Assembly: GCA_903838415.1 (NCBI GenBank) | Contig: CAILYI010000109.1 | Location: 62,001-126,000 of the forward strand | Length of the DNA: 64,000 bases | Direction of reading: 5' to 3' | Origin: an uncultured Anaerolineae bacterium | GTDB lineage: Bacteria; Chloroflexota; Anaerolineae; Anaerolineales; Villigracilaceae | Part shown: piece after piece, positions 1-64,000 of the stretch | Numbering within the stretch: the first letter of the stretch is position 1 | Layout of the letters: each line of letters starts with the position of its first letter | Translations under genes and position numbers: made by a program | Notes under the pieces: generated by a model | Told to the model about the DNA's origin: nothing | Database searches by the model: none | The model's input: the letters and a program-made list of their open reading frames with translations, nothing else

Positions 1-1668
1 GGCGGTAAACTCCGCGTCGTAGGGCAAAACCGGAGTCATAACATAGCCCTGCGGCATGGACATTGGCTGAGTAAAGGTTGAGCCATCCGCTTGCTGAATT
101 TTCAAGTTGTACGGGCCGGGGACGTTCTGATAAATCCAATGCGTGGCCTGCACGCGGCTGTGATCGCGCGTATAAATCCGGGTGAAAGCATACGCCCAGG
201 CAAACGTGGAAGCCAACACCAGGATTGCCAGCAAAGCGTACCCAACGCGGAACAAAATATGCGGCGCGGCGGGCGTCTTTTCATCCAGCGGCGCTGGTTT
301 GAGGGAACGCGGCCCGTTAAAAATGACCCACGCCGCCATCATCGCCATAAGCGGATAAATCGGCAGCTGATAGCGCATGGTGGGATTCCACTGCGTGGAT
401 TGCCAGATGAAGTAAGCCCCCGTCCAGCCCCAGAGCAGAATGTGCTCTTTCCAATCACCCTTGATGATGCGCCAACCCATATACAGGAAGCCAAGAGTCG
501 CCAGGATGCCCAGCGGCCAGCCCAGCCCCCACTCGACCAGGTTGATGCCGGAATACCAGAAGGAACGCCGCGCCCACTGCAGAGCGGGCGGAAAGTCCAC
601 GTCACCGCTGGCCTGATTACGCTGTTCCGAAATATTCGCCATCCATTTGGGATTTGGCGTCACGCCAAAGAAACCCGGTCCGCTGAAAGCGTAGGGCATA
701 AAGACGCGGAACGCCACCGCCGACATGACCGCACCAATCACCAGCAAAATGATGGCAGTTTCGAAAGACAAAACCGAGCGAGGGCGGAAATCTGTAGAGA
801 TTGACTCTGATTCACTATCGGATGCCGGAATCTCCTCAGGAGCCTGTCCTTTTCTGCGGAGATAGCGAATCGCCAAAGCTCCCGGCAGCAGCGCCGCCAG
901 AGGCGCCGCATTAATCTTGGAAGCAACCGATGCCCCCAACGCCAGGCCAAAACCGATCACATTCCAAAACAAGGCACTGCGCAAAACGGACTTCGCCAAA
1001 CCGGGCAGACTCAGCGTTTCATCCAGCGAGTCGTTTTCGCCCATCATCACTTCCACGGCAAAATAAGTTGCCAGGAACATGAAGAAATTGGCAAACATAT
1101 CCACGGTAAAGAAATGCGCTTGCTGAATCTGCATCACCGCCAGCGCGGAGAAAGCCGCCGACAGCGTGGCCACCTTGCGCCCATAGATGCGCGCCACGAT
1201 CAGGTACAGCAAAAGGAGCGAGCCCAAATCCGACAGCGCTGAGAAGACGCGTCCCACCAGCGCCACTTCGTCGTATCCGGCCCAGGTGGTCGTCTTTCCA
1301 AGCACCGCCATCAGCGGGCCGAAAAATCCGTCCGTCCCCGCCGCCTGGACATTCTTCGCCGCCCACGTCGATAAATCCGACATTGACTCAGCCGCATAGC
1401 GCACGATAATCACCGGCAAATCGCCATAGACGTAGAAAGTGTAGCCGCGATTATGCGGATTCAAGGTCGAATTGGCGGTGTCGAAATACTCCGACAGGCT
1501 GTTGACCGGCATCAGCGCCGATTCAACCATGGTCATAAAGCGTTCGTCGGGATGCAGATGCTGGCTTTGATCCCAATTCAGGCCGATAAAGCGGAAATAC
1601 ACCGCCACGACCATGATCAGCAAAAACAAGACGTCATAAATCCAAAGACGGGAGCGGGAATTTTTCAT
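1..1668 (-). CDS. GT39-family membrane glycosyltransferase, C-terminus cut by window edge
   Basis: Partial gene: 556 codons are open from ATG 1668 to the left edge with no stop seen in the parts translated. The N-terminus is one membrane segment (about residues 9-28) followed by an acidic extracytoplasmic loop with HPDER at residues 39-43, the usual position of the catalytic acidic motif in GT-C/PMT-like (GT39) enzymes that use polyprenyl-phosphate sugars. Many further hydrophobic segments follow, with a hydrophilic Ser/Glu-rich loop near residues 275-290. The start lies 1 nt after the stop of the neighbouring GT-C gene, so the two are probably translationally coupled. Likely role: adding a sugar from a lipid carrier to a surface glycan or protein at the outer face of the membrane; acceptor unknown. 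Confidence 0.8.
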   Translation of the reverse strand, partial: MKNSRSRLWIYDVLFLLIMVVAVYFRFIGLNWDQSQHLHPDERFMTMVESALMPVNSLSEYFDTANSTLNPHNRGYTFYVYGDLPVIIVRYAAESMSDLSTWAAKNVQAAGTDGFFGPLMAVLGKTTTWAGYDEVALVGRVFSALSDLGSLLLLYLIVARIYGRKVATLSAAFSALAVMQIQQAHFFTVDMFANFFMFLATYFAVEVMMGENDSLDETLSLPGLAKSVLRSALFWNVIGFGLALGASVASKINAAPLAALLPGALAIRYLRRKGQAPEEIPASDSESESISTDFRPRSVLSFETAIILLVIGAVMSAVAFRVFMPYAFSGPGFFGVTPNPKWMANISEQRNQASGDVDFPPALQWARRSFWYSGINLVEWGLGWPLGILATLGFLYMGWRIIKGDWKEHILLWGWTGAYFIWQSTQWNPTMRYQLPIYPLMAMMAAWVIFNGPRSLKPAPLDEKTPAAPHILFRVGYALLAILVLASTFAWAYAFTRIYTRDHSRVQATHWIYQNVPGPYNLKIQQADGSTFTQPMSMPQGYVMTPVLPYDAEFTA

Positions 1669-1669
1669 A

Positions 1670-3838
1670 TCAGGGGTTTACCGTTTGATTTTCAGGTACC
1701 GTAAAAATCCAGAAATTTTTACCTTCCAGCGGATTGGTGAAATGTCCCAGCATGCCAGAAGGATACAGATCGTGCAGCACTTTCAGCGTGTCTTGATCCT
1801 CTTCTTTAACGATGAACAGCTTGCTGCCAGCCAGGCTTTGCGTTTTCCACAGGTCATCCCGCCAGAGCGCAAAGTCCGTCGTCGGGTAGCCAGCCTGGAT
1901 ACCCGCCAGGCGCGTGTCCACCCAATATGGGAACGGCACCACATAGGCATTATCCGGGCTGTTTCCAGCCGCCACAAACGACCGGATCACCCGGCCAATG
2001 TCAGACGTATTCCAGGCGCCCTTCAAAAACTGCGTGGAAAAATCATTAAATACCAGATTGTAGTTCTGGAAAGTGGAGATCGTTAAAAGGACGATGACAG
2101 CGCCTGTAGCGAGTCCGCGTCGTTGAGTGACACCCTTCACGCCCCGCAAACCGACATACAAACCATCCAGTGCCATCCCAGCGATGACGAACACCACCAC
2201 CGCGGCAGCACCCGTCCGATTAAGCGACGGATTCTCCCCTGGAAAAGCCAGAGACAGAATTGACGGCATCAACAACATCGGAACCGCCAGCACCAGGAAC
2301 AGGTCAAGCCAATCCCGTTTTCGTAAATAGCGCAAAATCAGGAATAAAAATCCAAATACAAACAACACGCCGCCCACAACATCCAACGCCGGACGATGCG
2401 GGATGGAATGGACCCAGATTTCGCCGTCATCATAATTGAACATGGTCATCGCGTTGAATGAATTGCTCATAAAAATCTGCCAGGCCGGAGCTGGGAGGGG
2501 TTGCTCCTCGCCGGTCAGGCGCGTCAGGGCGCGATAAGAAAACATTTCCGGGTTTTCGATGGCGTAGCGCAGCAGCGGCAAAAAGACCAGGAAGGAAGCC
2601 AGCACCAAAATGGAAAACATCACCAGCGTCTGTTTGCGCTTGCCAACGGCGGGCCGGTGCAGCAAATACAAACCGACCGCCAGCACCACCACAAACGGCA
2701 CAAAGCGGAAGGGACTGTAACCATGCAGACCCAATCCGAGAAACAAGCCCGAAAGGATGAAATCATTGCGATTCTGACGCCGCAAGCCGCGGATGAGATA
2801 ATACAAAGTCGGCGCGGCAAAAGCCGGGTAAAGCGGAAAACGCAGCCCGATGCGGCTGATCGTATTCAGCCAGTACGAAATCCCCGCCAGGAAGAACGCG
2901 AACAGCGCCACGCGCTTTCCGCCAACTTCCTTGCCCAGCAGGTAAATATACGGCAGGGTGAACAAGCCAATCAGCACCGTGCCGATTTTTAACGAAATAA
3001 ACGTCAGGCCGGTGCCCAACAGCCAGGCCAGCAATGCCGTCCAGTAAAACTGGATAAATTCGCGGCCGGTGTTATTGGGAAAGAAAATATGCGTCTGCCC
3101 CATGGTGATGTCGTACACGTCCAACAGTTTTTCGGCGTGATCGCTGAAAGGTTCGCCGGGAATCCCGTCGAGGCGGTAAAAGCGGAAGAACAGGATGAGC
3201 GCGGTAATCGCTACCAGCAGCACCGCCCATCGCGTGATGGAGACCTGCCACGGGTCTTGTTTGAAAAAATCCACCAGCTTTTGGATGAAAGCGGGCTTTT
3301 CCGGGTCGCTCAGCCACAATCCACGCGTGAAAAGCGCCAGCGACGCCAGCCACAGGCTGACATTCAGCCAGTTGAACAGGTTGTTTGTGAACAGGATGAA
3401 CGCCGCAAGCGCCAGGAAAATAGATGAGATCAGCAGGTTGCGATGAAAAAACTGGGGGTCGGTTTGCGTCTCGGATTCAGGCAGAGCGGGAAGCGCAAAC
3501 TCATTGATAAAGGTAGCCCATCCCAGGAAAAACACGGCGAAAACATACAACCCCACGGCCATCGGGATGGAATCAACCGGCGGTTCGAGGGTACGCTGCG
3601 CAATCAAGGCCAGCACGAGCGCCAGAAAAGTTCGCCAGGGAACGTTGACCGGCAGGCGCAGCTTGATGGTAATCTCGCGCACACCATCTTCGCCTTGTGT
3701 TGAAACCTGGACAACGTCGCCAACCCCGCCCTGATTCTGATTTTCAGGACCGGGGGTCTCTCGCGGGATTTCGATTTTTTCCTTCTGCCAGGGATTAAGT
3801 CTGGATTTCAGGTAATCAAGAATGCTGGGTTCTTTCAT
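1670..3838 (-). CDS. GT-C/GT39-like polytopic membrane protein
   Basis: 722-residue membrane protein. A soluble N-terminal part of about 75 residues (charged, ending in a beta-rich stretch) precedes about a dozen hydrophobic segments. Near residues 230-245 the loop GEPFSDHAEK carries acidic residues where GT-C enzymes place their catalytic Asp/Glu. The C-terminal 150 residues form a soluble extracytoplasmic domain with YVVPFPYWVDTR, as in many GT39-like proteins. The start (ATG 3838) has a GGGAGAG ribosome-binding site about 9 nt upstream. It sits between a methyltransferase and a second GT39 gene in one minus-strand run, which points to surface glycan assembly. Donor and acceptor cannot be inferred. 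Confidence 0.75.
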   Translation of the reverse strand: MKEPSILDYLKSRLNPWQKEKIEIPRETPGPENQNQGGVGDVVQVSTQGEDGVREITIKLRLPVNVPWRTFLALVLALIAQRTLEPPVDSIPMAVGLYVFAVFFLGWATFINEFALPALPESETQTDPQFFHRNLLISSIFLALAAFILFTNNLFNWLNVSLWLASLALFTRGLWLSDPEKPAFIQKLVDFFKQDPWQVSITRWAVLLVAITALILFFRFYRLDGIPGEPFSDHAEKLLDVYDITMGQTHIFFPNNTGREFIQFYWTALLAWLLGTGLTFISLKIGTVLIGLFTLPYIYLLGKEVGGKRVALFAFFLAGISYWLNTISRIGLRFPLYPAFAAPTLYYLIRGLRRQNRNDFILSGLFLGLGLHGYSPFRFVPFVVVLAVGLYLLHRPAVGKRKQTLVMFSILVLASFLVFLPLLRYAIENPEMFSYRALTRLTGEEQPLPAPAWQIFMSNSFNAMTMFNYDDGEIWVHSIPHRPALDVVGGVLFVFGFLFLILRYLRKRDWLDLFLVLAVPMLLMPSILSLAFPGENPSLNRTGAAAVVVFVIAGMALDGLYVGLRGVKGVTQRRGLATGAVIVLLTISTFQNYNLVFNDFSTQFLKGAWNTSDIGRVIRSFVAAGNSPDNAYVVPFPYWVDTRLAGIQAGYPTTDFALWRDDLWKTQSLAGSKLFIVKEEDQDTLKVLHDLYPSGMLGHFTNPLEGKNFWIFTVPENQTVNP

Positions 3839-3883
3839 GCGCGCAATTCTCTCCCAATGAATTCAGATGATTAAGTTCTTCGG

Positions 3884-4702
3884 TCAAACCCGTCGGGTAA
3901 CATAGAAAGTATAGGCGCCTTTTTCCTGCGGAACGGGTTCGTCATAATACTTGCGCAGGAAGGCCATGGTCAGCTCAAAATTCCAGCGCGCCGAGGTGAG
4001 GTGCCATTTACGGGTGAAGAAATGAATGATCAGCGAGGGCAGGCCAAAATAATGGCCCCATTCGAGCGTGGCCAGCGCGGCAGGCGAGAAATAATGCCAG
4101 TATTTTTCCACCTTGAAACCGGCCGCAGCAAGCCGCTTTGTCCATTGTTCGGCGTCTTCACAGGTTTCGTGCCGGGAAATTTTATTAAAGAAGGCGCGAT
4201 AGGCGCGGGCCTGGGATTTCAGGCCAATTGCATCGAAAAAGCGCGCCACCGACAGATTCGGTAAAAAATTATGGTTGGGCACACAAAAAACGAAAGTGGC
4301 GTCGGGTTTGAGCACGCGCGCCGTTTCGACGAGCACCGCATCCAGGTGGGGAATATGCTCCAGCACGGAATTGCTCAAAGCGCTGGCGAAATAGGCGTCG
4401 GGATAGGGCATATCCGCGCCGTCAGCTTCGGTGAGCACATCATAAACATGGCGCGTCCCGGCTTCACGGATGGGTCCGGTCCAGGGATCGAGACCCACTT
4501 CCAGCTTGCGATCAAAGGTCAATTGGGCAAAATGCCCGTCGCCACAACCCACATCCAGCGTTGGCGAGGGCAGGTCAATATCCTGATAAAAACGCGATTC
4601 GACTGCTCGCAGAAAAGCGCGGAAATATGGCAGGTCGCGTGTATGCAGAAAAAGAAAATCTTTTGATTTTTGAGTTTTCGTTAAAGCCGGACGATTTTCC
4701 AT
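3884..4702 (-). CDS. Class I SAM-dependent methyltransferase
   Basis: 272 residues. Motif I LDVGCGDGHFAQ (about residues 49-60) forms the S-adenosylmethionine-binding loop; motif II-like VGLDPW and a motif IV-like region NSVLEHIPHLDAVL follow, then the motif typical of UbiE/Methyltransf_11 proteins (ETARVLKPDATFVFCVP). The C-terminal third is specific to this protein, perhaps for substrate. The start ATG 4702 is 3 nt after the stop of the GT4 gene, so translation is coupled. By context the substrate is probably a sugar or lipid-linked glycan, but that is inference. Confidence 0.8.
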   Translation of the reverse strand: MENRPALTKTQKSKDFLFLHTRDLPYFRAFLRAVESRFYQDIDLPSPTLDVGCGDGHFAQLTFDRKLEVGLDPWTGPIREAGTRHVYDVLTEADGADMPYPDAYFASALSNSVLEHIPHLDAVLVETARVLKPDATFVFCVPNHNFLPNLSVARFFDAIGLKSQARAYRAFFNKISRHETCEDAEQWTKRLAAAGFKVEKYWHYFSPAALATLEWGHYFGLPSLIIHFFTRKWHLTSARWNFELTMAFLRKYYDEPVPQEKGAYTFYVTRRV

Positions 4703-4705
4703 CGA

Positions 4706-5863
4706 TTATTTTCCCATCAATTTTGCGAACAATTTCTCATATTCCGCCGCCACACTATCTGGATCGTACGCGCGGGCAATTTCTGCCGGGTCGCGGCGAT
4801 ATTTTTGCGGTTCCGCCAGGATTTCGAGGATGGCGCCAGCCAGGGCATTGGCGTCACCAATCGGCGTCACCTGGCCCATACCGGTCATCTGGACCGGGCG
4901 GCGGACTCCCGGTAAAGCGGAGGCGGCGCACGGGACGTTATTCAGCATCGCTTCGATCTGCACCAGTCCAAACGCTTCGGTAGAATTCAGGCTGGAAACG
5001 ACCAACACATCCAGGTTTGGATAGTAAGCCGCCATCTGGGCCGGATTCTGGTTGCCGAGGAAAACCCAGTTCCCGCTCTGCTCATACTGACGGATGGTAG
5101 GCGCGAGCCGCTCGAAATAGGCCTGCTCACCCATCACGTTCAGATGTTGTCCGGCAAACAGCACCTGCGCGTTGGGATATTTTTCCAGGATTTTGGGCAT
5201 GGCCGCCAGCAGAATTTCCACGCCTTTTTCGGACGCGAAACGCGTCGCCATGCCGATCACCGGTCGACGGGTGCCGGTTTGGTACTTCTCCGCCAAAGCC
5301 TGGATGGCGCCTGGTTGAGCGGCAGGCAGCTGCACCGGCGGCAGGATGGGAGTCAGTTTCTCTTTATAGCGGGAAAGAAAAGGCGAATGATCAGCGTAAT
5401 CCTGGGTATAGGTGACAATGTGATTCGACAACAACGCCGCCATCGTATTCTGAAAATCGACCACCGTATTCACCAACCGGTTAAACAATCCCTTGGGCAG
5501 GAATAAATCACAATGGTAGGTCAGAATCGAGACACGTCCAAGCAGGCGGGCGCGCGCGGCAAAACCGGGAGCGTCAAACTGCGGTAGATGCAGTTGCACA
5601 ACGTCATTTTCAGCGACATACTTCCAGGCCAGCCAGCCAAAAGTGGGCATGATGACGCCTTTGCTGATGCGCAGCGCCACCGGCGCCCGCACAATCCGCA
5701 CGCCATTGCGAATTTCTTCAGCAGGCGTGGACGGATCGAAATGCGAGGTCAGCACAGTGACTTGATGCCCGCGCCGGGCAAAAGCCTCGGCCAGGCGCTC
5801 AGCATAAATCGTCAAACCGGAAGTGTGCGGCCTGTAATAGGTCAGGACGGTAAGAATACGCAT
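4706..5863 (-). CDS. GT4-family glycosyltransferase (GT-B fold)
   Basis: 385 residues with the GT-B layout: N-terminal acceptor domain (HTSGLTIYAERLAEAFARRG near residues 13-32) and C-terminal donor domain with GMATRFASEKGVEILL and the EX7E nucleotide-sugar motif EAFGLVQIE. No membrane segment, so it acts at the cytoplasmic face. Retaining transfer of a sugar from a nucleotide donor is typical of the family; the sugar is unknown. The gene follows the epimerase gene by 18 nt and is followed by the methyltransferase after 3 nt, all in the same run. No clear Shine-Dalgarno sequence precedes the ATG. Confidence 0.85.
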   Translation of the reverse strand: MRILTVLTYYRPHTSGLTIYAERLAEAFARRGHQVTVLTSHFDPSTPAEEIRNGVRIVRAPVALRISKGVIMPTFGWLAWKYVAENDVVQLHLPQFDAPGFAARARLLGRVSILTYHCDLFLPKGLFNRLVNTVVDFQNTMAALLSNHIVTYTQDYADHSPFLSRYKEKLTPILPPVQLPAAQPGAIQALAEKYQTGTRRPVIGMATRFASEKGVEILLAAMPKILEKYPNAQVLFAGQHLNVMGEQAYFERLAPTIRQYEQSGNWVFLGNQNPAQMAAYYPNLDVLVVSSLNSTEAFGLVQIEAMLNNVPCAASALPGVRRPVQMTGMGQVTPIGDANALAGAILEILAEPQKYRRDPAEIARAYDPDSVAAEYEKLFAKLMGK

Positions 5864-5881
5864 GAACGAGTCCGGAAATAA

Positions 5882-6907
5882 TTAGAATAAATTACGATTT
5901 TTGTTCACCCAGTCAAACAACTGCGCCACACCTTTTTCCACGTCATATTGCGGTTTCCAGCCCAGCATCTTCTCCGCTTTGCGAATATCGGCCACAAAAA
6001 CCTTCTGATCGCCAGGACGCCAATCGCCACGTACGACAGGAATCGGCTTTCCGAGCAGCTTTTCAAGGCGCGGACCAAATTCCGTCCAAATCGACATGGT
6101 GTTTTCGGGGCCGCCGCCCAGGTTGAAGACTTCGCCCTTTACTTGATCGATATTTTTAATGACGGCTTCATACGCATCGATCAAATCATAAACATGCAGC
6201 AAGTCGCGGATCTGCTTCCCATCGCCATAAATGCTGATCTGACGGCCTGTCACGGCGGCAATCGCCATCCAGGCCACCCAGCCTTGATCCTCCACGCCAA
6301 ATTGGCGCGGGCCGTAGATGCAGGACTGACGCAAAACCACCGAGCGCAAATCGTAAATTCGGGCATAATCGCGGACATATTGATCTCCAGCGCCTTTGGA
6401 ACAGCCATAGGGCGAGTGGAAGTCAAGCGGCTGGGTTTCCGGCGCGCCAAAAGGCAGATTCTCGTACTGCCAGCGGCTGTCCGTTTCGACAACATGAACG
6501 TCTTCCATGCCACCGTACACTTTATTGGTGGAAGAATACAGGAAAATGGGATTTCTCTCGTTGAGCCGCGCTGCTTCGAGCACGTTGAACGTGCCAAGAG
6601 CGTTAATCTCAAAGTCTTCACGTGGCTTGACAACGGAAGTCGTCACCGCCACCTGTCCCGCCAGATGGACGATAATATCCGCTTCGCGGGCAGAAACTGT
6701 CAGCTGGGCCGCATCCCGCACATCCCCCACCACCAGCGAGAAGGCTTTCTCTCCAAATTTTTCCTGCAGCCATTTCAAATTACGCGGAGCGCCTGCGCGC
6801 GACAGGTTATCGTAAACGGTCACTTTTTCGCCGCGTTCAAGCAGGCGATAGACAAAATTAGAACCGATGAACCCGGCGCCGCCGGTGACAAAGTACTGTC
6901 GGGACAT
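5882..6907 (-). CDS. NAD-dependent sugar epimerase, CDP-paratose 2-epimerase-like
   Basis: 341-residue extended short-chain dehydrogenase. The Rossmann motif GGAGFIGSN is at residues 8-16 and the catalytic YxxxK is in SPYGCSKGAGDQY. The context NLSRAGAPRNLKWL after strand 2 and SCIYGPRQFGVEDQGWVAWM resemble CDP-paratose (tyvelose) 2-epimerases more than UDP-glucose 4-epimerases. It would supply an activated deoxysugar to the glycosyltransferases next to it. An AGGAG ribosome-binding site lies within the last codons of the upstream membrane-protein gene, whose stop is 2 nt before this ATG. The substrate is inferred from motif similarity only. Confidence 0.75.
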   Translation of the reverse strand: MSRQYFVTGGAGFIGSNFVYRLLERGEKVTVYDNLSRAGAPRNLKWLQEKFGEKAFSLVVGDVRDAAQLTVSAREADIIVHLAGQVAVTTSVVKPREDFEINALGTFNVLEAARLNERNPIFLYSSTNKVYGGMEDVHVVETDSRWQYENLPFGAPETQPLDFHSPYGCSKGAGDQYVRDYARIYDLRSVVLRQSCIYGPRQFGVEDQGWVAWMAIAAVTGRQISIYGDGKQIRDLLHVYDLIDAYEAVIKNIDQVKGEVFNLGGGPENTMSIWTEFGPRLEKLLGKPIPVVRGDWRPGDQKVFVADIRKAEKMLGWKPQYDVEKGVAQLFDWVNKNRNLF

Positions 6908-6909
6908 AC

Positions 6910-7932
6910 CTACTCCTGTCGAGAATCAAACGCGTCTGGACGCGCCTGGAATTTCATCAATTGTTGATAAATGCCTGAAATCGTCTGCCCCTCACGAGAC
7001 AGGCCGTACAGGCCGAAAATTCCGCTGTAAAGATAGTTGAGCAGGCGGCTGGTCAGCGCCACCGCCAAGGCAGTGGATTGGTTCCCCGAGAGCAGGGTCA
7101 GGGCGCCGCCCATGGCGCCTTCCAAAGTGCCCACGCCGCCAGGCAGAGACGGGATTGCGCCACCAAAAGCGGCCGCGCCGAGCACAAACATGCCCCAAAT
7201 CATCGTCGCTTGCGGGAAAAATGCGCGCGTTATCAGATAATATTGGATGATTGCCATGCCCCAGTTCAGAGTCATCAGCAAAAAAAAGCGGGCAAACAGC
7301 CCGGGGTCAGTCAACACTTCCAGGCCGGTGAAAAATGCTTCGAGGAAGCTGCCGCCAGTTTTTTGTAAAACCGGCCAGCGTTTGCTCAGCCCATGGAAAA
7401 TATCCAGCGCCCACTGACGGTTGCGAGCCAGCAGGTACATCGCCACCAATCCGGCCAGCACCACGCCGCCGACGATAAAACCAATCCGCCCGGCGCCGCT
7501 TGCGCCGACTACAAAAGGCACCGCCGCGACAAAAATCGCCGCCGAAAACGCCAGGTCGGTAACACGCTCAATGATGATCGTGGGCAGAATTTCGACAAAT
7601 GTCAGCTCGGTCTTGCGGCTCAAGAGAAAAGCGCGTCCAATTTCCCCCAGGCGAAATGGCAGAAAATTGTTGAGCAGGTAACCTTCCATCAGAGTCAGGA
7701 AAACATCCCGGTACGAGGCGCGATTCCGCAGCAGCGTGCGCCAGACCAGGCCACGCACCATCAACCAGGCAATCCCCAATCCCGGGACAGCCAGCAAAAT
7801 ACGATAATCTGCCGCTTGAATGGCCGCCAGCATGGCCTTCAAATCAACAAATTTCAGGATGACAACCACCAGAATCACACTGATGATTAATCCCGGGATC
7901 ATGCGACGCAGGTCTTTAAGAGTTTGATTCAT
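6910..7932 (-). CDS. LPG-synthase-TM / YbhN-type flippase-like membrane protein
   Basis: 340 residues with about eight membrane segments and the family signature NNFLPFRLGEIGRAFLLSRK (about residues 88-107) followed by a glutamate/arginine motif IIERVTD. This is the lysylphosphatidylglycerol synthetase TM region (UPF0104) found without the catalytic domain; members are thought to act on membrane lipids or lipid-linked sugars. It lies 48 nt after lepA and 2 nt before the epimerase gene, at the head of the glycan block, which fits a role with lipid-linked saccharides. The exact activity is unknown for most members. Confidence 0.75.
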   Translation of the reverse strand: MNQTLKDLRRMIPGLIISVILVVVILKFVDLKAMLAAIQAADYRILLAVPGLGIAWLMVRGLVWRTLLRNRASYRDVFLTLMEGYLLNNFLPFRLGEIGRAFLLSRKTELTFVEILPTIIIERVTDLAFSAAIFVAAVPFVVGASGAGRIGFIVGGVVLAGLVAMYLLARNRQWALDIFHGLSKRWPVLQKTGGSFLEAFFTGLEVLTDPGLFARFFLLMTLNWGMAIIQYYLITRAFFPQATMIWGMFVLGAAAFGGAIPSLPGGVGTLEGAMGGALTLLSGNQSTALAVALTSRLLNYLYSGIFGLYGLSREGQTISGIYQQLMKFQARPDAFDSRQE

Positions 7933-7946
7933 AGGTTTTTTATTGA

Positions 7947-7975
7947 CAGGGGCAGGTTTGTGGCACCCGCCCCTG
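7947..7975. repeat. Palindromic spacer element between lepA and the next gene
   Basis: CAGGGGCAGGT / ACCCGCCCCTG form an 11-bp stem with one A/C mismatch and a 7-nt loop. It lies in the 48-nt spacer between two minus-strand genes. No T-run follows on the minus strand, so it is not a standard intrinsic terminator. It resembles the GC-rich palindromes at 19738 and 56994 in style, not in sequence. Confidence 0.6.
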
Positions 7976-7980
7976 CAAGA

Positions 7981-9780
7981 TTATTCGCTTTCGAGTTTCA
8001 ACACCGCCATAAAAGCTTCCTGCGGAATTTCGACATTCCCGACCATCTTCAGGCGCCGCTTGCCCTTCTTTTGTTTCTCAAGCAGCTTCTTTTTCCGCGA
8101 GATGTCGCCGCCATAACATTTGGCGAGCACGTCCTTGCGCATGGCCTTGACATTGGCGCGGCTGATAATGCGCCCGCCCGACGAAGCCTGAATCGCCACA
8201 TCGAACATCTGTCGTGGAATAATATCCTTCAGCTTGGTAATGAGCGCCTGACCCTTATGGTAGGCGTCTTTTTCATGGACAATCGCCGCCAACGCATCGA
8301 CCGCATCGCCATTGACCAGGATTTCCAGCTTCTGCAGCGTATCAGCGCGATATTCGAGGAACTGGTAATCGAGCGAAGCATAGCCCTTGGTGCGCGATTT
8401 CAACGTATCGAAAAAGTCCACGATCAGTTCGGCCAGCGGAATTTCGAAATTCAACTGCACGCGGTGCGGCGCCGGGTATTCCTGATTCTTGTAAATGCCG
8501 CGCCGGTTGATGACCATATCCATGATCGTGCCATAGTAATCCGTGGGCGTGATGATTTCGATATTCATCCACGGCTCGCGGATTTCCGTCACCATGCCTT
8601 CCTCGGGCAGCTGCGCGGGCGAGTCAATCAGCAACACTTCGCCGTTGCCCATCACCACTTCGTACTCCACCGAAGGCGCGGTAAACAGCACATCCAGGTC
8701 ATACTCGCGCTCAATGCGTTCCTGGATAATTTCCATGTGGAACAGGCCCAGGAATCCGGCACGGAAGCCAAAACCGATCGCTTGCGAAGTTTCCGGCGCA
8801 TACGTCAGCGAAGCGTCGTTCAACTGCAGCTTCTCAAGCGCATCGCGCAAATCGGAATAATCATCCGCATCCACCGGGTAGATTCCGGCAAATACCATTG
8901 GTTTGGGATGGAAATAACCAGGCAACGCCTCGCTGGCAGGATTCGCCGCGCTGGTGATGGTATCGCCCACCCGGGCATCATGGACGGTTTTCAAACCCGT
9001 CGCCACGTAACCCACTTCACCGGCATTTAACCGGCTGACAGGTTTCATCGTCGGGGCGAAGATGCCCACTTCGATCGGTTTAACGTTAATTTTGGTGGCC
9101 ATCAAGCGGACGGTTTCAGTGGCAGTAAATGAGCCTTCCACCACGCGGACGTAACAGATCACGCCTTTATAAGCGTCGTAGTGCGAGTCAAACACCAGCG
9201 CGCGCGGACAGTCAGCATCCAGTCCTTTGGGCGGCGGCACACGTTCGACAATGGTTTCCAACACCTGCTCAATGTTAATGCCGGCCTTGGCCGAAATGCG
9301 GATCACGTTCTCGGGTTTGCCGCCAATTAGCGCGGCAATATCCTCGGCCACCTCGTCCGCGTGCGCCGAGGGCAGATCAATCTTGTTGATAACGGGGATA
9401 ATTTCCAGGTTGGCTTCCAACGCCTGGTACAGATTCGCCAGCGTTTGCGCTTCGATGCCCTGGGTCGCATCCACCACCAGAATCGCGCCTTCGCAGGCAT
9501 TCAGCGCGCGGCTAACTTCATAGCCAAAATCGACATGGCCGGGAGTATCGATCAGATTCAATTCGTAATCGTTACCATTTTTAGCGGTGTACGCCATGCG
9601 CACAGCCGAAGCCTTGATGGTGACGCCCTTTTCACGCTCCAAATCCATGCTATCGAGCACCTGCTCGGTCATGTCACGATCTGAGATCGTGCCAGTGGAC
9701 TGGAGCAAACGATCTGCCAGCGTGGATTTGCCGTGATCAACATGGGCAATAATGCAAAAATTGCGGATTTTTTCAGACAT
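7981..9780 (-). CDS. lepA: Elongation factor 4 (LepA), ribosome back-translocase GTPase
   Basis: 599 residues, the normal LepA length. GTPase motifs are in order: G1 AHVDHGKS (residues 12-19), G3 DTPGH, G4 NKID. The EF-G-like domains II, III and V and the LepA-specific C-terminal domain follow, ending with the conserved basic stretch GGDISRKKKLLEKQKKGKRR. LepA is a GTPase that acts on stalled or mistranslocated ribosomes and helps initiation-complex biogenesis. A TATACT box at 9825-9820 could be its -10, giving a leader of about 35 nt; no strong -35 is visible. It heads the minus-strand run that continues into the glycan genes. Confidence 0.97.
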   Translation of the reverse strand: MSEKIRNFCIIAHVDHGKSTLADRLLQSTGTISDRDMTEQVLDSMDLEREKGVTIKASAVRMAYTAKNGNDYELNLIDTPGHVDFGYEVSRALNACEGAILVVDATQGIEAQTLANLYQALEANLEIIPVINKIDLPSAHADEVAEDIAALIGGKPENVIRISAKAGINIEQVLETIVERVPPPKGLDADCPRALVFDSHYDAYKGVICYVRVVEGSFTATETVRLMATKINVKPIEVGIFAPTMKPVSRLNAGEVGYVATGLKTVHDARVGDTITSAANPASEALPGYFHPKPMVFAGIYPVDADDYSDLRDALEKLQLNDASLTYAPETSQAIGFGFRAGFLGLFHMEIIQERIEREYDLDVLFTAPSVEYEVVMGNGEVLLIDSPAQLPEEGMVTEIREPWMNIEIITPTDYYGTIMDMVINRRGIYKNQEYPAPHRVQLNFEIPLAELIVDFFDTLKSRTKGYASLDYQFLEYRADTLQKLEILVNGDAVDALAAIVHEKDAYHKGQALITKLKDIIPRQMFDVAIQASSGGRIISRANVKAMRKDVLAKCYGGDISRKKKLLEKQKKGKRRLKMVGNVEIPQEAFMAVLKLESE

Positions 9781-9947
9781 GCGTTTCTTTCATGGTGGGA
9801 ATAGCGATTAAGCGGCTAAAGTATACCCGATTTAAGGCCCAACGATCACGATTGACGCGCCAGCCAGGTTTGAACAAACAAATTCGCTCGGAAATTTGGT
9901 TTTCCGGTTCAGCGCCTGCGGCGACGATTGCCACCCTTCCACCGAAT

Positions 9948-10376
9948 CTACACTTCCGCAAGCCCATGCACCCAGGGCAAATTCAAATCCCGGGCCCGAT
10001 TTGCCAAGCGTTCGTCAGCCGTCCAAAAATCAGCGGACAGTTTCTCGGCCAGGGCCAGGTAGATGGCATCGTAGGCTTTCGATTGTCCCAATTTCTCCGC
10101 CAGTTCCAAGGCGCGCAGGCAAAGGTCTTCATCTTCATCGATGATTTCGACGCGCAGCCGGTGAATGGATCGTAAGGCCTGTTCCGCCTCGTCGGCGGTG
10201 ATCACTTTCTGCGCGAGCCAGGCTCGCAGCGCAGAAGTTGTCTCACTCATCCATAAGCGCGGGGCGCAGGGCGTGATTTTTTCGCGCGCGATTCGTTCCC
10301 AGAAGCGCTCCAGCGCCTCGTTCAACTCCAACGCCGTGCGGACTGCGATGTTCGCATCAACGACCCAGTAAGTCAT
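9948..10376 (-). CDS. PIN-domain RNase toxin, VapC family
   Basis: 142 residues, one PIN domain. The acidic metal-binding residues are Asp7 (WVVDANIA), Glu45 (MSETTSAL), Asp103 (AYDAIYLALAE) and Asp121 (FWTADERL), the full PIN set. VapC proteins cut tRNA or rRNA when released from their antitoxin. The gene overlaps the end of the antitoxin gene by 20 nt, the usual VapBC arrangement. Start ATG 10376 lies inside the antitoxin reading frame, consistent with coupled translation. Target RNA cannot be read from the sequence. Confidence 0.88.
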   Translation of the reverse strand: MTYWVVDANIAVRTALELNEALERFWERIAREKITPCAPRLWMSETTSALRAWLAQKVITADEAEQALRSIHRLRVEIIDEDEDLCLRALELAEKLGQSKAYDAIYLALAEKLSADFWTADERLANRARDLNLPWVHGLAEV

Positions 10377-10647
10377 TGTCCCGCTCCTCGCGCATCTTGT
10401 CGATGATTTTGGCTGGATCAGGCAGCGACTGGCCCTGGCGGCGTTGCAAAATTCGTTGGCTCAGAGCACGGGCGCTTTCGAGCGCCTGCTGGCGTTCACT
10501 CTGCGGACTGCTGTCCTCGCGCAATCCAGCCGTGATGTATTCACGCACCAATTCGCTCACGCTGCGCTTTTTTTGCCGGGCAAGCCGATCCAGATCGGCA
10601 CGTTGTTGGGGGTCAAGCATCAGATTGACACGCTGTAAGTTCGGCAT
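10357..10647 (-). CDS. Ribbon-helix-helix antitoxin, VapB-like
   Basis: 96 residues from ATG 10647, chosen over upstream in-frame codons because AAGGAG sits 5 nt before it. The N-terminal 45 residues (QRVNLMLDPQQRADLDRLAR, then SVSELVREYI) form a CopG/RHH DNA-binding fold: a beta strand followed by two helices. The C-terminal half is charged and probably folds on the toxin. RHH antitoxins bind their own promoter together with the toxin, so autoregulation is expected. The toxin gene overlaps its last 20 nt. Confidence 0.85.
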   Translation of the reverse strand: MPNLQRVNLMLDPQQRADLDRLARQKKRSVSELVREYITAGLREDSSPQSERQQALESARALSQRILQRRQGQSLPDPAKIIDKMREERDNDLLGR

Positions 10648-10728
10648 AAGAACTCCTTCGTCAATCATTATACACACTTTTATACACACTCACCAGGACA
10701 ATAACAAGTCACCCACCCTGAAACTGAC

Positions 10729-10763
10729 CGGCCTTTCAACCGTAAAAGCCGATTGAAAGGCCG
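10729..10763. other. Inverted repeat between vapB-like gene and PH/SHOCT gene
   Basis: CGGCCTTTCAA (10729-10739) and TTGAAAGGCCG (10753-10763) form a perfect 11-bp stem with a 13-nt loop. It follows the stop of the PH/SHOCT gene on the minus strand by 26 nt. No run of Ts follows, so it may be a weak terminator, an RNA-stabilising 3' hairpin, or an operator for the toxin-antitoxin promoter. Confidence 0.5.
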
Positions 10764-10789
10764 CATCTTCCCTACCAGCTGGTCTCGAA

Positions 10790-11410
10790 CTACATCTTCG
10801 CCAGCAGCTCTTTTTTCTTGTTCTGAAATTCCGCTTCGGTGACGATGCCTTTCTTGCGCAGTTCGTCCAGGTCAGCAATCAGGGCCGGGATGCTCTTGGC
10901 GGGCTGCGAACGAGCGCCGGTGCCTTCGTAACCGAGCTTTTCCTTGGCATTCAGCATGGCCGTCTTGAACTTGACCGGGTCGCCAATCCGTTTGAACAGG
11001 TTGACGCCCATCTCGCTGGCGGTCAGGATTTCAACATCGCCGTAATCAAACAGCCTGCCGAAGAAGGACTGCACCATCTTGACATCGTTGACTTTTTCGA
11101 GCGAGGAATCGACCACGCTTTTGTTGAATATGCCGAAAATCTGGATAACGCGCCGGTTGGTGACGATATACTGGCGGTTTTTCCAGGCCAGGATATCGCG
11201 CAGCATGCTCAGCAGCGGCAGGAGCACCAGCACAAAGCCGATGGCGGCGGGTGGAAAATTGACGGTGGCGACACTGATGGCGATCACTACGCCCAGGGTG
11301 ACGACAATTTCCAACAAGATCATGCTCGAAAGCACAAACCAATGCTGGCGCGTTCCCAGGACAATACGTTCATTTTCGCCCAACATACTTTGAATGTAAT
11401 CCTTTGCCAT
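10790..11410 (-). CDS. Membrane PH-like (bPH2) protein with C-terminal SHOCT domain
   Basis: 206 residues. Two membrane segments (about residues 26-48 and 52-70) are followed by a bacterial PH-like domain of the YdbS/YdbT type (KNRQYIVTNRRVIQIFGIFNKS, then a beta-rich stretch to about residue 150). The last 35 residues (IPALIADLDELRKKGIVTEAEF) are a SHOCT motif, a short oligomerisation element often placed at protein termini. Function of such proteins is not established; they are membrane-associated scaffolds by inference. The gene stands alone on the minus strand, with a tandem hairpin array just upstream. Confidence 0.8.
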   Translation of the reverse strand: MAKDYIQSMLGENERIVLGTRQHWFVLSSMILLEIVVTLGVVIAISVATVNFPPAAIGFVLVLLPLLSMLRDILAWKNRQYIVTNRRVIQIFGIFNKSVVDSSLEKVNDVKMVQSFFGRLFDYGDVEILTASEMGVNLFKRIGDPVKFKTAMLNAKEKLGYEGTGARSQPAKSIPALIADLDELRKKGIVTEAEFQNKKKELLAKM

Positions 11411-11442
11411 ATTTTTGCTCCCTTTTTATGATGGAATGCTCA

Positions 11443-11520
11443 AGACGAAAGCCTCGTCCACCCAGACGAAAGGCTCGTCTCCCTGGACGGAAGGCCCGTC
11501 TACCTGGACGAGAGGCCGAT
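11443..11520. repeat. 21-bp tandem repeat, about 3.7 units, each forming a small hairpin
   Basis: Units begin at 11443, 11464, 11485 and 11506 (last one incomplete). Each has the form GACGA-AAGSC-TCGTC, a 5-bp stem with a 5-nt loop; the third unit reads GACGG-AAGGC-CCGTC, so both sides of the stem changed together. The array lies in the 156-nt gap between two minus-strand genes, downstream of the large membrane protein and about 30 nt upstream of the PH/SHOCT gene. Confidence 0.85.
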
Positions 11521-11566
11521 TGCAAAGATTATCGCAGGGGCTGCCCCGAGAGCGCTTTCTTGACGC

Positions 11567-13582
11567 TCAGCGGCAGGCCAACTGCGCGTTCACAGTCTCG
11601 AAAGCCGCCTGATAGCCAGCGGCGGGGGTCTGACTGGCGCGCCACCAGATCAGGCACAAACCGTCCAGGCTTTTGGGCAGAGACTTATAGGCCTGGGATG
11701 TCAGTTTGAGGGCCGGTTCCCATTCGGCGCGCATGGCGTGGGCCTCGATAAATGGAAACAATTCGTAGGCGTCCAGCGGCTCAAAACCGGCGGCATCGGC
11801 CTGCTTTTTGAGCGCAATGACCACGTCCCAATCACCCAACTGGCGAGCGAGATCGGCTTTTTGGAAGTACATGCACCAGCTGGGAGCCGGTTCGGGCCCA
11901 AATATGCGCTGCGGGGGCGGGGAGACGCTTTCAGGGAGAATCAACGCCGGGTTGGAGAATCCGGCCACCGGGCGGAAATCATCCGTCAAATCGTAGTTGG
12001 CGAGATCGTCCGGCGTCAACACTTTCAGACAGCGGCCCTCGGTATAGTCCACACCCAGGCTGTTTTGCAGGGTGACCGGCATGCGATAGCTGTCAAACAC
12101 ATCCGTAAACTGCCACGCCCCGGAAAGAAATTGATCCAACGCGGGCGGAATGGTCGTCTTCGGGAAGTTGACATACCAGATGTACGGCGAAAGCGGCGGC
12201 GGGTCGGGTTGGTAGAGGTTATTAAACGCAAACGCGCCCACGTAGTTGACGACCGTCGTCGAAACCGAGTCGTATCCCACCAACACCGTGCCCGGTTTAA
12301 TAGCCGGGGCGCGCCAAGACATCTGCCAGTACGTCCGCAGCTGGCGTTCCCAATCCCAGCGATAGTTGTTAGCAAAGCGCATTTGCGCGCCGATCGCCAG
12401 GCCAATAAAGAGCGCCGCCAGCAAAATGCCGCGTCCCTGCCGCCCGCCGAAGAAACGCGCAAAAACGATCACCAGGATGCTGGCGCCGAACAAACCGGCC
12501 AGGGCGAAGCGATCGCCAAAATTGCCCGGCTCGACGATGTGGCGGCGCACGAACCAGGACGGAATAAACCCAACCACGACCGCAACCAATCCAAAAACGG
12601 CGGCCTGCCTGAGAAAGCCGGTGTTTTCTGATGCGCTTTCAGGCAGGTGGGATAGGCCGAAATACAATCCAAAGGCCGAAAGCGCGGCGACGATGAGCGA
12701 GAAAAAGTTATAGGGCTGGCCCAAGTCAATGACGGCGGGCGAAAGCGCGGTCTGCCAGATATTGACCAGCAGAATGAGCATATCCTTGAGGCCATATTCC
12801 AGCGCTTCAATCAGCGCGGCGCGCGGATCAAGGCGTAGAAAAGCGCCAAAGGTTTTGTATTCGTAGCTGTCAAAACCGCCGCCCAGCACGCCCGAGCGCC
12901 AGACCGCGTACACGATCAGCACCAGCAGATAAGGCAGCCAACGCATAAAGGTGGACTTGATCCGCGCCCGCCAGCTTGACCCGTTTTGGAGGAAGTACAG
13001 CGCGAATGGCCGGATCAATTCCAGGCCGACAAAGTATTCCACGATAAACAGGTGCAGCAACTGCGCGAAGAGCGCCAGCCCCAGCCACAACCAGCGGCGC
13101 GAAACGGCGCGCTCGGCGCTGAGCATGAATCCAAAAGAGAGCAAAAAGATGGCGTAGGTGACAAACTGCAAACTGTAAACCACCGAAATCGACTGCTGAC
13201 TGAAAGCCGGATGGACGGCGAACAGCGCCGCCATGAGCGTAACCGTCGTCTTTTCGCCAGGCCACAGCTTGTTGAGCGTCCACCAGAACAACAGGGCAAC
13301 GACCCAACGCAGCAGCAAGCTGTAAATGTGCCACAACAACGGCGCATCTCCGGCCAGCAGGAAGCCCGGCATGAGCGCAAAAACGCCCAACTGACGAGTC
13401 CCGCCGTAGAAGATAGTGTTAAACACGCCCAGCGTCTGGTAGCGATAGACAAAAACCCAGTCATCCCAGTAAAAACCGAGACGCGTCAACTGCCAGCCGT
13501 AAGCCAGCATGGTAACGGCCAGCAAAATCAGCGGAATGGCGTAACGCCGCAGGAAAGCTGTCAGTGACGAAGGGAGTTTCAT
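11567..13582 (-). CDS. Large polytopic membrane protein, GT-C-like, with soluble C-terminal part
   Basis: 671 residues from ATG 13582, chosen because it overlaps the stop of the zinc-ribbon gene by 4 nt (ATGA). The first segment is followed by RLGFYWDDWVFVYRY (about residues 34-48), an acidic loop in the place where GT-C glycosyltransferases carry their catalytic residues. About ten hydrophobic segments follow. From about residue 420 the protein is soluble and ends in helical repeats resembling TPR pairs. I cannot assign it to a named family; a membrane glycosyltransferase or glycan-handling protein is the best guess. Confidence 0.65.
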   Translation of the reverse strand: MKLPSSLTAFLRRYAIPLILLAVTMLAYGWQLTRLGFYWDDWVFVYRYQTLGVFNTIFYGGTRQLGVFALMPGFLLAGDAPLLWHIYSLLLRWVVALLFWWTLNKLWPGEKTTVTLMAALFAVHPAFSQQSISVVYSLQFVTYAIFLLSFGFMLSAERAVSRRWLWLGLALFAQLLHLFIVEYFVGLELIRPFALYFLQNGSSWRARIKSTFMRWLPYLLVLIVYAVWRSGVLGGGFDSYEYKTFGAFLRLDPRAALIEALEYGLKDMLILLVNIWQTALSPAVIDLGQPYNFFSLIVAALSAFGLYFGLSHLPESASENTGFLRQAAVFGLVAVVVGFIPSWFVRRHIVEPGNFGDRFALAGLFGASILVIVFARFFGGRQGRGILLAALFIGLAIGAQMRFANNYRWDWERQLRTYWQMSWRAPAIKPGTVLVGYDSVSTTVVNYVGAFAFNNLYQPDPPPLSPYIWYVNFPKTTIPPALDQFLSGAWQFTDVFDSYRMPVTLQNSLGVDYTEGRCLKVLTPDDLANYDLTDDFRPVAGFSNPALILPESVSPPPQRIFGPEPAPSWCMYFQKADLARQLGDWDVVIALKKQADAAGFEPLDAYELFPFIEAHAMRAEWEPALKLTSQAYKSLPKSLDGLCLIWWRASQTPAAGYQAAFETVNAQLACR

Positions 13583-13995
13583 GGCTTTTGAAAAAATGAA
13601 TGCAGTCCTTTCAGGACTTGTTTCCACTCGGATTCGGCATCTTTTTTACGGTCGATGCGGGCGTGATGTGTGCGCATGATCTCCATCACACGCTCATCCT
13701 CACCAGCATCCAACCAGAAGCCATGGTTTTGGGGACACAGCTCAAGTTTCAAGTCATACAGGCGGTACTGGAATTCGCGCAAATGCGCACCACAGGCCGG
13801 ACAGGGCCATGCCACATCCGTTTCACGATGGACAAGCGAACCTTTATATTGGTCTTCATCAAAAACCACATCTTCCAGCCGGTCGAGTTCGTTAAAATCG
13901 AGCCACATACCCCTGCAAGTGGGGCAATAATCCACTTCCATCATGCCCTTGTAGTATTTTTTGGTCAACGCAGCAGCACACTTGGGGCAATCCAT
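13579..13995 (-). CDS. Double zinc-ribbon protein (TFIIB-type zinc finger family)
   Basis: 138 residues from ATG 13995, which has GGAG 6-8 nt upstream; an upstream TTG at 14007 overlaps that site and is less likely. The first ribbon has CPKC near the N-terminus and CPTCRGMWLDFNELDRLE about 20 residues later; the second has CPACGAHL and LCPQNHGFWLDAGEDERVMEI. The C..C-x-G-x-WLD-x-GE(L) pattern is that of the zf-TFIIB family of small bacterial proteins of unknown function. It is translationally coupled to the membrane protein downstream. A TATAAT box at 14044-14039 gives a leader of about 35 nt. Confidence 0.8.
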   Translation of the reverse strand: MDCPKCAAALTKKYYKGMMEVDYCPTCRGMWLDFNELDRLEDVVFDEDQYKGSLVHRETDVAWPCPACGAHLREFQYRLYDLKLELCPQNHGFWLDAGEDERVMEIMRTHHARIDRKKDAESEWKQVLKGLHSFFQKP

Positions 13996-14136
13996 AAAAA
14001 ACTCCAATAAATTGAAAAGCGCGGGTGAAAACGAAACTATTATACTGCCTGCCAGGGGAAAGAAATCGGGCCGAAATTCACCCCAAAATCGTCAAGAATA
14101 TGCCTTTTATCCTTCCATGCCCGGCGGAATTGCCTT

Positions 14137-14148
14137 TACAATGGTGCT
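14137..14148 (+). promoter_or_regulatory. -10 box of a leaderless promoter for the CDF gene
   Basis: TACAAT at 14137-14142 ends 6 nt before the ATG at 14149, so transcription should begin at or next to the start codon. No Shine-Dalgarno sequence is present. A weak -35 (TTCCAT, 14113-14118) lies 18 nt upstream. Confidence 0.55.
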
Positions 14149-15117
14149 ATGACTCACGAACGCGATCAGAAAAGTTTATTGGCTGTTAATCTCGGGCTGG
14201 GAATCAATATCGGATTGGCCGCGCTGAAAACCTTTATCGGTGTGACGGGACACAGCCCGGCCCTGTTGGCGGAGGGCATCAACTCCACCTCCGATGTGGC
14301 GTATTATGTGGTGGCCAGCGTTTTTGTGCGCATGGCCAACAAACCGGCGGATGACGAGCATCCCTACGGTCACCGGCAGTTGGAAAGCATCGCCGCAGTG
14401 GTAGTTGGTTCCTTTATCGTCACCACGGCCGTTGCGGTTTTTTGGGATGCAGTCGATAAAATTTGGGACCTTGTCAGCGGGAACGCCACATCGCAAGGCG
14501 CTTCCACAACCGCGCTGTGGATGGCGCTGGTGACGGTCGCCATCAAAATCTTCCTAACGATTTACGTCCGCAAATTGGGGAAAGAAACGAAAAACCCGGT
14601 GGTGGAAGCGATGGCCTATGACCATCGCAACGACCTGTTCTCAGCCAGCGCCGCCTCAGTTGGCATTTTCCTCGGTCAGCGCGGCTTGCCCTGGGTGGAT
14701 CCGCTGGCGGGCGCGATTGTGGCGCTGCTGATCCTGCGCACCGGCATCTACATTTTGCGCGAATCTTCGGTGGAATTAATGGATGCCGTCCCAAGCAAGG
14801 AATTGGCGCTGCAAATCTCCGCCATTCTACAGGATGTCGCCGGGGTGGAGCAATTGCACGAAGTCCAGGCGCATCGTTTCGGACCACACAGCGTCGTCAA
14901 CGTAACGATCGGCGTGGATGGGAATCTGGCCGTCAAAGAAGGGGATGAAATTGCCAGCCGCGTTGAACGCCTGCTGTGCCAGGAAATTCCCAACCTGCGG
15001 CGTGTTCACGTCCATTATCATCCCGCGGATAAAGAGCACCAGGATATGACCATCGACCAGATTCTGGCGGAGGCGCGCAATCATGTGGCTGATTATCAGC
15101 CCCAATATTTCGATTAG
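14149..15117 (+). CDS. Cation diffusion facilitator (CDF) metal exporter
   Basis: 322 residues with six membrane segments and a cytoplasmic C-terminal domain. The metal-site positions can be read: TM2 has Asn and Asp in LLAEGINSTSD, and TM5 has Asp and Asp in AYDHRND, giving the set N-D-D-D. YiiP-type zinc transporters carry D-D-H-D, while the manganese exporter MntE carries an Asn at the first position; so manganese export is my inference. The C-terminal domain has the usual histidine-bearing strands (VQAHRFGPHSVVNVTI, VHVHYHP). Proton antiport drives export. The gene converges on tlyA, with 3 nt between the two stops. Confidence 0.9.
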   Translation: MTHERDQKSLLAVNLGLGINIGLAALKTFIGVTGHSPALLAEGINSTSDVAYYVVASVFVRMANKPADDEHPYGHRQLESIAAVVVGSFIVTTAVAVFWDAVDKIWDLVSGNATSQGASTTALWMALVTVAIKIFLTIYVRKLGKETKNPVVEAMAYDHRNDLFSASAASVGIFLGQRGLPWVDPLAGAIVALLILRTGIYILRESSVELMDAVPSKELALQISAILQDVAGVEQLHEVQAHRFGPHSVVNVTIGVDGNLAVKEGDEIASRVERLLCQEIPNLRRVHVHYHPADKEHQDMTIDQILAEARNHVADYQPQYFD

Positions 15118-15120
15118 CGA

Positions 15121-15909
15121 TTAATGGGAAAGAGCATTTTCAACCAGCGCGGCAACATCTGCGCTGGTTTTTTGTTGGTCAAGCCAGGCCAGGAATTCGG
15201 TATTGCCCTTAGGCCCCAGCAGCGGCGAGCGGATCAGCCCCTGGACGCTGAAACCCTGCTTTTGGACAAAGTCCAGCACTTCATCCAGCACGCGGCGATG
15301 GATGAGCGGATCACGCACAACGCCGTCGCCGCGCGCCACATCCACGCGCCCGGCTTCAAACTGCGGCTTGATTAAGGTAATGACGTTAGCATCCGCTGTC
15401 AGCCAGTGCGAAAAAACTGGCAGCAGGGTTTTGATGGAAATAAAGGATGCGTCGCACACGACCAGTTGTACCTGCTCGGGCAGAGATTCGACGTAACGGG
15501 CGTTGGTCTCCTCCATGACGATCACGCGCGGATCCGAGCGTAATTTCCAGTGCAGGATGCCTTTGCCCACGTCGATGGCGTAGATTTTCACCGCGCCGTG
15601 TTGCAGCAGGCAGTCGCTGAATCCGCCCGTCGAAGCGCCGACATCGGCACAGGTCAGGCCGCTCGGGTTGACGGGAAACGCTTCCAGCGCGCCCAAAAGC
15701 TTTTCGCCGCCGCGCGAGACAAAGCGTGGACCTGAATCCACTTCCACCAGCGCTTCGGACGCATAAGTCGCTCCGGCGCGATCCACCATTTGTCCATTAA
15801 CGCGCACCTGCCCGGCCATGATGATGGCCTGGGCCTTGGAACGGGTTTCAGCCAGTCCGCGTTCAACGAGCAGCAGGTCGAGACGGGTTTTTCGCAAAGT
15901 ATTGGGCAT
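15121..15909 (-). CDS. tlyA: TlyA-family rRNA methyltransferase with S4 domain
   Basis: 262 residues. The N-terminal S4 RNA-binding domain covers about residues 7-65 (RLDLLLVERGLAETRSKAQA). An FtsJ-like methyltransferase domain follows, with the SAM loop CADVGASTGGFSDCLLQHGA and catalytic-type residues in YAIDVGKGILHWKL and VVCDASFISI. TlyA enzymes 2'-O-methylate 16S and/or 23S rRNA; older annotations call them haemolysins. It is divergent from the UbiA-type gene and convergent with the CDF gene. There is no Shine-Dalgarno sequence, and a TACAAT box ends 6 nt before the ATG. Confidence 0.92.
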   Translation of the reverse strand: MPNTLRKTRLDLLLVERGLAETRSKAQAIIMAGQVRVNGQMVDRAGATYASEALVEVDSGPRFVSRGGEKLLGALEAFPVNPSGLTCADVGASTGGFSDCLLQHGAVKIYAIDVGKGILHWKLRSDPRVIVMEETNARYVESLPEQVQLVVCDASFISIKTLLPVFSHWLTADANVITLIKPQFEAGRVDVARGDGVVRDPLIHRRVLDEVLDFVQKQGFSVQGLIRSPLLGPKGNTEFLAWLDQQKTSADVAALVENALSH

Positions 15910-15992
15910 GGCCTTATTGTATCGAGAAAAACGGACCTGCGCGCGGCCTTTTTGAATGACTCATTTTCCGGTACACACGGTAAAATACACTC
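15910..15992. promoter_or_regulatory. Divergent leaderless promoters for tlyA and the UbiA-type gene
   Basis: On the minus strand TACAAT (15921-15916) ends 6 nt before the tlyA ATG. On the plus strand TAAAAT (15981-15986) ends 6 nt before the ATG at 15993. Neither gene has a Shine-Dalgarno sequence. The -35 elements are weak on both sides. Confidence 0.55.
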
Positions 15993-16862
15993 ATGCTTAC
16001 TGCCCTGTTCAAAACCATGCGCCCGCGTCAGTGGACGAAGAATGCCTTCGTCTTTTTTGCGCTTGTCTTTGACAAGCAGCTTTTTCATCTTCCGGCTTTT
16101 CTGCACACCCTGGGCGGTTTCGCCCTGTTCTGCCTGATTTCGAGCGTGGTCTACCTGGTCAACGACATCGCCGACATCGAAGCCGACCGCCAGCATCCCA
16201 CCAAGAAACAGCGCCCGCTGCCCTCGGGGAAACTGCCCATCCGCGTGGCCTGGATGGCGGCCATCGTGCTGATTCTCATCACCCTGCCGCTGGCCTACTG
16301 GCTGGCGCCCGGCTTTGCCGCCGTGCTGACCACGTACCTGGTCATCAACCTGGCCTATTCGAAGTGGCTCAAGCACGTCCCGATTGTGGATGTGTTCATC
16401 ATCGCCGCCGGGTTTGTGCTGCGCGTTGAAGCGGGCGTGGCGCTGATCGTCGTCGAGCGCTTCTCGCCCTGGCTGTACGTCGTCACCACGCTTGGCTCGC
16501 TCTATCTGGGCTTCGGCAAACGCCGCGCCGAGCTGAGTCTGCTGGCAACCGGCGCCGGTTCACACCGCAAAGTGCTCGAAGGCTACAGCATCCCGCTGCT
16601 CGACCAGTACATCACGATCGTTTCGGCCGCCACCATCCTTTCGTATTCGCTCTACACCTTCTCCGCGCCCAATTTGCCCGCCAACCACAGCATGATGCTG
16701 ACCATTCCATTCGTGGCCTACATCATTTTCCGTTACTTGTACCTGATCCAGATGACGCACAACGCCGGTGCCCCCGAGGAAGTGCTGCTCGCCGACCGCC
16801 CAATCCAGATCGCCATTGCGCTGACGGGGCTGGTCATCCTGGGCGTCTTTTATATCCAATGA
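15993..16862 (+). CDS. UbiA-family prenyltransferase, decaprenyl-phosphate phosphoribosyltransferase type
   Basis: 289 residues, eight or nine membrane segments. The N-terminus MRPRQWTKNAFVFFALVF and the motif NDIADIEAD (residues 57-65, NDxxDxxxD), followed by HPTKKQRPLPSG, are those of enzymes that join phosphoribose from PRPP to a polyprenyl phosphate; a second acidic site lies in the later loop region. The product is the precursor of DPA-type arabinose donors in actinobacteria; in other bacteria the product feeds surface glycans. Its stop overlaps the mevalonate kinase start by 4 nt (ATGA), which links polyprenyl supply with polyprenyl use. Confidence 0.82.
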   Translation: MLTALFKTMRPRQWTKNAFVFFALVFDKQLFHLPAFLHTLGGFALFCLISSVVYLVNDIADIEADRQHPTKKQRPLPSGKLPIRVAWMAAIVLILITLPLAYWLAPGFAAVLTTYLVINLAYSKWLKHVPIVDVFIIAAGFVLRVEAGVALIVVERFSPWLYVVTTLGSLYLGFGKRRAELSLLATGAGSHRKVLEGYSIPLLDQYITIVSAATILSYSLYTFSAPNLPANHSMMLTIPFVAYIIFRYLYLIQMTHNAGAPEEVLLADRPIQIAIALTGLVILGVFYIQ

Positions 16863-17785
16863 ACGCCGCCACCGCGCCCGGAAAAATCATTTTGTTTGGT
16901 GAGCACGCCGTCGTCTATGGCCGACCGGCGCTGGCGGTACCAGTCACGCAGGTGCAAGTCAGCGTGGAAGTGGTGGATTCGCCCGATGCTGAAACCTGGA
17001 TCGAAGCCCCGTGCATTTCGCTCCACACGACATTTTCCGCGCTTTCGCCGACACACCCGCTGCGCGCCGTCATAGAGAGCGTCTTCGCAGCCCTGAATAT
17101 TGCGCCGTTTCCCCCGCTGCACATCACAATTCATTCCAGCATTCCGGTCGCTTCAGGCCTGGGCTCGGGCGCGGCAGTTTCCGTGGCGCTGATCCGTGCG
17201 CTGACGGATTTCGCGCAGCGGCCCATGCCTGCGGACGAAGTCAACGCGCTGGCCTATGAGATTGAAAAACTGCACCACGGCACGCCCTCAGGCATAGATA
17301 ACACCGTCATCAGCTACGCCAAACCGGTTTATTTCGTGCGCGGACAACCAATCCAGACCTTCAACGTGGCCCGGCCCTTCAGCCTGGTCATCGCCGATAC
17401 CGGCATCGCCGCCCCGACGAAGGAATCCGTCGGCGACGTGCGCAAACTGTGGGAAGCGGATAAACCCCGCTGGGAAGCGCTCTTTGACCGGGTGGGAGAA
17501 ATTGTGCGGGCGGCCAAAAACGCGATTGAAACTGGCGCAACCGACAGTCTCGGCGCATTGATGGACGCCAATCACGCCCTTTTGCAGGAAATGACCGTCT
17601 CCTCGCCGGAACTCGACCGGTTGGTGTTGGCGGCGAAAACTTCCGGCGCGCTGGGCGCCAAATTATCGGGAGGCGGCCGCGGCGGGAATATGCTCGCGCT
17701 GGTCAGGCCCGCAGAGGCCGAAGCGGTCGCGTCAGCATTGAAATCCGCCGGGGCAAAATCCACCCTGATGACGGTCATCCAATGA
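16859..17785 (+). CDS. mvk: Mevalonate kinase (GHMP kinase superfamily)
   Basis: 308 residues. Three GHMP motifs are present: PGKIILFGEHAVVYG (residues 7-21), the ATP loop IPVASGLGSGAAVSVAL (about 97-113), and the C-terminal KLSGGGRGGNMLAL. HHGTPSGIDN is the mevalonate-kinase-type active-site stretch. It phosphorylates mevalonate in the mevalonate route to isopentenyl diphosphate, which is uncommon in bacteria but known in Chloroflexota. Both neighbours overlap by 4 nt (ATGA), so three genes are coupled. The other mevalonate-pathway genes are not in this window. Confidence 0.92.
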   Translation: MNAATAPGKIILFGEHAVVYGRPALAVPVTQVQVSVEVVDSPDAETWIEAPCISLHTTFSALSPTHPLRAVIESVFAALNIAPFPPLHITIHSSIPVASGLGSGAAVSVALIRALTDFAQRPMPADEVNALAYEIEKLHHGTPSGIDNTVISYAKPVYFVRGQPIQTFNVARPFSLVIADTGIAAPTKESVGDVRKLWEADKPRWEALFDRVGEIVRAAKNAIETGATDSLGALMDANHALLQEMTVSSPELDRLVLAAKTSGALGAKLSGGGRGGNMLALVRPAEAEAVASALKSAGAKSTLMTVIQ

Positions 17786-18552
17786 ATATCCTGGCGCTCA
17801 AACTGATCCTGGCCCCGGTCATCATCGGCGGCGCGAGCCTGGCGGGACGCAAGTGGGGTCACACCGTCAGCGGCTGGCTGATTGGCCTGCCACTGACCTC
17901 CGGGCCGGTGGCTTTTTTTGTGGCGCTCAGCCACGAGCGATCCTTCCTGGCATCGACTGTACTGGGCACGCTCAGCGGCGGATTTGCGCTGGTGGCCTTC
18001 TGCCTGGGCTACGCCTGGACGGCGCAGCGTTTCAAATGGCCGGTGGCGCTGGCGGTCAGCATGCTGGCCTTCGGCAGCGTGACATTGCTGATGCAGAATG
18101 TCATCCTGCCGCTCGGGCCGCTGTTCGGGCTGGTGCTGCTGACCATCCTGGCCGGGATGGCGCTGATGCCGCGCAGCCAGCCACTGACCGCCACAGATGC
18201 CCGACCCGGCCGCTGGGACATTCCGGGCCGGATTTTGCTCGGCACCTCCTTCATCCTGCTGCTGACCGGCAGCGCGCCATTCATCGGCGCGCGCCTGACC
18301 GGCCTGCTCTCGACCATCCCGCTTTACACGGCCATCCTGACCGTTTTCGCGCAGCGCCAACAAAGCCGCGCCGGGGCCGTCGACATCCTGCGCGGCTTAC
18401 TGCTCGGCATGTTTGGCTTTTCAGCCTTTTACCTGACTCTGGCGCTGCTGCTGGATCGCACCGGGATTGTCCCGGCTTTTCTGGCGGCGGTGGTTATCAC
18501 GCTCATCGTCCAGGGCGCATCCTTTTTCGTCCTGCGAAAATCACAATCTTGA
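17782..18552 (+). CDS. Polytopic membrane protein of unknown function
   Basis: 256 residues with about eight hydrophobic segments in a regular spacing and short loops. The start overlaps the mevalonate kinase stop by 4 nt. The N-terminus has GGASLAGRKWGHTVSGWLIG, a Gly-rich amphipathic stretch that may be a re-entrant helix. No catalytic motif is visible and I do not recognise the family. Position suggests a role linked to isoprenoid or polyprenyl-phosphate metabolism or transport, but that is only neighbourhood inference. Confidence 0.75.
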   Translation: MNILALKLILAPVIIGGASLAGRKWGHTVSGWLIGLPLTSGPVAFFVALSHERSFLASTVLGTLSGGFALVAFCLGYAWTAQRFKWPVALAVSMLAFGSVTLLMQNVILPLGPLFGLVLLTILAGMALMPRSQPLTATDARPGRWDIPGRILLGTSFILLLTGSAPFIGARLTGLLSTIPLYTAILTVFAQRQQSRAGAVDILRGLLLGMFGFSAFYLTLALLLDRTGIVPAFLAAVVITLIVQGASFFVLRKSQS

Positions 18553-18565
18553 TCGGGAGGTTCTT

Positions 18566-19726
18566 ATGAGCAACACAGCAGATATTATTATTATCGGGGC
18601 CGGGGTGCATGGCGCCAGCCTGGCCTTTCACCTGGCGCAGCGCGGCGTGAAAGCGACGATTTTGGAAAAAACCTTTGTCGCCGCCGGGGCCACCGGCCGC
18701 TCCAGCGGGTTGGTGCGCATGCACTACGACACGCAGGTCGATTCACAGCTGGCCTGGGAATCCTTCCGCTACTTCCGCAACTGGAAGGAACTGGTCGGCG
18801 GCGACTCGGGTTTCACGCGCACCGGCTTCATCCAGATTGTGGCGCGCGAACACCAGGACGCGCTGCGAAAAAATACCGAAATGCAGCAGCGCGTCGGGAT
18901 CCCGTCCTTCATCATCAGCGCGGACGATGTGAAACGCCTGGCGCCAGCTTTTGTCACCGACGATTTCGACATCGCCGCCTACGAACCCGAATCAGGCTAC
19001 GCCATGCCGAGCGATACCGCCAACGCGCTGATGAATGCGGCGCGCGAGCGGGGCGCCCGTCTGGTGCAAAACTGCGCTGTAACGGGCATTCAAACCAGCG
19101 GCGGGCGCGTGACCGGCGTGGAAACGGCCCAGGGCTTGTTCTCTGCGCCGGTGGTGGTGAATGCCGCCGGCGCCTGGGCCGGAAAACTCAACCAGCTCGC
19201 CGGGCTGGAGCTGCCCTACGACACCTGGCGACATGACACGATGTTCGTCGTCCGCCCGCCGGAGATTGGCCCCTCGCACCCGACCGTGATCGACTTCCCC
19301 AAAGAGATTTATTTCCGCCCCGAAGGCGGGCTGACGCTGGTTGGGCTGGAAGATGGCAACCCGCTGGGAGAATCTCCCGATGGCGACGCTGACCACGCCA
19401 AAGCCGGATTCGTGGAACGGGCCATCGACCGCATCTGCGAGCGCGTCCCGGTCATGGAAAAGGGCGGCCTGCACAGCGCGCACGGCGGCTACGACGGCAT
19501 CACCCCCGATCAACACCCGCTGCTCGGGCTGGCCGGTCTGGACGGCTTTTACCTGGACTGCGGATTCAGCGGCACCGGCTTCAAGATTGGTCCCGCCGTC
19601 GGGTTGTGCATGTCTGAATTGATTTTGGATGGCGCCGCCAAAACGGTGGATATTTCGTCGCTGGCGCCGGGCCGTTTCGCGGCCGGGAAAATTGTCCAGG
19701 GCAATTACCAGAATATCTGGCATTAG
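18566..19726 (+). CDS. FAD-dependent oxidoreductase, DAO / sarcosine-oxidase-beta type
   Basis: 386 residues from ATG 18566, 13 nt after the previous stop, with GGGAGG 5 nt upstream. The FAD Rossmann motif GAGVHGASLA lies near residues 11-20, preceded by DIIIIG, and is followed by TGRSSGLVRMHYDTQ, typical of amine-oxidising DAO proteins. The C-terminal stretch GGYDGITPDQHPLLGLAGLDG is the second flavin-contact motif. Such enzymes oxidise secondary or tertiary amines such as sarcosine or dimethylglycine, or D-amino acids. The following racemase gene makes an amino-acid substrate possible too. Confidence 0.85.
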   Translation: MSNTADIIIIGAGVHGASLAFHLAQRGVKATILEKTFVAAGATGRSSGLVRMHYDTQVDSQLAWESFRYFRNWKELVGGDSGFTRTGFIQIVAREHQDALRKNTEMQQRVGIPSFIISADDVKRLAPAFVTDDFDIAAYEPESGYAMPSDTANALMNAARERGARLVQNCAVTGIQTSGGRVTGVETAQGLFSAPVVVNAAGAWAGKLNQLAGLELPYDTWRHDTMFVVRPPEIGPSHPTVIDFPKEIYFRPEGGLTLVGLEDGNPLGESPDGDADHAKAGFVERAIDRICERVPVMEKGGLHSAHGGYDGITPDQHPLLGLAGLDGFYLDCGFSGTGFKIGPAVGLCMSELILDGAAKTVDISSLAPGRFAAGKIVQGNYQNIWH

Positions 19727-19737
19727 CCCCCACCCGG

Positions 19738-19771
19738 CCTGCCCCAAATTCCCTGCGGAATTTGGGGCAGG
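19738..19771. repeat. Perfect 15-bp inverted repeat between the DAO and racemase genes
   Basis: The arms CCTGCCCCAAATTCC (19738-19752) and GGAATTTGGGGCAGG (19757-19771) pair fully around the loop CTGC. It starts 11 nt after the DAO stop and ends just before the racemase ribosome-binding site. There is no T-run, so it is not a standard terminator; it may set mRNA stability between the two genes. Confidence 0.8.
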
Positions 19772-19785
19772 GGAAAGGAAAGAAT

Positions 19786-20478
19786 ATGAAAACCATCGGC
19801 ATGATCGGCGGAATGAGTTGGGAATCATCGATTGAGTATTACCGCATCGTCAACGAAGAAGTCAAAAAGCGCCTGGGCGGGCTGCACTCGGCCAAGTCTG
19901 TGATGGTTTCGGTCGATTTCGCTGAAATCGAGGCACTGCAACACGCCGGTCGCTGGGACGAGGCCACACAGGCCATGATTGCGGCTGCGCGCCAGGTGGA
20001 AGCGGGTGGCGCGGATTTTGTCATCATCTGCACCAACACCATGCACAAAATGGCCGGGGAAGTGCAGGCCAGCATCAACGTCCCGCTGCTGCATATCGCT
20101 GACGCGACGGCCACAACGATCAAAGCGCAGGGGTTGAGCAAAACCGGTTTGCTGGGCACGCGCTTCACGATGGAGGAGAATTTCTATCGCGGGCGGTTGA
20201 TCGAAAAGCACGGGCTGGAGGTGCTGATTCCGAATGCGGCTGACCGTACCGTTATCCATCGCGTCATTTACGAGGAACTGGTGCTGGGGCAAATTCTCCC
20301 GGCCTCGAAGGCCGAATACCAACGCATCATTACCAACCTGACCGAACAGGGCGCCGAGGGCATTATCCTGGGCTGCACCGAGATTGGCCTGCTGGTCAAA
20401 GACGCGGACAGCCGCGTGCCGTTGTTCGATACCACCCAGATCCATGCCATCGCCGCGGTAGAAATGGCTTTAGCCTGA
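19786..20478 (+). CDS. Aspartate/glutamate racemase family protein
   Basis: 230 residues from ATG 19786, with AAAGGAAAG just upstream; the in-frame codon at 19762 is inside the hairpin and is rejected. The N-terminus MKTIGMIGGMSWESSIEYYR is typical of the YgeA/RacD branch. The two catalytic cysteines are in ICTNTMHKM and ILGCTEI, which take and give the alpha proton without a cofactor. Some members use aspartate, others homoserine or broad substrates. Together with the upstream DAO-like oxidase it could channel a D-amino acid to oxidation, but that is speculative. Confidence 0.88.
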   Translation: MKTIGMIGGMSWESSIEYYRIVNEEVKKRLGGLHSAKSVMVSVDFAEIEALQHAGRWDEATQAMIAAARQVEAGGADFVIICTNTMHKMAGEVQASINVPLLHIADATATTIKAQGLSKTGLLGTRFTMEENFYRGRLIEKHGLEVLIPNAADRTVIHRVIYEELVLGQILPASKAEYQRIITNLTEQGAEGIILGCTEIGLLVKDADSRVPLFDTTQIHAIAAVEMALA

Positions 20479-20548
20479 ACTGGAGAATCTCTGAGTGGAC
20501 CGTCCATCGTCCGCGCGCCATGGCGGTAGGCTGAATCTAATTTTTCTC

Positions 20549-21667
20549 CTATTGAGCTTGCCCGGCCAGTTGGAGAAGATCGGCAGAGGTGACCACGCTC
20601 AGGTTTGCCGCGGCACAGGCGACGAGTTCTTCGTAGGCGGCGAAGATGGCTTCGCGATCGGCTTCGCTGCGCAGTTTGGAAGGGTCGGGGGCGTTCAGGT
20701 TATAGGGCGGCGCGAGCGGGTCGGTTTTCCTACCTTTTTCCATCTTGAAGTAGATGGCCGACCAGGATTCGGCGCCGGAGCGGTAGTAGTTGTTTTCGTG
20801 GATCAGGACGGTGATGAAGGGCGCGCGCCCGTATTGGTGCGATTCCCATTCGGCCAGCTGGCTTTTGAGCAGGGCGGTCGGGTTGTAGCGCGCAGCTTCG
20901 GGGGAAATCATGTAATTCCACCAGAAATTTTCGCTGTTGTTGATGGCGGTGACACGCGTCACGCTGAAGTCGCTGGGGCGGACGAGCAGGCCGTTGATGG
21001 TTTCAAAAGGCTGCTCGATTTTTGCGCCGCTTTCGTGATACATGAGCGTCATCTGCGCGCCCAGGCTGGCATAGACTTTTTGCCCGATCTCACGCAGGCG
21101 CGCATTATCCGATGGGGCCGAGGCAACGACCGGATGTGTGCCAAAGACCTGGGCCACGTAGCTGTAGCCACCGGGCCGGGAACGATCCAGTTCGCCGGTG
21201 GAAAGATCGAGGGCGTAGGTCTCGTAATCACGTAGAGTTTGTTCCAATTCGGCGTCCGAAAGGCCTTTCAAGCGCTCATCAAACCCGGCGTAGAGCGGGT
21301 GCGGCGGGCGAATGTGGTAGCTGATGGTCATGTTCGAGTTTTTGAAGCGCTCGATCACTTCGGGATGCTCGCTGGCATATTGCCGGACAACTTCGGGGGT
21401 AAAGTAGAAATCGCCGCGCACATGATATTTCTCGAACAGGTCCACCAGGCGCAGGAGCGTATCCGCGCTTTGATCGGCATGCATCCAGTCGTGGACGTTG
21501 ATGGCGAAGGTGATGTAGCCGGTGGAGGCGGGCGCAGCTGGAGCATCCGTTGGGGCAGCAGTCGCGGCAGGCGAGGCGGTTGGGATGGCCAAAGCTGGAG
21601 CGGGGGCGGGCAGGTTGCAGGCGCAGAGTAAGCTGAGGGTCAGGAGCAAGGTCAGGGCGCGGGGCAT
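20549..21667 (-). CDS. Lipoprotein with polysaccharide-deacetylase-like domain (second of a pair)
   Basis: 372 residues from ATG 21667. A lipoprotein signal ends in LLCAC with Cys17 as the lipidated residue, followed by NLPAP and an Ala/Pro/Thr-rich linker to about residue 46. The domain begins GYITFAINVHDWMHADQSAD and continues LVDLFEKYHVRGDFYFTPEV, a layout like the NodB/polysaccharide deacetylase fold (Asp near strand 1, then the F-F-T strand), with a later HIRPPHPLY. I cannot confirm that all metal ligands are present. It starts 10 nt after the stop of its partner. Likely acts outside the cell on a glycan; substrate unknown. Confidence 0.65.
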   Translation of the reverse strand: MPRALTLLLTLSLLCACNLPAPAPALAIPTASPAATAAPTDAPAAPASTGYITFAINVHDWMHADQSADTLLRLVDLFEKYHVRGDFYFTPEVVRQYASEHPEVIERFKNSNMTISYHIRPPHPLYAGFDERLKGLSDAELEQTLRDYETYALDLSTGELDRSRPGGYSYVAQVFGTHPVVASAPSDNARLREIGQKVYASLGAQMTLMYHESGAKIEQPFETINGLLVRPSDFSVTRVTAINNSENFWWNYMISPEAARYNPTALLKSQLAEWESHQYGRAPFITVLIHENNYYRSGAESWSAIYFKMEKGRKTDPLAPPYNLNAPDPSKLRSEADREAIFAAYEELVACAAANLSVVTSADLLQLAGQAQ

Positions 21668-21677
21668 GTCATCAGCC

Positions 21678-22769
21678 CTAATGAATGGGATCGAGGCCGG
21701 GGTGAGCCTGTTGCCAGGCGGCCGAGGCATCCGCCATCTCGCTGAAGGTGACCCACTGCACATAACCGGAAGCCACCAGCGGATCGACCACCTCGCTCAG
21801 GAATTTCTCGATCACGGCAAAGGGCTGCTGCGGACTGCCGCGAAATTCGGCGGGATGGACGGTGAAGTGAAAGACATTTACCTTACCCGGCTCGGCAGCC
21901 GCCACGGAGGCCAGCAGGGATTGCTTGAGATACTCAAAGTAGGCTTCGTCGCCGCCAGCCGCTTCCGAGCGGCGCATGGAAGCGAAGTTATTCTGATCAT
22001 ACAGTCCTTCGGGTAGGAAAATGACCAGGCCGGAAGGGATGTGAACAGCGATCTGGCTTAAATCAGTGCCGTCAGTGCCGCCCGCCGGGCGCCATGGATG
22101 CAGCCCCACCAGCGCCAGATCGGTAGTCTGGGTCTTGGGATTTTTCCAATCGCTGTTGACGCTCAGCCCGGCGCAGACCGCCGCCTCGAACACGTCCAGG
22201 TAGAGATTGCCGCCGCTCCAGTAGCGGATCGACTCCACGCCGCTGGCCTGCTTCACCAGCGCGATTTCTTCCTTCATCACATCGCACCACTGCTCCACCG
22301 GCAGCGCCGACGAATTTTTCCCGAGATGCGCGTCTTCGTGAAAATGCAGAGCAATTTCATGCCCGTCAGCCGCCAGGTCCGCCAGGATATGGCTGCCGCT
22401 GGCGATGGCGACATCCGTGAAAGGCGATTGGGCCTGGATGGTCATGCGCCCGCCGTGCGCCGCCACCATCTCCGTCACCGTCGTAATATCATTGACCTGG
22501 CGGTTGAAATATTCGGGCTGGGCGTAATCGCCTTTGCCGCTTTGAAAGCCCTGATGGGTGGTGCCCTGCGGCTCGATGTGCATCCCGATGCCAAACAGCA
22601 GGACTGCGCTGCCGGTTTCTGGCATAGCAGTTGGAACCTGGGTCGCCGTTTGCGAAGCCTCCGTCTCGGCTGGGAGCGCTTTCGACGCGACTGGAGCCGT
22701 CGGTGCGGGGAGATTGCAGGCGCTTAAAACCAACACCACAAAAAAGAGAAGGGTGCACGATTTTTTCAT
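21678..22769 (-). CDS. Lipoprotein with polysaccharide-deacetylase-like domain (first of a pair)
   Basis: 363 residues. The signal peptide ends in LVLSAC with Cys18 lipidated, then NLPAPT and a Thr/Ala/Pro linker to about residue 50. The domain reads VLLFGIGMHIEPQG, later ILADLAADGHEIALHFHEDAH, where the H-x-H pair resembles the metal-binding histidines of deacetylases, and a C-terminal FHFTVHPAEF. Overall it is a divergent member of the polysaccharide deacetylase-like group. It has its own run with the second lipoprotein, 10 nt apart. It diverges from the thioesterase gene. Function by fold only. Confidence 0.65.
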   Translation of the reverse strand: MKKSCTLLFFVVLVLSACNLPAPTAPVASKALPAETEASQTATQVPTAMPETGSAVLLFGIGMHIEPQGTTHQGFQSGKGDYAQPEYFNRQVNDITTVTEMVAAHGGRMTIQAQSPFTDVAIASGSHILADLAADGHEIALHFHEDAHLGKNSSALPVEQWCDVMKEEIALVKQASGVESIRYWSGGNLYLDVFEAAVCAGLSVNSDWKNPKTQTTDLALVGLHPWRPAGGTDGTDLSQIAVHIPSGLVIFLPEGLYDQNNFASMRRSEAAGGDEAYFEYLKQSLLASVAAAEPGKVNVFHFTVHPAEFRGSPQQPFAVIEKFLSEVVDPLVASGYVQWVTFSEMADASAAWQQAHPGLDPIH

Positions 22770-22901
22770 AACAGCCTCCTTGAATGATTATTTCCAGTTT
22801 AAACGATGCCTGTTATGCGCCTGTCAGGCGGGTGTAAACGCATTGTAATCCCGCTTTTCAAATCTGCAAGCGGGGTAAAATAGCCCCAAAGGAGTTTTGA
22901 G

Positions 22902-23294
22902 ATGCAGCCACTTTCCACCGGATTGAAAGCAGAAACCGAAATCATCGTGACCGCAGCGGATACCGCGGCGCGCTGGGGCAGCGGGCTAGTGCCGGTCTAC
23001 AGCACGCCCGCGCTGGTGGGGCAGATGGAACATAGCGCCGTGCTGGCGCTGACGGGTCAGCTCGCCGCCGGGCAGACGACCGTCGGCGCGCGGATTGATG
23101 TGCGGCACCTGGCGCCCACCCCGGTCGGGATGAAAGTCCGCGCCGTGGCGGAACTGGTCGAAGTAGAGGGCCGCAAACTGGTTTTCAAGGTGGAGGCCTG
23201 GGATGAAGTCGAAAAAATCGGCGAGGCGCTGCACGAGCGTTTCATCATCGACGAGGCCAGGTTCATGGCGCGGGTGCAGGCCAAAGGGCAGTAG
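22902..23294 (+). CDS. Hot-dog thioesterase, fluoroacetyl-CoA thioesterase (FlK)-like
   Basis: 130 residues. The FlK family catalytic triad Thr-Glu-His can be read with exact spacing: Thr35 and Glu43 in VYSTPALVGQMEHSAV and His69 in DVRHLAPTPVGM (FlK has 42, 50, 76). The fold is a single hot-dog domain. In Streptomyces cattleya FlK hydrolyses fluoroacetyl-CoA; most relatives in other phyla have unknown acyl-CoA substrates, so fluoroacetate resistance is not implied. GGAG lies 7 nt before the ATG and a TAAAAT box about 20 nt further up. It diverges from the lipoprotein pair. Confidence 0.82.
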   Translation: MQPLSTGLKAETEIIVTAADTAARWGSGLVPVYSTPALVGQMEHSAVLALTGQLAAGQTTVGARIDVRHLAPTPVGMKVRAVAELVEVEGRKLVFKVEAWDEVEKIGEALHERFIIDEARFMARVQAKGQ

Positions 23295-23298
23295 ACTC

Positions 23299-23384
23299 GT
23301 TCCCAGGTTGGGGAGAAAGTTCCCAGGTGTAAGCGAGCAGTTCCCAGGTGTAACGAGCAGTTCCCGGTTGGGACGGACAGTCTG
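23299..23384. repeat. 20-21-bp tandem repeat, four units, in the 3' spacer of the thioesterase gene
   Basis: GTTCCC-starting units begin at 23299, 23319, 23340 and 23360. Units two and three are nearly the same (GTTCCCAGGTGTAA, then CGAGCA); units one and four share AGGTTGGGG / GGTTGGGA. The units contain a small palindrome TCCC-(A)GGT-TGGGA. The array lies between the thioesterase stop and a bidirectional terminator. Confidence 0.8.
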
Positions 23385-23398
23385 AATATCAAAAGCGG

Positions 23399-23425
23399 CG
23401 GGCTGGTGGTTGATCCACCAGCCCG
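23399..23425. terminator. Bidirectional terminator between thioesterase and Rieske genes
   Basis: CGGGCTGGTGG / CCACCAGCCCG form a perfect 11-bp stem with a 5-nt loop. Short T-runs follow on both strands (GTTTCGTT on plus, GCCGCTTTTG on minus). It separates two convergent genes. Confidence 0.75.
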
Positions 23426-23430
23426 TTTCG

Positions 23431-24549
23431 TTACTCGCCCATCGTTTTCAGGTAATCGCGATCGAAGGCCGCCAGCAGGCTCTCGCGCGGCGTGTACCAG
23501 CCTGGGGTGTAAGCGGCAGACTGCACGCCCTGCTGGCTCAACTCGCAGACGTGCCAATCCTGCAGGTTGGTTTCGTGCCAGAAATCGACGGCGTCCGCCG
23601 GGTTGTAGCCGGGGCGGGAGGCCGCCTGGGGGTGGAAGAGCCATTCGCTGATGATGGTGCTGCGCCCCGGCGCGTGGGGGAAGATCAGGTGGTACATGAT
23701 GTAATCGGGATGAATATTCAGGAGCAGGTTGGGCAGCAGGGTGTAGTAGTAGCCACGCTTTTCGTCGCCCGCGCCCAGCTGGCCGAGCGGCAAGGCGCAG
23801 GTGCGCCCGGTGACGGTCATGCTCTCTTGCTTCAGTTCCAGGAATCCGCCCAGGAAAGGGCCCTCCACCAGGTCATTTTCGGCGCTGACGTAGGTGGTCA
23901 TGGTGTTCAGGAGCGGGTGGATGGTGGGGCAGTGGTAGCACTCGTTGAAGTTCTGGAAGATGTACTTCCAGTTGGCGGCCAGTTCGTAACGCTCGCGGTG
24001 CGTCACCTGCAGCTGGGAAATATTCCACTGGCTGACGCGGCCCCGCATGGGGGCGAACAGCTCGTCGAAGGGCTGCGGCTCGGACTGGAGATTCGTGTTC
24101 AGGAAGATAAATCCCTCCCACAGGCGCACAGGCGCGGCGCGCAGGGGAAAATCTTCCCAGCGGAAATCGGCAATTTCCTTCATGAACGGCGCGCCGATCA
24201 GTTTGCCATCCAGCCCATAGGTCCAGGCATGGTAGGAGCACTGGATGCTGTTTTTGAACTGGCCCTCGGCCTGCTCGCAGATGCGCGTGCCGCGGTGGCG
24301 GCAGACGTTGTAAAAGGCGCGGATCTGGCCTTCTCGGTCGCGCAGGATAATCAGGCTTTCGCCGAGCAATTCCTGGACGAAGTAATCGCCGGGGTTGGGG
24401 ATGCGGCTCTGGTGGCCGACGCAGAACCAGTAGCGGTCGAATATGCGCTCTTTTTCGCGGGCAAAAATCTCAGCCGAGGTGTAATATTTTTGCGGCAGGG
24501 TCATGGCACCAGCGATGAAGGTATCGGCGGTTTTGTGAAACGTACTCAT
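23431..24549 (-). CDS. Rieske non-haem iron oxygenase, alpha subunit, quaternary-amine type
   Basis: 372 residues. The [2Fe-2S] Rieske site is Cys83-x-His85 and Cys104-x2-His107. The mononuclear iron site is in FNECYHCPTIHPLL: His206 and His211, with Glu203 at the bridging position where ring-hydroxylating dioxygenases have Asp. A Glu here, and the ECYHC context, are found in carnitine monooxygenase (CntA) and glycine-betaine/choline oxygenases, so a quaternary amine is the likely substrate. AGGAGG lies 5 nt before the ATG. No reductase gene is seen next to it, so electrons must come from a partner elsewhere. Confidence 0.88.
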   Translation of the reverse strand: MSTFHKTADTFIAGAMTLPQKYYTSAEIFAREKERIFDRYWFCVGHQSRIPNPGDYFVQELLGESLIILRDREGQIRAFYNVCRHRGTRICEQAEGQFKNSIQCSYHAWTYGLDGKLIGAPFMKEIADFRWEDFPLRAAPVRLWEGFIFLNTNLQSEPQPFDELFAPMRGRVSQWNISQLQVTHRERYELAANWKYIFQNFNECYHCPTIHPLLNTMTTYVSAENDLVEGPFLGGFLELKQESMTVTGRTCALPLGQLGAGDEKRGYYYTLLPNLLLNIHPDYIMYHLIFPHAPGRSTIISEWLFHPQAASRPGYNPADAVDFWHETNLQDWHVCELSQQGVQSAAYTPGWYTPRESLLAAFDRDYLKTMGE

Positions 24550-24767
24550 AAGGGCCTCCTGGGAAAATTAGGGCTGGATTGATAAACAAATGACCGCAAG
24601 CTTCCTCGAAAGGATACTCACGGCCATCAACTCGGTCGCGGATTTTATCCGCGCCGAATGGGATTAACGTTGGCGATCGATTAAAGCTTCAGGGACGGCG
24701 TGCAGCCGCGCAAAAACCTCGAGAGAATCAGGAGCGATCACAAAAATAGCCTTCATCTTTGAAAAAA
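24550..24767. other. Non-coding spacer upstream of the Rieske gene
   Basis: 218 nt without a gene I can support. It must hold the Rieske promoter, but no convincing -35/-10 pair is visible. Confidence 0.5.
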
Positions 24768-24983
24768 CTACGCAGCCACCGGCATCAACTTATATACCTG
24801 AGCATATCGGGATGCAGTTTCAAGATCATGGCGCATGAGCGCCTCGCGGACATCATCCAATTTCGCAGCATCCTCCACAGATAAATAAGGTGCCCAGTCA
24901 TCATCGTTATAGAAAAGCTCCACTTTTACTTCGGCAATATACTCATCCACATGAATGAGCTTGGAGACCATTTTTTTCGTCAT
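24768..24983 (-). CDS. Small protein paired with the DUF4258 gene, possible antitoxin
   Basis: 71 residues, acidic, with a short N-terminal strand ([20 protein letters not shown]), then a helical C-terminal half ([20 protein letters not shown]). The start overlaps the stop of the DUF4258 gene by 4 nt (ATGA) and has GGAG about 6 nt upstream inside that gene. I do not know the family. The coupling to a small DUF4258 protein suggests a two-gene module, possibly toxin and antitoxin. Confidence 0.75.
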
Positions 24984-25303
24984 TTGACTCTCCTTGTAAA
25001 ATCAGCGGACCAACGTGCCGGGTCGGGGCGATAAGCGGTTACCAACACGGCAGGTGCATCCTTCCCTTTGGGAATACCCCAGACAACGTGAATGGGTTGT
25101 TCCTGACGGTCTTTATGCAAAACCAGCAAACACGGACCTTTGGCATAATCTGGGTAATCCTCAAGAATTTCAGCAACTGCAATTCCTGCGAGCACATCCC
25201 GTACGAGAATATGATCTTGAGCCAATTCATCATATCCATGAGCCGAGATAAGCACCTCGCCGGACTTAATCAGTTGCTGAATACGCTCAAAAATTTGACT
25301 CAT
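24980..25303 (-). CDS. DUF4258 protein, RelE/barnase-like small protein
   Basis: 107 residues, fitting DUF4258: an N-terminal helix with [14 protein letters not shown], a strand pair [21 protein letters not shown] and the C-terminal strands [11 protein letters not shown] and [14 protein letters not shown]. The fold resembles small toxin nucleases (RelE-like or EndoU-like), but activity has been shown for few members. It is the first gene of a coupled pair with the 71-residue protein, 45 nt after the stop of the flavoprotein gene upstream. Confidence 0.8.
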
Positions 25304-25348
25304 AGGCTCTTGAAAGATTATACAACACGTGCAGGTTCGACGTTTTCC

Positions 25349-26833
25349 CTATTTTTTCAAAACAGCCCGCGCCGCATTCCGGCCTGCGATGCCGCTCACT
25401 CCGCCCCCGCCGTGGACGCCGCTGCCGCACAGATACAACCCGGCGATGGGCGTTTTCTGGCTGGCGTAACCGGGGATTGGACGCATGAAAAAGAACTGGT
25501 CGAGCGCCAGCTGGCCGTGATGCGGGTCGCCTTCGGTCAGGGAGAAGGTGGTTTCGAGGTCGAGGGGCGTGATGGATTGGAGATTTTGGATTTTAGATTT
25601 TAGATTGGGCAGGTAAGACTCAAGCGTTTCCACGGTCAGGGATTCGAGTTTGGCGCGCGTGTCCGCGTTCCAGGAACCGGTTTTCAGGAAATACGGGGCA
25701 AACTGGAAGTGGATGAAGAGCGCATTGCCCGCGGTGGTAATTTCAAGGTACGGCTTTTCAGAAATCTGGCCGTATTTGGCGGCGTCGTAGGCGCGCTCGA
25801 GGTAGTTCAGGGAGGGGGCCACAATCAATGTTCCGGAGGGCAGGGGCGCAGCAGACTGTGCGCCGAGCACGGCCGTCACGCCGCGCATTTTGATGGTTTG
25901 AGCCGCCCAGACGAATTCGGGGTCGAGCGGTTCGGGGGTGACGAGGGAGAGGAACGTCCGTTTGGGGTCGGCGCTGGAAAGCACCAGCCCGGCGGAAATT
26001 TGCTCGCCGGAAGCGAGTAGCACGCCGCTGGCGCGTTCATTTTCGACCGTGACCCGCGCCACTTCGGCGCTGGTGCGGATTTCTGCGCCGAAAGATTTGG
26101 CGGCGCTTTCGAGCGCGGCGATGACCTGCGGCAGATTCCCGGTTGGCTGGCCCCAGCCACCACGGATCAGGTATTGGTGCAGCAGGTTGTAGGCGCTGCC
26201 CGCCGACATGACGCCCAAATTGGCGTTGTAAATACCCAGGCTGGCGAGGGCGGCTTTGAGCGCATCCGACTCAAACCAATCATCGAGGAATTCTTTGGCC
26301 GACATGGGCAGCAGGCGGATGAAGGCGTACATATTCCTGGCACCCAGGCCGCGGATTTTGAGCGCGAGTTGGGCCAGGGGCAGCCCTTCAACCGGGGAAA
26401 ATTTCGGCAAACGGGGAATGGGCGTGGCGTAGGCGGATTCGAGGGCCGCGGCGGCTTTGTCCATGAAGCGGACGAAATCCGGCCATTTGGCGGCGTCGGC
26501 GGCGGAGAATTGGGCAATGGACTCTGCCGTTTTAACGGGATCGGCTGACAGGACGAGCTGGCGCGAATCGGGCAGCAGGGAGATTAAATTCGCCGCAACG
26601 GGAGCCGGATTCAGCCCAAATTTGGTCAAGCCCAGATGACGGATAATGTCCGGGCGCAGGAATCCGCTCGAAAACGGGGCGAGATCCGAGGCGTCGCCAT
26701 TTCCAATACAAGATCCGCCCACTACCGCGCGTTTTTCGAGCACGAGCACTTTTTTGCCGGCCTTGGCGAGCCAGGCGGCGGCGGTCAGGCTGTTGTGACC
26801 AGCCCCGATGATAATAATGTCGAATGAGTTCAT
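25349..26833 (-). CDS. FAD-dependent oxidoreductase, phytoene-desaturase / PYROXD2-like (copy A)
   Basis: 494 residues. The N-terminal Rossmann motif is IIIGAGHNSLTAAAWLAKAG followed by VLVLEKR; the C-terminal flavin motif is GLYLCGSGVHGGGGVSGIAG (written as two parts in the protein, about residues 462-485). This is the NAD(P)/FAD-dependent family related to carotenoid desaturases and to human PYROXD2, with unknown substrates. GGAG lies about 7 nt before the ATG. The second copy (copy B) is directly upstream in the same direction, 67 nt away; the two differ clearly, so they are old paralogues rather than a recent duplication. Confidence 0.85.
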   Translation of the reverse strand: MNSFDIIIIGAGHNSLTAAAWLAKAGKKVLVLEKRAVVGGSCIGNGDASDLAPFSSGFLRPDIIRHLGLTKFGLNPAPVAANLISLLPDSRQLVLSADPVKTAESIAQFSAADAAKWPDFVRFMDKAAAALESAYATPIPRLPKFSPVEGLPLAQLALKIRGLGARNMYAFIRLLPMSAKEFLDDWFESDALKAALASLGIYNANLGVMSAGSAYNLLHQYLIRGGWGQPTGNLPQVIAALESAAKSFGAEIRTSAEVARVTVENERASGVLLASGEQISAGLVLSSADPKRTFLSLVTPEPLDPEFVWAAQTIKMRGVTAVLGAQSAAPLPSGTLIVAPSLNYLERAYDAAKYGQISEKPYLEITTAGNALFIHFQFAPYFLKTGSWNADTRAKLESLTVETLESYLPNLKSKIQNLQSITPLDLETTFSLTEGDPHHGQLALDQFFFMRPIPGYASQKTPIAGLYLCGSGVHGGGGVSGIAGRNAARAVLKK

Positions 26834-26843
26834 GCTAAGTCTC

Positions 26844-26900
26844 CGAGACGACCATGGACCGCGGACGACGGACGATGGTCAGTGGTTCTTCGTCTGTCGT
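26844..26900. repeat. Heptad-periodic repeat with inverted symmetry between the two flavoprotein genes
   Basis: Read from about 26847 the spacer falls into 7-nt units: GACCATG, GACCGCG, GACGACG, GACGATG, then GTCAGTG, GTTCTTC, GTCTGTC, GTTTATT. The first four share GAC, the next share GT, which makes the two halves roughly complementary, as in a hairpin of heptads. Confidence 0.65.
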
Positions 26901-28484
26901 TTATTTCCAGTCCTTCAAAATCTCTTGGGAAGAAAGTTTGCCCGCCGCGCCCATGATTCCGCCGCCGGGGTGCGCGCCGGAGGCCGCCAGGTAGTAGCCG
27001 GGCAGCGGGGTGCGGAAATCGGCCCACTGCGGGGCGGGGCGCAGGAAAAAGAGTTGGTGCAGCAGCAGTTCGCCGTGGAAAATGTTGCCGCCGGTGATTC
27101 CGGCGATGCGCTCAATGTCGACCGGGGTGATGATTTGCTTGCCGATGATGGCGCGGCGGATATTGGGCGCGTATTGTTCGAGCGTGGCAATGACGTTTTC
27201 GGCGAAGGCTTCCTTTTTGGCCTCGTCCCAGCCGCCTTCCACGTCGTAGGGCACATATTGGACGAAGCACGACATGACGTGCTGGCCGGGCGGGGCCATG
27301 TCGGGGTCGATCATGGAGGGGATGATGATGTCGATGTAGGGACGGCGCGAAACCTGGCCGTACTTGGCGTCGTCGAAGGCGCGCTCAATATAGTCGATGC
27401 TCGGGCTGATGGAGACTGCGCCGCGATGCAATTCGCCCTCGCCAGGCAGGGCGGTGAAATTGGGCAGTTCGCTTAGGGCGAGATTCAGCTTGCCCGAGGA
27501 GCCGCGCACGCGGAAGTTGCGGATTTGGGTGATGAATTCGCTCGGGAAGTATTTGGGCTCGACAAATTGCAGGAAGGTGCGCTTGGGGTCGGCGGCGGAG
27601 ACGACCACGCTGGCGTGGAATTCGTCGCCGTTTTCGAGAGCGACGCCCACGGCGCGACCATTCTTTACGATGACCTGCTTGACCGGCGCGTCGGTGCGGA
27701 TTTCCACGCCGAGGGCGCGCGCCGCGCTGGCGATGGAAGCCGTCACGCCGCCGGAGCCGTTTTTGGCAAAACCCCAGGCGCGGAAGGCCCCGTCGATTTC
27801 GCCCATGTAGTGATGCAGCAGCACGTAAGCCGTGCCGGGTGAGCGTGGCCCGAGGAAAGTGCCGATAATGCCACTGGCGGACTTCGTCCCTTTCAGCGCG
27901 TCGGTCTCGAACCAGTCGTCGAGCAGGTCGCCGGAAGATTGCGTCACCAGCTTGGCAACCGCGTACAGGTCTTTTTCGCTCAGGCTGGCGGCGTACAGGC
28001 CGGTTTTGAGCAGTCCAACCAGGTCACGCGGAGAGAGCGAAGTCAGGTCGGGCGGAATCATGCTGAGCAGCGGTTTGACCGCCATCGCCATGCGCACCAT
28101 CAGGCGACCGTAGTCGTCATAGGCGTCGGCGTCCTTGGGCGAGTGGCGGAAGATCTCGCGGCGGGTTTTGTCGTGATCGTCCCAGGCGGCGATGTAGTCG
28201 CCATTTTCCATCGGCGTGAAAGTGCTCGGCAGCGGCAGGATTTTCAATCCGTGTTTGGGCAGTTCCAGCTCGCGGATAATTTCCGGGCGCAGCAGGCTGA
28301 CCACGTAGGAAAATTCGGTGAAGCGGAAACCGGGGAAAATCTCCTCGGTCACCGCCGCCCCGCCGACAATCGGCCGCCGTTCAAGGACGATGACCTTCTT
28401 CCCGGCGCGGGCCAGGTAGGCGGCGTTGATCAGGCCGTTGTGGCCGCCGCCAATGATGATGGCGTCATAAGTGTTGGATGGCAT
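26901..28484 (-). CDS. FAD-dependent oxidoreductase, phytoene-desaturase / PYROXD2-like (copy B)
   Basis: 527 residues from ATG 28484, which has GGAG 9 nt upstream; an in-frame codon at 28529 lies inside a hairpin and is rejected. The Rossmann motif IIIGGGHNGLINAAYLARAG is at residues 9-28, with VIVLERRPIVGGAAVTEE after it. The C-terminal flavin-binding stretch is PGYYLAASGAHPGGGIMGAAG. The family is NAD(P)/FAD-dependent PYROXD2-like with unknown substrate. It stands between the GcvT-like gene (upstream) and copy A (downstream), so the three form a probable operon. Confidence 0.85.
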   Translation of the reverse strand: MPSNTYDAIIIGGGHNGLINAAYLARAGKKVIVLERRPIVGGAAVTEEIFPGFRFTEFSYVVSLLRPEIIRELELPKHGLKILPLPSTFTPMENGDYIAAWDDHDKTRREIFRHSPKDADAYDDYGRLMVRMAMAVKPLLSMIPPDLTSLSPRDLVGLLKTGLYAASLSEKDLYAVAKLVTQSSGDLLDDWFETDALKGTKSASGIIGTFLGPRSPGTAYVLLHHYMGEIDGAFRAWGFAKNGSGGVTASIASAARALGVEIRTDAPVKQVIVKNGRAVGVALENGDEFHASVVVSAADPKRTFLQFVEPKYFPSEFITQIRNFRVRGSSGKLNLALSELPNFTALPGEGELHRGAVSISPSIDYIERAFDDAKYGQVSRRPYIDIIIPSMIDPDMAPPGQHVMSCFVQYVPYDVEGGWDEAKKEAFAENVIATLEQYAPNIRRAIIGKQIITPVDIERIAGITGGNIFHGELLLHQLFFLRPAPQWADFRTPLPGYYLAASGAHPGGGIMGAAGKLSSQEILKDWK

Positions 28485-28501
28485 AATTGATTTCTCCGGG
28501 G

Positions 28502-28562
28502 GAACCACGAACGATGAACGATAAACCATGGTTCGCCGTTCATGGTTTGTGGTTCATCGTTC
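28502..28562. repeat. 22-bp hairpin built from 7-nt units between GcvT-like and flavoprotein B genes
   Basis: Arms 28509-28530 and 28541-28562 pair over 22 positions with one G/G mismatch and one wobble. The left arm reads as heptads AACCACG, AACGATG, AACGATA, AACCATG and the right arm as GTTCATG, GTTTGTG, GTTCATC. The right arm ends on the GcvT-like stop codon. Confidence 0.8.
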
Positions 28563-29749
28563 TACTTTTTCTTCCATTCCGGCTCATAAAACGGCGTCTT
28601 GACCACTTTCGCCGGGGCGTATTTGCGCTGGTGCTCAACGGTCACTTCGAGCAGCACTTCCGTGCCGATTTCAAAATACGGCTTCTGGACATGCGCCAGC
28701 GCGATGTATTTCTTCAGCACCGGCGACCAGGTGCTCGACGAAGCGTAGCCCACCTGCACGCTGCCCTTGAACACTGGCAGACTGGCGCGCAGCGTCAGCG
28801 GGGAGATCTGCGGCGGCAAGCCAACTTCATGGAATAAACGCTCCATCCCGACCCAATCGACTTCCAGACCGACGAACAGCCACTCCGCGCCGCGCGCTTT
28901 CTCCGCCACTAAAGCCTGTTTCCCGTTAAACGGGCCTTTCTCCAGGTTGACGGCCCAGCCCAGCCCCAGCTCAAACGGCGACGACTTCTGCGATTCGATG
29001 ATGGCATGGTGCGCCGCGGTGTAATCCGTCTCGATCAGGATCAGCCCGGCCTCCACGCGCGCCACATCCAGCGCCAAAATGCCCGCCGGAGCGATGCCGT
29101 AATCGTGCCCGGCCGCCATCAGCGCATCCCAAACCGGCAAAGCGGAACCCGCTTCCATCCAAATCTCGTAGCCCAAATCGCCGGTGTAGCCGGTGCGCGA
29201 AATGGTGACCGGGATCCCTGCGATGACATTTTCCATCAACCGGAAATATTTCAGCCCATCGAGCGACTTCGCCGCGCACTGATTCAGAATCACCCGCGCC
29301 TTCGGCCCCTGCAAGCTGAGCGCCGCCACATTGTCGCTGATATCCGTAATCGAGACATTCATCCCGGCCGCATTCAGGTTCAGCCAGCGCAAATTCGGGT
29401 CGGCAGAAGTCATGCGGAATGTCGTCTCACCCAGGCGCGAGACTGTGCCATCGTCGAGCACTTTACCCTCGGAATTGCACCAGGGCGTATAAATCACCTG
29501 TCCGATCGACATTTTCTGCACGTTGCGAGTGACAATCCGATCGAGCAATCTGGCGGCGTCCGGCCCTTCGATCAGATACTTCATCAGCGGCGAAACGTCA
29601 AACAGCGCGGCAGCGTTGCGGATGGCCCAATATTCGCGCTCGTGGGACATCTCATACAGCCCGGCGGTGTAATAGCCAGACCAGCGCCGCCAGTTCTGGA
29701 GTTGATTAATCGCGGACGTGCGGGGATGAAAGGGAGTGGTTCGAAGCAT
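28562..29749 (-). CDS. GcvT-family tetrahydrofolate-dependent aminomethyltransferase-like protein
   Basis: 395 residues, the GcvT / dimethylglycine-dehydrogenase-C-terminal / DmdA superfamily. Near the N-terminus YEMSHEREYWAIRNAAALFDVSPL is the signature of the family; RTGYTGDLGYEIWMEAG carries the folate-site motif (usual YTGE, here YTGD); VGYASSSTWSPVLKKYIALAHV is the C-terminal barrel. Members move a one-carbon unit from a methylated amine or sulphur compound to tetrahydrofolate. GAGG lies 4 nt before the ATG. With flavoproteins, a Rieske oxygenase and a DAO-type oxidase close by, methylated-amine demethylation is a fair guess. Confidence 0.82.
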   Translation of the reverse strand: MLRTTPFHPRTSAINQLQNWRRWSGYYTAGLYEMSHEREYWAIRNAAALFDVSPLMKYLIEGPDAARLLDRIVTRNVQKMSIGQVIYTPWCNSEGKVLDDGTVSRLGETTFRMTSADPNLRWLNLNAAGMNVSITDISDNVAALSLQGPKARVILNQCAAKSLDGLKYFRLMENVIAGIPVTISRTGYTGDLGYEIWMEAGSALPVWDALMAAGHDYGIAPAGILALDVARVEAGLILIETDYTAAHHAIIESQKSSPFELGLGWAVNLEKGPFNGKQALVAEKARGAEWLFVGLEVDWVGMERLFHEVGLPPQISPLTLRASLPVFKGSVQVGYASSSTWSPVLKKYIALAHVQKPYFEIGTEVLLEVTVEHQRKYAPAKVVKTPFYEPEWKKK

Positions 29750-29914
29750 GCAACCTCACTGAAAATGAAAAACGATCGGCTTCCATGTATAGCGCGAGCC
29801 CGGCAACTTTCACCAGGCTCACAATGCTATCAATGCTGCAGACTCAGTCACAAATGGCGGATTTCGTTTTCCAGATCCGCGTTCCGTGCTGTTTGCGAGT
29901 ATTTCGTACTTATT

Positions 29915-30682
29915 TTACCGCATTTCTGCTTTTACCGGGTTGGATAATTTCCCCAAACCTTCAATTTCGACGACGACTTCGTCGCCAGCCTTGAGCGGCC
30001 CCACCCCTCCCGGCGTCCCGGTAAAGAGCAAATCGCCCGGCTCGAGCGTCATCACCGATGAGACGAAAGCCACCAGCGTCGAAACGCTGAAAACCATATC
30101 GCGCGTCGAAGCCATCTGGCGCGGCTGCCCGCTGACGCGGCAGGTAATCAGCGCATCCGAAATATCGAAGTCGGTATCAATCCACGGGCCAAAGGCGCAG
30201 AAGGTGTCGAAGCCCTTGGCGCGCGTCCACTGTCCGTCCGATTTCTGCAAATCGCGGGCGGTCACGTCATTACCGATGGTGTAGCCCAGGATGTAATTCC
30301 GCGCTTCCTCGGTCGTGATATTCCGTCCACGCTTGCCGATGACCACCACCAGCTCGGATTCATGCTCCACCTGCTGCGACTGCGGCGGAAGAATGATTGC
30401 ATCGCCTGGGTTGATGATGCTGGAAGGCGGTTTCATGAAAATCAGCGGAATCTTGGGGACATCATTGCCCAGTTCCTTGGCATGTTCGGCATAATTCCGC
30501 CCCACGCAGACGATTTTGGATGGCTGGGATGGCGCCAGCAGAGTCACATCCGCCAGCCGGATTTTTGCTTCCTGGCGGCGATATTCGCCGAAGATGTTGC
30601 CCTCAATTTCTCCGACCTTTTCTTCGAAAATCCAGCCATATTTGGGGGTTTCAGACTTGTATAAGTAGCGAACAATACGCAT
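29915..30682 (-). CDS. Fumarylacetoacetate hydrolase (FAH) family enzyme
   Basis: 255 residues. FAH-fold landmarks are CVGRNYAEHAKELG, the metal-binding acidic residues in VEHESELVVVIGKRG (two Glu) and YTIGNDVTARDLQ (Asp), and the end motif LLFTGTPGGVGPL. The family hydrolyses or decarboxylates diketo or oxo acids in the breakdown of aromatic and other compounds; sequence alone does not give the substrate. It follows galE by 18 nt in the same direction, so it may be co-transcribed with gatC, gatA and galE. Confidence 0.88.
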   Translation of the reverse strand: MRIVRYLYKSETPKYGWIFEEKVGEIEGNIFGEYRRQEAKIRLADVTLLAPSQPSKIVCVGRNYAEHAKELGNDVPKIPLIFMKPPSSIINPGDAIILPPQSQQVEHESELVVVIGKRGRNITTEEARNYILGYTIGNDVTARDLQKSDGQWTRAKGFDTFCAFGPWIDTDFDISDALITCRVSGQPRQMASTRDMVFSVSTLVAFVSSVMTLEPGDLLFTGTPGGVGPLKAGDEVVVEIEGLGKLSNPVKAEMR

Positions 30683-30700
30683 TTTTATCTCGCTTTCAGA

Positions 30701-31675
30701 TTAATCGTACCCGTGCGGATGCTCATTGTGCCATTTCCAGGCTGAGCCAATAATGTCCTTGAGCGAATCGTGCTGCGGATTCCAGCCAAGTTCGCGGCGG
30801 ATTTTTTCAGACGAAGCCACCAGTCGCGCAGAATCGCCGGGACGACGTTCCTTCTCAATAACCGGGATTGCCCGTCCCGAGACTGCGCTGGCTGTGTCAA
30901 TCACCTCGCAGACGGAATATCCCTGCCCGGAGCCGATGTTGTAAATCATCTTATCGCGTTCACCCAGCGCCCCCAGCGCCAGGATATGCGCCGAAACCAG
31001 GTCGCCGATATGGATGTAATCCCGGATGCAGGTTCCATCCGGGGTCGGATAATCAGTGCCAAAAACGTATGCGTTTTCAGCCTGTCCAAGCGCCACCTGC
31101 AGCACACGCGGAATCAGATGCGATTCCGGCTGATGGGCTTCGCCGCGCCCGGGCAGCGCGCCGCTAGCATTGAAATAGCGCAAAGCGGCAAAATGCAGCC
31201 CGTAGATCTGACGATACCAATCCAGCGTCTGCTCGACAGCCAGCTTGGTATATCCGTACGTATTGGTCGGCCCCAGCGTGGATTCTTCGTTCAGCGGGGA
31301 TTCGCTCGATTGATACACTGCCGCTGTTGACGAAAGCACAAAGCGCCCCACCCCGGCCTTGACCGCCGCTTCGATTAGCGCAATCGAATTGACCAGGTTA
31401 TTCCGCAGGAATTTTCCGGGATCTTTCATGCTTTCCCCGGCCTCGATAAAGGCCGCAAAGTGCATCACTGCTTCAAATTTTTGCCCGCTCAACGCCCCAG
31501 CCAGCGCGCGGCTGTCAGAAAGATCGGCCTGGATAAAGTTCACGCCTTCCGGCACGGCCTGGCGATGCCCGGTGACGAGCGAATCATAGACGGTGACGCT
31601 GTGTCCAGCCTTGAGCAGGGCTTCCGCCGTTGCTGATCCAATATAACCTGCGCCGCCAGTAACAAAAATATTCAT
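30701..31675 (-). CDS. galE: UDP-glucose 4-epimerase (GalE)
   Basis: 324 residues. Rossmann motif GGAGYIGSATAEALLKAG (residues 7-24), then VYDSLVTGHRQAV. The catalytic YxxxK is in TNTYGYTKLAVEQTLDWY; conserved RYFNASGA and the substrate-binding DGTCIRDYIHIGDL follow, all typical of GalE. It interconverts UDP-glucose and UDP-galactose and so feeds glycan synthesis. GGAG lies 5 nt before the ATG; the gene is 45 nt after gatA. Confidence 0.9.
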   Translation of the reverse strand: MNIFVTGGAGYIGSATAEALLKAGHSVTVYDSLVTGHRQAVPEGVNFIQADLSDSRALAGALSGQKFEAVMHFAAFIEAGESMKDPGKFLRNNLVNSIALIEAAVKAGVGRFVLSSTAAVYQSSESPLNEESTLGPTNTYGYTKLAVEQTLDWYRQIYGLHFAALRYFNASGALPGRGEAHQPESHLIPRVLQVALGQAENAYVFGTDYPTPDGTCIRDYIHIGDLVSAHILALGALGERDKMIYNIGSGQGYSVCEVIDTASAVSGRAIPVIEKERRPGDSARLVASSEKIRRELGWNPQHDSLKDIIGSAWKWHNEHPHGYD

Positions 31676-31720
31676 CGAAACTCCTCTTCAAACCGGACAA
31701 TCAAAACAAATCACCGACCA

Positions 31721-33211
31721 TCAACGCGTCATGGTCGGTTTAATCTTATGCCAATCGGTGACCTGCTGATAAGCATATGCCATCTGAAACAGGCTCGCCT
31801 CGTCAAAATGACGTCCCATCAGCTGCATACCCACCGGCAGACCTTTTCCATCAAAACCCACCGGGAAAGCCAATCCCGGCACACCCGCCAGATTCGCAGT
31901 CAGGGTGAAAACATCTTCCAGATACATTGCCAGCGGATCATCGCCATGCGCGCCAATCGGAAAAGCGGTCGTCGGCGCCACCGGGCAGGCAATCGCATCC
32001 ACTTCGCGGAAAACCTGCTCAAAATCGCGCTTGATCAGCGTACGCACCTTCTGCGCCTGTCCATAATAAGCATCATAGTAGCCCGCCGAAAGCGCATACG
32101 TCCCCAACATCACGCGCCGCGTGGCCTCGTCGCCAAACTTCGCACCGCGTGTTTTGGTAAACACATCCCACATCGTCTCGCCATCCAATCGCGGCCCAAA
32201 ACGGATACCATCATAGCGCGCCAGGTTGGCGGAAGCCTCCGCCGGGGCGATCAAATAATAGACCGGCACGGCATATTCGGTGTGCGGCAGGCTGACTTCC
32301 TTGATTTCCGCGCCCAAATTTTGCAGGATAAGAACCGCCTCGCGGACTTTTTGCTCCACTTCGAGCTGAATCCCTTGAATGAAATATTCCTTGGGCACGC
32401 CGATTTTAACGCCCCGCAGCCCTTGTCCCGTTTCGAAAGAAATTTGCTTCACTGGAATATTCTGCGAAGTGGCGTCCAGCGGATCACGGCCAGCCATTGC
32501 AGAAAACACTGCCGCCACATCCTCGGCTGAACGACCAAACGCACCGCAAGCATCGAGCGACGAGCCATAAGCCACCAGCCCATAACGTGAAACGCGCCCG
32601 TACGTTGGCTTCAAACCCGTCACGCCGCAAAATGACGCCGGTTGTCGGACGCTGCCACCCGTATCCGTGCCCAGCGCCGCCGGGACAAGATTCGCCGCCA
32701 CAGCCGCGGCGCTGCCGCCCGAGGAACCGCCCGGCACCCGCGACAAATCCCAGGGATTATGCGTAACCCCATAAGCCGAATTCTCGGTGGATGAACCCAT
32801 CGCAAACTCGTCCGTATTGGTTTTTCCAACCACAATCATGCCCGCCGCTTGCAGACGATTGACAACCGTCGCCGTGAAGGGCGGGAAATAGCCTTCGAGA
32901 ATCTTTGAACCGCAGGTACAGGGCATGCCCTCCACCGTCAGCACATCCTTCACTGCCAGCGGAATGCCTAACAAGGGCGTGGTGGATTGGGAAATTGGTA
33001 AACCTGTTTTCCGCAGTTCGGACAATTTTTTGTCCGCGGCTTCAGCCTGGGCCAGAGCTTGTTCAGCCGCGATATATAAAAAGGCGTGTAAGTCGCCATT
33101 CAGCGCAGAAATCCGCTCCAGAGTCGCCTCGGTCAACTGGCGGCTGGAGATTTCGCCCTTTTGGAGCAAGCCTTGGGCTTCGATGATGGATAAATCTGTC
33201 AGGGTTGTCAT
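31721..33211 (-). CDS. gatA: Asp-tRNA(Asn)/Glu-tRNA(Gln) amidotransferase subunit A
   Basis: 496 residues. The amidase Ser-cisSer-Lys triad can be placed: Lys88 (AVKDVL), Ser163 (GGSSGG) and Ser187 (GTDTGGSVRQPAS). It releases ammonia from glutamine (or asparagine) and passes it to GatB for amidation of misacylated tRNA. The start is 3 nt after the gatC stop, with no separate Shine-Dalgarno sequence, so it is translated by coupling. gatB is not in this window. Confidence 0.97.
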   Translation of the reverse strand: MTTLTDLSIIEAQGLLQKGEISSRQLTEATLERISALNGDLHAFLYIAAEQALAQAEAADKKLSELRKTGLPISQSTTPLLGIPLAVKDVLTVEGMPCTCGSKILEGYFPPFTATVVNRLQAAGMIVVGKTNTDEFAMGSSTENSAYGVTHNPWDLSRVPGGSSGGSAAAVAANLVPAALGTDTGGSVRQPASFCGVTGLKPTYGRVSRYGLVAYGSSLDACGAFGRSAEDVAAVFSAMAGRDPLDATSQNIPVKQISFETGQGLRGVKIGVPKEYFIQGIQLEVEQKVREAVLILQNLGAEIKEVSLPHTEYAVPVYYLIAPAEASANLARYDGIRFGPRLDGETMWDVFTKTRGAKFGDEATRRVMLGTYALSAGYYDAYYGQAQKVRTLIKRDFEQVFREVDAIACPVAPTTAFPIGAHGDDPLAMYLEDVFTLTANLAGVPGLAFPVGFDGKGLPVGMQLMGRHFDEASLFQMAYAYQQVTDWHKIKPTMTR

Positions 33212-33214
33212 CGT

Positions 33215-33502
33215 TTACTCAAATACTGGCGGAATTTTGAACTGCGCCTGTTCTTTTTCAGCCGCAGTTTTCAGGAGCGCTTCCGGCGTCAGGCCGGGGC
33301 GTGATTCGTCAGCGCGCAAGGGATTTTCGGCGCTGAAAACGCCCGCCATTGGGTGAATGGACGAGGTATCCAGCTTTTGCAGTTGGGCGACATGCTCCAA
33401 AATGGCCGAAAGTTGTTCCCGGTAACGGCTTTTTTCCTCATCCGTCAGTTCAAGCCGGGCGAGTTTGGCTATATGTTCAACTTCTTGTAGGGTGAGTGAC
33501 AT
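33215..33502 (-). CDS. gatC: Asp/Glu-tRNA amidotransferase subunit C
   Basis: 95 residues from ATG 33502. The N-terminus MSLTLQEVEHIAKLARLELT and the region SAILEHVAQLQKLDTSSIHP are typical of GatC, which wraps around GatA and stabilises the GatCAB complex. A longer in-frame extension upstream carries the promoter and is rejected. There is no Shine-Dalgarno sequence; TATAAT ends 6 nt before the ATG, so the mRNA should be leaderless. Confidence 0.93.
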   Translation of the reverse strand: MSLTLQEVEHIAKLARLELTDEEKSRYREQLSAILEHVAQLQKLDTSSIHPMAGVFSAENPLRADESRPGLTPEALLKTAAEKEQAQFKIPPVFE

Positions 33503-33538
33503 GGGAGAATTATATCGTATTGTAATTTGAAGGCTCAA
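33503..33538 (-). promoter_or_regulatory. Leaderless promoter of the gatCA-galE-FAH run
   Basis: -35 TTGAGC (33538-33533), 18-nt spacer, consensus -10 TATAAT (33514-33509), then TCTCCC and the ATG. The predicted start of transcription falls on the A of the ATG. Confidence 0.75.
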
Positions 33539-33552
33539 ACGGACTTGGCTTT

Positions 33553-34461
33553 TCAGTGCGCCCAATTGGCCGCATACCAGCGCAAATACTCTGCAACGTG
33601 CGCCGACCAATATTTTTCATCATGCCAGCCAACGTAGATGTGCAGTTCATGCGGAATATTGTTTTGGGTCAGAAATTGCTCGAAAGGCTTGATAACATCT
33701 GCTTCGCTATCGCTATCGCCCATATCCAGCCAGATGCGCGGCATTTGGCTGGCTGGGATTTTGAGCAGGCGCCCGTTCAGCGACTGCTCGTCAACGTAAA
33801 AAATCGCCGCCGAGTGCCCGCCAATCGCGCCGAACAACTCGGGATGGCGCGTACCCAGGCGAATAGCCCAGGCGCCGCCGCGCGAAAGTCCGCCAACTGC
33901 GCGGTGTGGGGCGTCGGCCAATGTGCGGTAAGTCCGGTCAATCTGCGGAATAAGCAATTGGACGAATACTTGTTCAAAATTGTATTCGTTAGGCTGTTTG
34001 TATGAGTAGTCAAACGGCATGACGATGATGAATGGCGGCACCTCGCCTGCTGCGATCAGCCGGTCCAGGCTGGAAGCGGCGCCGAGACGGATCCACTGGC
34101 TTTCATCGTAATTTTGACCGTGGAGCAGGTACAAGACCGGATAGTGTTTCCCTTTATCGAAAGTGAAACATGGCGGCAGATAGACGTTGTAGGTCATGGG
34201 CTTGTCTAGCAAAGGCGTTTTGATGACGCCTTTTTCGACGCTGCCGCTTGTTTCCGTACAATCTGCCGCAGTGGGAGTTCCTTTCAGGGGCACTGACGCG
34301 GGAGAAATCGGGGAAGGTGTGAAGGTTGGGGTTTTATCGACTGGAATGGCTACCGGTCTATTTGACGGCGAAACCGGCTGCGGGGAGGAACATCCCAGCA
34401 GAAACAGGCCGAGGAAGAGAATAAGGCGCGTGGTACGATGAAAAATCCAGGTTGGGGTCAA
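33553..34461 (-). CDS. Lipoprotein esterase, alpha/beta hydrolase (esterase D / enterochelin-esterase-like)
   Basis: 302 residues. The signal peptide ends in LFLLGC (lipobox), followed by a Ser/Pro/Thr-rich linker to about residue 65. The hydrolase domain has YPVLYLLHGQNYDESQW, the nucleophile elbow GGLSRGGAWAIRLG, a likely acid in LDMGDSDSEAD and the histidine in GWHDEKYWSAH. It would cleave esters outside the cell; substrate unknown. The start is probably the TTG at 34461, since no ATG lies before the signal peptide, and no good ribosome-binding site is seen. It is divergent from tRNA-Pro. Confidence 0.82.
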   Translation of the reverse strand: MTPTWIFHRTTRLILFLGLFLLGCSSPQPVSPSNRPVAIPVDKTPTFTPSPISPASVPLKGTPTAADCTETSGSVEKGVIKTPLLDKPMTYNVYLPPCFTFDKGKHYPVLYLLHGQNYDESQWIRLGAASSLDRLIAAGEVPPFIIVMPFDYSYKQPNEYNFEQVFVQLLIPQIDRTYRTLADAPHRAVGGLSRGGAWAIRLGTRHPELFGAIGGHSAAIFYVDEQSLNGRLLKIPASQMPRIWLDMGDSDSEADVIKPFEQFLTQNNIPHELHIYVGWHDEKYWSAHVAEYLRWYAANWAH

Positions 34462-34478
34462 AATTAACCTATATCCAT

Positions 34479-34507
34479 TTGACGTGTTGAACGGTTGGCA
34501 TTATACT
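34479..34507 (+). promoter_or_regulatory. Promoter of tRNA-Pro
   Basis: TTGACG (34479-34484), 17-nt spacer, TATACT (34502-34507); transcription would begin about 11 nt before the tRNA 5' end. Confidence 0.8.
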
Positions 34508-34524
34508 CTTTCTCCTGTGAAGTT

Positions 34525-34597
34525 CGGGGTGTAGCGCAGTTGGCAGCGCACCGCGTTTGGGACGCGGGGGCCGGCGGTTCAAGTCCGCCCACCCCGA
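34525..34597 (+). tRNA. tRNA-Pro, anticodon UGG
   Basis: Acceptor arms CGGGGTG and CACCCCG pair over 7 bp. The D arm is GCGCAGTTGGCAGCGC, the anticodon stem CCGCG/CGCGG holds the loop TTTGGGA (anticodon TGG), and the T arm GGCGG-TTCAAGT-CCGCC is normal. The discriminator is A at 34597. CCA is not encoded (CAC follows), so it must be added after transcription. The T-arm half and acceptor 3' end recur downstream in a tandem repeat. Confidence 0.96.
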
Positions 34598-34797
34598 CAC
34601 AACAAAAAGCCGTCGACCAAAACTGGTCGGCGGTTTCCCCTTTAAAGGGACTTCGCAGGTCCGCCCACCCCGACACAACAAAAAGCCGTCGACCAAAACT
34701 GGTCGGCGGTTTCCCCTTTAAAGGGACTTCGCAGGTCCGCCCAACCCGACACAACTAAAGCCGTCGACCAATACTGGTCGGCGGTTTCCCCTTTAAA
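34583..34797 (+). repeat. 76-bp tandem repeat of the tRNA-Pro 3' end plus terminator, nearly three copies
   Basis: GTCCGCCC begins at 34583 (inside the tRNA), 34659 and 34735, an exact period of 76. Each copy holds the 3' tRNA end (GTCCGCCCACCCCGACA), then a terminator hairpin CCGTCGACCA / TGGTCGGCGG at 34610-34633, 34686-34709 and 34761-34784, then TTTCCCC and (in copies 1 and 2) the palindrome CCCTTTAAAGGG. Copies 1 and 2 are identical in this span; copy 3 has several changes and ends at 34797. Confidence 0.93.
34610..34643 (+). terminator. Terminator hairpin of tRNA-Pro (first copy)
   Basis: 10-bp stem CCGTCGACCA-AAAC-TGGTCGGCGG followed by TTTCCCCTTT. The T-run is interrupted by Cs, so termination may be partial; the two further copies downstream would add backup. 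Confidence 0.6.
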
Positions 34798-34886
34798 TAT
34801 GTCCGCACCCTGACCAACCCTCCAGTAAACTCATAAATGGCGAAATGGCAGTAAAATTAGGATAGAAATCTTCACGGAGGTAAGGA

Positions 34887-35183
34887 ATGGCAAACAAGAA
34901 GTTTGATGGTCTGATTGAAGCGGTGCGGTATGCGCCGGATGGCAAGATTGAGTTGGTGCGCGCTTACGAACGGCGTGGAGCCACCTTTTCGGACCATATC
35001 TTGATTAGCCGGGTTGACCTTGTCGCTCGCCTGATGAAAGGCGAAAAATTCGTCACCGGGCTGCGCAAGGAATTTTTGGGAAGCACGTTTGAATCTGCCA
35101 AAATCGTGCGGATGAACGGCGACGTGATTTCCACCGGCAGCGAGAGCAGCCGCGATCTGCTCGAAGAAGTGCCAATTCTATAA
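34887..35183 (+). CDS. Small soluble protein of unknown function
   Basis: 98 residues with no signal peptide or membrane segment; a beta-rich N-terminal half (FDGLIEAVRYAPDGKIELVRAYERR) and a C-terminal half with GSTFESAKIVRMNGDVISTG. I do not recognise a family. GGAGG lies 7-8 nt before the ATG. The NERD-like gene begins 18 nt after its stop, so the pair is probably one operon with the GT2 and rnhB genes. Confidence 0.75.
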   Translation: MANKKFDGLIEAVRYAPDGKIELVRAYERRGATFSDHILISRVDLVARLMKGEKFVTGLRKEFLGSTFESAKIVRMNGDVISTGSESSRDLLEEVPIL

Positions 35184-35201
35184 AGCGTTCGGAGGCAAAT
35201 C

Positions 35202-36404
35202 ATGAAAATCGTTGACAGGACGCCCTTCCGCACTGATACCGGCGAGATCGACGTTATGGGTCGCGTACAGGGCACACTCAAGTACGGGCTCTCCTGGTTT
35301 GCGCGCGTACAAGCCCAGGATAAAGTGATTGCAATACTGGATAAAGTGTTGGGCGCCGGTTTTATCATGTTGCGCAACATCACCCTGCCAGACACCGAAA
35401 TTGACCTGCCGCTGGTGCTGATTGGCCCGCCCGGAATTTACCTGATCAACGTAACGCATGAGCGCGGCGTTTACCGCGCCAAAGACGAAGAGTGGGGCAC
35501 GATCGTCGGGGAAAAATTCGTTCCGGCCTCGATCAACCAGGTTCAGCGCACGTTGAAGCTGGGACGTGTGCTCCAAATCTATTTGGATCGCGCTGGCTAC
35601 AAAAATATGCTGGTGGTGGATCCCATCCTGATGTCTGCGGAACCGGGCATGCACATTGAATCCACGCGCCCGGCGGTGCGAGTTGTGATGAGCGATGCGC
35701 TGGAGCGTTTTGGCATATCGATCAGTCAGGCCCGCCCCGCGCTGGAAGCGAAGCAGCTTTCGGGCATCACGCATACGATTTTGGAAGGTCCCAAAGAAAA
35801 GGCCCCAGCAGCCGCTCCGGCAGCCCCGTCCAGCCCGGCCACTCCATCCAGCAGCGACAGGGAAGCCAGCGCCGAATCCTACTCGTCGGCGCCGCAACAA
35901 GATTCCGTTTCGAGTCTTTCGGCGGAAGACTTTGGTTTTTCATTCGACGAAAAGCCACAGACTCGTCAACAAGCGGTCAGCCCGAGAGCGCAGGCACCAT
36001 CACAACCGGCGGCCCGTCCAAGCAACACGCCCTCCAGCCCGCCACGGCCCCCGAGCACCAGCCAAGAAATCCCCGACTTTCAAAGTTTCGGCTTTCAAGA
36101 GAGCGGATTTCAGGATACAGATTTCCATTTCCAGGACCTGGAAACCCAGGATTTCGAATCGCCCGAGGTGGAATCTTTAATTCCCGAGCCTTCACAGGCT
36201 CTCGCGCATTCGCAGCCTTTCGAGACGGAGCACTCCGTCAGCAGCCCCAGTGCCGAAAACAAACCCAAAGCCGCCCCGGTCAAGAAAAAAGGACTGTTTG
36301 GGTTAACCAATGCGCAATTAATCATCCTGGTCGTCATCCTGCTCTGCTGGCTATGCTCTATGGCCTTATTTGGCGGATACATCTACTATTCCCTCAATGT
36401 CTAA
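35202..36404 (+). CDS. NERD-like domain protein with disordered linker and C-terminal membrane anchor
   Basis: 400 residues. Residues about 45-140 resemble a NERD (nuclease-related) domain: FIMLRNITLPDTEIDLPLVL, then GPPGIYLINVTHERGVY, where the acidic and Lys/Arg positions of active nucleases are not clearly kept. A Pro/Ser/Gln-rich linker runs from about 197 to 360 and contains repeated Phe-Gln/Asp units (FQSFGFQ, FQDTDFHFQD). One hydrophobic segment at the C-terminus (about 373-395) makes it tail-anchored with the bulk in the cytoplasm. Function unknown. Confidence 0.7.
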   Translation: MKIVDRTPFRTDTGEIDVMGRVQGTLKYGLSWFARVQAQDKVIAILDKVLGAGFIMLRNITLPDTEIDLPLVLIGPPGIYLINVTHERGVYRAKDEEWGTIVGEKFVPASINQVQRTLKLGRVLQIYLDRAGYKNMLVVDPILMSAEPGMHIESTRPAVRVVMSDALERFGISISQARPALEAKQLSGITHTILEGPKEKAPAAAPAAPSSPATPSSSDREASAESYSSAPQQDSVSSLSAEDFGFSFDEKPQTRQQAVSPRAQAPSQPAARPSNTPSSPPRPPSTSQEIPDFQSFGFQESGFQDTDFHFQDLETQDFESPEVESLIPEPSQALAHSQPFETEHSVSSPSAENKPKAAPVKKKGLFGLTNAQLIILVVILLCWLCSMALFGGYIYYSLNV

Positions 36405-37116
36405 ACCCTTTCTCAGTATCATCATCCCAGCGCACAATGAAGAGCGCCGCCTGCCCCAAACCCTGGAGCAGGTGGTTCGTTTTGTTGCCAGCCAATCATT
36501 TGAATCCGAAATACTGGTGATTGAAAATGCCAGCACTGACCGCACGCTGGCCGTCGGGAACGAGTACGCCAGCCGCCATCCACAGGTACGCGTACTGCAT
36601 GAAGAACAGCCCGGCAAAGGCCGCGCCGTTCAAAAAGGCATGCTGGCCGCCAAAGGCGCCTACCGCTTCTTTGCGGACGCCGATTTTTCCATGCCGCCCG
36701 CCGAAATTGTGCACTTCATCCCACCCGAAATTGATGTGCCGATCGCGATCGCTTCCCGCGAAGCGCCCGGCGCGGTGCGTTACGACGAACCTTTCTACCG
36801 GCACATCACCGGGCGCGTCTTCAACGCCTCCATTCGCACAATCGTGCTGCCCGGCTTGCACGACACACAGTGCGGCTTCAAAATGTTCCGCGCGGATGCC
36901 GCTGAACACCTGTTCCGCCGCCAAACGCTGATGGGCTGGTCCTTCGACGTGGAATTGCTCTACATCGCCAGCCTGCGAGGCTACCCCATTCTCGAAATCC
37001 CCATTCCCTGGTACTTCAACCCCGAAAGCAAGGTTAACGTCTTCCGCGATTCATGGCGCATGTTTATCGACCTGCTCACAATCCGTCGCAATGGATCCAG
37101 GAAACTGTATGATTAA
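36397..37116 (+). CDS. GT2 glycosyltransferase, dolichyl/polyprenyl-phosphate sugar synthase-like
   Basis: 239 residues from ATG 36397, overlapping the previous stop by 8 nt. GT-A fold: LSIIIPAHNEERRLPQTLEQ at the start, the DxD-type motif FFADADFSMPP, and GLHDTQCGFKMFRADAAEHLF, as in DPG/DPM synthases (ALG5-like), which put glucose or mannose on a polyprenyl phosphate. No membrane segments, unlike ALG5. The product could serve the GT39-type enzymes at the left end of the window. The rnhB gene overlaps its end by 8 nt. Confidence 0.87.
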   Translation: MSKPFLSIIIPAHNEERRLPQTLEQVVRFVASQSFESEILVIENASTDRTLAVGNEYASRHPQVRVLHEEQPGKGRAVQKGMLAAKGAYRFFADADFSMPPAEIVHFIPPEIDVPIAIASREAPGAVRYDEPFYRHITGRVFNASIRTIVLPGLHDTQCGFKMFRADAAEHLFRRQTLMGWSFDVELLYIASLRGYPILEIPIPWYFNPESKVNVFRDSWRMFIDLLTIRRNGSRKLYD

Positions 37117-37720
37117 GACGCCCGGCCTGCATCTTGAGCAGGCCTTGTGGCAAAAAGGCATTCAAAGGATTGGGGGAATAGACGAAGCCGGTCGCGGAGC
37201 CTGGGCTGGTCCCGTTATGGCGGGCGCAGTCATCCTGCCCAACGACTCACGGATTGGACTCACCCTGGCCGGAGTGCGCGATTCCAAACAGATGACTCCC
37301 CGTCAGCGTGAAAAATGGGCGTTGGAGATTAAATCCGTTGCCCTGGCCTGGTCGGTCGGGATGGCTTCCGCCGCTGAAATTGACGAAATCGGCATCCTAC
37401 CGGCCAACCACCTGGCGATGACGCGCGCCATCACAGGGCTGACGCTGACCCCTGAATATCACTTGTTCGACTTCATCCATTGGAAAACCTGCCCCTATCC
37501 CGGCGAAAAACTCGTCAAAGGCGAGACTCAATCCCTGAGCATCGCGGCGGCTTCCGTGCTCGCCAAAACCGCCCGTGACGAGCTGATGAGAACGCTGGAG
37601 GATCAGTATCCCGGCTACGGGTTCGCGCGTCATAAAGGCTACGGAACCGCCATCCATCGCGCCGCCATTATCAGCCTCGGTTTATCCCCCGTTCATCGCA
37701 AATCCTTCAAAATCCCATAA
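37109..37720 (+). CDS. rnhB: Ribonuclease HII
   Basis: 203 residues from ATG 37109, overlapping the GT2 stop by 8 nt. Catalytic motif GGIDEAGRGAWAGP (Asp25, Glu26), conserved RDSKQM, a third acidic site in LFDFIHWK (the usual DG here is DF) and the fourth in AKTARDELM. It removes RNA from RNA-DNA hybrids, including single ribonucleotides. It converges with panC, with 21 nt between the stops. Confidence 0.93.
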   Translation: MIKTPGLHLEQALWQKGIQRIGGIDEAGRGAWAGPVMAGAVILPNDSRIGLTLAGVRDSKQMTPRQREKWALEIKSVALAWSVGMASAAEIDEIGILPANHLAMTRAITGLTLTPEYHLFDFIHWKTCPYPGEKLVKGETQSLSIAAASVLAKTARDELMRTLEDQYPGYGFARHKGYGTAIHRAAIISLGLSPVHRKSFKIP

Positions 37721-37741
37721 AAATTCCCAGTCCGGCCTCAA

Positions 37742-38587
37742 TCAAGCCAGGATCAAGTTGTCGATCAGGCGCGTCTTCCCCACAAAAACCACAAGTGAAA
37801 GCAACGCTTTCCCACTTACAGTTTCCAACTCTGTCAGCGCGTCGTAATCGGCGCAGGAGACGTATTGCAGTTGGGCGAGCGGTTCTGAAGCGATCACGTC
37901 TTTGACAATTTGACGCAGCTGTTCTGCATCCTTTTCGCCGCCATCGAAGGCTTTTTTCGCGGCTGAAAGCGCGCGGTACAACACCGTCGCCGCCTGGCGC
38001 TGCTCGAGGCTGAGATAACTGTTGCGACTGGACATGGCCAACCCGTCAGCTTCGCGCAGGGTGGGGCAAATCACAATCTCAAGCGGGTAGCTCAAATCGC
38101 GCGTCATCTGGCGGATGACGGCGGCCTGCTGGGCATCTTTCTGGCCGAAATACGCTTTATCGGGCCGAGTGGCGTTGAACAGCTTGGCAACAATCGTTGT
38201 CACGCCGCGAAAATGACCGGGGCGCATGGCGCCTTCCAGCGGTTTCGTCAGGGTTTCGACATCCACCCAGGTCTGATAGCCAGCCGGGTACATCACTTCG
38301 GGCGTTGGGAGCCAGACCAAATCCACACCAGCCGCTTCCAGCAGGTGCAGATCGCGCTCAAGGTTGCGCGGATATTTGGATAAATCCTCGCTCGGTCCAA
38401 ACTGGGTGGGATTGACAAATATCGTGGCGATGACGCTCTGACATTCGCTTTTGGCCTGCTCAACGAGCGAGATGTGCCCGTCATGCAAATAGCCCATCGT
38501 CGGGACCAGCCCAAGCGGACCATCGAGCAAGCGGCGGGCATGAAACAGTTCTTCCAGGGTGGTGACGATCATCATGGATTCGGTCAT
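37742..38587 (-). CDS. panC: Pantothenate synthetase
   Basis: 281 residues. ATP/pantoate motifs are LVPTMGYLHDGHISLVEQA, FVNPTQFGPSEDLSKYPR, GHFRGVTTIVAKLFN, YFGQKDAQQ and MSSRNSYL, all in the family order. It joins pantoate and beta-alanine with ATP to give pantothenate, the precursor of coenzyme A. AGGA lies 7 nt before the ATG. It follows the phosphodiesterase gene by 39 nt; panB and panD are not in this window. Confidence 0.97.
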   Translation of the reverse strand: MTESMMIVTTLEELFHARRLLDGPLGLVPTMGYLHDGHISLVEQAKSECQSVIATIFVNPTQFGPSEDLSKYPRNLERDLHLLEAAGVDLVWLPTPEVMYPAGYQTWVDVETLTKPLEGAMRPGHFRGVTTIVAKLFNATRPDKAYFGQKDAQQAAVIRQMTRDLSYPLEIVICPTLREADGLAMSSRNSYLSLEQRQAATVLYRALSAAKKAFDGGEKDAEQLRQIVKDVIASEPLAQLQYVSCADYDALTELETVSGKALLSLVVFVGKTRLIDNLILA

Positions 38588-38626
38588 AGGTTTTCCTGCT
38601 TTTGGGCAAAGCGCAGAGATTTTTTA

Positions 38627-39682
38627 TTACTCACAAAATGGAACGAGCCGGGGCTGGATAGGCTGCGCAAAAGCTTCAAAAACGGGCCAGCCATCCCATT
38701 CGGCAGGCCGGGGCAGGCCAAGCGCCCAGGCCGCGGTGGCGGCGGTATCGGTGGTCTGGATGGGCGTGGTCAGCGGACCAGGGCGCACACCCGGCCCGGA
38801 AACAATCCAGGGAATGGTCATATCTTCGGGCATGCGCGAGCCGTGTGCCTGTTCGTGGCCGCCGTGATCGGCGGTGATGATGACGAGAGTATCCTCGCGC
38901 AGACCGTGGTCGTCAAGGTCTTTGAGCAGCGTCCCGATGGCTTCATCGGCGCGTTGAACGACGCTGATATATTGCGGCGACATCCAGCCGTAGACGTGGC
39001 CCATGGCATCGGGCGTGGCAAAGTGGACAAACAGGACGCCAAAATCCACCGGGAATTCTTCGGTGAGACGTTGGGCGATGACCACATCCCGGTCGTTGAT
39101 GTAGCGGAAGACATCGGTGCTGGCGGGTTCAGTGATTTGACGGAGTTTTTCCTTGCCAACGAACATGACCGTTTTCAACCCGGCGGCGTGCGCCAGGTCA
39201 AATAAATCTTGGCCCTGAGCGTAGCCCCTTTCGGGCAGATAGTCATTCCAATCCACGCCATGTTTGGCGGGACAAAGACCCGTCAGCATGGAAGCGTGCG
39301 AGGGCAGCGTGGCGCTGGGAAAAGTCGTCTGGGCGGTGAGACTGTAGGCGCTAATCTGCATCAGGGCCAGCAAATTCGGCATGGGAGCGACGGCGATGGC
39401 ATCCGGGCGCAAGCCGTCCAGACTGATGATGAGTATGCGATGGATGGCGGGACGAGGGGTAGGCGTCTCCGTTGGCGTTTCGCTGGGGAGCGGGGTAAAA
39501 GTGGCAGTCGGCGGAACAAGCGTGACGGTGGAAGTGGCCGGTTGAAATGGGGTGATGCTGGGTGGAGCGAGAGTCACCGTCGGGGTGGCGACGGCCGGGG
39601 GAACGGCGGGCAGGCAAGCGGTGAGAAACAGCGCGGCAATCGTCAGCAAGCTGAAAAATCGAAAGCGGGGAGAAATATTCAT
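38627..39682 (-). CDS. Lipoprotein phosphodiesterase / nucleotide pyrophosphatase (alkaline-phosphatase superfamily)
   Basis: 351 residues. Lipobox FLTAC then a Pro/Thr-rich linker to about residue 80. The catalytic domain starts ILIISLDGLRPDAI (metal Asp), has the nucleophile threonine in TTFPSATLPSHASMLTG, metal ligands in FVHFATPDAMGHVYG and ITADHGGHEQAHG. This is the type I phosphodiesterase/NPP layout, exported and anchored to the membrane; it cuts phosphodiester bonds of nucleotides or lipids. Start ATG 39682 has no clear Shine-Dalgarno sequence; a TAGAAT box lies about 20 nt upstream. Divergent from ssb. Confidence 0.87.
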   Translation of the reverse strand: MNISPRFRFFSLLTIAALFLTACLPAVPPAVATPTVTLAPPSITPFQPATSTVTLVPPTATFTPLPSETPTETPTPRPAIHRILIISLDGLRPDAIAVAPMPNLLALMQISAYSLTAQTTFPSATLPSHASMLTGLCPAKHGVDWNDYLPERGYAQGQDLFDLAHAAGLKTVMFVGKEKLRQITEPASTDVFRYINDRDVVIAQRLTEEFPVDFGVLFVHFATPDAMGHVYGWMSPQYISVVQRADEAIGTLLKDLDDHGLREDTLVIITADHGGHEQAHGSRMPEDMTIPWIVSGPGVRPGPLTTPIQTTDTAATAAWALGLPRPAEWDGWPVFEAFAQPIQPRLVPFCE

Positions 39683-39719
39683 AAGGGGCGTTTAGTCCAA
39701 TTCTATTTTAAAAAAGTGG

Positions 39720-39747
39720 TTGAAAATCGCCTGATTGGCAGTAAACT
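39720..39747 (+). promoter_or_regulatory. Promoter of ssb
   Basis: TTGAAA (39720-39725), 16-nt spacer, TAAACT (39742-39747), with an AGGAGGG ribosome-binding site just before the ATG at 39779. Confidence 0.65.
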
Positions 39748-39778
39748 AAGTGTAACCATTTTTCAACCAGGAGGGAAC

Positions 39779-40159
39779 ATGCCAGCATTAAATCGTGTCC
39801 AGTTAATTGGGTATTTGGGTAAAGACCCAGAATCCCGCTTCACCCCCAACGGTAAAAAGGTGACGCACTTCAGCTTGGGAGTAACGCAGCGCTGGAAAGC
39901 CGATGGGGAAACGAAGGAATATACCGATTGGGTTTACGTGGAAGCCTGGGGGCGGCTGGGAGAAGTCTGTGACCAGTACCTGCACAAAGGCAGCCTGGCC
40001 TACGTGGAAGGACGCTTGAAGGTGGAGCGCTACGAGGAAAAAGGCGAAACGCGCTATTCGACGAAAGTTGTTGCGCTGCAGGTGCAGATGCTCGACCGCA
40101 AGGGCGCTGAAGAACCAATAATGAGCGTCGAGGAGGATGCCAGCGGTTATGAAGTTTAA
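39779..40159 (+). CDS. ssb: Single-stranded DNA-binding protein
   Basis: 126 residues from ATG 39779 (AGGAGGG 3 nt upstream). One OB fold: ALNRVQLIGYLGKDPESRFT, KVTHFSLGV, DWVYVEAWGRLGEVCDQYL, GSLAYVEGRLKVERYE. It binds single-stranded DNA in replication and repair. The C-terminus ends DASGYEV and lacks the acidic tip (DD-x-PF type) that recruits partner proteins in most bacterial SSBs, so it may be an accessory SSB or a lineage-specific form. A longer upstream reading frame exists but overlaps the divergent gene and is rejected. Confidence 0.93.
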   Translation: MPALNRVQLIGYLGKDPESRFTPNGKKVTHFSLGVTQRWKADGETKEYTDWVYVEAWGRLGEVCDQYLHKGSLAYVEGRLKVERYEEKGETRYSTKVVALQVQMLDRKGAEEPIMSVEEDASGYEV

Positions 40160-40179
40160 GCCAAAAGCGTGCTAAACGC

Positions 40180-40220
40180 AAAGTGACCTCCGGCTTTTTT
40201 TGCGGAGGTCACTTTTTTAT
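40180..40220 (+). terminator. Intrinsic terminator of ssb
   Basis: 13-bp perfect stem AAAGTGACCTCCG / CGGAGGTCACTTT with a T-rich loop, followed by TTTAT. Strong hairpin. Confidence 0.9.
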
Positions 40221-40244
40221 TGAAGCTTTTCAAGTATTTGAGAA

Positions 40245-41294
40245 CTACGGCACCACGGCAAAGCGATTTTTCAGAGTATAGGTGATGTAATTCTGCCACA
40301 AGCGGATAATCGCATCCTGATGAAAATCATGGTTGGAGAAAGTCTGGAAAACCACGCGTCCATCGTAGCAAGTAGCCATGACGCCATAGTCGGACTTGCG
40401 ATTCTGGAACGTCCCGGCCAGCAAAGTAGCATTGCTGCCCGGAGATATTCGGATTATATCTCCGGCTTGCCATTGCCAGTAGCGCGAATAATTGATCAGC
40501 GGCATGGCATTGTTGGGGGCGCTGAAAAGGGGATGGGTCGAATCCAACCAGTAAATCGACTCGGCCAGCGGCCAATCTTTTTGGAATTCGATGCCACAGC
40601 CGGATAACACCGGTTTGAGACGCCCCTCGCCTAACTGGTCCAAATACCAGACTTCGGCAATCACGGCGGTTTTATCGCGCGAGATTTTTTCACCGATCAC
40701 ATCCCAGAATTCTCCCTGAACCTTGGTTTTTGATTCTGCGCCGATAATAATCAAATCCCATTGAACGGGGGAATTCAGGTTTTCCATGAAGTGACCCAGC
40801 GCGTCACCGACGTGTGTGTATTTCAGGCCCATGCCATTCAATGCGTCACTGATCCACAACCCGATATCCGGCGTATCTTCATAGACCAGGATTTTGGCAT
40901 TTTTTAAGCGCGATTCAAAGTCAGCGGCGGGATCCGCGGTTGCGGCGACTTCTGGCGAGGGAGCGATCGGTTCAGGTTGATTATTTTGCTCCGCCTGCGA
41001 GGTTAAGAGCGCCGCGGCAGCAGTAGCCTGGACTTCGAGAGCCACTTTGGTGGCATCCACAGGTTGAACCGGCGCAGGGGCGTTGTTGGTAGCCAGGATT
41101 TCCAGGGCGATTTTCGTTGCATCCACAACGGGAGGCGGAAGCGCATTGTTAGTCGCTTGAAGCTCCAGGGCAATCTTGGTCGCATCTGCAACCGGGATTT
41201 GAACGGCTGGCGCGGCGCCGGGTAAATTGCAGGCCAGCATGGCCAGGATGAGAAAGAGTAAAGAATGAACAGGCCGGAATCGTTTCGCAAACAT
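40245..41294 (-). CDS. Lipoprotein with three DATKxALE repeats and a Rossmann-like C-terminal domain
   Basis: 349 residues. Lipobox AMLAC with Cys22, then NLPGA. Three copies of DATKxALExxAT occur at residues 37-48, 58-69 and 80-91 (period about 21-22), probably short helices in a stalk. From about residue 130 a domain with AKILVYEDTPDIGLWISDAL and WDLIIIGAESKT looks like a flavodoxin/class I glutamine-amidotransferase-type alpha-beta fold, without a recognisable catalytic triad. AGGAG lies 7 nt before the ATG. Function unknown; exported, surface-anchored. Confidence 0.72.
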   Translation of the reverse strand: MFAKRFRPVHSLLFLILAMLACNLPGAAPAVQIPVADATKIALELQATNNALPPPVVDATKIALEILATNNAPAPVQPVDATKVALEVQATAAAALLTSQAEQNNQPEPIAPSPEVAATADPAADFESRLKNAKILVYEDTPDIGLWISDALNGMGLKYTHVGDALGHFMENLNSPVQWDLIIIGAESKTKVQGEFWDVIGEKISRDKTAVIAEVWYLDQLGEGRLKPVLSGCGIEFQKDWPLAESIYWLDSTHPLFSAPNNAMPLINYSRYWQWQAGDIIRISPGSNATLLAGTFQNRKSDYGVMATCYDGRVVFQTFSNHDFHQDAIIRLWQNYITYTLKNRFAVVP

Positions 41295-41372
41295 GGCATT
41301 CTCCTCTTACGCTATTTGATTAACTCATTCTTGCACGATTATTGCGACACGGCATTAACAAAAACGTAATAT

Positions 41373-41400
41373 AAACCCCCAGTTTTCAGGCTGGGGGTTT
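41373..41400 (-). terminator. Terminator downstream of ychF
   Basis: AAACCCCCAG / CTGGGGGTTT, 10-bp perfect stem, 8-nt loop; on the minus strand a TTTATATT stretch follows. Lies 7 nt past the ychF stop. Confidence 0.8.
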
Positions 41401-41407
41401 GGTCTGG

Positions 41408-42460
41408 TTACAGACTGGAGCGGATGTGGACGATATCGCCGTCCTTGACAATATATTCCTTGCCTTCAAGCCGGAATTTGCCTTTGGCTTTGCACTCAGC
41501 CATGGTGCCGAGCGAAATCAAGTCATCGTAGGCGACAACTTCCGCGCGGATAAAACCACGCGCTATATCGGTATGGATTTCTCCAGCCGATTCAACGGCG
41601 GTGGCATTGCGACGGGTTGTCCAGGCGCGCACTTCGTCTTCACCAACGGTGAAAAATGACTGTTGGTTGAGCAAATCATAAGACAGGCGAATCATCAAGT
41701 TGAGGGCTGGTTCCACAATGCCGTATTCGGCCATGAAAACCTGGGCATCTTCCGCCGGGAGTTGGGAAATTTCCATCTCCAGTTTGCCGGGCAAAGCCAC
41801 AAATGGATGGTCGAGTTCGAAAGCAGGAGCTTTTTGTCCTTCGCCGAGGTTGAAAACCGTCAGAATTTGCTTACGGGTGAGCAGGCCGAAGCTGGAAAGT
41901 TCCTTTTGCTCGTCGGCAGAATATTCCAGTTTGCGCAGCGGAATATTATTGTTGAGCGCTTCGAGCAGGCGATTGAAAAGCACCGTCTGTCGTTCGTTGA
42001 GCGCTTTATCGGTACCGCCTTTTTTGCGTTCATCCAGCAGACGTTCGAGCTTGCGCTCTACCGCAATTAAGTCGTTGATCAGTAATTCCGTCAGCATGGA
42101 ATCGACATCCCGGGCGGGATTAATCGATCCGGCTGGGTGGGGAACGTCATCATCATCAAAACAGCGAGCAACATTGATGAACGCATCCATTTGACCGAGC
42201 GTATTGAGCAAATTCCCTGAAATACCCTTGGAATTGCCATCCAGCCCGGCGATATCGGCGTAGGTTACTTTTGCGTAGATGGTTTTCTTCGGGTTGAACA
42301 TGCCGGACAACCGGTCAATTCGTGGGTCGGGAACATCAACCACGCCGGTATGGACTTCGATTCGACCGGCAGATGCGGTGGTTGGCGTGTTACTGCGCGT
42401 GAGCGCGTTGAACAGGGTGGTTTTTCCAGATTGTGGGAGGCCGATTATGCCTAGTTTCAT
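41408..42460 (-). CDS. ychF: YchF/OLA1-type P-loop ATPase
   Basis: 350 residues. P-loop GLPQSGKTTLFNAL (residues 7-20), DIAGL at the G3 position, and NLGE (the NxxE variant at G4 that makes this Obg-family member prefer ATP over GTP). A coiled insertion lies at about 130-200 and a TGS domain forms the C-terminus (ARGFIRAEVVAYDDLI to the end). YchF binds ribosomes and is linked to oxidative stress responses. It is divergent from tRNA-Leu, whose -35 box begins 2 nt from its ATG. Confidence 0.92.
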   Translation of the reverse strand: MKLGIIGLPQSGKTTLFNALTRSNTPTTASAGRIEVHTGVVDVPDPRIDRLSGMFNPKKTIYAKVTYADIAGLDGNSKGISGNLLNTLGQMDAFINVARCFDDDDVPHPAGSINPARDVDSMLTELLINDLIAVERKLERLLDERKKGGTDKALNERQTVLFNRLLEALNNNIPLRKLEYSADEQKELSSFGLLTRKQILTVFNLGEGQKAPAFELDHPFVALPGKLEMEISQLPAEDAQVFMAEYGIVEPALNLMIRLSYDLLNQQSFFTVGEDEVRAWTTRRNATAVESAGEIHTDIARGFIRAEVVAYDDLISLGTMAECKAKGKFRLEGKEYIVKDGDIVHIRSSL

Positions 42461-42461
42461 C

Positions 42462-42489
42462 TTGACCTTATGGTTGGGAGTGGTATACT
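42462..42489 (+). promoter_or_regulatory. Promoter of tRNA-Leu
   Basis: TTGACC (42462-42467), 16-nt spacer, TATACT (42484-42489); tRNA begins 31 nt after the -10. Confidence 0.75.
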
Positions 42490-42520
42490 ATGCGTCGCAA
42501 TAGACCATTTTACAACGCTT

Positions 42521-42605
42521 GCCGGAGTGGCGGAATTGGCAGACGCGCACGACTCAAAATCGTGTTCCGTGAGGAGTGAGGGTTCAAGTCCCTCCTTCGG
42601 CACCA
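42521..42605 (+). tRNA. tRNA-Leu, anticodon CAA, CCA encoded
   Basis: Acceptor GCCGGAG pairs with CTTCGGC (one G-T wobble). Anticodon stem CACGA/TCGTG holds CTCAAAA (anticodon CAA). A long variable arm (type II tRNA) and T arm GAGGG-TTCAAGT-CCCTC are present. CCA is encoded at 42603-42605, unlike tRNA-Pro in this window. Confidence 0.96.
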
Positions 42606-42633
42606 GATTATACCTTACCCTGCGGGGTACTTT

Positions 42634-42668
42634 GCCAAAAACGCTCTCATTTTGAGAGCGTTTTTGGC
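42634..42668 (+). terminator. Terminator of tRNA-Leu
   Basis: A 16-bp perfect stem from 42634-42649 and 42653-42668 with loop TTT; the stem ends in an A-run on the left and T-run (GTTTTT) on the right, so it should work in both directions. Confidence 0.9.
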
Positions 42669-42940
42669 TTACATTTGTCAGTTTTCAATTTGTTTTATTC
42701 TTCCCTGCCCAATGCACTTGTTTCTTGCGAACTTGCCTATATAATAAGACTCAGCCAATTCTTATGGCCCTGACTTCAAAAATAATCCGACGCTCTCAAA
42801 AGCGCGCGGAAAGCGCATGAATCGGCACTTGGCTGATTCTGCTTGTACCCCGTAACTTGACAGTTTTTTTGGTGAATTTCATCACTGGAAAAACCTGTCT
42901 TTCGGGCTTATCATCTTATTATTCATGCGTAGGAGGAATA
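42669..42940 (+). promoter_or_regulatory. glgC upstream region with promoter and long leader
   Basis: TTGTTT (42718-42723), 16-nt spacer, TATAAT (42740-42745) is the best promoter; it predicts a leader of about 190 nt. The leader holds an 8-bp hairpin GAATCGGC-ACTTG-GCTGATTC near 42820 and a TTGACA at 42857 with no good -10. AGGAGG at the end serves glgC. No gene is seen here. Confidence 0.55.
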
Positions 42941-44203
42941 ATGCCAGCTGCTTCTGAAGATATCCTTGCCATCGTTCTTGGGGGAGGCCGTGGAACCAGA
43001 CTTTATCCGTTGACCAAGCTGCGCGCCAAACCTGCCGTGCCGATCGCCGGAAAATACCGTCTGATTGACGTGCCGATCAGCAACTGTATCAATTCGGGAA
43101 TTTACCGGATTGCTGTCTTGACACAATTCCACTCGGTTTCCCTCAATCGCCACATTACGCGCACCTACCGCTTCGACACTTTCCACACCGGCTGGGTGCA
43201 GATTCTGGCTGCCGAACAAACCCTGCAGAGTGAAGACTGGTACCAGGGCACAGCCGATGCCGTGCGGAAGCAAATTCGTGAAATTATTGCATCAGACGCC
43301 GCGTATGTGCTGATTTTGGCTGGCGACCACCTCTACCGCATGGATTACGCCGCCATGGCAAAATTCCACTGGGATAACGACGCCGATATCACCGTGGGCG
43401 TTCACCCGGTCACGCGAGAAGAAGTGCCCAATCTGGGAATCCTAAAAGTCACCGACGATCGACGCATTGCTGCGTTTGTCGAAAAGCCCAAAGACCCCAA
43501 GGTGCAGGCGCAGTTCGTCAGCAGCAATGACCCAGACCGTCCATTCCTGGCATCGATGGGCATTTATATGTTCAAGACCTCGGTCCTGCTCGATCTGCTG
43601 ACCGACTTCCCGGATCATGATGATTTCGGTCACGATGTAATTCCCAACTCGATCCGCACCCATGCCGTTTTTGGATATCCATTCAACGATTACTGGCAGG
43701 ATATTGGAACAATCCGTTCCTTCTACGAAACCAACCTGGCCCTGACTCGCGTCGACGCGCCCTTTAATTTCTTCAACCCCGAACGGCCCATCTACACCAA
43801 TCCACGCACTTTGCCTGGCTCATCGGTGGAAAACAGCGTGCTGAAAAACGTTCAGCTTTGTGAAGGCTGCCGCATCCAGGAAGCCGAAATTACTCATTCG
43901 ACAATTGGTTTGCGCAGTCAGATTGGCCCCGGCACCAAAATCAAAGACAGCATCATCATGGGCGCAGATTATTACGATAATCCCTCCATCAAAAGCACCG
44001 ACGTGCCGCTCGGCATCGGCCCCAACTGCGTGATTGAAGGCGCCATTCTGGATAAAAACGTCCGCATCGGCGAAGGCGTGGTGATTAAATCCTTCCCGCG
44101 CGGCACGGAAATGGACGCCGGGACGTGGGTGGTTCAGGATGGCATTGTCGTCATCCCAAAAGATACAACCATCCTACCCAACACGCGCATCACCCCTGAG
44201 TAA
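42941..44203 (+). CDS. glgC: Glucose-1-phosphate adenylyltransferase
   Basis: 420 residues from ATG 42941 (AGGAGG, 4-5 nt spacing). Nucleotidyltransferase core: AIVLGGGRGTRLYPLTKLRA, then KPAVPIAGKYRLIDVPISNC; QGTADAVRKQ is the conserved loop, and FVEKPKDP the glucose-1-phosphate-binding stretch. The C-terminal third is a left-handed beta helix, where the allosteric site lies. It makes ADP-glucose for glycogen synthesis. No other glycogen gene lies next to it. Confidence 0.95.
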   Translation: MPAASEDILAIVLGGGRGTRLYPLTKLRAKPAVPIAGKYRLIDVPISNCINSGIYRIAVLTQFHSVSLNRHITRTYRFDTFHTGWVQILAAEQTLQSEDWYQGTADAVRKQIREIIASDAAYVLILAGDHLYRMDYAAMAKFHWDNDADITVGVHPVTREEVPNLGILKVTDDRRIAAFVEKPKDPKVQAQFVSSNDPDRPFLASMGIYMFKTSVLLDLLTDFPDHDDFGHDVIPNSIRTHAVFGYPFNDYWQDIGTIRSFYETNLALTRVDAPFNFFNPERPIYTNPRTLPGSSVENSVLKNVQLCEGCRIQEAEITHSTIGLRSQIGPGTKIKDSIIMGADYYDNPSIKSTDVPLGIGPNCVIEGAILDKNVRIGEGVVIKSFPRGTEMDAGTWVVQDGIVVIPKDTTILPNTRITPE

Positions 44204-44222
44204 AGCAATCAACAGCAATAAA

Positions 44223-44265
44223 AAAGGCCAGTTCGGTGGAACACAAAATCGCCGAACTGGCCTTT
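44223..44265 (+). terminator. Terminator-like hairpin after glgC
   Basis: 14-bp perfect stem AAAGGCCAGTTCGG / CCGAACTGGCCTTT with a 15-nt loop, followed by CTCTG. It lies 19 nt past the glgC stop and 38 nt before terC. Confidence 0.75.
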
Positions 44266-44302
44266 CTCTGCCACAAAACGATTGTGACAAACGGAGTACC
44301 CT

Positions 44303-45175
44303 ATGGATTTTTACTGGCCCACCATTCTGATCGTCCTGCAGCTGATATTTTTGGAAGGTATTCTTTCCATCGATAATGCTGCCATTATTGGTGCACTCGT
44401 CTCCCCCCTGCCCGATAAGGAAGACATTCCCTGGCCGGGCCCATTAAAAAAACTGGGGCGGTTTCTTCATCCGCTGTTGGGAAAGCAACGAACCGCCGCG
44501 TTAAGAGTCGGCCTGCTCGGCGCGTACCTCGGACGTGGCGCCATGTTGTTCATGACCAGTTTCTTAATCCACAATTCGTGGATTAAACTGCTCGGGGCCG
44601 CATATCTCATTCACCTGGCATTTGACAGCCTCGAAGATATGTCCGGTGGCGGCGGTGAAGAGGATGGCGAGGGCAAACCCATCCTGGCGAAAACCTTCTG
44701 GGCTACGGTATTGACGGTCGAATTAATGGATCTGGTTTTCAGCATCGATAACGTCGTCGCGGCCGTCTCCCTTTCAAGCAAGATTTGGGTGGTAATGCTT
44801 GGAGTGGCAATCGGCATTTTGACCATGCGCTATGCCGCCGGGTTATTCAGTTATGCCGTCGAACGGGAACCGATTCTAAAGCAGGCGGCCTACATCCTGG
44901 TGCTGACGATCGGCGTGGAATTGGTGCTCGAACAAGTCTGGCACATCGCATTCTCCGATATGGTCCGTTTCGGGATTTCAATCTCCATCATTTTGCTTTC
45001 CCTGGCGTACGCACACATCAAGCCATTGCAGAAATTACGCTTTATCCTGGTCTGGCTGGCCCAGGGCATTGGAATTGTGAACGAACTTGTGGATTGGTTG
45101 CTGGCTCCATTCCGCGGGATTTTCAAGCTGATCGGGATTATCCTGCGAAGCTTGAGACAGGCCCAGGCCTCCTGA
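44303..45175 (+). CDS. TerC-family integral membrane protein
   Basis: 290 residues with about eight membrane segments. The two TerC signatures are LEGILSIDNAAIIGALV (near the N-terminus) and ELMDLVFSIDNVVAAVSL (about residues 135-152), with acidic residues in the membrane. Family members are linked to metal (Mn, Te) handling and to metal loading of exported proteins. GGAG lies 6 nt before the ATG. With the CDF exporter and the Ca2+ ATPase, it is one of three metal-related membrane proteins in the window. Confidence 0.88.
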   Translation: MDFYWPTILIVLQLIFLEGILSIDNAAIIGALVSPLPDKEDIPWPGPLKKLGRFLHPLLGKQRTAALRVGLLGAYLGRGAMLFMTSFLIHNSWIKLLGAAYLIHLAFDSLEDMSGGGGEEDGEGKPILAKTFWATVLTVELMDLVFSIDNVVAAVSLSSKIWVVMLGVAIGILTMRYAAGLFSYAVEREPILKQAAYILVLTIGVELVLEQVWHIAFSDMVRFGISISIILLSLAYAHIKPLQKLRFILVWLAQGIGIVNELVDWLLAPFRGIFKLIGIILRSLRQAQAS

Positions 45176-45208
45176 TACCTACTTCACCCAAATTTCACGG
45201 ATTAACAA

Positions 45209-45242
45209 AAATGACCGACTCGCAAAATTGAGTCGGCCATTT
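45209..45242. terminator. Terminator between terC-type gene and GNAT gene
   Basis: AAATGACCGACTC / GAGTCGGCCATTT, 13 positions with one A/C mismatch, followed by CTTTATTTC on plus. Lies between convergent genes. Confidence 0.75.
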
Positions 45243-45305
45243 CTTTATTTCAGGGTGTGAAAGAGCGTGGATTCGGTGCAGTAAATTTGGGGCGTCAGGC
45301 GTTGC

Positions 45306-45749
45306 TCACCCTGTCGTTAGATTTTTTTCCATCCGAACCAGGTGGATGGTACCCAGGTGAATGGTGGGCAGCGCGGCAATGTGAAAACCGAATTTTTCAA
45401 AATAAGCCGTCGTCGTGACGCGCGACATCGTTCCGAGGGTTTTATAGCCCTTTTCACGTGCCCGCTCCTCCACAGACTTTAATAACATCCGCCCAATGCC
45501 CTGATGTTGATATTCCGGAGCTACCACCAGGTGCGAAAAATGCCCAATTCCTGGGGCTTTTTCATGCAGCTTGGCCACCCCCACAATCTCATCCTGCTCA
45601 TTTACCGCCATGAAGTGGTCACTGATTGGTTCATAGTCATCCTTTTCAGTTCCCTTTGGATGGCCACCGGGTTCACGCAAGACTTTGTAACGCAACGCGT
45701 AATAGGCTTTGAATTGTTCTTTTGTGGTCGGAGCTTTAATGGTGATCAT
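45306..45749 (-). CDS. GNAT-family N-acetyltransferase
   Basis: 147 residues from ATG 45749 (GGAGG, 4 nt spacing); an in-frame extension upstream is rejected because it runs through this site. GNAT core: the conserved strand HFSHLVVAPEYQHQGIGRMLLKSVEERA holds the acetyl-CoA-binding Q-x-x-G-I-G loop. C-terminal AYFEKFGFHI is typical of the family. Substrate unknown. A TATAAT box lies about 40 nt upstream of the ATG. Confidence 0.88.
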   Translation of the reverse strand: MITIKAPTTKEQFKAYYALRYKVLREPGGHPKGTEKDDYEPISDHFMAVNEQDEIVGVAKLHEKAPGIGHFSHLVVAPEYQHQGIGRMLLKSVEERAREKGYKTLGTMSRVTTTAYFEKFGFHIAALPTIHLGTIHLVRMEKNLTTG

Positions 45750-45924
45750 AGTTCCTCCTGTCCAGAAAGTGCAATTTAACACAAAGATCGATTCGATTAT
45801 ACTTCCAGATACGCAAAATGAGTTTTATCATCGTAATTCGTAATCTCAAACGTGCCGGGCGTTAAATACCCGGTTTTATGAATATAATTCAAGCAGAGTT
45901 ACTATCCCCTTTCAGGAGATGCAC

Positions 45925-48828
<2,904 letters not shown>

Positions 48829-48842
48829 TCAAACGGAAAAAC

Positions 48843-48879
48843 AAAAAGAGCCAGCCCCATTCAGGAGTTGGCTCTTTTT
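48843..48879. terminator. Bidirectional terminator after the Ca2+ ATPase gene
   Basis: AAAAAGAGCCA / TGGCTCTTTTT, 11-bp perfect stem with a 15-nt loop; A-run and T-run ends allow termination on both strands. It separates convergent genes. Confidence 0.85.
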
Positions 48880-48898
48880 ATGTTCCAATTTCAGGCTG

Positions 48899-49630
48899 TT
48901 ACTTTTCGACCACCCAGAAGTGCGAAAGTCCCAGCCCAGAGAGCGGCGTCCGCTCCAGAAATTGCAGAATAGCGCGCAGAACTTTGCCAAATGGCCCAAA
49001 GCGGGCAATTATATTGTCGTAGGCCCCAAAAATGACCGTTCGCTCCACGAATTTCACAGGCAGGCCGTCAAACAGCCGCGCCAAGTCGCCAGCCGAATAA
49101 ACGCGGACGTGCGGCGCGAGCCGGTCACGCCAGGCGCGCGGCAGATAATTCACAAACGGCTTATTACCAAAATAATACTTGCCACGCCAGTAAATGCCGT
49201 GCGTTTCAAACGGATAACCGCGATTGGGAACAAAAATCAGTGCGCGGCCGCCAGGTTTGAGCACGCGCAGCATCTCACGGACTGCGAGAAAATCGTCCGC
49301 TACGTGTTCAAGCACTTCGTGGCTGAGAATCAAATCGAAGGTCGCGGCCGGATAGGGCAAAAACTCCCCGGCCGCGTTGATAATGCCCGGATTGCGCTGT
49401 CCGGCTTGCGCCGCGCGCTCGAAATCATATTCCAGCCCGTAGATTTTTCCACCCAACCGGGACAACTGCTCGACGTACATTCCCACGCCGCAGCCATTTT
49501 CGAGAATCACGCCCCGCATCCGGTCTTCCGCAGCGCGCTGAATCATTTCCAGGCGACGGCGCTGCCCCGCGCGCCAGACATAGGACGGTTCACCGCGTAA
49601 AGCGGCCTTTTCCATAGTTTGCTTAATCAT
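48899..49630 (-). CDS. Class I SAM-dependent methyltransferase (Methyltransf_11-like)
   Basis: 243 residues from ATG 49630. SAM loop ILENGCGVGMYVEQL (the usual DxGCG has Glu-Asn here), later FDLILSHEVLEHVADD and VLKPGGRALIFVPN. The C-terminal third has a Trp/Tyr-rich stretch HGIYWRGKYYFG. Substrate unknown. There is no Shine-Dalgarno sequence; TATAAT ends 7 nt before the ATG, suggesting a leaderless mRNA. The gene lies 19 nt after menG, so it has its own promoter inside the menG end. Confidence 0.82.
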   Translation of the reverse strand: MIKQTMEKAALRGEPSYVWRAGQRRRLEMIQRAAEDRMRGVILENGCGVGMYVEQLSRLGGKIYGLEYDFERAAQAGQRNPGIINAAGEFLPYPAATFDLILSHEVLEHVADDFLAVREMLRVLKPGGRALIFVPNRGYPFETHGIYWRGKYYFGNKPFVNYLPRAWRDRLAPHVRVYSAGDLARLFDGLPVKFVERTVIFGAYDNIIARFGPFGKVLRAILQFLERTPLSGLGLSHFWVVEK

Positions 49631-49665
49631 GGACGTTATTATACCTGTCCTATTTCTCACCCCAA
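49631..49665 (-). promoter_or_regulatory. Leaderless promoter of the methyltransferase gene
   Basis: -10 TATAAT (49643-49638) followed by AACGTCC and the ATG; a -35-like TTGGGG lies 16 nt upstream, within the last codons of menG. Confidence 0.65.
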
Positions 49666-50345
49666 TGGATGGCAATGGTGCCAAACATGAGGCGATTGAA
49701 ACCAATTCGCCTGAATCCAACCACGGCCATGCGGCTGGCGAGTTCTTCCGCGGTCAAAAAATCCTCGGTGGAATCGGGCAGATAGGTATAAGCATCACGC
49801 TGACCGGAGAGCAGCGTGCCCAAGGCCGGAATCACAACGTGCATATGCAGCCAGATAAAGGGAGAAAACAGATTGCGTTTGGGGCGAGTTGTATCGAGAA
49901 TGACAATGCGCCCGCCCGGTTTCAGCACGCGGAATTGTTCACGCAGAGCCGCCAGGCTGTCGATGACATTGCGCATCAGGTAACCGGAAACAACCGCATG
50001 AAAAGATTCGGCGGGAAAGGGCAGCCACAAGGCGTCGGCGTTGGCCCAGCCAAAAGGATCGGCGGACTTCCGTCCCACGCGCATCATTTCAAAGGTGAAA
50101 TCGGCGGCGGTAACGTGAGCCGTCGGTTGCTGGGCCATGGCGGTTCGGGCTAGGTCACCGGTTCCGGTTCCCAGGTCCAACAGCGAGGCGTGCGGGTGGA
50201 GTCCGGCGCGGCGGATGACTACTTTTCGCCAGCGAATATCCTGTCCGCCGGTCATTAAGCGATTCATCAGGTCGTAGCGGCTGGCGATGCGTGTGAATAG
50301 ATTTTGTACATAGCGGGACTTTTCGTCACCAGTGAGATGGGTCAT
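49650..50345 (-). CDS. menG: Demethylmenaquinone methyltransferase (UbiE/MenG)
   Basis: 231 residues from ATG 50345 (GGAG, 5 nt spacing). Motif I LLDLGTGTGDLAR, the Ubie/COQ5 N-terminal signature YDLMNRLMTGGQDIRWRK, motif II VTAADFTFEMM and the later RVLKPGGRIVILDTTRP. It methylates demethylmenaquinone in the last step of menaquinone synthesis. TATAAT at about 50368 lies in a small palindrome (CGCTATAATAGCG). It diverges from nusA. Confidence 0.9.
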   Translation of the reverse strand: MTHLTGDEKSRYVQNLFTRIASRYDLMNRLMTGGQDIRWRKVVIRRAGLHPHASLLDLGTGTGDLARTAMAQQPTAHVTAADFTFEMMRVGRKSADPFGWANADALWLPFPAESFHAVVSGYLMRNVIDSLAALREQFRVLKPGGRIVILDTTRPKRNLFSPFIWLHMHVVIPALGTLLSGQRDAYTYLPDSTEDFLTAEELASRMAVVGFRRIGFNRLMFGTIAIHWGEK

Positions 50346-50384
50346 GGGTTCTCCAATAGGCGCTATTATAGCGGTTTTCTTTGC

Positions 50385-50413
50385 TTGCAGATTCACCCCC
50401 TTTGTGCTAGAAT
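50385..50413 (+). promoter_or_regulatory. Promoter of the nusA operon
   Basis: TTGCAG (50385-50390), 17-nt spacer, TAGAAT (50408-50413). Transcription would begin near 50420, about 100 nt before nusA. Confidence 0.65.
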
Positions 50414-50434
50414 CTTTGTGTAATATCAATACCG

Positions 50435-50473
50435 CAAGCGCCGAAAAGTGGGAGCCCCCCACTTTTTCGCTTG
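50435..50473 (+). terminator. Attenuator-like hairpin in the nusA leader
   Basis: Inner stem AAAAGTGGG / CCCACTTTT with loop AGCCC, followed by T and CG, looks like an intrinsic terminator; an outer stem CAAGCG / CGCTTG closes it. It lies between the promoter and the nusA ATG (50521), so read-through must be controlled. The form recalls the rimP-leader hairpin found before rimP-nusA operons in other bacteria. Confidence 0.7.
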
Positions 50474-50520
50474 TAATAGGTCAAAATGTCCGAGAATGTT
50501 CAATCTGGAGTTCGTGCAAG

Positions 50521-52401
50521 ATGAAAAACGAGTTTAGCCTGGCTTTCAATGAAGTGCTGGAAGAAAAACAACTGCCCAAGGAAGTGATCCTGGCGGCGCT
50601 GGAATCGGCCATGGTGTCGGCATATCGCCGCGCTGTGAATGCATCGAGCGCACAGCATGTGGAAGCTAAAATTGATCCAGACACCGGTAAGGTGATGGTT
50701 TTCGCCGAAAAAGAAGTGGTGGAAGAAGTGCAGGACGTGCGCACGGAAGTGACGCTCGAAGATGCGCGCAAAGTGAACCCCACCGTTGAATTGGGCGATA
50801 TGGCCATTATGGAATCAACGCCAACCGATTTTGGCCGCGTGGCAGCACAAACTGCGCGCCAGGTGATCCAACAACGCATCCGTGAAGCGGAGCGCGGCGC
50901 GCAAATGGCTTATTTCGAGCGCCAGTTGGGCGAAATCGTCAGCGGCGTGGTGCAGGCCAGCACTGTCCAGACCACCACGGTGGGGCTGGATATGAAGGCC
51001 GAAGGCGTGATGCCCGCCAACCAGCGCATCCCCGGCGAGAAATTCCGCATTCATGACCGCCTGCGCGCCATCATCATGGAAGTGAAGGATGGTTCACGCG
51101 GACCCCAGATTATCCTATCGCGCGCGCACCGCAACTTTTTGCGCCGTTTAATGGAAAACGAAGTCCCTGAAATTTATCACGGCATCGTGGAAATTCGCGC
51201 GATTGCGCGTGAACCAGGTCAGCGCGCCAAAGTGGCGGTATCCGCCACCCAGGCCGGTATCGACCCGGTGGGCGCCTGCGTAGGCGTCAAGGGCACCCGC
51301 ATCCAGGCCATTGTCAAAGAACTGCATGACGAGAAAATCGACATCATCGAGTGGAATGCCGACCCGGTGATTTACATCTCCAAAGCGATCAGCCCGGCGC
51401 GCGTCAGCGGTGTCTACCTGACCGAAACCGAAAAGACTGCCACCGTGGTGGTGATGGAAGATCAGCTTTCGCTGGCCATTGGACGCGATGGACAGAACGC
51501 CCGCCTGGCAGCCAAGCTGACCAGCTGGCGCATCGACATCAAATCGGTTGTGGAAGCTGCTGGCGACACGCTCGGCAGACTGCAATCAGAACCGTCGATG
51601 CAAACCACCGCCGATTTGGAAAAAGATAACGTGGTGCGCGTCAGCGAAATTCTGGCCAAGAAAGCCGAAAATCGCCCGATTACGCCCGAAGAATACACCG
51701 TCCTGGCCCAGTTCGTCGACCGCGTCGAGCGCCGCAGTATCGAGCGTCAGCGCGCCGAGGAAAAAGTCAACGCGGAGAAGATGGCCGAAGCCCGCGCAGG
51801 CATCCCCGATACAGCTTTCGAACAACCGCTGGACGTTTTGGGCCTGCCCGAACACGTCTTCAACATCCTGACCGAAGCCGACTTCAACACCGCTGGCGAT
51901 TTGCTGCTGGCGATGAAACTCAGCCCCGATAAAGTGTTGGGACTGGCCGGAATTGGTCCGAAGGCCATGATGGCGATTGAAAAAGCCGTCGCCGAATCGA
52001 AGGCCCAGGCTGAAGCCCCGCTCGCCGTGGAAGTGGCAGAACCCGCTCCAACGGAAGTCGTGGAAGTTGCAGCCCTGGAAGGCGCGGCGGCAGAAGCTGT
52101 CGAAACGGCGGAACCGGCCCTGGCTGAGTCTGCTGCGGGAACTGCCGAAGCGGAAGTTAAAACCGAAGAACCGGTTGCCGCCTCCACAGAAGAAGTTGCT
52201 CCTGAAGCTTCCTTCGAAGAATTGTTCAAATTACGTCCCGAAACCTTCCGGCCCGGCGCTGAAGAAGAAGACAAGTCGGACAAGAAGGGTAAGAAGGGCA
52301 AAAAATCGGTCGAGTATCAGTTCGACGAAGATCGCGGCGAAGTGGTTGGTCGCAAGAAACACAAACGCGGTGACGCCGACTGGACCGGCGAAGACTGGTA
52401 A
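50521..52401 (+). CDS. nusA: Transcription termination/antitermination factor NusA, long form
   Basis: 626 residues from ATG 50521 (GGAG about 10 nt upstream; an in-frame upstream extension contains the promoter and is rejected). Domains: N-terminal RNA-polymerase-binding domain (1-130), S1 (about 138-212), KH1 and KH2 (about 213-350, with [14 protein letters not shown] and [16 protein letters not shown]), a linker, a helix-hairpin-helix region with [18 protein letters not shown] (about residues 475-495), then an Ala/Glu-rich tail and a Lys-rich end (KKGKKGKK). E. coli NusA is about 495 residues. First gene of the cluster; rimP, its usual upstream neighbour, is absent. Confidence 0.95.
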
Positions 52402-52404
52402 AAA

Positions 52405-52716
52405 ATGGCCGGGAAACCCGCCAAACTAAAACACGTTCCACAACGGACTTGTATCGGTTGCCGCACAGTGCTGGCCAAGCGCACGTTGACTCGCGTTGTG
52501 CGCCAAGCTGACGGGGTATTCATTGACCCCTCAGGCAAAATGAATGGTCGGGGGGCCTATTTGCATAACCAGAAGTCCTGTTGGGAACACGGCCTGAAGG
52601 GTGCGCTAGCGAACGCATTGAAAGTTGCCCTGACGACCGAAGATCGGCAAAGGCTGGAAATTTATATGGCCAGCCTGCCGAAAGAATCCGCAAGTGAAAC
52701 TGATGCGCAAGCCTGA
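52405..52716 (+). CDS. ylxR: YlxR-family RNA-binding protein (DUF448)
   Basis: 103 residues, starting 3 nt after nusA. The signature RTCIGCRTVLAKRTLTRVVR and NGRGAYLHNQKSCWEHGLK is the YlxR family, found between nusA and infB in many bacteria. It binds RNA and affects RNase P function in some species. The usual next gene ylxQ (L7Ae-like) is missing here; infB follows after 93 nt. Confidence 0.9.
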   Translation: MAGKPAKLKHVPQRTCIGCRTVLAKRTLTRVVRQADGVFIDPSGKMNGRGAYLHNQKSCWEHGLKGALANALKVALTTEDRQRLEIYMASLPKESASETDAQA

Positions 52717-52809
52717 TCAAACAGCCATGTGAACGTTTAATTCGCTCACGAAGCTCCAACGTCAGGCCACCCTGCAGGGCAGGCGCATTTCAATGTTGGA
52801 GGTATCCTG

Positions 52810-54588
52810 ATGAGCGAAAAGAAAATCGAAATCCCGGCAGCAATTGGTGTACGCGACCTGGCGCAGAAAATGGGCATCAGCCCAATTGATGCTATTAAGA
52901 AACTGATGGTCAACGGCGTGATGGCCTCCATCAATCAGACAATTGACTATGATACGGCCGCCATTGTCGCCGCCGAATTTGGTTACGAAGCCTTCCCAGA
53001 AGAACAGATTTCTGAAGAAAAAGAAGAAGCGGGTGAAATTCCGCTTTGGCGACAGAAGATTGCCAACGAAAAAACTGCCGACCTGGTCAACCGCCCGCCA
53101 GTCGTGACCATTCTCGGTCACGTTGACCACGGCAAGACCTCCCTGCTGGACGCCATCCGTCAAACGGAAGTGGCCGCGGGCGAGGCAGGCGGAATCACCC
53201 AGCACATCGGCGCTTATCAGGTGGAAAAAGAAGGCCGCCTGATTACTTTCCTGGATACTCCCGGTCACGCCGCATTTACCGCCATGCGCGCCCGCGGCGC
53301 CCAAGGCGCGGATATTGTAGTACTGGTGGTGGCAGCGGATGACGGCGTCATGCCGCAAACGCGCGAAGCCATCGCACATGCCAAGGCTGCCCGCGTACCG
53401 ATGATCGTGGCCCTTAATAAGATCGACAAACCCAACGCCAATCCCGACCGCGTGAAGAATCAATTGGCCGAACTGGAACTGGTCCCGGATGAATGGGGCG
53501 GAAATACGATCGTTGTGCCAGTTTCTGCCAAGCAGAAAAAGGGCATTACCGATTTACTGGCCTCCATTTTGCTGGTGGCCGATAGCATTGAAATCCGCGC
53601 CAACCCGCAGGGCAAAGTAATCGGCACGGTGATTGAAGCTGAAGTGGATAAAACCAAAGGCGTGATGGCCAGCTTGCTGGTGCAGAACAGCACCTTAAAA
53701 AACGGCGCGGTCGTCGTGGCTGGGCTTTCCCAAGGACGCATCAAGGCCATGTACGATTACAAGGGTAAACCCGTACAGAAGGCTGGCCCATCCATACCAG
53801 TGGAAGTGTTGGGGATGAATGCAGTCCCATCCGCTGGCGAAATCTTCGAAGTGGTGGAAAGTGAACGCGTGGCGCGTGAAATTGTGTTGAAGCGCCAGGA
53901 AGCGATGAAGAACCAGGTCACCTCGGCCAAGATGTCGCTCGAGGACCTGTTTGCCAGGTTCAAGGCCGGTGAATTGAAGGAACTGCGCCTGATCCTGAAA
54001 GCTGACGTGCAAGGTTCGCTGGAACCAATCGTCAAGGAAATCAACGAGCTGGCCAAGACCAACAGCTCCGAAATCGCCATCAAGGTTTTGCACGCCGAAA
54101 CCGGCAACATCGGCGAAAACGACGTCATGCTGGCTTCAGCCTCGAAAGCGATTTTGATCGGATTCAACGTCCAGGCCGAAGTGCCCGCCCGCAGGCTGGC
54201 CGAGACCGAAGGCGTCTCCATCCGCATGTACGACATCATCTATCGCCTGACTGAAGATATCGAAAAAGCCCTCAAGGGTATGCTCCAGCCGGAATTCATC
54301 GAGAAACACATCGGCAAAGCCCAGGTGCTGGCGGTCTTCCCGATTTCGAAAGTCGGTAAAATTGCCGGATGCCGCGTGCTGGAAGGCGAACTCCGCCGCA
54401 ACAGCAAAATCCGCCTGACGCGCGGTAACGATATTGTCTTTGAAGGGGAAGTTGCCTCGCTCAGACATGAAAAAGAAGATGTGCGCGATATTCGCGCTGG
54501 TTTTGATTGCGGCATCGGCTTGAAAAACTTCAACGACCTGGTCGTTGGTGACATGCTCGAATGCTACAGCCTGGAAAAAACAGGTTGA
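52810..54588 (+). CDS. infB: Translation initiation factor IF-2, short form
   Basis: 592 residues, short compared with E. coli (890) but near the Thermus size. One IF2N helix bundle (about 8-60), then the GTPase domain with G1 GHVDHGKT, G3 DTPGH and G4 NKID, domain II (about 280-380), domain III and C-terminal domain with fMet-tRNA-binding C2. It brings initiator tRNA to the 30S subunit. GGAGG lies 7 nt before the ATG. Confidence 0.97.
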
Positions 54589-54617
54589 TTGACATAATCA
54601 GATAAATGTTGTACGAT
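54589..54617 (+). promoter_or_regulatory. Internal promoter upstream of rbfA
   Basis: TTGACA (54589-54594), exact 17-nt spacer, TACGAT (54612-54617). It would start a second transcript for rbfA and the genes after it. Confidence 0.7.
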
Positions 54618-54629
54618 TTATTTACAGTC

Positions 54630-54661
54630 TCAGGCTGTTCCCTATTGACGGAGCAGCCTGA
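54630..54661 (+). other. Leader hairpin before rbfA
   Basis: TCAGGCTGTTCC / GGAGCAGCCTGA pair over 12 positions (one wobble) around an 8-nt loop. It begins 6-7 nt after the predicted start of the internal promoter, and no T-run follows, so it is a 5' UTR structure rather than a terminator. Confidence 0.65.
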
Positions 54662-54678
54662 CCAAATGGAACAAAATC

Positions 54679-55032
54679 ATGCCAAGTGGCGTTCGTTTAC
54701 AAAAAATTGCAGATCGCATCCGTGATGAAATCTCGGATATGTTGATTAAGGAAATTAGCGATCCGCGCCTGCACAATGTCTATGTGACGGATGTGCGCGT
54801 TGACAGGGAACTCGCCTACGCGGATGTTTACGTTTCAGCGGTTGAAGGCAAGTCCCGCGCCACCGAAATTGTGCAGGGCATGGAAAGCGCCGGTGGTTTT
54901 CTACGCCGCAATCTCACCACCCGCGTGGAATTACGTACCTTTCCACGCCTGCGCTTCCACTGGGACCCGACTCCGGAAAATGCAGACCACATCGAAAAAA
55001 TCCTGGCACAACTGCGGGAAGAAAAGAAGTAA
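54679..55032 (+). CDS. rbfA: Ribosome-binding factor A
   Basis: 117 residues. KH-like fold typical of RbfA: RLQKIADRIRDEISDMLIKE, VYVTDVRVDRELAYADVYVS, and the C-terminal LRTFPRLRFHWDPTPENADHIE. It is needed for maturation of the 30S subunit. The gene has its own promoter and leader hairpin. Start ATG 54679 follows a purine-rich stretch without a clear Shine-Dalgarno sequence. Confidence 0.93.
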   Translation: MPSGVRLQKIADRIRDEISDMLIKEISDPRLHNVYVTDVRVDRELAYADVYVSAVEGKSRATEIVQGMESAGGFLRRNLTTRVELRTFPRLRFHWDPTPENADHIEKILAQLREEKK

Positions 55033-55098
55033 AAACACCATCCCGGTCAAAGCGCTCAGGGCAGCGCGAAAGCCAAAGTTCAGGAGTTCCCAGTACGC

Positions 55099-56049
55099 AT
55101 GAATACACTCGACGCAGAAATTAATGCCAAAATAAACTCTGCGAAAAACATTCTCATTGTTTCCCACGTCCGCCCGGATGGAGATGCCATCGGTGCCCTG
55201 CTCGGCCTTGGATTGGCCTTGCAACAGGCAGGCAAATCTGTCCAAATGGTGCTGAATGATGGCCTTCCGGCCTCTTTCCGCCACCTGCCCGGCAGCGATC
55301 AGATCAAAAAAATTCTACAGGGTGAACCTGATCTGTTCATCACGGTGGATTGCGCCGATTTCAAGCGTACCGGAAAACAATTCGAGAACTTCCGCAAACC
55401 CGATATCAACATCGACCATCACGTCACCAATGAAAATTTTGGGACGTTGAATTTGGTGGAACCTGAATCAGTGGCGACTTCCGCAGTTTTGACGGATCAT
55501 CTGCCGCTGTGGGGCTTCGAAATCACCCCGGAAGTGGCCGCCAACCTGGCCACCGGCATTGTGACCGATACCCTGGGATTCCGCACATCGAACACCACAT
55601 CGAAAGCCCTGCGACAAATGGCGCTGCTGATGGATACTGGCATCAACCTGCCCGAACTCTATAACCGCGCACTCGTCAGCCGCTCATTTTCGGCGGCGCG
55701 CTATTGGGGAGCGGGACTTTCCAGCCTGAAAACGCTGGATGGCATGGTTTACGCCACCCTGCGCCAGGTGGACCGCAAACAGGCCGGTTATGGCGGCAAT
55801 GACGATGCCGACCTGATCAACGTCATATCTGCCATTGAAGACCACACCGTCGGCATGATTTTTGTCGAACAGCGCGATACCGTCAAGATTTCGTGGCGCG
55901 CGCTCCAACCAGGGGTGGACGTTGCGCAGATCGCCAAGTATTTTGGCGGCGGCGGACATAAGGCAGCAGCCGGAGCAGATATTTCTGGCACCATGGAAGA
56001 AATTCAACCGCGGGTTTTACAGACCACGCGTGAAATGCTAAATCTTTAG
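55099..56049 (+). CDS. nrnA: DHH-family nanoRNase / pAp phosphatase (NrnA-like)
   Basis: 316 residues. Motif I SHVRPDGDAIGALLGLG, motif II VDCADF, the DHH motif NIDHHVTNENFG, motif IV GIVTDTLGFRTSN, and C-terminal DHHA1 domain with YFGGGGHKAAAG. Such enzymes degrade oligoribonucleotides and dephosphorylate pAp. Located between rbfA and truB, its common place in many bacteria. The gene starts 66 nt after rbfA. Confidence 0.92.
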   Translation: MNTLDAEINAKINSAKNILIVSHVRPDGDAIGALLGLGLALQQAGKSVQMVLNDGLPASFRHLPGSDQIKKILQGEPDLFITVDCADFKRTGKQFENFRKPDINIDHHVTNENFGTLNLVEPESVATSAVLTDHLPLWGFEITPEVAANLATGIVTDTLGFRTSNTTSKALRQMALLMDTGINLPELYNRALVSRSFSAARYWGAGLSSLKTLDGMVYATLRQVDRKQAGYGGNDDADLINVISAIEDHTVGMIFVEQRDTVKISWRALQPGVDVAQIAKYFGGGGHKAAAGADISGTMEEIQPRVLQTTREMLNL

Positions 56050-56065
56050 GGGGCAGGAGAATATT

Positions 56066-56986
56066 ATGGACAACCAGGATCTCAAAAACGCAATATCCGG
56101 TGTGCTCGTGGTCGATAAACCAATCGGCATGACCTCGCACGATGTGGTCAATACCGTCCGATTCGGCACCGGCATCCGCCGCGCCGGGCATACCGGCACA
56201 CTTGACCCGCGCGCTTCCGGCGTACTGGTCATCCTCGTCGGCCCGGCGGTTCGTTTAAGCGAATACGTCTCCGCTTCAGACAAACGCTACCAGGCCATTA
56301 TCCGCATGGGCGCCTCCACCGACACATTTGATGCCGATGGGCGATTCACCCAGCAGACCAGTGTCCCGTTCAATATTAGCGAAAGCCAGTTCGAGGAAAC
56401 GCTCAAACAATTTGTCGGCGAAATCGAACAGACTCCCCCACCCTACAGCGCCGTCAAAGTGCGCGGACGCCGCGCCTATGATATGGCCCGCAAAGGCGAG
56501 GAAGTGGAACTGGCTCCGCGCAAAATCAACGTCTACCACCTCGAAGTGCTCGAATGGGCGCCCCCCGAAGCGGTCGTGGATGTGCACTGCTCCTCGGGCA
56601 CCTACGTCCGTTCCCTGGCCAACGACATGGGCAACGCCCTGGGCTGTGGCGGCTACCTGGTGGGCCTGCGCCGCACCAAGAGCGGACGCTTCAGCCTGCG
56701 CGACGCCACCCCCCTGCGCAAGCTGCAGGAAGCCTTCCGCGCTGGCAACTGGTACCAATACCTGATTCCCGCCGCTGAAGCCCTGGGCGATTGGCCCGCC
56801 ATCGAACTCGACCCGGATACCGTCGAAAACGTCAAGCACGGACACCGCATCCCCGCCGACCCGGCCGACAAGCCCGGCATTAACAACCTCGTCCGCGGCG
56901 TCAGCATGGCCGGAGAACTGGTAGCGCTGATGGAACTCGATCCAACCACCAGCGAATGGCAGCCCAAGAAAGTCTTCTTTTCATAA
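56066..56986 (+). CDS. truB: tRNA pseudouridine-55 synthase TruB
   Basis: 306 residues. Catalytic motif GHTGTLDPRASGVLVI with the Asp that attacks the base; N-terminal VVDKPIGMTSHDVVNTVR and YSAVKVRGRRAYDMARKGEEVEL are typical. A C-terminal domain follows. It makes pseudouridine 55 in the tRNA T loop. Starts 17 nt after nrnA. Confidence 0.95.
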   Translation: MDNQDLKNAISGVLVVDKPIGMTSHDVVNTVRFGTGIRRAGHTGTLDPRASGVLVILVGPAVRLSEYVSASDKRYQAIIRMGASTDTFDADGRFTQQTSVPFNISESQFEETLKQFVGEIEQTPPPYSAVKVRGRRAYDMARKGEEVELAPRKINVYHLEVLEWAPPEAVVDVHCSSGTYVRSLANDMGNALGCGGYLVGLRRTKSGRFSLRDATPLRKLQEAFRAGNWYQYLIPAAEALGDWPAIELDPDTVENVKHGHRIPADPADKPGINNLVRGVSMAGELVALMELDPTTSEWQPKKVFFS

Positions 56987-56993
56987 CCATTTC

Positions 56994-57022
56994 GTAGGGG
57001 CGCAGCAATGCTGCGCCCCTAC
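56994..57022. repeat. Perfect 13-bp palindrome between truB and ribF
   Basis: GTAGGGGCGCAGC / GCTGCGCCCCTAC with loop AAT, lying 8 nt after truB and 11 nt before the ribF ATG. No T-run follows, so it is not a normal terminator. GC-rich palindromes of this kind are often dispersed repeats. Confidence 0.85.
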
Positions 57023-57033
57023 CCGTCCAGCCT

Positions 57034-57951
57034 ATGCCCCAACATTATCACACCCTCGAAGCCGCCCACCTGACCGGCACATGGCTCACAATCGGCGTAT
57101 TTGACGGTGTCCATCGCGGCCACCAGGAAATCATCCGCCAACTAACGGCAGGCGCCCACGCCAACGGCGCGCCTGCCGTTGTGCTTACCTTCACTCCGCA
57201 CCCGGCCAACGTCCTGGCCGGACGCGACCTGAAATGCATTAACACGCCCGAAGAACGCGCCGAAATCATGTTCAACCTGGGCATCGACGCCGTCATCACG
57301 CTGCCGTTCACGCATGAACTGGCCGAACACAGCGCCGAAGATTTCATGTCTACGCTCAAACGGCATCTCGGTCTGAATAAACTGCTCATCGGATACGATT
57401 TCGCCCTCGGCAAAGGCCGCGCGGGGAATTTTGAACGCTTATCCTACATCGGCCAAACATTGGATTATGACGTCATCGCCGTGGAAGCCATCCGCTTAAA
57501 CGATGACATCATCTCTTCAACCCTGATCCGTCAAAAAATTGCCGATGGAGCTGTGGCTTTGGCCGCCATTAAATTGGGCCGCTACTACTCCGTCACGGGA
57601 CCCGTAATCCCCGGCGATGGGCGCGGACGCACGATTGGCATTCCCACCGCCAATGTAGATGCCCCTGCCGAGAAAGTAATCCCATTAAACGGCGTCTACG
57701 CCTGCTGGAGCGTGGTCGACGGGAAACGGCACCTGGCCGTTGTCAATATCGGCGTGCGCCCCACCTTCACCGCTGGAGAAGTGCTCCCCCGCATCGAAGC
57801 CCACCTGCTGGAATATTCATCTGATTTGTACGGAAAAAATGTCACGCTGGAATTCGTCGAACGCCTGCGCGGCGAGCAAAAATTTTCATCGGTGGAAGCC
57901 CTGGTCAGCCAGATCCAAACCGATATCGAAACCGCCAAAACATATCTGTAA
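57034..57951 (+). CDS. ribF: Bifunctional riboflavin kinase / FAD synthetase
   Basis: 305 residues. FAD synthetase domain first: TIGVFDGVHRGHQEIIRQL (the nucleotidyltransferase HxGH-like region), VLTFTPHPANVL, and GYDFALGKGRAG. Riboflavin kinase domain after about residue 185: GPVIPGDGRGRTIGIPTANV. It makes FMN and FAD from riboflavin. The truB-ribF neighbourhood is conserved in many bacteria. The ATG lies close to the palindrome, with no clear Shine-Dalgarno sequence. Confidence 0.94.
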   Translation: MPQHYHTLEAAHLTGTWLTIGVFDGVHRGHQEIIRQLTAGAHANGAPAVVLTFTPHPANVLAGRDLKCINTPEERAEIMFNLGIDAVITLPFTHELAEHSAEDFMSTLKRHLGLNKLLIGYDFALGKGRAGNFERLSYIGQTLDYDVIAVEAIRLNDDIISSTLIRQKIADGAVALAAIKLGRYYSVTGPVIPGDGRGRTIGIPTANVDAPAEKVIPLNGVYACWSVVDGKRHLAVVNIGVRPTFTAGEVLPRIEAHLLEYSSDLYGKNVTLEFVERLRGEQKFSSVEALVSQIQTDIETAKTYL

Positions 57952-57955
57952 ATAA

Positions 57956-57980
57956 AGAGACCGCCGAATTGGCGGTCTCT
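57956..57980. terminator. Bidirectional terminator between ribF and the ABC permease gene
   Basis: AGAGACCGCC-GAATT-GGCGGTCTCT, 10-bp perfect stem, followed by TTTTC on plus and TTTATTT on minus. Separates convergent genes. Confidence 0.9.
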
Positions 57981-58003
57981 TTTCAATTTCAATGCTACGG
58001 ATT

Positions 58004-58933
58004 TTATCCGCCGTGCACCAAGCGCGGATCCAAAACGTCACGCAGACCGTCGCCGATCAGGTTGAAAGAAAGCACGGTCATCATGATCGCAAACCCGGGG
58101 AAAAAGACCAGGAAGGGCGCGTTGAAAACGCTGTTGCGTTCCTCACCCAGCATCAAGCCCCATTCGGGGGTGGGGAATTCTGCGCCAAGCCCCAGGAAGC
58201 TGAGGGCCGCTGCGCTCAGAATGGCGGAAGCAATTCCCAGCGTGCCCTGGACGATCAAGGGGGTAAGCGCATTGGGCAGAATACGGGTAAATAAGACCCG
58301 CAAATCAGAAGCCCCTTGCGCCTTGGAAGCCATGACGTAATCCAATTCCTTGATAGAGAGCACACTCGCGCGTACCACGCGCGCAAATATTGGAATCTCA
58401 ATAATGGCAATCGCCAACAAGGCATTAATCAGCCCCGGGCCGAGTACCGAAACGATCGCAATCGCCAGCAGCAGGCTCGGGAAAGCCATTAAAACATCCA
58501 GCGTTCGCATGATCAAGTCATCCAGCCAGCCGCCCACAAACCCGGCGACCGCACCCAACATGCCACCAATCACAATCGCGAAGGTCACCGTGGCAACACC
58601 AACCTGCAACGATAATCGTGCACCAAAAATGATACGGGAAAACAGGTCGCGGCTGTTGCCATCGATTCCCATAAAATGTTCGGGTTGATCCGCCGGACAG
58701 CCCAAGAGATGGATACAGGGCAGAGATCGACGTTTGACTTCTTTCAATTGGATAATCGGATCAAATGGCGCAATCTGTTCGGCAAATATCGCACAGATAA
58801 TCAGAATTCCCAATAGAACCATGCCCAATTGTGCCGAGCGGTGCTGGAAAAGGCGCCGTGCCATAATCACATAAGGATTATCACGCTGGCGCATGGCATC
58901 AGCGGAAAGAACTGGAACTTCGTTTTCACTCAT
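58004..58933 (-). CDS. Peptide-type ABC transporter permease, DppC-like
   Basis: 309 residues with six membrane segments and an N-terminal OppC-type arm. The ABC-permease coupling motif is ASKAQGASDLRVLFTRILPNA (about residues 204-224, with the conserved Gly and Pro). FMGIDGNSRDLFSRIIFGARLSL is the family signature before the second segment. Its start follows the DppB-like stop by 1 nt. The ATPase genes that would complete the transporter are not next to it. Confidence 0.92.
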   Translation of the reverse strand: MSENEVPVLSADAMRQRDNPYVIMARRLFQHRSAQLGMVLLGILIICAIFAEQIAPFDPIIQLKEVKRRSLPCIHLLGCPADQPEHFMGIDGNSRDLFSRIIFGARLSLQVGVATVTFAIVIGGMLGAVAGFVGGWLDDLIMRTLDVLMAFPSLLLAIAIVSVLGPGLINALLAIAIIEIPIFARVVRASVLSIKELDYVMASKAQGASDLRVLFTRILPNALTPLIVQGTLGIASAILSAAALSFLGLGAEFPTPEWGLMLGEERNSVFNAPFLVFFPGFAIMMTVLSFNLIGDGLRDVLDPRLVHGG

Positions 58934-58934
58934 G

Positions 58935-60011
58935 TTATTTCACCCTGACGCGCGGATCCAGGTAGGCATACGAAGCATCCACGATAAGATTCGAAAAAAC
59001 GAAAATCAACGCAACCACTACGGAAAAACCCTGCACAACCGGATAATCGCGATTGAGAATTGCTTCCACCATGCGCGAGCCCACGCCGGGCAGGGAAAAA
59101 ATCGTTTCAGTCAAAACCGCGCCCGAGAGCAACCCACCAGTCTGGATACCGATGATGGTCACGATCGGAATCAGGGCGTTGCGCAGCGCATGTTTACGAA
59201 TTACCAGCGCATATTTCAAACCCTTGGCACGGGCAGTGCGGATGTAATCCTGTCCAAGCACTTCCAGGAGAGCCGAGCGGGTCATACGGGCAATCACCGA
59301 TAGGGAAATGGTGCCAACCGCGATTGCAGGCAGAATCAGGTGCTTAAGCGCATCCAGGGTCAGGGCATAATTGCCGGTAATCAGACCGTTCAGGATCGCA
59401 GAATTGGAAAGCAAGGAAGTAAAAAAGAGTTTGGCGCCGGTGGCATCCTGCATACCCCAGGTCTTTATCAGCGGAACAATTGACATCCCGGCTGTTAAAC
59501 GACCGCTCGGCGGCAACTGCAGCGGTGTTCCCTTGAACACAATGGCAAATAAATATGCCAGCAGCAGCCCTAACCAGAAGACCGGCATGCTGACGCCCAT
59601 ATTGGCCCCCAGCATGGTAATAGTATCAATAAAACTATTGCGATTGAGCGCAGAAACGACGCCCAAAATAATGCCGAAGGTTGAAGAAAAGATCATTGCC
59701 AGGATGGTCAATTCAATGGTCATCGGCAGGCGTTCGCTGATGATCAGGGTGATCGGGCGGCGATCCTTGAGCGAATTGCCAAAGTCGCCCTGGGAAATGT
59801 TGGCGGCATAACGGATAAATTGCTCGGGGATGCTTTGATCCAAGCCGAAGCGCGCCCGAAACTCCCGGCAGCTCTCTTCGGTGGCGTGTTCACCGAGCAT
59901 CACATAGCATGGGTCACCTGGGACCAGCCGCGTAATAATAAATGTAACCAGCAGGATACCAACCAGGACGGGCAGAACCAGGAAAAGTCTACGCACCAGG
60001 AATTGTGCCAT
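58935..60011 (-). CDS. Peptide-type ABC transporter permease, DppB-like
   Basis: 358 residues from ATG 60011 (GGAG 8 nt upstream; an in-frame extension upstream is rejected). Six membrane segments; N-terminal signature ARFGLDQSIPEQFIRYAANI, coupling motif RTARAKGLKYALVIRKHALRNA, and GGLLSGAVLTETIFSLPGVG near the C-terminus, all as in DppB/OppB. It lies 75 nt after the binding-protein gene. With DppC it forms the membrane pore. Confidence 0.93.
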   Translation of the reverse strand: MAQFLVRRLFLVLPVLVGILLVTFIITRLVPGDPCYVMLGEHATEESCREFRARFGLDQSIPEQFIRYAANISQGDFGNSLKDRRPITLIISERLPMTIELTILAMIFSSTFGIILGVVSALNRNSFIDTITMLGANMGVSMPVFWLGLLLAYLFAIVFKGTPLQLPPSGRLTAGMSIVPLIKTWGMQDATGAKLFFTSLLSNSAILNGLITGNYALTLDALKHLILPAIAVGTISLSVIARMTRSALLEVLGQDYIRTARAKGLKYALVIRKHALRNALIPIVTIIGIQTGGLLSGAVLTETIFSLPGVGSRMVEAILNRDYPVVQGFSVVVALIFVFSNLIVDASYAYLDPRVRVK

Positions 60012-60086
60012 GCAAAGCGCTCCAAAGATGGAATTAAGGGATGGAGCATGGTTGCCCATGCTCCATCCGAAGTTACTGTAGTTCGA

Positions 60087-61811
60087 TTACTCGGCGGGCT
60101 GGTTCAGGACTTTTGGACCAAGCAGGTCTTTGAAGTACTGGAAGGCGCCGGTGTTGCCCTTGCGCAGCGGGTACTTGTAATCCAGACCGATGCTAAAGCT
60201 GGCGACCACATCATTGGCGTCCAGTTTCGAGCCGTTCGAGAAGACAACACCCTTCTTCAAAACGCAGGTCCATTCGGTGGCGTCGGCGTTGCCGGTGCAG
60301 CTTTCGGCCAGGTCGGGTTCCGCAACGGAGGTGGTGGTGAAGGTGTAGAGTTTGCTGAAGACCAGGTTGCAGGCGCGGAAAGAGTTGCCGTCGGTTTCGT
60401 CAGCGCAGGTCAACGAAACGGGTTCGCCATCCTGCGAGAAGACTACGGTGCCATCAGCGGTCTTCATCAGCTTGAAGTTTTCGTTGTAGGGGCCAAGCAC
60501 AACATTTTCGACGCTGGCCAGGTAGGCCTGGTTGACTGTGCCGTGCGCGATGACAATGTTCGGGACGTGCTGAGCATACAGCTTGTTGACTTCGTCATAC
60601 ATCTTCTGGCGTTCGACTGGATCGCCGGACTTGCCAGCCTTGGCGATCAGATCCATCATATCCTGGAAGGGATTGCCGAAGGATTTGCTGGTGCCCATCA
60701 GGAAAACATCGTACCAGTTGGTCGCATCCGGGTAGTCTTCGCTCCAACCGAGGAAGAACAGTTCTTTCTTGCCGTCGCGAGTCGCGGGCAGATAAGTGGC
60801 CCATTCTTCCATTTCCAGCTTGATTTTGATGCCAGATTCGGCCAATTGCGCCTGGACGGCCTGGGCGATCTTGGTCGGCTGCGGGAAGTACGGGCGGGTG
60901 CGTTCAGCGTACGAGAGGGTATATTCTTTGTTGAAGTCGAAACCTTCGGCCTTCAGCATTTCGATGCCCTTGGCAGTATCATAAGTGGTGTCAACGTAGC
61001 CATCGGTGAAACCGGGCTTGACGCCAGCCGGAACAAACTGGGTGGCAGCCACAGAGCCGGGAGCGTAGAAGTCATCCACGATCTTCTGCTTGTTGATCAG
61101 CATGGCCAGGCCCTGGCGGACTTTTTCGTTGTCCCACGGAGCAATGGCGTTGTTGATGCCCAGGTAGAGGAAGTTGTTAATCTTGCGCGGGGCCAGCTGA
61201 AGGTTGGCATCCGCCGAGATGGTGGACAAGTCATCAGCCGTCACTTCGGCGATACCGCTGACGTTGCCGGACTGCAGGTCAAGCAAACGCGCAGCCGCTT
61301 CCTTGTTCCACTTCAGGATGAAGGTGGAGTTGGCGGGCTTGGTACCAAAGTAAGTGGGGTTGGCTTCGAAGGTGATGTGATCGCCGCGGACCCATTCCTT
61401 GACGATGTAGGGGCCAGTACCGATCGGGTTATCGTTAATCTTGACCGCGTCGCCGCCGGTTTCCTTCAGGTAGTCTTCGTCGAGAATGTCGAAGGCTTCC
61501 ACCGAGCCCACCTTCGCAATGAAGGCCGGTTCAGGGGCGCAGAAGCTGAACTTAACGGTCAGTTCATCAACGGCTTCGATCGACTTGATATTGCCACCGT
61601 AATTGCAATCGGGAGCAACCAGGCTCTCGCCTACGAAAGCGGGAGCAGCCGGGGCTTCAGTCGCAGCGGGGGCGGCGGGTGCTTCAGTCGCGGCCGGGGC
61701 AGCGGGAGCAACCGGGGCTTCAGTGGCGGCCGGGGCGGGAGTGCCGCAGGCAGCCAGTACCATGCTCGCCAAAATGAGCATGGACAGTACTACATAAATA
61801 CTACGTTTCAT
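60087..61811 (-). CDS. ABC transporter substrate-binding lipoprotein, SBP_bac_5 family, circularly permuted
   Basis: 574 residues with AGGAGG 7-9 nt before the ATG. Lipobox LAAC with Cys22, then a TEAPAAPA-type linker (28-58). Compared with DppA the order of segments is swapped: residues 75-455 match the middle and end of DppA (IKSIEAVDELTVKFSF, NPIGTGPYIVKEW, NEKVRQGLAMLINKQKIVD, FLGWSEDYPDATNW, PNIVIAHGTV), whereas residues 465-562 match the N-terminal segment (LVFSKLYTF, EPDLAESC, TCVLKKGVVFSNGS, LDANDVVASFSIGLD, GAFQYFKDLL). The old N- and C-termini are joined near TADGTVVFSQDGEPVSL. Cys pairs near 91, 469, 481, 505 and 516 may form disulphides. First gene of the transporter operon. Confidence 0.9.
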   Translation of the reverse strand: MKRSIYVVLSMLILASMVLAACGTPAPAATEAPVAPAAPAATEAPAAPAATEAPAAPAFVGESLVAPDCNYGGNIKSIEAVDELTVKFSFCAPEPAFIAKVGSVEAFDILDEDYLKETGGDAVKINDNPIGTGPYIVKEWVRGDHITFEANPTYFGTKPANSTFILKWNKEAAARLLDLQSGNVSGIAEVTADDLSTISADANLQLAPRKINNFLYLGINNAIAPWDNEKVRQGLAMLINKQKIVDDFYAPGSVAATQFVPAGVKPGFTDGYVDTTYDTAKGIEMLKAEGFDFNKEYTLSYAERTRPYFPQPTKIAQAVQAQLAESGIKIKLEMEEWATYLPATRDGKKELFFLGWSEDYPDATNWYDVFLMGTSKSFGNPFQDMMDLIAKAGKSGDPVERQKMYDEVNKLYAQHVPNIVIAHGTVNQAYLASVENVVLGPYNENFKLMKTADGTVVFSQDGEPVSLTCADETDGNSFRACNLVFSKLYTFTTTSVAEPDLAESCTGNADATEWTCVLKKGVVFSNGSKLDANDVVASFSIGLDYKYPLRKGNTGAFQYFKDLLGPKVLNQPAE

Positions 61812-61886
61812 GGGTTCTCCTCCTGAGAGAATTGAGTTGGAGTGATGGACGAAAAGCGAATTATCAACGATCCTGCAATCTCGTCC

Positions 61887-61926
61887 AGCATCCGATTCTA
61901 GGATGCTGTTTGATTATACAGCATCT
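61887..61926 (-). promoter_or_regulatory. Three alternating inverted-repeat arms upstream of the binding-protein gene
   Basis: Arms A CAGCATCC (61887-61894), B GGATGCTGT (61902-61910) and C ACAGCATC (61919-61926): B can pair with A or with C, but not both. On the minus strand TATAAT (61919-61914) lies between B and C, so the B-C pair brackets a possible -10 box. This could be an operator or a switchable RNA structure. Confidence 0.6.
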
Positions 61927-61934
61927 TTTGACCA

Positions 61935-63047
61935 TTAATAAACCGGCAGAGGGATTCCAACTCCGTTTATTGTCACATCCCTGGGATTTTCCGGCCAAAT
62001 TCCTGCCACCTTTGTCCCGCACGAGGGACAGGTGCCATCTTTGGTCAGGCGATACTCGCTGATGACATAGCCATGACGGCGAATCAACGCCCGGTTGCAG
62101 TGCGGACAATGGGTATTTTCGTACTCTTCCACTCTGCCCGGCAAATTCCCGGCGTAGATGTAATGCAAACCGGCCTCGCGCCCAATTTCGGCAGCGCGCA
62201 GCAGCGTTTTGGATGGAGTATTCTCCGGGGTGGTCATTTTGTAGTCTTTGTGAAAAGCCGTCACATGCCAGGGAATATCCGCTGAAACGGACTGCAGAAA
62301 GCGCGCGGTTTCAAACAATTCCTCGTTGCTGTCGTTGAATCCGGGCACCACCAGCGTCACCACCTCCACCCACAGCCCCAGCGCGTACGCTCTTTGGATG
62401 GTATCCAGCACGTTTTTGAGCACGCCCCCCAAAGAGCGGTAGTTTTTCTCCTGCATGGACTTTAAATCGACCTTGTAGGCGGAGAGATAAGGCCTGAGAT
62501 ACTCCAGCGCCTCGGGCGTGGCGTTCCCATTCGAGACGAAAGCGCACATCATCCCGGCAGATTTGGCTTCCTTGAAAATCGCCACGGCCCACTCACTGGT
62601 AATCAATGGTTCGTTATAGGATGAAACCACGACTTCGGCATGCGCACGCCGAGCGGTTTTGATGATTTCCGCTGGGCTGATTGGACGCACCAGATTGACC
62701 GCCACTTCAGAAGCCGAGTCGCGCAAAGCCTGAGATGTCAGCCAGTTCTGGCAATAGCCACAATGGAAGTCGCAGCCCAGCATCCCAAACGTCAGCGCCG
62801 TGGCACCCGGCAAGACGTGCGCAAAGGGTTTTTTCTCAATCGGATCAGATTGCAGTCCGGCCACGTAACCCCAGGGCACACGCAACGTTCCATCCCTGTT
62901 CAGCCGTACCAGGCAAATGCCACGTTTTTCAGGAGCAATCTTGCAGCGATGGGCGCAGGCCGAACAGCGCACAACATCATCAGGTAGTTTTTCAAAAAGT
63001 TCCCCCTGGGCGGTCAGACCATCCAAGACATTGGCCAGGGCTATCAT
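61935..63047 (-). CDS. amrS: AmmeMemoRadiSam system radical SAM enzyme (AmrS)
   Basis: 370 residues from ATG 63047 (GGAGG then GCAGGTA); an in-frame extension upstream overlaps the divergent gene and is rejected. N-terminal zinc-like CSACAHRCKIAPEKRGIC, the radical-SAM cluster motif GCDFHCGYCQNW (CxxxCxxC), and a C-terminal zinc ribbon (HCPHCNRAL and CPSCGTKVAG). AmrS usually works with AmmeMemo proteins (Memo and AMMECR1-like), which are not seen in this window. Substrate unknown. Confidence 0.9.
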   Translation of the reverse strand: MIALANVLDGLTAQGELFEKLPDDVVRCSACAHRCKIAPEKRGICLVRLNRDGTLRVPWGYVAGLQSDPIEKKPFAHVLPGATALTFGMLGCDFHCGYCQNWLTSQALRDSASEVAVNLVRPISPAEIIKTARRAHAEVVVSSYNEPLITSEWAVAIFKEAKSAGMMCAFVSNGNATPEALEYLRPYLSAYKVDLKSMQEKNYRSLGGVLKNVLDTIQRAYALGLWVEVVTLVVPGFNDSNEELFETARFLQSVSADIPWHVTAFHKDYKMTTPENTPSKTLLRAAEIGREAGLHYIYAGNLPGRVEEYENTHCPHCNRALIRRHGYVISEYRLTKDGTCPSCGTKVAGIWPENPRDVTINGVGIPLPVY

Positions 63048-63082
63048 TACCTGCCTCCAGGTTTCAATCTTGCTTGTTGCCT

Positions 63083-63094
63083 TATAATATGAAC
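63083..63094 (+). promoter_or_regulatory. Leaderless promoter of mobA
   Basis: TATAAT (63083-63088) ends 6 nt before ATG 63095; an ATG at 63089 directly touches the -10 and is a less likely start. No Shine-Dalgarno sequence is present, and the -35 is weak. Confidence 0.55.
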
Positions 63095-63712
63095 ATGCTA
63101 ACCGTTGCCATCCAGGCTGGCGGCGAATCACGCCGCATGGGACAGGACAAAGCGCTGCTGCCGTTTCTCGGCCAGCCGCTGATTGCGCGCGTGGCCGCGC
63201 GCATGGCGTCCATCGCGGATGAGGTCATCGTCACCACCAACCGCCCCGACGCTTACGCCTTTCTGGGATTGCCGCTTTTTGCGGATCAGCGCGCGGGACG
63301 TGGGGCTTTGGGCGGGCTGTATACTGCGCTGCAGGCAGCCCGCCAGCCGCTGGTGGCGGTGGTGGCTTGCGATATGCCCTTCGCCAGCCCGGAGCTGCTC
63401 GCTTTTCAGGCCCGGGTGCTGGAAGCCGAAGCCGTTGACGTTGTGATCCCGTTCGTTCAAGGCGTCGACGGTGGTTCCGGTGGCTACGAGCCGTTACACG
63501 CGGTTTACCGTCGCGAAACCTGCCTGCCAGCCGTGGAACAAGCGCTGGATAGCGATCAGTGGAAGGTCATTGCGTGGTTTTCGAAAGTCAGGGTGCGCGC
63601 GCTAACGGAAGAAGAATGCCGCGTTCACGATCCGGGCGGATTGGCGTTTGCCAATGTCAATACGCCGCAGGAATTATCAGAAGCTGAACAAATGGCGCGA
63701 GGCGAGGGATAG
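63095..63712 (+). CDS. mobA: Molybdenum cofactor guanylyltransferase (MobA)
   Basis: 205 residues from ATG 63095 (two codons shorter than the ATG at 63089). Nucleotidyltransferase motif IQAGGESRRMGQDKALLPFLG at the start, then VTTNRPDAYAFLGLPLFAD, VACDMPFASPELLAF with the metal Asp, and ANVNTPQEL near the end. It adds GMP to molybdopterin to make the guanine dinucleotide cofactor. It diverges from amrS and converges with the UspA gene, with 1 nt between stops. Confidence 0.9.
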   Translation: MLTVAIQAGGESRRMGQDKALLPFLGQPLIARVAARMASIADEVIVTTNRPDAYAFLGLPLFADQRAGRGALGGLYTALQAARQPLVAVVACDMPFASPELLAFQARVLEAEAVDVVIPFVQGVDGGSGGYEPLHAVYRRETCLPAVEQALDSDQWKVIAWFSKVRVRALTEEECRVHDPGGLAFANVNTPQELSEAEQMARGEG

Positions 63713-63713
63713 A

Positions 63714-64000
63714 TCAGCGCACAATCAGCACCGGGCACGGCGCGTGGCTGACCACTTTCTGGCTGGTACTGCCCAACAATAGTCCACCCAGGGTGCTCAT
63801 GCCGCGCGAACCCATCACAATCACATCTGAATGGCGAGTATTGGCCACTTCGATGATGGCTTCAGCGGGGGAACCTTCAAGCAATTCTGTGTGGATTTCG
63901 CCGGGAATTTCGCCAACAGCTTTTATGGAAGCCTGCAAAATTTCTTCAGCTTCCTTCAAACGTGCATCAAGGGCGATCTGCATATTTGGTTCACCAAGAA
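63714..64000 (-). CDS. Universal stress protein (UspA family), N-terminus beyond window edge
   Basis: Partial gene: about 95 codons are open to the right edge, and no stop precedes the in-frame ATG at 63983, so the true start is probably outside. The C-terminal half has the UspA ATP-binding motif G-x2-G-x9-G-S in MGSRGMSTLGGLLLGSTSQ, then VVSHAPCPVLIVR, and the preceding SDVIVMGS strand. A full UspA domain is about 140 residues. It binds ATP and is induced by stress in model species. Confidence 0.88.
   Translation of the reverse strand, partial: LGEPNMQIALDARLKEAEEILQASIKAVGEIPGEIHTELLEGSPAEAIIEVANTRHSDVIVMGSRGMSTLGGLLLGSTSQKVVSHAPCPVLIVR

Follow-up and report, generated by a model that had tools for sequence, protein, structure and literature searches.

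In the E. coli DppABCDF system, residues R383 and D436 of the binding protein DppA (PDB 1dpp) are described as salt-bridging the two ends of the bound dipeptide and, after its release, E41 and R42 of the scoop loop of DppB (PMC12136057). For natural permutation of binding proteins, the literature we searched held one clear prior case, a sugar binder: Treponema pallidum Tp0684 (MglB-2; TpMglB-2), a functional, permuted sugar-binding lipoprotein of an ABC importer, classed as 'Type Ic / Cluster Bc'. Its authors propose the subscript c for the permuted subclass and raise the possibility that anchoring to the membrane favours such topologies (PMC4990184). In the open-licence literature, with subscription journals mostly outside the scope, our searches turned up no description of a permuted SBP_bac_5 protein; PMC2588589 contains both terms, in passages unconnected with one another.

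Here we analysed a 64,000-nucleotide stretch of DNA (the window) encoding a 574-residue protein that is very probably a circularly permuted, lipid-anchored peptide receptor of the DppA-like branch, serving DppBC. It resembles E. coli DppA (PMC12136057) in its homology over both pieces, in both ligand residues and in the neighbouring dppB and dppC genes, but its pieces are swapped, it is a lipoprotein, and its new N-terminal segment is conserved and contains one of a pair of covarying Cys residues. With TpMglB-2 the likeness is one of kind only (a natural permuted binding lipoprotein that is cut in the N-lobe and has a family of relatives); TpMglB-2 has a class I, cluster B sugar-binding fold of another superfamily, is cut elsewhere, and its permuted part is not homologous (PMC4990184). 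Type Ic denotes a class I sugar-binding fold, and the window protein falls outside it, the sole Pfam family reported at an E-value of 0.01 being SBP_bac_5. By the usage of the TpMglB-2 authors it would be a permuted cluster C protein.

Gene layout and order of the SBP_bac_5 parts

The gene lies on the minus strand, with the following features in window coordinates:

61811 down to 60087, minus: permuted SBP gene, a single ORF with ATG start, 574 aa
61817..61824, minus: ribosome-binding site AGGAGGAG, read from the sequence, 5' of the ATG
61746..61811, minus: signal peptide and presumed lipobox (residues 1-22, LAA-C), from the sequence
61632..61745, minus: low-complexity linker, residues 23-60, with TEAPAAPA repeats, from the sequence; linkers of relatives are comparable
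61590..61631, minus: new N-terminal segment, residues 61-74, including Cys69, from the alignment of relatives
60462..61589, minus: old middle and C-terminal piece, residues 75-450, from phmmer and profile (14-390 to canonical 122-494)
60894..60896, minus: Arg306, the aligned equivalent of E. coli DppA R383 (dipeptide carboxylate)
60735..60737, minus: Asp359, the aligned equivalent of E. coli DppA D436 (dipeptide amino group)
60114..60461, minus: old N-terminal piece, residues 451-566, placed last, from profile (391-506 to canonical 5-119)
60087..60113, minus: new C-terminal tail, residues 567-574, and stop codon, from the sequence and the alignment of relatives
58935..60011, minus: dppB-like permease, its start probably an internal ATG of the 60059 ORF
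58004..58933, minus: dppC-like permease (BPD_transp_1, OppC_N), from domain matches
57951..57980, minus: intrinsic-terminator-like hairpin and T-rich tract 3' of dppC, read by eye from the sequence

The linker is rich in Pro, Ala, Thr and Glu, and the LAAC preceding it is what we take, by its pattern, to be the lipobox. The permuted gene is followed by dppB and then dppC; among the ORFs listed for positions 54000-64000 no ATPase gene stands beside these three, and dppD and dppF are absent from the operon. Directly upstream on the same strand, a gene at 61935-63131 (minus) has a product that is presumably radical-SAM-like, with no evident link to peptide uptake.

A first-pass annotation of this DNA had described one 574-residue frame with a ribosome-binding site, and indeed the ORF is preceded by AGGAGGAG at 61824-61817. 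It had also set lipobox and linker before the new N-terminus, as LAAC and the linker do come first in the sequence, and had called the protein the only binding protein in the operon, which fits the dppB and dppC genes that follow. It mentions neither the minus strand nor the frequent fusions, nor the likely second permuted family of this genome, nor the Treponema precedent.

Several comparisons gave the same order of parts. The Pfam profile SBP_bac_5 (PF00496) matched with 244.1 bits (gathering cut-off 32.4) in two stretches which, in gene order, correspond to profile positions 61-366 and then 3-52, a non-canonical order. In a phmmer search of PDB sequences, E. coli DppA 152-526 aligned with residues 75-444 at 152.7 bits and DppA 29-153 with residues 454-570 at 21.4 bits, weak if taken alone; this is the reverse of the normal order. 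When the single E. coli DppA sequence was replaced by a doubled one, an alignment that the first-pass annotation had proposed, the Smith-Waterman score rose from 421 to 522, a gain of 101, and module residues 18-514 of the tested part aligned in one piece with positions 124-633. Shuffling the tail 200 times gave a mean gain of 2.7 and a maximum of 28, and two canonical proteins, from Thioclava and Deinococcus, gained 0.

We also compared a profile of 33 permuted relatives with a canonical profile of 16 proteins using hhalign. Permuted columns 14-390 aligned with canonical 122-494 (E 1.6e-93) and columns 391-506 with canonical 5-119 (E 2e-31, over 114 columns), and on a doubled canonical profile both merged into one alignment, 14-506 to 122-616, with a score of 945 versus 707 on the single profile. 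The controls were three OppA-type proteins that also belong to the canonical profile, so they show only that the ordinary order brings no gain. Because the Pfam parts are swapped and a single alignment is obtained only on the doubled profile, the 574-residue protein is, as far as sequence comparison can tell, a permuted subclass of SBP_bac_5/cluster C, homologous to its ordinary members without being one of them. Domain tools call such proteins ordinary SBP_bac_5 and miss the order, a caution for annotation.

The chain would have its old N- and C-termini joined at about residue 450 and would open in the segment after a YEYF-like motif, which would leave the fold as it is and move the lipid anchor to another corner. 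We take the site of the permutation to lie in the N-lobe. These positions agree with the first-pass annotation, which had joined the old ends near residues 450-470 and put the new ends after the YEYF-like segment; its borders for the two pieces, 75-455 and 465-562, lie within about 15 residues of ours (75-450 and 451-566).

Structure models, a check that the first-pass annotation had proposed, were considered as proof of the permutation and rejected. A single-sequence model reached a pLDDT of 35.5, and a model from an eleven-row alignment was of low quality (mean pLDDT 58.7, pTM 0.49). With Foldseek, the top matches of the latter were DppA-type chains at TM-scores of only about 0.35, and VIA-align covered approximately residues 35-372 of the module, with the moved tail outside. 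Given these poor models and the uncovered tail, we did not use them as evidence for a permuted fold.

Relatives and ancestry

Whole-length relatives occur in four independently assembled MAGs from lake samples (La Plata, Umea), with best-segment identities of 91, 89, 74 and 68%, and the permuted order is also carried by four one-contig genomes (G010, G027, G228, G351). Across 33 aligned relatives the joint and the new ends are conserved. In the window's class, 248 of 396 genomes matched at 1e-30, a count that includes canonical proteins; among the matches listed, the best rows were collinear over almost the whole query. A probe of 187 residues across the joint was then run against 400 genomes drawn from Chloroflexota at a threshold of 1e-12, a search for the joint segment having been suggested by the first-pass annotation. 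It matched in 62 genomes. In 56, including the window's own, the match was collinear through the joint (from query residue 16 or earlier), and in 6 further genomes it began at residue 64 or later and covered the old N-terminal half only, as expected of canonical proteins. The 56 joint-positive genomes divide into 32 of the window's class and 24 of other Chloroflexota classes, so the earlier hunch that similar orders exist in other Chloroflexota was right, and the distribution is wider than it had supposed. Outside Chloroflexota, the range was covered by one genome-contig scan for close relatives and a plasmid collection (25 of 2988 records listed). Scans of viral contigs gave two loci, L076 and L166, neither of which was used as a permuted relative.

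That two pieces of a canonical gene had been joined by an assembly or annotation artefact might be suspected of a draft genome with 311 contigs and 8.63% contamination. Yet the same order at whole length in four independent assemblies, the 56 of 400 genomes matching across the joint and the joint and new ends shared by 33 aligned relatives reduce this explanation to a practically negligible one. The whole-length relatives and the joint probe likewise bear out the first-pass view of a whole gene rather than a broken fusion and, together with the profile alignments, its view of a circularly permuted SBP_bac_5 protein. It is also very improbable that the C-terminal piece is an unrelated or separately acquired lookalike of the DppA N-terminus, a caution which the TpMglB-2 authors raised for their own protein (PMC4990184). 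Such an origin could explain why the old N-terminal piece alone scores just 21-25 bits against E. coli-type DppA, and why the corresponding pieces of canonical relatives are closer to each other than to the moved piece. Against it stand the profile-profile match of 2e-31 over 114 columns, an identity of up to 39% with the N-terminus of the canonical Chloroflexota proteins L114 and L115, and the one alignment that both pieces give on the doubled profile.

For the ancestry of the permuted proteins, we built a tree of 72 rows, among them 42 permuted modules and the Bacillota protein L108 (see below), all re-set into canonical order. This was a quick tree with SH-aLRT support alone and a midpoint root, and several canonical rows were long-branched. 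All 42 permuted rows fell into one clade (SH-aLRT 100). This clade is nested in a set of 51 rows (SH-aLRT 97), the other nine being canonical proteins from Chloroflexota and Deinococcus, and E. coli DppA is placed just outside the set. The nearest unpermuted kin, canonical SBP_bac_5 proteins of Chloroflexota (L114-L116, L111-L113), contain the same two matching pieces but in the ordinary order, with the old N-terminal part first. A single origin of the window's permuted family is the simplest reading of this tree. Most likely the permutation arose once, in an ancestor within Chloroflexota, tandem duplication followed by loss of the outer parts being the probable route.

Conserved residues, neighbouring permeases and fused forms

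Conservation extends to the new ends and to the ligand residues. Most rows share Cys-x-Tyr-Gly-Gly in the new N-terminal segment, and a G-x-(L/F)-N motif is conserved at the very end of the new C-terminus. Among 110 distinct modules, Cys69 and Cys91 covary: 100 have both, 9 have neither and 1 has a single one. The same holds for Cys469 and Cys481 (both in 99, neither in 7, one in 4) and for Cys505 and Cys516 (both in 44, neither in 66, one in 0). These pairs would form three disulfides, of which Cys69/Cys91 would pin the new N-terminus. Residue 306 is Arg in 106 and residue 359 Asp in 108 of the 110 modules.

Of 102 permuted ORFs, 78 are immediately followed by a DppB-like ORF, and several permuted loci also carry dppD and dppF. 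For the remaining 24 no DppB was in range, and many such loci end early; at L061 and L062 no dpp genes were found within the fetched 9-10 kb. Among the neighbouring DppB proteins (62 distinct, including the window's), 61 have Glu at position 41 and all 62 a basic residue at position 42. The window's own DppB has the scoop-loop pair E-H versus E41-R42 in E. coli, the second residue being His rather than Arg. We suggest that a di- or short peptide would be bound between Arg306 and Asp359 and handed to the adjoining DppB/DppC permease by docking to its kept scoop-loop acid-base pair, with ATPases presumably supplied from elsewhere in the genome. The match to the DppA equivalog NF043070 (178.2 bits) is far below the curated cut-off of 1005, which leaves room for a ligand other than a dipeptide.

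The permuted module also occurs at the C-terminal end of larger lipoproteins, which carry one or two further binding domains. In L061 and L063 Pfam found SBP_bac_3 ahead of the module; both L064 proteins have Peripla_BP_6 (two copies in the one of 1336 residues), and the 1132-residue L068 protein has both families. In 30 further proteins chosen for long open frames, SBP_bac_3 was found in 24 and Peripla_BP_6 in 5, the remaining one being L196; given this choice, these counts are no fusion rate. With blastp, an SBP_bac_3/Peripla_BP_6-type domain was present in 39 and absent in 71 of the 110 distinct modules, a set with the same long-frame bias. On one FastTree the fused state changed 11 times. 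As a rough control, among the PF00496 matches listed for 41 genomes, the open frame reached at least 760 in 8 canonical rows (of about 145) and in 3 permuted rows (of 5), canonical frames being judged by length alone. The N-terminal parts of L003, L055 and L044, the last with a lipobox inside its long frame, had been candidates for pieces of other binding proteins; Pfam gave only SBP_bac_5 in all three, and they were not counted as fusions.

At two loci (L068:864-8016 and L069:120-6326) dppB and dppC come after the fused gene, followed by genes for a polar amino acid permease and a GlnQ-like ATPase, all on one strand; in NCBIfam these importer genes score strongly, yet under the equivalog cut-offs. 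The natural reading is that one anchored chain would serve two importers. GlnPQ with its tandem substrate-binding domains is similar in that two binding domains per polypeptide serve import, but there both are fused to one permease (PMC8025302), whereas the permuted family joins different SBP families in one lipoprotein chain, which at two loci is encoded next to permeases of two kinds. In L196:1127-4366, a 1080-residue ORF combines caspase-like and FHA domains and a possible membrane helix with a permuted module at its end.

Such architectures raise the question of whether the module feeds a permease at all. As a sensor or adhesin, it would owe to the permutation its freedom to be fused as a C-terminal extracellular module, and the SBP_bac_3 and Peripla_BP_6 fusions, the caspase-FHA ORF and the absence of dpp genes from the fetched stretches of L061 and L062 would all be in line with this role. 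We nevertheless consider it unlikely, given the DppB-like gene that directly follows in the window and after 78 of 102 permuted ORFs, and the conserved ligand and scoop-loop residues. A peptide receptor for DppBC remains our preferred reading, and its new anchor point may bring an advantage.

Other permuted or probably permuted SBP_bac_5 proteins

Two further proteins bear on how often the order has been changed. L108:2851-4641 (OY725879.1, Subdoligranulum, Bacillota) encodes a permuted OppA-type SBP_bac_5 lipoprotein, whose cut lies roughly where that of the window protein does and which scores 326 on single versus 460 on doubled E. coli DppA. In the tree it groups with OppA-type proteins, the nearest being an Acetoanaerobium protein with 46% identity, and placing it inside the permuted family was rejected (p-AU 2e-55, quick tree). 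Hence the same cut was probably made twice, in the window's family and in L108, the second case resting on a single record.

The other, CP2, is encoded at L145:9112-11658 on contig C279 of the window's own genome. This 848-residue lipoprotein has an extra C-terminal stretch, and its gene is followed by two permease genes. SBP_bac_5 profile positions 148-356 come first and 19-150 later, so the cut differs from that of the window protein, and a probe across the stretch between the two Pfam parts matched in 107 of 396 class genomes. With hhalign, CP2 6-317 aligned with canonical 205-477 (E 8.4e-17) and the moved part, 459-510, with 69-120 (E 2.6e-4, probability 42%). The moved Pfam stretch scored 33.2 bits against the cut-off of 32.4, and Smith-Waterman gains on 14 doubled references amounted to 10 points with DppA and 0 to 3 with the others. 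No canonical relative of CP2 was found by blastp at 1e-4 among the collected loci. As its moved part matches canonical proteins weakly, we hold CP2 to be a likely second permutation, with another cut, in the same genome.

Tentatively, and at somewhat under an even chance, permutation could have arisen repeatedly among SBP_bac_5 proteins, and to their benefit, in at least three separate events (the window's family, CP2 and the Bacillota OppA-type protein). The new N-terminus would put the module after other binding domains, so that one lipid-anchored chain could collect for two ABC importers, as L068 and L069 suggest; once, the module might have become the outer sensor of a transmembrane caspase-FHA protein. 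A large permuted branch of peptide-binding proteins, together with its canonical kin, multi-receptor fusions and a probable repeat event, makes the link between topology, anchor and docking testable.

Adjacent pairs of permuted genes, as tandem duplication leaves them, are present at L121:3538-6967, L122:3926-7338 and L064:1906-9279. L123 and L124 encode divergent permuted proteins with Pro/Ala/Ser-rich C-terminal tails, next to which a canonical SBP_bac_5 gene lies on the opposite strand.
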